A DNA stretch of 20,058 bases from Anaerolineales bacterium UBA3940 (GTDB lineage Bacteria > Chloroflexota > Anaerolineae > Aggregatilineales > UBA3940). The stretch spans positions 1,148 through 21,205 of the forward strand of contig DGDY01000152.1 of assembly GCA_002385675.1 (NCBI GenBank), given 5' to 3'. How positions within the stretch are numbered: the stretch's first letter is position 1; the number at the start of each line of letters is the position of its first letter. Of the stretch, positions 1-20,058 are shown piece after piece. Under the pieces are notes generated by a model. That model was not told the DNA's origin, did no database searches, and saw only the letters and a program-made list of their open reading frames with translations. The position numbers were made by a program, and so were the translations under genes.

Positions 1-12
1 TATAAGAGACAG
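1..12. other. Residual Nextera/Tn5 mosaic-end adapter at contig edge
   Basis: The first 12 bases, TATAAGAGACAG, are identical to the last 12 bases of the 19-bp Tn5 mosaic end used in Nextera libraries. The match sits exactly at the first base of the window and runs in the orientation expected if the insert begins at base 13. This is best read as untrimmed library adapter rather than genomic DNA, so genomic sequence probably starts at base 13. Confidence 0.85.
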
Positions 13-16
13 CGGC

Positions 17-22
17 TATACT
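17..22 (+). promoter_or_regulatory. Putative -10 box for the first gene
   Basis: TATACT lies 16 bases before the ATG at 39, which would give a leader of only about 10 nt. The -35 region is missing because the contig begins here and bases 1-12 look like adapter. Weak support. Confidence 0.3.
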
Positions 23-38
23 GCGTGGCGAGGTTTCC

Positions 39-785
39 ATGAGCTTCTTCGACAACATCAAGAAACGCATTACCGGGGTGCGTGGCCGGGTCACGGGCTT
101 CTTTGGCGGCGTGAACCCGTTTGTGTGGTACGCCATCGTCGGCCTTGTCGTGCTGATCGCCGCCGTCGTGCTGCTCTCCGTGATGCCGAGCAGCACCGAC
201 CCTGCCATTGTGCAGTTGACCATCGACGCTGCCGTTGCACAATCCGACAACCTCGCCCCGACGCTTGTCAGCCGCCTCACACAGACGCCACCGCAGCTTG
301 CGCTGACCGGCTCCGCGCCGACGCTCTCCATCGCCGGGCGGCGTGTGATCAACCAGTACGCTGCTTCCGCCGAGGCGACCAGCCAGCGCGGGCGCCTCGA
401 TTATGGCGCGGTGCAGGCTGTCGGGCCGCCCAACACGCCCACCTGTGGCGACTTCCGTACGGCGTGGGCGTCGGAGATTCCGACGGAAATCGCGACGCTG
501 ACGCTGTACTTCCCCGAACTGGTGCGCCCGAGCGCTATCCGCATCTATGAGACGTACAACCCCGGCTTTATTACGATGGTCGTGTTCCGGGACGTGTTCG
601 GCGACGAGCACATTGTCTACGAGGCGGCACCGCAGGCGTCGCCGCAGTGCCCGCTCATACGCGAGATACCGATTGAGAACCTTGAACTGCCGGGGAACAC
701 TGTGCTCATCACCGTGAACCAGACCACCAGCATCGGGGGCAGCAACCAGATCGACGCGGTGGAACTGATCGGGATAAAGTATTAG
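39..785 (+). CDS. Membrane-anchored protein with discoidin-like beta-sandwich
   Basis: A 248-residue hypothetical protein. A basic N-terminus (KKR, RGR) precedes one hydrophobic segment at about residues 27-48, so the bulk of the protein is predicted outside the membrane. Residues ~105-248 have the pattern of a galactose-binding/discoidin-like sandwich. It opens with a GxxNTPTCGD-type segment (Cys136) and TAWAS, continues with strands ending in IRIYETYNPG and VVFRDVFGDEH, and closes with QIDAVELIG, a common last strand in such domains. Cys136 and Cys204 could form a disulfide. A ligand cannot be inferred; carbohydrate or surface binding is typical of the fold. The ATG at 39 follows a weak AGG-containing site. 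No partner gene is visible upstream because the contig starts here. The domain call is from pattern only and is moderately sure. Confidence 0.75.
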   Translation: MSFFDNIKKRITGVRGRVTGFFGGVNPFVWYAIVGLVVLIAAVVLLSVMPSSTDPAIVQLTIDAAVAQSDNLAPTLVSRLTQTPPQLALTGSAPTLSIAGRRVINQYAASAEATSQRGRLDYGAVQAVGPPNTPTCGDFRTAWASEIPTEIATLTLYFPELVRPSAIRIYETYNPGFITMVVFRDVFGDEHIVYEAAPQASPQCPLIREIPIENLELPGNTVLITVNQTTSIGGSNQIDAVELIGIKY

Positions 786-816
786 GCCGTACAGGGCAAG
801 CCCATAGACTACAGAA

Positions 817-837
817 GCCGCGACGTTTAGTCGCGGC
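817..837. repeat. Hairpin repeat, copy 1
   Basis: GCCGCGAC (817-824) and GTCGCGGC (830-837) are perfect 8-bp inverted arms around the loop GTTTA. The same hairpin recurs at 935-955 with loop GTTGA. No T-run follows, so it looks like a dispersed repeat rather than a terminator. Confidence 0.7.
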
Positions 838-934
838 GAAGGAGTTAGCACAAGCACAAGCGGAGTCAATGAGAACCCCCACCCGCGCGCTGGGCGCGCT
901 TTCTCCCCCTTGCAAGGGGAAGAGGCAAGCCGGA

Positions 935-955
935 GCCGCGACGTTGAGTCGCGGC
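935..955. repeat. Hairpin repeat, copy 2
   Basis: Identical 8-bp arms to the copy at 817-837 (GCCGCGAC at 935-942, GTCGCGGC at 948-955), with loop GTTGA. One loop base differs while the arms are conserved. Confidence 0.7.
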
Positions 956-984
956 GGGGTAATTCATCGCGAGGAGTCTGATAG

Positions 985-1060
985 TTGATCCACGAATGAC
1001 ATTAATAATTTTATTCGTGTAATTCGTGTCATTAGTGGACAAATCATTCGTGGACAAATC
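985..1060. repeat. AT-rich inverted repeat (CCACGAATGACA family)
   Basis: CCACGAATGACA (990-1001) pairs with TGTCATTAGTGG (1027-1038) apart from one mismatch. A further ATTCGTGGAC follows at 1046-1055. The same words build the larger element at 16184-16335, so these are two copies of one repeat family. The base composition is much more AT-rich than the neighbouring genes. Confidence 0.65.
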
Positions 1061-1105
1061 ACCCAACCTGCCAGACCAACACATCCGGAAGGAGAACATC
1101 AACCC

Positions 1106-2248
1106 ATGTTCCATGAGCGCGTAACGCGATTGCAGGCCGAACTCCAGGCTCGGGGCGTGCAGGCGGCGGCGCTGATGCCCGGCCCGAACCTGCGCTACCT
1201 GACCGGGCTTGACTTCCACCTGATGGAGCGCCCGACCGTCGGCTTCTTCCCGGCGGAAGGTGCGCCTGTCTTTGCCGTGCCGGGGCTGGAACAGGCCAAG
1301 TTCGATGCAGGCTCGCCGCTCGACTACGAGGTCGAGGTGTTCACGTACAGCGACGAAGAAGGCCCGGCGGAGGCCTTCCGCCGCGCGATGGACGCGCTGC
1401 CTGAGCTTCACGAACTGGCGGTCGAGCATTTGCGTATGCGCGTCGCGGAGCTGAGGCTCGTGCAGCGCCACGCGCCGAACGCCGTCCTGCACAACGCCGA
1501 CCCCATTATGGACGCGCTGCGTGTGCGTAAGGACGCCAACGAGATCGAGTTGATGCGGCAGGCCATCGCCATCACCGAGAAGGCGCTGGCAGAGGTCATC
1601 GCCGGGGTGCGCCTGTTCGACACCGAGCGGGCTATTGCCGGGCGGCTGCGGACCGCACTCATCGAGCACGGCGGGGAAGCGCTGCCCTTCGAGCCGATTG
1701 TGCTGGCCGGGCCGCGCGCCGCGCTGCCTCACGGCGTGCCGTCTGACCGGCCCGTCCGCATGGGCGATGTGCTGCTGATCGACTTCGGCACGAGCTATGG
1801 CGGCTACATCTCTGACATCACGCGCACGTTTGTCGTCGGGCTGCCGCTGGAGGGTCGCAACCGCGACGTGTACGAGGCGGTCAAGGCCGCGAACCAGGCC
1901 GGGCGCGAGGCGGCCAGACCGGGCGCGACGGCTCAGGATGTGGACCGGGCGGCTCGCAAAGTCATCGAGGAGGCGGGCTTCGGCGAGTATTTCATCCACC
2001 GCACCGGGCACGGCATCGGGCTTGATGCGCACGAGGGGCCGTACATCGTCGAGGGTAATGACGTGGTGCTTGAGCCGGGCATGACGTTTACCGTCGAGCC
2101 GGGCATCTACATCCCCGGCGAGATCGGCGTGCGCATCGAGGACGACGTGCTCATCACGCCCGACGGCGCGGAAAGCCTCACGACGTTCGACCGCGAGCTT
2201 ATCCGGCTCGACCCGAGGGAGCGCCCACCTTTTGTGTGTGAGAATTAG
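1106..2248 (+). CDS. M24 family Xaa-Pro aminopeptidase/dipeptidase
   Basis: A 380-residue cytosolic metallopeptidase that removes or splits residues next to proline. Residues 1-~130 form the creatinase-type N-domain (PNLRYLTG motif). Residues ~140-370 form the pita-bread M24 domain. All five dinuclear-metal ligands are visible: Asp226 (LIDFG), Asp237 (SDITRTF), His302 (GHGIGLDAHE), Glu331 (TVEPGIY) and Glu345 (RIEDDVLI). Length is normal for PepQ/PepP-like proteins. The ATG is preceded by AAGGAGA at a proper distance. The next gene starts 5 bases after the stop, so the two are co-transcribed. Whether it acts as an aminopeptidase P or a prolidase cannot be decided from sequence. Confidence 0.93.
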   Translation: MFHERVTRLQAELQARGVQAAALMPGPNLRYLTGLDFHLMERPTVGFFPAEGAPVFAVPGLEQAKFDAGSPLDYEVEVFTYSDEEGPAEAFRRAMDALPELHELAVEHLRMRVAELRLVQRHAPNAVLHNADPIMDALRVRKDANEIELMRQAIAITEKALAEVIAGVRLFDTERAIAGRLRTALIEHGGEALPFEPIVLAGPRAALPHGVPSDRPVRMGDVLLIDFGTSYGGYISDITRTFVVGLPLEGRNRDVYEAVKAANQAGREAARPGATAQDVDRAARKVIEEAGFGEYFIHRTGHGIGLDAHEGPYIVEGNDVVLEPGMTFTVEPGIYIPGEIGVRIEDDVLITPDGAESLTTFDRELIRLDPRERPPFVCEN

Positions 2249-2253
2249 GCCGT

Positions 2254-2913
2254 ATGACCGTTGTTGTTCACGCTGACGTTCTGCTGGACCGGCGCGCGCT
2301 GGCCGCGCAGATGCCCGCCGCTCTCGCCGCCGCGCTTGCCGAGCGGGCGGGCGGGTCGGTGCAGGCGTGGGAGCTTGCCTACCGGCGCATTGTGGACGAC
2401 TGGGACAGCTACTGGATCGACCTTGACCTGAGCGGTGACGAGTCGCTAGCACACTGGCGGGAGGGCCGCTGGCGGGTGACGCGCGCACACTTCCGGGTTG
2501 CAGGGCACAGCGCCCCGCTGCTTGAGGAGATGCCGCTGTACCTCGATGTGCTCCCGCGAGAGGTCGGGCGGCGCGTCGAGGTGTGGCAGCCCGGCGCGCT
2601 GGATGCCCTGTGTGATCTGGCGGCGTGGCGGCGGGTCGCAGTGCTCGCGCCGTACACCGCGTCGTCGCTGGTGTGGGGGATGCTCGACGCGAGTGGCGCG
2701 GCGGAGGTGGTCGGCGCGGTGCTGGGGCCGGATGAACTGGGACAGGCCGGGCTTGACGGGCTGACCTGGGCGACTGTTGAGCGGCTGGCGGGCGCTGCCC
2801 CGGCGTCTGCCGTGCTGGTCGCAGGCGGAGACCCGATCCCCGGTGCGCCGGTGCTCCAGCCGCCCGCCGACCTGACGCAGCTTCCCGATCTCCTCAGGCA
2901 GGAGGAGCCGTAG
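2254..2913 (+). CDS. HAD-like protein with degenerate active site
   Basis: A 219-residue soluble protein. The layout resembles haloacid-dehalogenase hydrolases. A hydrophobic first strand ends in HADVLLD (residues 6-12) where HAD motif I DxD would lie. A middle cap region is rich in Trp and acidic residues. A motif-II-like strand VLAPYTAS (130-137) is followed by GMLDASG. GPDELGQAG (158-166) and VLVAGGDPIPGA (187-198) resemble the motif III/IV end of the fold. The canonical nucleophile DxDxT/V is not intact, so phosphatase activity is doubtful. It lies 5 bases after the M24 peptidase gene and is followed by a terminator, so it ends that operon. The family call is an inference; an unrelated alpha/beta fold is possible. 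Confidence 0.6.
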   Translation: MTVVVHADVLLDRRALAAQMPAALAAALAERAGGSVQAWELAYRRIVDDWDSYWIDLDLSGDESLAHWREGRWRVTRAHFRVAGHSAPLLEEMPLYLDVLPREVGRRVEVWQPGALDALCDLAAWRRVAVLAPYTASSLVWGMLDASGAAEVVGAVLGPDELGQAGLDGLTWATVERLAGAAPASAVLVAGGDPIPGAPVLQPPADLTQLPDLLRQEEP

Positions 2914-2952
2914 CACAGGCCGCACCTGATCGCATATAACTAGGCACATTCT

Positions 2953-2988
2953 AAGCCGCCCCGGTCTGTAAACTGCGGGCGGCTTTTT
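2953..2988 (+). terminator. Rho-independent terminator
   Basis: AAGCCGCCC (2953-2961) pairs perfectly with GGGCGGCTT (2977-2985). The stem runs into a run of five Ts (2984-2988). It ends the peptidase/HAD-like operon. Confidence 0.85.
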
Positions 2989-3013
2989 GCGTCCCTACCA
3001 TGACCAATTTCTA

Positions 3014-3042
3014 TTGTTCTGCGATTCTGTCATCAGTATAGT
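3014..3042 (+). promoter_or_regulatory. Sigma-70-type promoter of the sulfate-type importer operon
   Basis: TTGTTC (3014-3019), a 17-base spacer, then TATAGT (3037-3042) in a locally AT-rich stretch. The start of transcription is expected near 3049, leaving a leader of about 140 nt before the TTG start codon. The same -35 word and the same spacing occur in front of prfA. Confidence 0.6.
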
Positions 3043-3115
3043 CAATAAATGTTTAGCGCGGCAGAGTATCGAACCTTGCGATTCGCTGGATAGATGGGCG
3101 TAAAGCAGACCCTTC

Positions 3116-3173
3116 GCCGGTGCAGCAAACATCACCGGCAGACGCGTTAACGGAGGCGGGGGCGAGCTAACGC
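3116..3173 (+). promoter_or_regulatory. Two hairpins in the leader of the importer operon
   Basis: GCCGGTG (3116-3122) pairs with CACCGGC (3133-3139) around a 10-base loop. GCGTTA (3144-3149) then pairs with TAACGC (3168-3173). The second hairpin ends two bases before the AGAAGGAG ribosome site, so it could affect translation. No known riboswitch consensus was recognised. Confidence 0.45.
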
Positions 3174-3188
3174 AGAAGGAGCGGCTGC

Positions 3189-4223
3189 TTGATCAACTGG
3201 CGACTTCTTTCCAGGCAGGTTGTGCTGTATCTTGCCGTCGGCGGATTGGCGTTGTATGCGGTCTGGCCCTGGCTACCAGGTGCGAACCGCGCCCAGCCGC
3301 GCACGATCGTTGTCTATGGCTTCAGCATCCTCGGCGAGGTGATGAACGACGGCGTCTTCCCGGCGTTTCAGGAACACTGGAAGGCCAGGACGGGCGAAGA
3401 TGTTGAGTTCATCTCCTCGTTTGGCGGCTCCGGGACGGTAACCAACCAGATCATCCTCGGTGTCCCGGCGGAAGTCGCTATCCTTTCCCTTGAGCTGGAT
3501 GCCCTGCGGCTTGTCGAAAGCGGGCGGGTCGACGGCTCTACCTGGCGGGAGTTGCCTCACGGCGGCATCTTAAACCGCACACCGTTCATCATCCTCGTCC
3601 GGCCCGGCAACCCGCGTCAGATCACCGACTTTGCAGACCTGACACAGCCCGGCGTGGGCATCATCCACCCCGATCCGCTGACGTCCGGCGGCGCTCAGTG
3701 GGCCATTCTTGCCGAGTATGGCAGCGAGCTTCGCGAGACGGGTGACCCTGCCCGCGCCTACGAGCAGCTTCTCGGTATCTGGCAGAACGTCACCAGCCAG
3801 GCTTCCTCGGCACGAGCGGCCCGAACCCAGTTCCAGAGCGGGTTTGGCGACGTCCTGATCACCTATGAGCAAGAGGTGACGTATGACATGCTGCGCGGTC
3901 AACTGGAAGGCGAGATCGTGTACCCCAAGAGCACAATCCTCAGCGAGCACGTGGTCGTCGTCATCGACGACAACATTCCGCGCGCCGACCGCGAGTTGAT
4001 CGACGCCTTCGTTGATTTCCTGTGGAGTGAGGAGGCCCAGCGCATCTTTGTCGAGTACGGCTTCCGCAGCGTTGACGAGACGCTGAATGTCGACGTCCCC
4101 TACTTTGGCGTCATTGACGATCCGTTCACGGTGGCCGATATGGGCGGCTGGCCGGAGGCCAAGCGCGAGATCATCGACGCTATCTGGAAGGATCGTGTGC
4201 TTCAGGAGGTTGGCAATGAATGA
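3189..4223 (+). CDS. sbp: Sulfate-type ABC transporter substrate-binding protein
   Basis: A 344-residue binding protein of the Sbp/CysP type, which captures sulfate or a related oxyanion outside the membrane. A hydrophobic segment at about residues 11-28 serves as signal peptide or anchor; there is no lipobox Cys. Family marks include SFGGSG (77-82), the NRTPFIILVRPGNP strand, PGVGIIHPDPLTSGGAQW with the oxyanion-binding SGG (166-168), and GDVLITYEQE. The start is TTG, chosen because AGAAGGAG ends 7 bases upstream and the signal segment follows directly. The stop overlaps the next gene's ATG by 8 bases, so the genes are translationally coupled. Sulfate is the most likely ligand; thiosulfate, molybdate or tungstate cannot be excluded. 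Confidence 0.88.
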   Translation: MINWRLLSRQVVLYLAVGGLALYAVWPWLPGANRAQPRTIVVYGFSILGEVMNDGVFPAFQEHWKARTGEDVEFISSFGGSGTVTNQIILGVPAEVAILSLELDALRLVESGRVDGSTWRELPHGGILNRTPFIILVRPGNPRQITDFADLTQPGVGIIHPDPLTSGGAQWAILAEYGSELRETGDPARAYEQLLGIWQNVTSQASSARAARTQFQSGFGDVLITYEQEVTYDMLRGQLEGEIVYPKSTILSEHVVVVIDDNIPRADRELIDAFVDFLWSEEAQRIFVEYGFRSVDETLNVDVPYFGVIDDPFTVADMGGWPEAKREIIDAIWKDRVLQEVGNE

Positions 4224-5049
4224 TAGTCTGCCCCGCGTGCGCCGCCGGAGTGCGGGCTCAGTTCTCCCGGTTTCGCTGCTGCTGCTTGTGCTGCTACCGC
4301 TGCTCTTGATGCCGCTGGCCGCGATTTACATCTTCGCAGGGAGCAGCGGCCTGGCGGGGTTCTGGGAAGCCCTCCGCCAGCCGGACGCGCAATTCGCGCT
4401 GCGCTTCTCGGTGCTGATTGCCTTCGCTACGGCGATTATCAACGGGGTACTCGGGACGTTTGCCGCCTACGTCCTGTCGAAATACCGGTTCCGCGGGCGT
4501 GAGGCGCTGCTCGTCATCGTCAACCTGCCGGTGGCTATCCCCACCGTTGTCGTCGGTACCTCCCTGTTGCTGCTGTGGGGGCCTATCGGCCTGCTGGGGC
4601 GCGTCCTTGACCCGCTGGGCATCCAGCCGATGTTCATGCCTGCTGGCGTCCTGCTGGCCCACCTGTTTGTGACGTTCCCCTACATGCTGGGCGCGGTCAA
4701 ACCCGTGCTCGACGAGCTGGAGGTCACGTATGAGGAGGCCGCCTACACCATCGGCGCGAATCGCTGGCAGACGTTCCGTTTTGTCATCCTGCCTGCGCTG
4801 CGCGGCGGCCTGTTTGCGGGCACGCTGCTGACCTTTGCCCACTCCCTGGGCGAGTTCGGCGCGACCGTGCTGGTCAGCGGCAACCTGAGGCTCCGCACCC
4901 AGACCGCGCCGCTCTATATCTTTGCACAGTTTGAGGCCGGCAACATCGAGACGGCTAACGCCGTCGCAGCGGTGCTGGCTACGCTCTCGTTCGTGCTGTT
5001 CCTCATCCTGCAACGATTCACGCAGCGGGTTGTAGAAAGGCCATCGTAG
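4216..5049 (+). CDS. cysT: Sulfate-type ABC transporter permease (CysT-like)
   Basis: A 277-residue inner-membrane permease with about six hydrophobic helices, the first at residues ~15-41. The cytoplasmic EAA loop that docks to the ATPase is clear: EEAAYTIGANRW starts at residue 173 and runs to LPAL near 195. HSLGEFGAT and the following LRTQTAPLYI segment match the CysT/CysW/ModB family. The start at 4216 is favoured over an upstream in-frame codon at 4087, because AGGAGG lies at 4204-4209 and the upstream extension reads as an out-of-frame copy of the binding-protein gene. It overlaps the gene before by 8 bases and the gene after by 1 base. No CysW partner is present, so the permease probably works as a homodimer, as ModB does. 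Confidence 0.9.
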   Translation: MNDSLPRVRRRSAGSVLPVSLLLLVLLPLLLMPLAAIYIFAGSSGLAGFWEALRQPDAQFALRFSVLIAFATAIINGVLGTFAAYVLSKYRFRGREALLVIVNLPVAIPTVVVGTSLLLLWGPIGLLGRVLDPLGIQPMFMPAGVLLAHLFVTFPYMLGAVKPVLDELEVTYEEAAYTIGANRWQTFRFVILPALRGGLFAGTLLTFAHSLGEFGATVLVSGNLRLRTQTAPLYIFAQFEAGNIETANAVAAVLATLSFVLFLILQRFTQRVVERPS

Positions 5050-6941
5050 TGTCGATAGTCCTGACCAACCTTACCAAGCGGTTTGGCCGCGTCCTCGTCG
5101 TCAACAACGTCTCGCTGTCGATACCGGAAGGCGAGTTGTTCGTGCTGCTCGGCGGGAGCGGAAGCGGGAAGAGCACGATCCTCCGCATGATTGCCGGCCT
5201 GACGGAGGTCGATTCCGGGCGCATCGAACTGGGCGGGCGCGACGTCACCGACCTGCCGCCTCAGGCCCGCAACGTGGGCTTCGTCTTCCAGAACTACTCG
5301 ATCTTCCGGCACATGACGGTTGCCGAGAACGTCGAGTTCGGGCTGCGCATCCGTGGAGCCCCGGCGGCGGAGCGGCAGCAGCGCCGGGACGAGCTTCTGG
5401 AGCTTGTCGGTCTGACAGGCCTCGGCGACCGGTACTCCAACCAGCTTTCGGGCGGCCAGCAGCAGCGTGTGGCGCTGGCCCGCGCGCTGGCATACCAGCC
5501 CGAAGTGCTCCTGCTCGACGAGCCATTTGGAGCCCTCGACGTGAAGATCCGCGCCCAGCTCCGGGCGAGCCTGAAGGAGATTCAGAAACGGCTGGGCATC
5601 ACGACGATCCTCGTCACGCATGACCAGGAGGAAGCCTTTGAGCTGGCCGATCGAATCGGGCTGATCGAACGCGGCTCTCTGATCGAGGTCGGAACCCCGC
5701 AGGACCTTTACTACCGGCCCCAGACAGAATACACAGCAGTGTTCATCGGCGGGGGCAATGTGCTGGTCGGGCGCAACGTCGACAACGCGATCAGCCTCGG
5801 TTCTGTCCGGCTGCCGTTCCCGGAAGAGGCGCCTGTGCACGAACCGGGCGCGCCGGTGCGGGTCATGTTCCGCCCGGAGACCGTTGTTGTCAAATCCTCG
5901 CCGGATCAAATGGGCCAGGCCCACGTGCTTGGCCGGGGGCGCGTGATTGAGCAGGTTTTTACCGGCCCGGCCCGGCGTATGCGTCTGGAGATAGAGGGCT
6001 TGCAGGGGGTGCGCCCCCTCGTGCCGCCACCGGCCTACGGCCAACTGGCTGCCCATATTGAGGCGCTCGTTCCCGGCAGCGAGGCAGAGGCTATCTCCTC
6101 ATCGGCAGTGGGCGAACTGTGGGTGGGCCTGACGGATTACCATGTGCTCGCTCCCACCGGCCCGAAGATCCTCATCTGCAGCGACGGCTCTGCGGTTGAC
6201 GAAGCCGCCGCCTTTGGCATGCGGCTTGCACGCGCGGCACACGGCCCTGCGACGCTGCTGGCAGTCGTGCCTGCGTCCGGCGAGGTCGCAGCGGCCCGCG
6301 CCCGGCTTGAGTCCCTGATCGAGCAGCAGGGTATGCAGGGCCATTCCCAGCTTGTGGCGAGCGTCCGCCAGGGGATCGCTCACGCCGAAATCCTGACGGA
6401 GACCCAGGAAGGCTCCTACGAGATGGTGGTGCTGGGCCGGTCGCCCGACGCAGCGGGCAGGCCGCTGGGCATCGGCACGACCGGGCAGGAGATACTTGCG
6501 CAGGCCCGCGTGCCGGTGATGCTCGTATCGTCGGGGCGCAGCACCATCGAGCGGATTCTGATCTGCACGGCGGCGGGCGAGCCCGGCAAGAGCGACGTCC
6601 TGTTTGGTGGCCGCCTCGCCCGCTGGACGGGCGCTTTCGCCACGATATTCCACGTCCATGCTGCCGGGGCACCGGCTCATGAGCGCACGCGTTCCGAGAA
6701 GCACTTGAGACAGGCCCAGCGCTCGCTGGAGATGCTCGGCGTCAAGAGCGAGTGCGCCATCGGGGATGGCGAGCCGCTGCGGGTGATTCTCGAAAAGGCC
6801 GAGGCGGGAGATTACGACCTGCTTGTCATCGGGGCGCCCGCGCCGCGCGTCCCTCAGCGATTTGTCTGGCGTGACCTGGCGACCCAGATCGTCGCCGGTA
6901 CGCAGCGGCCCGTGGTCGTCGTGCCGATGCAGGAGCGGTGA
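5049..6941 (+). CDS. cysA: Sulfate-type ABC ATPase fused to two universal stress protein domains
   Basis: A 630-residue protein, about 270 residues longer than ordinary CysA/ModC ATPases. Residues 1-~235 are the nucleotide-binding domain: Walker A GGSGSGKST (35-43), Q-loop Gln81, signature LSGGQQQR (133-140), Walker B LLLDEP (154-159), D-loop GALD (161-164) and switch His191. Residues ~236-368 form a TOBE-like beta domain ending in GLTDYHVLAP. Residues ~373-495 are a first UspA-like domain (ILICSDGS with Asp379, EMVVLGRS, GIGTTGQEIL, VPVMLV). Residues ~501-627 are a second one (ILICTAAG, YDLLVIGAPAP, RPVVVVP). Neither has the full Gx2Gx9G(S/T) ATP-binding motif; the first keeps a partial form. 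The start is GTG, overlapping the permease stop by one base (TAGTG). The USP pair could sense nucleotides or stress and gate import; that is inference. Confidence 0.92.
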   Translation: MSIVLTNLTKRFGRVLVVNNVSLSIPEGELFVLLGGSGSGKSTILRMIAGLTEVDSGRIELGGRDVTDLPPQARNVGFVFQNYSIFRHMTVAENVEFGLRIRGAPAAERQQRRDELLELVGLTGLGDRYSNQLSGGQQQRVALARALAYQPEVLLLDEPFGALDVKIRAQLRASLKEIQKRLGITTILVTHDQEEAFELADRIGLIERGSLIEVGTPQDLYYRPQTEYTAVFIGGGNVLVGRNVDNAISLGSVRLPFPEEAPVHEPGAPVRVMFRPETVVVKSSPDQMGQAHVLGRGRVIEQVFTGPARRMRLEIEGLQGVRPLVPPPAYGQLAAHIEALVPGSEAEAISSSAVGELWVGLTDYHVLAPTGPKILICSDGSAVDEAAAFGMRLARAAHGPATLLAVVPASGEVAAARARLESLIEQQGMQGHSQLVASVRQGIAHAEILTETQEGSYEMVVLGRSPDAAGRPLGIGTTGQEILAQARVPVMLVSSGRSTIERILICTAAGEPGKSDVLFGGRLARWTGAFATIFHVHAAGAPAHERTRSEKHLRQAQRSLEMLGVKSECAIGDGEPLRVILEKAEAGDYDLLVIGAPAPRVPQRFVWRDLATQIVAGTQRPVVVVPMQER

Positions 6942-6959
6942 GCATAGCCTACCGCCGCG

Positions 6960-7775
6960 CTACCCGCCGCTCGCGCTGAGCACGGCCTCCTCGCAGAGCG
7001 GTTCCGCCGAGCAGGTGGGGACGACCGGCGCGCAGGCGATGTTCACCGGGATGCCGAGGTAGCGCGACGGGTCGATGGAGTTGTTGAAGTCCAGCTCGTT
7101 GGAGTAGTTGCCGTTCCCGTCGTCGCGGATGATCGAGAAGTGCAAGTGCACCCACACGCCACGCGCCGAGTTGCCGTTGTAGTTGCCGGTATAGCCGAGC
7201 AGCGTGCCCCGCTCGACGAACTTATCCACCGTGCCGGGCGGGAACTCGTCGGAGATGTACACCTGCTCGCCGGTGCGGTCGGCCATATGTGTATAGTACA
7301 GCCATATTTGGCGCGTTGGATCGAGTGGATCCTGCGGTACGCGGATGATCAGCGAGCTGGTCCAGTGCGGCTCGCGGGTGACGTAGCCGTCATAGGCGGC
7401 GTAGACCGGGGTCAGGCCCGGCCCACCGAGGCTGAAGATATCGATCCCCTGGTGGGGGCGGCTGGGCGAGTACGGGCTGCGCGGGTCGGCGTACATCAGG
7501 CCGATGAAACCGTCGGCGGGCAGGATGAACGGCGCGCCGGGGCAGGGCTCGGCGTTGCGGATGGTCATCAGCGCGAGGCGATCTTCCTCGTCGCCGGTTC
7601 CCCACGTGATGAACGCCTGGTCGCGGCTGGGATCGACAAGCTGGAGACGGCGAACCGCCCGGTAGCCGAGCGCCGCGATGCACAGCACGGCTGCGCCGAG
7701 CAGCGCAAATGCGATCCAGGCGCGCCGCCCCGGCGTCAGCCACTCCCTTACCCTCTGAATGATGTTCGTGCTCAT
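6960..7775 (-). CDS. Membrane-anchored M23 (LytM-like) metallopeptidase
   Basis: A 271-residue protein with a basic cytoplasmic start and one membrane helix at residues ~18-39, placing the catalytic part outside the membrane. The M23 zinc site is complete: His108 and Asp112 in HQGIDIF, and His212 in HLHF. His163 (YYTHMAD) and His210 are the expected catalytic histidines. Such enzymes cut glycyl or peptidoglycan cross-bridge peptides, or act as regulators of cell-wall hydrolases. The tail carries Cys248, Cys255 and Cys261, with a further Cys78 near the domain start, so disulfides are likely. It is convergent with the importer ATPase, 18 bases apart, with no terminator seen between them. The ribosome site is weak (GGAAG far upstream). 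The substrate is unknown. Confidence 0.9.
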   Translation of the reverse strand: MSTNIIQRVREWLTPGRRAWIAFALLGAAVLCIAALGYRAVRRLQLVDPSRDQAFITWGTGDEEDRLALMTIRNAEPCPGAPFILPADGFIGLMYADPRSPYSPSRPHQGIDIFSLGGPGLTPVYAAYDGYVTREPHWTSSLIIRVPQDPLDPTRQIWLYYTHMADRTGEQVYISDEFPPGTVDKFVERGTLLGYTGNYNGNSARGVWVHLHFSIIRDDGNGNYSNELDFNNSIDPSRYLGIPVNIACAPVVPTCSAEPLCEEAVLSASGG

Positions 7776-7813
7776 GCCGCTGATCGTATGCTTCCAAAAC
7801 GTGCTCGGACGTG

Positions 7814-7842
7814 ATGATAGTCCGCGGGGTTGGCGATCGCAA
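7814..7842 (-). promoter_or_regulatory. Promoter of the M23 peptidase gene
   Basis: On the minus strand, TTGCGA (7842-7837), a 17-base spacer, then TATCAT (7819-7814). Transcription would start near 7807, about 31 nt before the ATG. Confidence 0.5.
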
Positions 7843-7899
7843 CAAAGAGGGCAATCGTCAGGAAAGCGGCGCGGCGGGTGCGTATACTCTCCCCGTCAG

Positions 7900-7914
7900 G
7901 ACACTCTCAGTGTC
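7900..7914. repeat. Short hairpin in divergent intergenic region
   Basis: GACACT (7900-7905) and AGTGTC (7909-7914) are perfect arms around CTC. It lies just after a TATACT box (7883-7888) that has no clear -35. No function is evident; it could be an operator dyad. Confidence 0.35.
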
Positions 7915-8010
7915 AACAGGCCCCGTGCCCTGCTGGGGATAATCCGGTAATTTTTGCGCTGGCGGCGCGAATCGACGCGACTCTGATAGCGCTGCCCGGC
8001 AGGGCACAGG

Positions 8011-8016
8011 TATACT
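8011..8016 (+). promoter_or_regulatory. Putative -10 box for the HEXXH membrane protein gene
   Basis: TATACT lies 36 bases before the ATG at 8053. The -35 region is not recognisable. A second TATACT at 7883-7888 is an alternative. Confidence 0.4.
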
Positions 8017-8052
8017 TGGCGCTGGGTACACCCAACAGCCCGAGTCCCGCTC

Positions 8053-9402
8053 ATGCGCTTATCACGATTTATCTTACAACTGAAGACTGTAGACTGGCAG
8101 GCCGCCCGGCAGGCGCTGCGACTGGGCGTGGTGCTGCTTGTGCTGCTCGTCGCCGTGCCCGGCTTGCGCCCCGACCCGAACAGCCCGGCGTTCCAGTCGC
8201 TCGGCTACGCGCGAGACTACCTGTTCGACTTCGTCTCATGGGAGGCGCAGGCACTCTTCGACAAGCTGACCAACGCCATCATCGCGCCGCAGCGCTTCAT
8301 GCCGCCGGAGGAGCAGACTCGCTTTGTGCGCGACTACCTGGCGCTCGTCGCGGAGATCCAGCGGCTCGAACAGCACGTGTTCGAGATCTACAGCGACCCG
8401 ATGGTCGAGGACCCGGAGGAGGCCAGCTACTACATCCGCGTGCAGCGTGACGAGATGCGCACCGAGCAGCAAAGACGCCAGGCCATCGCGGAGGCCATCG
8501 TTGAGGCACAGGTCGCTGAGGTGCTGGTCGACTACGGGTTTGGCCCCCGCAGCGGCGTCTGGCCGCCGGTGGCGATCCGCTTCACGCAGCTCCCGACCGT
8601 GCTGATCATCTCCCCGCGTGACCGCATCGAGCGTATCGGCGGCTACCCGCTCCAGCATGGCATCACCGTCGAGGAGCGTGAGCGCATCGAGGCCAACGTC
8701 GACGCCGACCTGGGCGTGTCGTCGCTCGTGACGCCCATCGGCGGGTTGGCGATGTGGCCCGCGATGCTGGTCGAGACGAGCTATCTGCCCGCGGCCTATG
8801 ATGTCAGCGCGCACGAGTGGGCGCACCATTACCTGGCCTTCTACCCGATGGGCTTTAACTACGGCACGACGCCGGAACTGTACACGCTCAACGAGACGGT
8901 TGCCAGCATTGTCGGCGCGGAGATTAGCTGGGCTGTGCTCGACCGCTACTACCCCGACCTTGCTCCGCCGCCGCCTGACTACACCCCCATCGTAGAGGAG
9001 GTCAAGCCGGTTGAACCGCTCTCAGCGGACGAGCCGCCTGTGTTCGACTTCCGGGCCGAGATGCGCGAGACGCGCATCCGCGTGGATAACCTGCTTGCCG
9101 AGGGGCGGATCGAGGAGGCTGAGCGTTACATGGAGATGCGGCGGCAGCAGTTCGTCGCCAACGGCTACCAGATCCGTAAGCTGAACCAGGCCTACTTCGC
9201 GTTTCACGGGTCGTATGCCGACGCGCCGGGCGCAACCGGGGCGGATCCCATCGGCCCGGCGCTGCGCGAGCTGCGCTACTATAGTGGCTCGCTCGTGGAC
9301 TTCGTCGCCGAGGTGCGGGACATGACCACCTACCAGCAGGTTGTCGCTGCCCTTGAGTCACACCGCGCGCTGGCGGCAGCAGAGGGCTATGGCACGAACT
9401 GA
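8053..9402 (+). CDS. Membrane-anchored HEXXH putative zinc metalloprotease
   Basis: A 449-residue protein with no name I can assign. An N-terminal hydrophobic helix at residues ~21-38 should anchor it with the rest outside. Residues ~85-160 are strongly helical and charged. The zinc motif HEWAH is at 254-258, in the setting YDVSAHEWAHHYLAF. NETVASIVGAE follows, so Glu281, 23 residues after His258, is the probable third ligand, as in gluzincins. The motif MWPAMLVETSYLP just before it is hydrophobic. The C-terminal third holds a proline-rich linker (APPPPDYTP), a helical region and a conserved-looking NQAYFAFHGSYAD segment. PrmC starts inside its last 14 bases. Peptidase activity is inferred from the motif alone. 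Confidence 0.8.
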   Translation: MRLSRFILQLKTVDWQAARQALRLGVVLLVLLVAVPGLRPDPNSPAFQSLGYARDYLFDFVSWEAQALFDKLTNAIIAPQRFMPPEEQTRFVRDYLALVAEIQRLEQHVFEIYSDPMVEDPEEASYYIRVQRDEMRTEQQRRQAIAEAIVEAQVAEVLVDYGFGPRSGVWPPVAIRFTQLPTVLIISPRDRIERIGGYPLQHGITVEERERIEANVDADLGVSSLVTPIGGLAMWPAMLVETSYLPAAYDVSAHEWAHHYLAFYPMGFNYGTTPELYTLNETVASIVGAEISWAVLDRYYPDLAPPPPDYTPIVEEVKPVEPLSADEPPVFDFRAEMRETRIRVDNLLAEGRIEEAERYMEMRRQQFVANGYQIRKLNQAYFAFHGSYADAPGATGADPIGPALRELRYYSGSLVDFVAEVRDMTTYQQVVAALESHRALAAAEGYGTN

Positions 9403-10261
9403 GGCTCTACCCGAAACTATCGCCGGGGCGCTGGCGCTGGGGTATGAGTGCAGCCGCACGCCGGGCACGCCGCTCACGTCGACGACCGCGCAGGCGCTAC
9501 TGGCGCACGTCGTCGGGCGGGGGCGGGCGTGGCTCTTTGCGCACTCGGAGGAGCCGCTCAGCCCGGCGGACGCGCGCCGCTTTGTCGACCTGCTGGAGCG
9601 GGCGGCGGCGGGTGAGCCGCTGGCTCACCTCGTCGGTGAGCGCGAGTTTTACACCCTGCCGTTTACCGTCACCCCCGACGTGCTCATCCCCCGCCCGGAA
9701 ACCGAGTCGCTGGTCGATGTCGTGCTGGAGTGGGTGGAGCGGCGCGATCTGCGCGCCCCGCGCATCGTCGATGTGGGTACAGGCAGCGGCGCGATCGCTG
9801 TGACGCTGGCCGTCAAGCTGCCCGCTGCGCATATCGCTGCCGTCGAGATCTCCGAACCGGCGATCCGCGTGGCGCAGGCCAACGCCGCCCGGCATGGCGT
9901 CGCCGACCGGGTCGGGCTGGTGCTGGGCAGCCTGCTCGATCCGCTCGCCGGGCCGTTTGACGTTATCGTCGCCAACCTGCCGTATATCAACCAGGAGGAG
10001 ATCGATGCGCTGGAGGTAGGGCGCTGGGAGCCGCGCGTCGCGCTGGACGGCGGGTCGGATGGCCTGAGGCTGATCGCCGGGCTGCTGGAGCAAGCGCCGG
10101 AGCGCCTCGCGCCGGGTGGGCTGCTCGCACTGGAGATCGGCTACGATCAGGGGCCGCGCGTCGTGCAGATGTGCCGGGCGGCGTTCCCTGGCGCGCGCGT
10201 CACCCTCCTGCCCGACCTCGCCGGGCTTGACCGCATTGTGAAGGTAGAAACCGATGCCTGA
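9389..10261 (+). CDS. prmC: Peptide chain release factor N5-glutamine methyltransferase
   Basis: A 290-residue cytosolic SAM-dependent enzyme that methylates the glutamine of the GGQ motif in release factors. The N-terminal helical domain (1-~85) is followed by PRPETE (101-106), the SAM-binding DVGTGSGAIAV (128-138), and the catalytic tetrad, which reads NLPY (196-199) instead of the usual NPPY. The start at 9389 gives a normal PrmC length; an in-frame codon at 9341 would add 16 residues inside the previous gene. It overlaps the HEXXH gene by 14 bases and tsaC by 8 bases, so the three form one transcript. Its substrate RF1 is encoded about 830 bases downstream. The identification is secure despite the tetrad change. 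Confidence 0.93.
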   Translation: MARTEALPETIAGALALGYECSRTPGTPLTSTTAQALLAHVVGRGRAWLFAHSEEPLSPADARRFVDLLERAAAGEPLAHLVGEREFYTLPFTVTPDVLIPRPETESLVDVVLEWVERRDLRAPRIVDVGTGSGAIAVTLAVKLPAAHIAAVEISEPAIRVAQANAARHGVADRVGLVLGSLLDPLAGPFDVIVANLPYINQEEIDALEVGRWEPRVALDGGSDGLRLIAGLLEQAPERLAPGGLLALEIGYDQGPRVVQMCRAAFPGARVTLLPDLAGLDRIVKVETDA

Positions 10262-10877
10262 TTGGATGCCCATCGACGACCCGCAGGCCGTGCCGCGCGC
10301 CGCCGCCGTGATCGAGGCGGGCGGGCTAGTCATCCTGCCGACCGATACGGTCTACGGCGTTGCCGCCGACCTCTGGCAGCCCGATGCGGTGCAGGCGCTG
10401 TACGACGCCAAGCGACGCCCGCCCGACCGCGCCATCCCGATCCTGCTGGCCGACCCGGAGCACATCGAGACGGTGGCGCAGAGCGTCCCCGACGCGGCGC
10501 GGCGGCTGGCGGACGCCTTCTGGCCCGGCCCGCTGACGATTGTCGTGCCCAAGCGCCCCAACGTGCCGCAGATCGTGTCGTCACTGCCGACCATCGGCGT
10601 GCGCATCCCCGACCATGCGGGGACGCGCGAGGTGATCCGCGCCTGCGGCGGCGCGCTGGCTGTGACCAGCGCCAACCTCTCCGACGAGCCGCCCGCGCTG
10701 ACGGCGCAGGAGGCGGCTGCCGCTCTGGGTGACGACATAGCGCTCGTGCTGGACGGCGGCCCGTGCCCCGGTGGCACGCCCTCAACGGTCGTGGACGTGA
10801 GCGGCGGCGATCTGCGCATCCTGCGCGCCGGGCCGCTCGGCGAGGCGGCGTTGCGCCGCGCGCTGGAGGGGGGTTGA
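10254..10877 (+). CDS. tsaC: L-threonylcarbamoyladenylate synthase (Sua5/YrdC/YwlC family)
   Basis: A 207-residue cytosolic enzyme that makes threonylcarbamoyl-AMP from threonine, bicarbonate and ATP, the first step of t6A37 formation in ANN-decoding tRNAs. Family motifs are intact: PTDTVYG (29-35), KRRPPDRAIP (53-62), FWPGPLTIV (89-97), GVRIPDH (115-121), TSANLS (138-143) and STVVDV. The length fits the single-domain TsaC/YwlC type without the extra Sua5 C-terminal domain. The ATG overlaps the prmC stop by 8 bases and is preceded by AAGGT. No further gene of the operon follows; a repeat cluster and a new promoter come next. Confidence 0.95.
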   Translation: MPDWMPIDDPQAVPRAAAVIEAGGLVILPTDTVYGVAADLWQPDAVQALYDAKRRPPDRAIPILLADPEHIETVAQSVPDAARRLADAFWPGPLTIVVPKRPNVPQIVSSLPTIGVRIPDHAGTREVIRACGGALAVTSANLSDEPPALTAQEAAAALGDDIALVLDGGPCPGGTPSTVVDVSGGDLRILRAGPLGEAALRRALEGG

Positions 10878-10892
10878 ATCGACGCCTGTGAT

Positions 10893-10995
10893 CCCTTCTC
10901 CCCCTGTGGGAGAAGGGTGGCCCAATGTGATCGATGCGGAGCATCGCGCATCGGGTCGGGATGAGGGGGACGAAGCCCCGTGCCGGGGCGCTTCG
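10893..10995. repeat. Three-hairpin dispersed repeat cluster
   Basis: Three stem-loops stand in a row. CCCTTCTCCC (10893-10902) pairs with GGGAGAAGGG (10908-10917). CGATGC (10932-10937) pairs with GCATCG (10941-10946). CGAAGCCCCG (10971-10980) pairs with CGGGG (10984-10988) and CTTCG (10991-10995), with a 2-base bulge. None is followed by a T-run. It looks like a REP/MITE-type insertion between tsaC and the prfA promoter. Confidence 0.6.
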
Positions 10996-10999
10996 CACC

Positions 11000-11028
11000 T
11001 TGTTCGCCCTTCCGGGCCGCGTTATAAT
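11000..11028 (+). promoter_or_regulatory. Promoter of prfA
   Basis: TTGTTC (11000-11005), a 17-base spacer, then TATAAT (11023-11028), a perfect -10. Transcription should start near 11035, giving a leader of about 55 nt. Confidence 0.7.
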
Positions 11029-11042
11029 CGGCTGACCGACCT

Positions 11043-11065
11043 CGCCCCGTCGCACTCGCGGGGCG
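11043..11065 (+). promoter_or_regulatory. Hairpin in the prfA leader
   Basis: CGCCCCG (11043-11049) pairs perfectly with CGGGGCG (11059-11065) around a 9-base loop, just upstream of the GGGAG ribosome site at 11076-11080. It may tune translation or mRNA stability. There is no T-run, so it is not a terminator. Confidence 0.45.
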
Positions 11066-11089
11066 TGATTCTTGTGGGAGCAATGGTAG

Positions 11090-12160
11090 ATGCTAGAGAA
11101 ATTACAGGGCATTGCAGCCCGTTACGAAGAAATTGAGCGCCTGATGGCCGACCCGGCCATTGCCGCGGATTATGAGAAGATCGCGGAGTACGCGCAGGAG
11201 CGCGCCAACATCGAGCCGATTGCCAAGGGCTATTACGAGTACCGCGATATCGAGCAGCAGATCGCCGAGGCGGAGATGCTGCTCGACTCTGACGACCGTG
11301 ACATCCGCGAGCTGGCACAGGAGGAGATCGCCGAGCTGACCGCGCGCCGTGAGAAGCTCGAGGAAGAACTCCGCCTGCTGCTGCTGCCGCGCGACCCCCG
11401 CGATGCGAAGAACGTCATCATGGAGATCCGCGCGGGGGCGGGCGGCGACGAGGCGGCGCTGTTCGCTGCCGACCTGTTCCGCATGTACACGCGCTACGCC
11501 GAGAAGCAGGGCTGGAAGATCGAGATCCTGAACAGCCATGAGATCGGTGTGGGCGGCCTGAAAGAAGTCGTGCTGATGATCAAGGGGCACGGCGCGTTTT
11601 CGCGTCTCAAGTATGAGAGCGGCGTCCACCGCGTGCAGCGCGTCCCGGTGACGGAGAGCCAGGGGCGCATCCATACCAGCACGGCCACCGTCGCGGTGCT
11701 GGCCGAGATGGACGAGGTGGATGTGAAGATCAACGAGAGCGATCTTGAGATCGAGTCTTTCCGGGCCGGCGGCGCGGGCGGCCAGCACGTACAGAAGAAC
11801 GACACCGCCATCCGCATTACGCACAAGCCCACCGGGATGGTCGTCCAGTGCCAGGATGAGCGCAGCAAGACGCAGAACCTGCTGCGGGCGATGAGCATTC
11901 TGCGCGCGCGGCTGTACGAGATGGAGCTTGAGCGCAAAATGGCCGAGCAGGATGCGGCCCGCCGCTCGCAGGTGGGCACGGGCGAGCGTTCCGAGAAGAT
12001 CCGGACGTACAACTACCCGCAGAACCGCGTCACTGACCACCGGATCAATCTCAGCTCGTACAACCTTCCCGCCGTGATGGATGGCGAGCTGGACGAGTTT
12101 ATCGACGAACTGGCGACGCGCGACCAGGCCGAGCGCCTGCAGGCGGCGGATCTGGGGTGA
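11090..12160 (+). CDS. prfA: Peptide chain release factor 1
   Basis: A 356-residue cytosolic factor that reads UAA and UAG and triggers peptide release. The codon-reading tripeptide region is RVPVTE (184-189), PVT being the RF1 PxT type rather than the SPF of RF2. The catalytic GGQ lies at 230-232 in [12 protein letters not shown], and Gln232 is the site PrmC methylates. Length is standard. The ATG at 11090 has GGGAG 9 bases upstream; an ATG at 11083 is in another frame. It has its own promoter, although prmC and tsaC just upstream belong to the same functional group. Confidence 0.97.
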
Positions 12161-12194
12161 TGCCATAGAGTGAGCGTAGCGAACGAGCAAACCC

Positions 12195-12992
12195 ATGCCC
12201 CTGACCTGGCCGGATGCCCGGCACATCTACCTCTCCCCACACCTTGACGATGCCGTGCTGAGCTGCGGAGGCACGATTTACGAGCAGGCGCAGGCCGGCG
12301 AGCCGGTCGCTGTGGTGACGGTCTTTGCCGCCAGCCCGCCCGCCGATCGCCCGCTCTCCGCCTTTGCCGGGGAGCTTCACGCGCGGTGGCGGGCGTCCGC
12401 CGCTGAGAGCGGAGCGAGCTTTTCCGACCCCGTGGCGGTGCGCCGCCGTGAGGACGAGCACGCCATGCTTGCCCTGGGCGCGAACGTGCGGGCCGTCCAC
12501 CTCGATCTGCCCGACTGCATCTACCGCTATGCGAGCGACACCGGCGAGGCGCTGTACGCCAGTGAGGAGGCGATCTTCGGCGCGGTGCACCCCGACGACC
12601 CGGCGCTTGCGGAGCTATCCGCCGTGCCCGCTCTGCCGGAGGGCAGCACGCTGTACGTGCCGCTGGCCATTGGCCATCACGTCGATCACCAGTTGGTTCA
12701 CCATGCCGTGAGAGGGTGGAAGCTGCCGCCGGGGCGGGTGCGCTACTACGAGGACTACCCCTATGCGGTGCAGCAGGGCGAGCCGGTCGAGACGATGCTG
12801 GCGCGGTGCGGGGCCTGGCAGCCGATCGTGACCCCGCTCTCCGACCGGGCGCTTGAGGCCAAGATCCGGGCGGCGGCGGCTTACCAGTCGCAGATCAGCA
12901 CGTTCTGGCAGAGCCGCGAGGCGATGGCGGAGGCGCTGCGCGATTACGCGCGGCAGGTTGGCGGCGAGCGAGTCTGGGTGCCTGCCGGTTAG
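12195..12992 (+). CDS. PIG-L (LmbE-like) family deacetylase
   Basis: A 265-residue zinc-dependent N-deacetylase of the PIG-L fold, which usually removes acetyl from an N-acetylglucosamine-type sugar. The N-terminal metal motif is PHLDDA (15-20) instead of AHPDDE: His16 and Asp19 are zinc ligands and Asp18 the expected base. RRREDEHAMLALG (83-95) and GHHVDH (160-165, third ligand His162 or His165) are the other family marks. The ATG lacks a clear Shine-Dalgarno. Its last 4 bases overlap the 3' end of the opposite-strand darA-like gene. The substrate is unknown; no thiol or lipid biosynthesis genes are adjacent. Confidence 0.88.
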   Translation: MPLTWPDARHIYLSPHLDDAVLSCGGTIYEQAQAGEPVAVVTVFAASPPADRPLSAFAGELHARWRASAAESGASFSDPVAVRRREDEHAMLALGANVRAVHLDLPDCIYRYASDTGEALYASEEAIFGAVHPDDPALAELSAVPALPEGSTLYVPLAIGHHVDHQLVHHAVRGWKLPPGRVRYYEDYPYAVQQGEPVETMLARCGAWQPIVTPLSDRALEAKIRAAAAYQSQISTFWQSREAMAEALRDYARQVGGERVWVPAG

Positions 12993-13315
12993 ATCTGCTC
13001 GAAGCGCTCGACGTTGAGCACAAAGACGGTCGCGCCGCCGACCGGCACTTCAACCGGCGTCGCCCACTGCGAAAGCGGCTCAGCAGGGTCGGGGGCGGAG
13101 GGCAGCAGCCGCGTCCGCTCGCGGCACGTCTGCCGCAGTATTGCGAGCACATCCTCCACGCGGTTATCCTCCACCCCGGTCAGGAAGGTGGTGTTGCCCT
13201 GCCGGAAGAACCCGCCGGTCGAGGCGACGCGCGTCACCCGGTGCCCTGCTTTCACCAGCTCCCGGATCGCGTTGTCTGCGTCGATATCCTGTACGACTGC
13301 CAGTATAAGCTTCAT
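12989..13315 (-). CDS. darA: Cyclic-di-AMP receptor protein (DarA/PstA/YaaQ family)
   Basis: A 108-residue PII-like trimeric protein that binds c-di-AMP in the cytosol. The whole sequence follows the YaaQ pattern: MKLILAVVQDIDAD start, LVKAGHRVTRVASTGGFFR (the TGGF nucleotide loop), NTTFLTGVEDNRV, and PVEVPVGGATVFVLNVERFE at the end. Length is normal. There is no ribosome site. Instead a perfect TATAAT lies on the minus strand 6 bases before the ATG, so the mRNA is probably leaderless. It converges with the PIG-L gene with a 4-base overlap. No diadenylate cyclase gene is in the window. Its downstream partner is unknown in this family. Confidence 0.93.
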   Translation of the reverse strand: MKLILAVVQDIDADNAIRELVKAGHRVTRVASTGGFFRQGNTTFLTGVEDNRVEDVLAILRQTCRERTRLLPSAPDPAEPLSQWATPVEVPVGGATVFVLNVERFEQI

Positions 13316-13321
13316 ACTTTG

Positions 13322-13327
13322 ATTATA
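13322..13327 (-). promoter_or_regulatory. -10 box for a leaderless darA transcript
   Basis: TATAAT on the minus strand (13327 to 13322), followed by six bases (CAAAGT) and then the ATG at 13315. A start 6-7 bases after a -10 box would coincide with the first codon. The -35 region is weak. Confidence 0.65.
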
Positions 13328-13367
13328 TACTCACACGGCTATCCATGTGCGCAGACTGCCGCCCGGC

Positions 13368-13395
13368 TTGCCGATCAGCCAACTTCGCGATAACG
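13368..13395 (+). promoter_or_regulatory. Possible promoter of the methyltransferase gene
   Basis: TTGCCG (13368-13373), a 16-base spacer, then GATAAC (13390-13395). The match is partial. The leader would be about 25 nt and includes the GGGAGG ribosome site at 13415-13420. Confidence 0.35.
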
Positions 13396-13427
13396 TTGCA
13401 GGCATCTTAGCGACGGGAGGACGCATC

Positions 13428-14333
13428 ATGACGGATGCACGCACGCCGGAAATCTGTGATTACGAGGGGTCCAGCTACCGTACCGACTTCTGGGAGGGGC
13501 AGGGGCGCGATTATGAGGACCGCGTCGAGCGCATTGCGCTACGGCGGCTGCTGCCGCCCACCGGCGAGCGCCTGCTGGAGCTGGGGGCGGGCTTCGGGCG
13601 GCTGTCGCGGATGTTCACCGGCTACAAGCAGGTCGTGCTGCTCGATTACTCCCGCTCGCAGCTTGAGTACGCGCGCAGCCGCTACGGTGATGCGGGCTTC
13701 CTGTACGTTGCCGCGAACCTGTACGAGATGCCCTTCGCGCCCGGCGTGTTCGACGGGGCGACGATGGTTCGCGTGCTGCACCACATGCAGGATCCGCCTG
13801 CTGCGCTCGGCTCGGTGCGCCGCGTGATGCAGCCCGGCGGGGTGTTCGTGCTGGAGTTCGCCAACAAGCAGAACCTCAAGGCGATTGCGCGGTGGATTCT
13901 GCGGCGGCAGGCGTGGAATCCGTTTGAGCGGGAGCCGATTGAGTTCGTCGAACTGAACTACAACTTCCATCCCGGCTACGTGCTCGACACGCTGCGCGAG
14001 GTCGGCTTTGAGCCGGGGCGGATGCTGACCGTCTCGCACTACCGCATCGGCCTGCTGAAGCGCACGATCCCGACGGGCGTGCTCGCCTGGATGGACTCGC
14101 TCGCGCAGCTTACAGGCAACTGGTGGCAGCTTACGCCGAGCGTGTTTGTGCGCAACGTCGCATCCGGCGAGGGAGAGGCCGCGCCCGAAGGGGCGTTCTG
14201 GATGTGCCCGCAGTGCGGCTCGTATGAGATGGTTGAGCATGACGACGTGCTTACGTGTGAAGACTGCGGCACGCGCTGGGCCAGGCGCAACGGCGTGTGG
14301 GACTTCAAAGAGCCGCTTGGCGCGTCGAGCTAA
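13428..14333 (+). CDS. SAM-dependent methyltransferase with C-terminal zinc ribbon
   Basis: A 301-residue class I methyltransferase. Motif I is ELGAGFGRLS (51-60), followed by the acidic strand end LLDYS, then ANLYEMPF and VLHHMQDP, as in UbiE/type-11 methyltransferases. Residues ~256-301 form a separate zinc ribbon with Cys260, Cys263, Cys277 and Cys280 (MCPQCG and CEDCG), ending in GVWDFKEP, similar in style to Trm112/UPF0434 ribbons. The start at 13428 is preferred because GGGAGG lies at 13415-13420; an upstream in-frame codon at 13347 has no such site. It ends at a strong bidirectional terminator shared with the convergent SWIM gene. The methylated substrate is unknown. Confidence 0.85.
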   Translation: MTDARTPEICDYEGSSYRTDFWEGQGRDYEDRVERIALRRLLPPTGERLLELGAGFGRLSRMFTGYKQVVLLDYSRSQLEYARSRYGDAGFLYVAANLYEMPFAPGVFDGATMVRVLHHMQDPPAALGSVRRVMQPGGVFVLEFANKQNLKAIARWILRRQAWNPFEREPIEFVELNYNFHPGYVLDTLREVGFEPGRMLTVSHYRIGLLKRTIPTGVLAWMDSLAQLTGNWWQLTPSVFVRNVASGEGEAAPEGAFWMCPQCGSYEMVEHDDVLTCEDCGTRWARRNGVWDFKEPLGASS

Positions 14334-14346
14334 CCGGGTGTGAATC

Positions 14347-14382
14347 AAAAGAGGCGGCCTGTGCAGGGGAGCCGCCTCTTTT
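14347..14382. terminator. Bidirectional Rho-independent terminator
   Basis: AAAAGAGGCGGC (14347-14358) pairs perfectly with GCCGCCTCTTTT (14371-14382) around a 12-base loop. The A-run and T-run make it active on both strands. It sits between the convergent methyltransferase and SWIM genes. Confidence 0.9.
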
Positions 14383-14404
14383 GTATGCGGTTTAATCGGC
14401 CAGC

Positions 14405-14650
14405 CTAGGGCAGGTTGGCAGGCTCGAGGATCATCCCTTCAAGAATGCGCTCAAGGGCCATGGTGTGGCTGCATACGGCCCGCGTCTGGAAGAAATCACA
14501 ATCGCACTGCCACACGCCCTTCTCATAATGGACCACGTGAGGGTTGTTCTCGCCGTCAACCGTCACGGTAAATGACTCAAAACGGATGCGATCGCGCTCC
14601 TGTGCGTAACGCCGCGCCTTTTCGATCTTGCCGATCATTCCATAGTCCAT
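14405..14650 (-). CDS. Small SWIM zinc-finger protein
   Basis: An 81-residue protein containing little more than one SWIM finger. An N-terminal charged helix (KIEKARRYAQERDRI) is followed by a beta hairpin (FTVTVDGENNPHVVHYEKGVWQC) and the zinc ligands Cys49, Cys51, Cys60 and His62 in CxCx8CxH spacing. SWIM fingers bind DNA or proteins and usually belong to larger ATPases, transposases or kinases, so a free-standing one is a probable adaptor. AGGAGG (minus strand, 14664-14659) lies 8 bases before the ATG. Directly upstream on the same strand is a promoter followed by a terminator (14699-14823), so expression may depend on read-through or on a weak TATAAC at 14671-14666. Confidence 0.85.
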   Translation of the reverse strand: MDYGMIGKIEKARRYAQERDRIRFESFTVTVDGENNPHVVHYEKGVWQCDCDFFQTRAVCSHTMALERILEGMILEPANLP

Positions 14651-14697
14651 CTATGGTGCCTCCTGGTTATACTCGTGCAGATTCACTCTGCCATCGT

Positions 14698-14732
14698 AAA
14701 ACAAAAGCACGCAGGGAAATCACCCTGCGTGC
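14698..14732 (-). terminator. Rho-independent terminator, minus strand
   Basis: GCACGCAGGG and CCCTGCGTGC (14732-14723 and 14716-14707 on the minus strand) form a perfect 10-bp stem with a 6-base loop. TTTTGTTTT follows on that strand. On the plus strand no T-run follows. Confidence 0.88.
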
Positions 14733-14788
14733 CGGCGGGCCGCGCTTAGCTGATTGCTTGACCGTATGGCTACTACAACTCTCATAGT
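14699..14788 (-). ncRNA. Putative small RNA or attenuated leader
   Basis: A minus-strand transcript of about 90 nt is bounded by a near-consensus promoter and an intrinsic terminator. Near its 5' end GGTTACTA (14792-14785) can pair with TAGTAGCC (14775-14768) around a 9-base loop, though the first bases may precede the start site. The 3' end is the perfect 10-bp terminator hairpin. No open reading frame with a ribosome site is inside. It is either a free sRNA or a premature-termination leader of the SWIM gene that starts 49 bases further on. It matches no RNA family I recognise. Confidence 0.55.
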
Positions 14789-14794
14789 AACCAC

Positions 14795-14823
14795 AGTATA
14801 GGCAATCCCAACCGGCGAGTCAA
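14795..14823 (-). promoter_or_regulatory. Strong sigma-70-type promoter, minus strand
   Basis: TTGACT (14823-14818), an exact 17-base spacer, then TATACT (14800-14795), each 5 of 6 to consensus. This is the best-matching promoter in the window, and no protein gene starts directly behind it. Confidence 0.72.
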
Positions 14824-14890
14824 ATACGGGTGCCAAACGTCTGCCCGCCGATTGATGTTCGTCTCAGTTGGGGCAGGCGGCCCCGGCAGA

Positions 14891-14918
14891 TTGACTCCCG
14901 CCCTGCTGCCGTTATCAT
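14891..14918 (+). promoter_or_regulatory. Promoter of the acyl-CoA dehydrogenase gene
   Basis: TTGACT (14891-14896), a 16-base spacer, then TATCAT (14913-14918). Transcription would start near 14925, about 40 nt before the ATG at 14965. Confidence 0.65.
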
Positions 14919-14964
14919 ACAGGCGAGAGGAATGGACCCCGCCACACAGAAGGAGACACGCACG

Positions 14965-16173
14965 ATGGACCTGACGCTGACGGAGGAACAGCAGGCGGCA
15001 GCGCGCATGGTGCGCCGCTTTGCCCAGGAGGAAGTCGCGCCGACAATCGCCGAGTGGGACCGGCGGCAGCAGATGAACCCCGACGTGCTGCCACGTATGG
15101 CCGAGCTGGGCATCCTCGGCATCTGCATCCCGGTGAAGTACGGCGGGCAGGGCTTTGATTACATCACGCTGGGGCTGGTGTGCGAGGAGCTTGAGCGGGT
15201 GGACACCTCGCTGCGGGTCGTGATGTCCGTCCACACGGGGCTGTGCAGCCTGGCGCTTCTGCAATGGGGCACGGAGGAGCAGAAGCAGCGCTTCCTCGTG
15301 CCGCAGGCGCGCGGCGAGAAGGTCGCCGGGTACGGGCTGACGGAGCCGGGCCACGGCTCAGATGCCGCCCACCTGCAAAGCACGGCACGCCGCGAGGGTG
15401 ACGTGTACGTGTTGAACGGCGAGAAGATGTGGATCAGCCTGGCGACGAAGGCCGACCACTTCCTCATTATCGCCCGCACCGACCCCGACGCGTCGAAGGC
15501 CTCGGCAGGGCTTTCCGCCTTCATGATCACCCGCGACATGCCCGGCGTGACCACCGGCGACATTCACGGCAAGCTCGGCGTGCGTGCCGGCTCGACGGGC
15601 TGGATCGCCATGCACAACGTCGAGGTGCCGGTCGAGAACCGCATCGGCGAGGAGGGCGAGGGCTTCAAGATCGCGATGTCGGCGCTCGATAACGGGCGCT
15701 ACACCGTCGCTGCCGGGGCCACCGGGCTGATCCGCGCCTGCCTGGAGGAGTCGATCGCGTATGCCCGGCAGCGCCACACGTTCGGCAAGCCCATCGCCGA
15801 GCACCAGTTGATCAAGCAGAAGCTGGCTTACATGTCGCTGTGGTATGACACGGCACGCCTGCTCTATCTGCGGGCGGGCTGGCTGAAGAACCAGGGCATC
15901 CGCAACACGCGCGAGACAAGCCAGGCCAAGTGGTACGCGACTGACCACAGTGTCAAGGCGGCGCTGGAAGCGGTGCAGATCCACGGGGCGTATGGCTACT
16001 CGGACGAGTACAACGTGGAGCGCTACCTGCGCAACAGCAAGGGCGCGGTGATCTATGAGGGGACAAGCGAGATCCACCAGCTTATGCAGGCCGACTACGC
16101 ACTCGGCCTGCGCAAGGATCGCCCGCTGCGCTGTGAACTCCCCGCATACGACCCGGACGTGTGGCAGGGGTAG
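14965..16173 (+). CDS. Acyl-CoA dehydrogenase
   Basis: A 402-residue FAD flavoenzyme that introduces the alpha-beta double bond into acyl-CoA and passes electrons to ETF. The N-terminal helical domain ([20 protein letters not shown]) is followed by the FAD-binding [13 protein letters not shown] and KMWIS segments. The C-terminal domain has [21 protein letters not shown] and [19 protein letters not shown]. The catalytic base is Glu365 in [10 protein letters not shown], the short/medium-chain position. The start at 14965 has AAGGAG 9 bases upstream; an ATG at 14932 in the same frame lies too near the predicted transcription start. It stands alone with its own promoter, and chain-length preference cannot be told. 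A repeat element follows the stop. Confidence 0.95.
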
Positions 16174-16183
16174 GGTGGAGAGA

Positions 16184-16335
16184 GAGTCCACAGATAGCAC
16201 AGATAACATAGATGAAAATATTACTTGATCCACGAATGGCACGAATGACACGAATTAGAAATCATTAGTGCCATTCGTGTCATTCGTGGACTATCTTTTT
16301 ACTTTATCTGTGAAATCTGTGTTATCTGTGGACTC
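16184..16335. repeat. Nested inverted-repeat element
   Basis: Outer arms GAGTCCACAGATA... (16184-16204) and ...TATCTGTGGACTC (16315-16335) pair over 21 positions with one G-T. Inner arms 16230-16255 and 16264-16289, built of CACGAATG repeats, pair at 23 of 26 positions plus one wobble, around the 8-base loop TAGAAATC. TTTTT follows the inner stem at 16296-16300, so it could also terminate the acyl-CoA dehydrogenase transcript. It contains no gene. Confidence 0.8.
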
Positions 16336-16347
16336 CCTGCACGTCTG

Positions 16348-17136
16348 TTATTCCTCGCCCAGCGGCATGGTGACGCCCATGATGTTCCAGCCGCCGTCTA
16401 CGAACAGCACCTCGCCTGTGACCGCGCTGGCCCAGTCCGAGCACAGGTAGAGCGCCGCCTGCCCGATGTCCTCCGGCGTGACAAGCCGCCGCATCGGTGC
16501 GACCTGCTCGTGTGTGCGGTACATGTCGCGGAAGCCGGAGACGCCCTGCGCCGCCAGCGTTTTGATCGGCCCTGCAGAGATGGCGTTGACGCGGATGCCC
16601 TTCGGTCCGAGGTCGGCGGCGAGGTAGCGCACGCTCGCCTCGAGCGCGGCCTTCGCCACGCCCATGACGTTGTAGTTCGGCAGCACACGCTCGCCGCCGA
16701 GCGCCGTCATGGTGAGGATCGCGCCGCCGTGCGGCATGAGCGGCACGGCCCGCTGCGTCAGCGCGACGAGTGAGTAGGCGCTGATCTCCAGTGCGGTGCG
16801 CCAGCCCTGGCGGCTTGTCGAGACGAAGTCGCCTTCCAGGTCCTCGCGCTCGGCGAAGGCGATGGAGTGGATCAGCACATCGATCGTGCCGTAGACTTCC
16901 GCCACCCGCTCAAACAGCCGGTCCATTGCGGCGTCGTCCGTCACATCGCACGGCTCGATCAGCTTCGCGCCGAGGCTCTCGGCGAGCGGGCGGACGCGCC
17001 GCTCCAGCCGCTCGGTTGCATAGCTGAAACCGACCTCCGCCCCCTGTGCGTGGAGCGCCTGCGCGATGCCCCAGGCAATGGAGTACTTGTTCGCCACGCC
17101 GAAGATCAGCGCCGTCTTGCCGTCAAACAGGCCCAT
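16348..17136 (-). CDS. fabI: Enoyl-[acyl-carrier-protein] reductase (NADH) FabI
   Basis: A 262-residue short-chain-dehydrogenase-fold enzyme that carries out the last reduction of each fatty-acid elongation round. Marks are the atypical FabI cofactor site [13 protein letters not shown] (13-25), HSIAFA (90-95), and the catalytic Tyr155-x6-Lys162 pair in [18 protein letters not shown] and a VDGGWNIMG end are also typical. The position that is usually a second tyrosine (TYLGGER in many FabIs, E. coli Tyr146) reads TALGGER here, with Ala145. AGGGAGAGGA precedes the ATG. It is divergent from the CHASE2 cyclase, with a palindrome between them, and convergent with the acyl-CoA dehydrogenase. No other fab genes are in the window. 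Confidence 0.95.
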
Positions 17137-17192
17137 TCCGTCCTCTCCCTGGTTGTCAAGAACTGGTTGTGTCCGGGCAGCCCGCCCGTCGT

Positions 17193-17206
17193 GGGGACAT
17201 GTCCCC
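17193..17206. promoter_or_regulatory. 14-bp perfect palindrome, possible operator
   Basis: GGGGACATGTCCCC is a perfect dyad in the 133-base gap between the divergent fabI and cyclase genes. It ends just before the putative -35 of the cyclase promoter, where an activator or repressor could act on either gene. Confidence 0.45.
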
Positions 17207-17207
17207 G

Positions 17208-17236
17208 TTGTGCAGGCCGGGGTTTGGTTCTATGGT
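17208..17236 (+). promoter_or_regulatory. Possible promoter of the CHASE2 cyclase gene
   Basis: TTGTGC (17208-17213), a 17-base spacer, then TATGGT (17231-17236). The match is moderate, with a leader of about 27 nt containing AAAGGA at 17252-17257. Confidence 0.4.
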
Positions 17237-17269
17237 GGGTGCAGATAGCTTTAAAGGATCAGAACGACG

Positions 17270-19144
17270 ATGACCGCACTCAACCATGCCGCACGCCGCT
17301 TCTCGCCCGCGCTGCGCCCGCTCGTGCTGGCGCTGGCGGTCGGCCTGCTCGCCGCCATGCTGGGCGGGGGCGTCCTGCACCGGCTGGAGCTTTTCACCGG
17401 CGACGTGCTGTTCCGGCTGCGCGGCCCGCTTCATGATGATAGCGGCATTGTGCTCGTCGCCATCGACGACGCTTCCTTCGCGCACAACGATCTCCAGTGG
17501 CCCTGGCCCCGCAGCTACCTGGCCCGCATCGTCGACAGTATTGCCGCCGGTGACCCGAGCGTAATCGTCGTCGATGTCCAGTTCTATGAACCCTCGACGC
17601 CGGAGGAAGATGCGCGGCTTGCGGAGGCCATTCGCGAGGCGGGGAACGTGGTGCTGGTGAGCAACATCGCCACCGAGCGGCGGCAGGGGGTGGTGCTGCG
17701 GCAACTCAACCAGCCGATCCGGGAGCTGCGCGAGGCGGCGGCTGCGGTCGGGCTGGCGCAGTTCCAGCGCGACGACGATGGCACGCTGCGCCGGATGCTG
17801 GCCTTTGCCCGCCATAACGGGAAGCTTTACCCCTCGCTGGCGATGGAAGCGGCCCGGATGCACCTCGGCGTGGAGCGCTTCTTCGTCGCCTCGCCGGACG
17901 ACGTGTGGATCGGCGCGCACCATATCCGGCTGGACGACCAGTATCTCCCCGTGAACTTTCGCGGCCCGGCAGAGATGACCATCCCGTATTACTCGGCCTA
18001 CCAGGTGGCGGACGGGCTGGTAGACCCCGCTGTGTTCACCGGGCGGATCGTCATCATCGGCGCGACGGCGGAGACCATCCCCCTGTATGACAGCTACCCG
18101 ACGCCCTTTGGTAGCTCGCCCCCGATGTCCGGTGCGGAGGCCAACGCCCATGCCATCGACACGATCCTGCAGGGGCGGCCCCTGCGCCCGGCGTCATGGC
18201 TGGCGCAGTTGGGCGTGTCGCTGGCGGCGGCCCTCGCGGCAGGCGTGCTCGCCCGGTGGGTAAAGCCGCTCACCGGGCTGGCGCTCGTGGTGGTGCTGGC
18301 GCTTGCATACCTCGTGCTGAGCTGGGCGCTTTTTGCCTACGCCCGCGTCATCCCACCGCTCGTTGGGCCGAGCCTCGCGCTGGCGCTGGTGTACGTTGCC
18401 GGGACGACGGTGCAGGTCTATGACGAGCAGCGCCAACGGGCGCGCGTGCGGGCGCTGTTCGAGCGGTACGTCTCCCCCGCCGCCATCGACGAGATGCTCA
18501 GCCAGCCGGACAGCGTATCGGTGAGCGGGCAGCGCCGCGACGTAACGGTGATGTTCAGCGACATTCGTGGCTTCACCGCGCTCTCGGAAAAGCTGCGACC
18601 GGAGGAGGTCGTTGCGATCCTCAACGACTACCTCGGCGCGATGACGGAGATCATCTTCAAGTACGGCGGCACGGTGGACAAATTTGAGGGTGATGGCATC
18701 CTCGCCATCTGGAATGCGCCGCTCGCCGTTGAGGACCACCCGACGCGGGCGGTAGAGTGCGCGCTGGAGATGACGCGCCGCCTCGCCGAGATGCAGCAGG
18801 GCTGGACGGCGACCGGGCAGCAGGCGCTCAAGAGCGGCATCGGCATCAGCACGGGGCCGTGCTTTGTGGGCAACATCGGCTCGTCACAGCGCATGGATTA
18901 CACCGTTATCGGCGATACGGTGAACCTCGCCGCGCGGCTCGAAGCGCTCACCAAAGAACTGGGCTTGCAGATCGTGTACTCCGAAGCAACGCACCGCCAG
19001 CTTGCCGGGCACATCCGCTCGCGCTTTGTGACCTCGGCGAAGGTCGCCGGGCGCGAGCAGCCGGTGAACGTCTACACCGTGCTGGGGGTAGACGAGCCTC
19101 AGGCAGCACAGCCGGAAGCTGAGGCAGCCCCGGCACGGGCCTAG
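17270..19144 (+). CDS. CHASE2-domain class III adenylate cyclase
   Basis: A 624-residue membrane sensor that makes cAMP from ATP. A first helix (residues ~17-36) leads to an extracytoplasmic CHASE2 domain (~40-300: DVLFRLRG, VLVAIDDASF, VIVVDVQFYEPS, GRIVIIGATAE, NAHAIDTILQG). Three helices follow between ~308 and 380, then a short linker and the catalytic domain (~420-605). Metal-binding Asp431 (FSDIRGFT) and Asp475 (KFEGDG) are present. Lys471 and Asp543 (MDYTVIGD) are the adenine-selecting pair. Asn552 and Arg556 (NLAARL) stabilise the transition state. The catalytic site is therefore complete and ATP-type. The last ~15 residues are an Ala/Glu/Pro tail. The signal sensed is unknown. Confidence 0.95.
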   Translation: MTALNHAARRFSPALRPLVLALAVGLLAAMLGGGVLHRLELFTGDVLFRLRGPLHDDSGIVLVAIDDASFAHNDLQWPWPRSYLARIVDSIAAGDPSVIVVDVQFYEPSTPEEDARLAEAIREAGNVVLVSNIATERRQGVVLRQLNQPIRELREAAAAVGLAQFQRDDDGTLRRMLAFARHNGKLYPSLAMEAARMHLGVERFFVASPDDVWIGAHHIRLDDQYLPVNFRGPAEMTIPYYSAYQVADGLVDPAVFTGRIVIIGATAETIPLYDSYPTPFGSSPPMSGAEANAHAIDTILQGRPLRPASWLAQLGVSLAAALAAGVLARWVKPLTGLALVVVLALAYLVLSWALFAYARVIPPLVGPSLALALVYVAGTTVQVYDEQRQRARVRALFERYVSPAAIDEMLSQPDSVSVSGQRRDVTVMFSDIRGFTALSEKLRPEEVVAILNDYLGAMTEIIFKYGGTVDKFEGDGILAIWNAPLAVEDHPTRAVECALEMTRRLAEMQQGWTATGQQALKSGIGISTGPCFVGNIGSSQRMDYTVIGDTVNLAARLEALTKELGLQIVYSEATHRQLAGHIRSRFVTSAKVAGREQPVNVYTVLGVDEPQAAQPEAEAAPARA

Positions 19145-19154
19145 CCGGTGGCCC

Positions 19155-19183
19155 TTGCCAGCCGGGGCAGGGCGTGCTACTCT
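19155..19183 (+). promoter_or_regulatory. Promoter of the small membrane protein gene
   Basis: TTGCCA (19155-19160), a 17-base spacer, then an extended -10 TGCTACTCT (19175-19183). The leader would be about 28 nt. It begins right after the cyclase stop, so the small gene can be expressed independently. Confidence 0.5.
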
Positions 19184-19217
19184 TTGCATCGTTGAACTCA
19201 GAGCGTGCGGAGAGCAC

Positions 19218-19541
19218 ATGTCACAGCAGCGCATCACCAACCGGAAGCTGATCATCCTGTGGGCCACGGTCGTCGTGGCCTATGTGCTGCTTGTCGTGTT
19301 GATGAACCCGGTGCTGATGATGCCGGAGGCCCGCCAGCGGGCGATCTTCGAGCGTGCCTCGGCGGCGGTATGCGAAGCCCGTGCCACGATACCGGCCTTC
19401 AGAGAGGATGGATCGCCCGAAAACCACGTGGCGATTGGCGTCCAGCAGGCAGCGGACGAGTTTGGCCTCACCTACCGGGCCGCTTATCTCATATACCGGC
19501 ATGGCGTCGATGCCGGTTGGCCGCTCGCCTGTGAGGACTGA
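19218..19541 (+). CDS. Small single-pass membrane protein of unknown function
   Basis: A 107-residue protein I do not recognise. A basic start (QQRITNRK) precedes one strong membrane helix at residues ~11-34 (LIILWATVVVAYVLLVVLMN). The remainder, with a predicted out-facing helix MPEARQRAIFERASAAVCEARA and a DEFGLTYRAAYLIYRHGVDAG segment, is soluble. Two cysteines (in AAVCEA and PLACED) could pair. The start at 19218 is chosen because GGAGAG lies just upstream; an in-frame codon at 19155 would read through the promoter region. It follows the CHASE2 cyclase in the same direction with a 73-base gap and ends before the metG leader. A link to the cyclase is possible but not shown. Confidence 0.7.
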   Translation: MSQQRITNRKLIILWATVVVAYVLLVVLMNPVLMMPEARQRAIFERASAAVCEARATIPAFREDGSPENHVAIGVQQAADEFGLTYRAAYLIYRHGVDAGWPLACED

Positions 19542-19585
19542 GAATTCCTGTGCATCCACTTGACAGGCTGCGCTATAATAAGACA

Positions 19586-19824
19586 ACGAAATCGAGCGTG
19601 ATGTTGTGAGGGTTGACTGTCGTGAGTGGCAGCAGGAGATATTTTGCGCGTGCGCCGATTAGCGCCGCGCCCCGTATCATGGCCATGCGTCGCCTGCCGG
19701 AGTCGCGGGGCAGCGGAAGCCCCGGCGACCACGGCTGTGCGCGCCTGGCTGGTTAGCGCGGCAGTCACGGCAGGGTTCAGGGCCTGAAATAAGGGGCCGC
19801 CAGTTCCGCACTGGCGGCCTTTTT
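19586..19824 (+). ncRNA. Putative structured RNA or attenuator leader of metG
   Basis: A predicted ~240-nt transcript. Hairpin 1 is GCGCG-T-GCGC (19646-19655) with GCGCCGCGC (19662-19670). Hairpin 2 is GTCGCGGGGC (19702-19711) with GCCCC-G-GCGAC (19719-19729) and a 7-base loop AGCGGAA. A CAGG/CCTG mini-stem (19771-19786) precedes the terminator. CTGGC (19745-19749) can pair with GCCAG (19799-19803) in the terminator's 5' arm, a weak antiterminator possibility. The position in front of metG suggests a methionine- or tRNA-related switch, but no T-box or SAM riboswitch consensus was found. Confidence 0.45.
19795..19824 (+). terminator. Rho-independent terminator upstream of metG
   Basis: GGCCGCCAG (19795-19803) pairs perfectly with CTGGCGGCC (19811-19819) around a 7-base loop, followed by TTTTT (19820-19824). 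It lies 73 bases before the metG start. Confidence 0.88.
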
Positions 19825-19855
19825 ACGTCGAGATGTAACAACAACAGCATGTCGT

Positions 19856-19873
19856 CTCCGCCGGGGGGCGGAG
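19856..19873 (+). promoter_or_regulatory. GC-rich hairpin just before the metG ribosome site
   Basis: CTCCGCC (19856-19862) pairs with GGCGGAG (19867-19873) around GGGG. The ribosome site begins 8 bases later. It may insulate or tune translation initiation. Confidence 0.45.
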
Positions 19874-19897
19874 GAGCAAAAGAGGAGAAGAAAAGCC

Positions 19898-20058
19898 ATG
19901 TCTGAAACGATCCATATATCCGTCGCATGGCCTTATGCCAACGGCGACCTGCATATCGGGCATCTGGCAGGGGCCTACCTGCCCGCCGACATTTTCGCCC
20001 GCTACCAGCGCCTGAAGGGCCGCCGCGTGCTGATGGTTTCCGGCTCGGACTCGCACGG
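19898..20058 (+). CDS. metG: Methionine--tRNA ligase, N-terminal part (cut by window end)
   Basis: The first 53 residues of a class I aminoacyl-tRNA synthetase that charges methionine onto tRNA-Met. The N-terminal catalytic core is evident: [17 protein letters not shown] contains the HIGH ATP-binding signature at residues 19-22, followed by [14 protein letters not shown] and VSGSDSHG, as in MetG proteins. The ATG is preceded by AGAGGAG at a good distance. The reading frame is open to the last base of the window, so the gene continues beyond it. It lies behind a terminator-containing leader, suggesting control by premature termination. Confidence 0.93.

Follow-up and report, generated by a model that had tools for sequence, protein, structure and literature searches.

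A conserved family of CysA-type ABC importer ATPases carrying two universal stress protein domains

INTRODUCTION

The ATPase of OpuA carries a C-terminal CBS regulatory domain, and the system responds to ionic strength or c-di-AMP. Regulatory domains are also borne at the C-terminus of the ATPases MetN (the C2 domain), which answers to methionine, and ModC, which answers to molybdate or tungstate. According to a 2023 review, the MetNI and ModABC importers are inhibited through these domains (PMC10710835); in such trans-inhibited importers the substrate binds the C-terminal domain and hinders the nucleotide-binding domains (NBDs). The extra domain of the protein described here is likewise C-terminal, but the folds differ and the likeness to MetN and ModC is one of position only.

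Universal stress protein (USP) domains are also found coupled to transporters, and fusions with UspA are reported to have been seen many times (PMC10710835, PMC12159084). The couplings named in the relevant passages of these two sources do not include an ABC importer ATPase, and by the review's account no UspA-transporter fusion had been experimentally characterised for transport regulation (PMC10710835). We found no report of a USP-tailed ABC importer in the open-licence literature, judged by titles and abstract openings.

TTHA0350, UspE and Rv2623 are tandem USPs that occur as free proteins, whereas the tandem USPs of the family described here are fused to an ATPase. Rv2623 of Mycobacterium tuberculosis is described as a proposed negative regulator of the ABC transporter Rv1747 (PMC5549992); there the partners are separate proteins joined via an FHA domain and the transporter is an exporter, while our system is a one-protein fusion and an importer. 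TTHA0350 is reported to bind two ATP, with the ATP motif kept in unit 1 and degenerate in unit 2 (PMC3673472).

We analysed a window of 20 058 nucleotides from Anaerolineales bacterium UBA3940 (contig DGDY01000152.1), the whole stretch to which all positions below refer, and searched protein and genome collections for relatives of the fusion gene that it contains.

RESULTS

Architecture of the fusion protein

The initial annotation read the gene as a CysA-like ATPase continuing into two UspA-like domains and proposed a profile search of the C-terminal part. That reading is confirmed, with both parts in a single protein (Table 1). Pfam places ABC_tran at residues 18-160 (E 4.8e-38), gives a weak TOBE_2 match, and finds two Usp stretches (PF00582) within residues 370-630 that score 65.1 bits against a gathering cut-off of 24; by this score and by its fold the tail belongs to the USP family. 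The AlphaFold model is confident (pLDDT 92.5, pTM 0.90) and places the GEPGKxD loop of the second unit between strand 502-507 and helix 514-527.

The NBD and TOBE-like region match Alicyclobacillus CysA (1z47) over residues 1-369 at 39% identity (Foldseek), so the protein has an NBD and a TOBE-type C-terminal region with the CysA fold, and it differs from CysA in the additional tandem USP of ~260 residues. The USP domains had been expected to replace or extend the usual C-terminal region; they extend it, and replacement is ruled out because the CysA alignment runs through residue 369. In an alignment of 108 rows (A1) the NBD motif residues are invariant, as are R275, E277 and G306 of the TOBE-like region.

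Table 1. Features of the window, with the domains of the fusion protein
Feature	Window position	Strand	Remarks
Open reading frame	39-785	+	248 aa; without Pfam match at thresholds used
Open reading frame	2254-2913	+	219 aa; without Pfam match at thresholds used
Sulfate-type substrate-binding protein (SBP)	3189..4223	+	Listed start TTG
Single sulfate-type permease	4216..5049	+	ATG at 4216; 8-base overlap with SBP gene
ABC ATPase with C-terminal tandem USP	5049..6941	+	630 aa, single uninterrupted frame
Fusion start GTG	5049	+	Shares 1 base with permease stop (TAGTG)
Nucleotide-binding domain (residues 1-235)	5049..5753	+	Walker A, Q-loop, LSGGQ signature, Walker B, H-switch
TOBE-like region (residues 236-370)	5754..6158	+	CysA 1z47 alignment reaches residue 369
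USP1 (residues 372-495)	6162..6533	+	Variable unit; partial ATP loop in window protein
USP2 (residues 499-628)	6543..6932	+	Conserved unit; best Usp stretch 501-626
USP2 beta1-alpha1 loop (residues 504-525)	6558..6623	+	G510-E-P-G-K514-x-D516; family-specific
Open reading frame	8053-9402	+	449 aa; without Pfam match at thresholds used
Cyclic-di-AMP receptor	12989-13315	-	CdAMP_rec PF06153, E 3e-37
CHASE2 and class III nucleotide cyclase domain in one protein	17270-19144	+	PF05226, PF00211
Open reading frame	19155-19541	+	128 aa; without Pfam match at thresholds used

Partner genes and substrate

As in CysA systems, a sulfate-type SBP and permease adjoin the ATPase gene, and a tight operon with sulfate-type partners is supported. 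The SBP and permease genes overlap by 8 bases and the permease and fusion genes overlap in TAGTG, so all three appear to form a single operon. The permease (translated from 4219) passes the sulfate permease subfamily model TIGR00969 with 245.8 bits against a cut-off of 240. The SBP matches SBP_bac_11 (E 2.8e-31) and scores 155.3 bits with TIGR00971 (cut-off 155.5) and 157.6 with PRK10752 (cut-off 288); its closest solved structure is the sulfate-binding protein 1sbp (E 3.3e-43), which we take to be of the Salmonella type. The Ser and Ser-Gly-Gly positions, presumably sulfate contacts of 1sbp, are kept in the window SBP, and the Asp11 position is not.

The ATPase probably drives uptake of sulfate-like ions, judging from this sequence evidence. 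The substrate is not certain because the protein, unlike CysA, misses the cut-off of the sulfate ATPase model TIGR00968 (316.5 against 342.75 bits) and has a better E-value with PhnT2; it falls under the respective cut-off for every one of the best-listed 25 of 195 families.

Two kinds of operon carry the fusion. Type A, the window's kind, has an SBP, one permease and the fusion, and so differs from CysA systems in having one permease gene and not CysT plus CysW; the single permease would presumably act as a homodimer. Type B has an SBP and two CysT/CysW-like permeases, with the fusion before or after the permeases. When SBPs from the loci were divided by score, 27 of the 29 type A proteins fell in loci that gave a single permease hit and two in loci that gave two, while 41 of the 43 type B proteins fell in two-hit loci and two in one-hit loci. 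In type A importers (window 3189-5049 for SBP and permease, and relatives) the SBP has a conserved YGFSI stretch close to its start.

A gene like phosphate-selective porin O/P is present in 10 of 80 fusion loci (L020, L026, L050, L056, L059, L066, L068, L071, L072 and L077), the assignment (PF07396) coming from Pfam for the L071 gene only and from similarity for the other nine. Its position near the fusion operon fits inorganic oxyanion uptake.

Distribution of the fusion

A protein search with words from residues 360-630 gave 7997 candidates for scoring, of which 246 proteins passed E <= 0.001; 108 of the 120 that were listed measure 600-660 aa. We also scanned 84 980 species genomes and confirmed 488 relatives, among which unfused proteins may occur; the best 80 loci were kept. 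ATPase and USP share one open frame in 75 of these 80, the frame reaching at least 574 aa in 73 of the 75, and in the remaining five the match runs out at the locus end. The complete genome of a Herpetosiphon aurantiacus isolate has the fusion in a 643-aa frame. How widely the fusion occurs had been put forward as a check, and the answer is that it recurs as a conserved family and is not an isolated case. For some relatives (P0073) the automatically assigned product name already covers both halves.

An assembly chimera or a missed stop that merged separate ATPase and tandem USP genes, named at the outset as what would overturn the fusion, has a negligible probability. The frame at 5049-6941 is free of stops, the same fusion appears in many separate assemblies, one of them the complete genome of an isolate, and no evidence in support of an artefact was found; we regard both forms of artefact as ruled out.

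By record, fusion loci belong to Chloroflexota, Acidobacteriota, Neomarinimicrobiota, Eremiobacterota, Desulfarculales, Planctomycetota and others; most are metagenome-assembled genomes (MAGs), to which the Herpetosiphon isolates are added. Since many loci come from MAGs, individual phylum assignments may reflect misbinning. In Chloroflexota, 11 of 301 genomes have a full-length match to a TOBE-USP profile in frames of at least 640 aa, six of the 11 being Herpetosiphon-like judged by neighbouring genes. For the phyla of G011 and G014 the full fusion was found in the centre genome only (1 of 148 and 1 of 149 genomes, respectively).

In Acidobacteriota the TOBE-USP profile matches in 21 of 247 genomes, and the NBD of the clade was found in 20 of 247. 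The NBD count used an E threshold of 1e-130 chosen ad hoc, with eight candidates scored per genome, and one genome with a USP-profile match (G448) is absent from the NBD list. All 21 NBDs above this threshold lie in frames of 533-797 aa, and none of them is an unfused member of the clade. In a tree of the ATPase part, one branch (SH-aLRT 99) parts 37 fused rows from 23 unfused rows, the latter drawn from Chloroflexota only. A single origin of the fusion fits this tree, and the USP tail appears to have been retained after its acquisition.

The two USP units

Neither unit of the window protein has the strict ATP motif G-2x-G-9x-G-(S/T), and the loose form (first Gly, final Gly-Thr) occurs in USP1 only, in line with the initial annotation, which saw a partial nucleotide loop in USP1 and none in USP2. 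From this a nucleotide-binding USP1 with USP2 as its partner had been proposed, a division of labour that agrees with the motifs of the window protein and becomes doubtful across the family. Among 181 aligned members, eight columns of USP1 reach at least 80% agreement against 32 of USP2; the median identity of USP1 to the window protein is 0.37, and Asp379 is present in 98 members. USP2 keeps the exact GEPGKxD in 148 members (100 of 125 once the set was reduced at 70% identity), with G510 in 179, K514 in 175 and D516 in 170, and G510 is the sole residue outside the ATPase/TOBE part that is invariant in A1. Since USP2 is conserved and USP1 variable, we put the weight on USP2, against the earlier division; family conservation does not favour USP1 as the working unit with USP2 as a mere partner.

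The start of helix alpha1 is a phosphate-contact position in HUP-fold proteins. The fold of the tail, a tandem USP-like regulatory fold, matches the C-terminal domains of cation-chloride cotransporters (KCC, NKCC, NCC and the prokaryotic 3g40) at 6-16% identity, although these are secondary transporters without an ABC ATPase. The USP-like tail of KCC1 is reported to bind ATP/ADP and to place lysines from strand beta1 and the beta1-alpha1 loop close to the phosphates (PMC8280820), and K514 is located in the corresponding loop of USP2. TTHA0350 is the nearest solved tandem USP, and window USP1 aligns with it; compared with TTHA0350, the fused family has mostly lost the classical ATP motif and has GEPGKxD in unit 2. 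From the KCC1 lysines, ATP binding by TTHA0350 and the inhibition of MetNI and ModABC we infer, by analogy, that the GEPGK loop may bind an anionic ligand and that the tail may set NBD closure.

A proposed regulatory mechanism

Our main reading, to which we give a probability of about 0.5, is that this ATPase energises an ABC importer for a sulfur oxyanion, most likely sulfate or thiosulfate, and that it combines a conserved cytoplasmic regulatory domain of two USPs with an anionic-ligand loop in USP2 and control of the NBDs. The recurring fusion and the conserved USP2 loop suggest a putative built-in regulator of anion uptake, and the regulatory role that the initial annotation had suggested for the tail remains the likely one on sequence grounds. 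Two ATPase subunits would contribute two tandem USPs, four units in all, beneath the NBD dimer. USP1 would be chiefly a pseudo-dimer partner, and in USP2 the GEPGKxD loop, where helix alpha1 starts, would bind a small anionic ligand, for which an adenine nucleotide (ATP/ADP), a sulfate-pathway nucleotide (APS, PAPS) and the oxyanion itself are candidates. Binding would shift the set or closure of the NBDs and so turn uptake down or up. The missing classical motif in USP2 is no proof of lost binding, because TTHA0350, whose second domain has a degenerate motif, still binds two ATP.

The family offers a clean case, with a conserved and confidently folded tail, an unfused CysA for comparison, a cultured host in H. 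aurantiacus and one conserved loop as a target for mutation, and the question of what USP domains sense on transporters would become directly testable.

An energy sensor, in which one or both USP units bind ATP/ADP to match import to the energy state, is a related reading that we hold unlikely; the initial annotation suggested gating of this kind, dependent on energy or stress, and such tuning has been proposed for UspA fusions (PMC10710835). The partial motif kept in window USP1, the two ATP bound by TTHA0350 despite its degenerate second motif, and the ATP/ADP bound by the KCC1 tail all speak for it. Across the family, however, the strict motif is found in only eight USP1 and two USP2 units of the 181 members and the loose motif in 37 and 13, and the second-unit Asp of TTHA0350 aligns with Ala508 of the window protein.

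With the classical motif so rare in both units, the tail may instead be purely structural. This is the main rival to ligand-gated regulation, and a doubtful one in our estimate: the tandem USP would be a ligand-free clamp for dimerisation or stability, its loop packing on the NBD, the TOBE region or the twin chain, and GEPGKxD may then be conserved for NBD or TOBE contact instead of a ligand. The drift of USP1 and the scarcity of classical motifs agree with a clamp, the pTM value points to a fixed domain arrangement in the model, and tandem USPs are reported to form dimers of tandem units (PMC3673472). Against it, a charged glycine-rich loop is in our judgement an odd packing patch, and a similar stretch persists in free proteins, as follows.

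Free tandem USPs and adjoining transporter genes

With the tail only as query, 114 proteins were found; many resemble fusions truncated by contig ends, and the set includes free tandem USPs of ~276-298 aa. In a group of 281 aa the ATP motif of unit 1 is intact, a point in favour of energy sensing, and unit 2 reads LICTAAGEPG followed in most rows by Leu, not the Lys of the fused family. That these proteins retain the stretch without an ATPase part counts against the clamp.

The best free matches to the TOBE-USP profile, 19 loci made up of the five best free matches of one genome search and 14 free matches of another, include 15 that lie within 150 bases, on the same strand, of a Na_Pi_cotrans-like (13) or TauE-like (2) gene. 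No such neighbour was found for 16 weaker USP matches used as controls; the contrast is descriptive, because the queries were taken from four of the 19 loci and the controls are weaker matches. Near relatives (L091, L092 and L101-L105) account for seven of the 15 positive loci, and collapse at 60% identity leaves 13 groups, L098 being one of them, of which nine are positive. Of three further free matches, L152 and L185 adjoin a Na_Pi-like gene and L150 (3.8 kb, interrupted frame) does not, so that overall 17 of 22 free tandem USP loci have an adjoining Na+/Pi- or TauE-type gene and five do not. Apparent pairs of anion-transporter and USP genes were seen at L091-L105, L152 and L185, with similarity to Na_Pi_cotrans (PF02690) or TauE (PF01925), the transporter identity coming from Pfam on four representatives. 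No GEPGK was found in the free USPs that adjoin transporter genes; their second-unit loops are related, for example LVCAAGGP or LVCSGGEK. This difference in the loop and the five loci that have no such neighbour both speak against our main reading.

A wider proposal can be put forward only tentatively, as rather improbable in its entirety. A clade of oxyanion importers would be gated by the tandem-USP tail, GEPGKxD would be a new ligand site that replaces the classical ATP motif and reads APS/PAPS or ATP/ADP for feedback, and free tandem USPs would serve Na+/Pi and TauE transporters. If true, the tandem USP would be a general regulator of inorganic-anion transport in prokaryotes, parallel to the tail of the animal cation-chloride cotransporters, and a connection between bacterial tandem USPs and the regulatory tails of chloride cotransporters is possible.

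Cyclic-di-AMP and other genes of the window

The window encodes a c-di-AMP receptor (Table 1), so the organism probably uses c-di-AMP, and the USP domain of KdpD is reported to bind this nucleotide (PMC8214093). A tail that senses c-di-AMP in the manner of KdpD is nevertheless highly improbable: of the KdpD-type motifs taken from that source, [AGC]xSxSx2N occurs in neither unit of any of the 181 members, and SxS-x20-FTAxY, with the spacing allowed to vary as SxS-x(15-25)-FTAxY, likewise in none. Elsewhere in the window, one protein combines CHASE2 and class III nucleotide cyclase domains.
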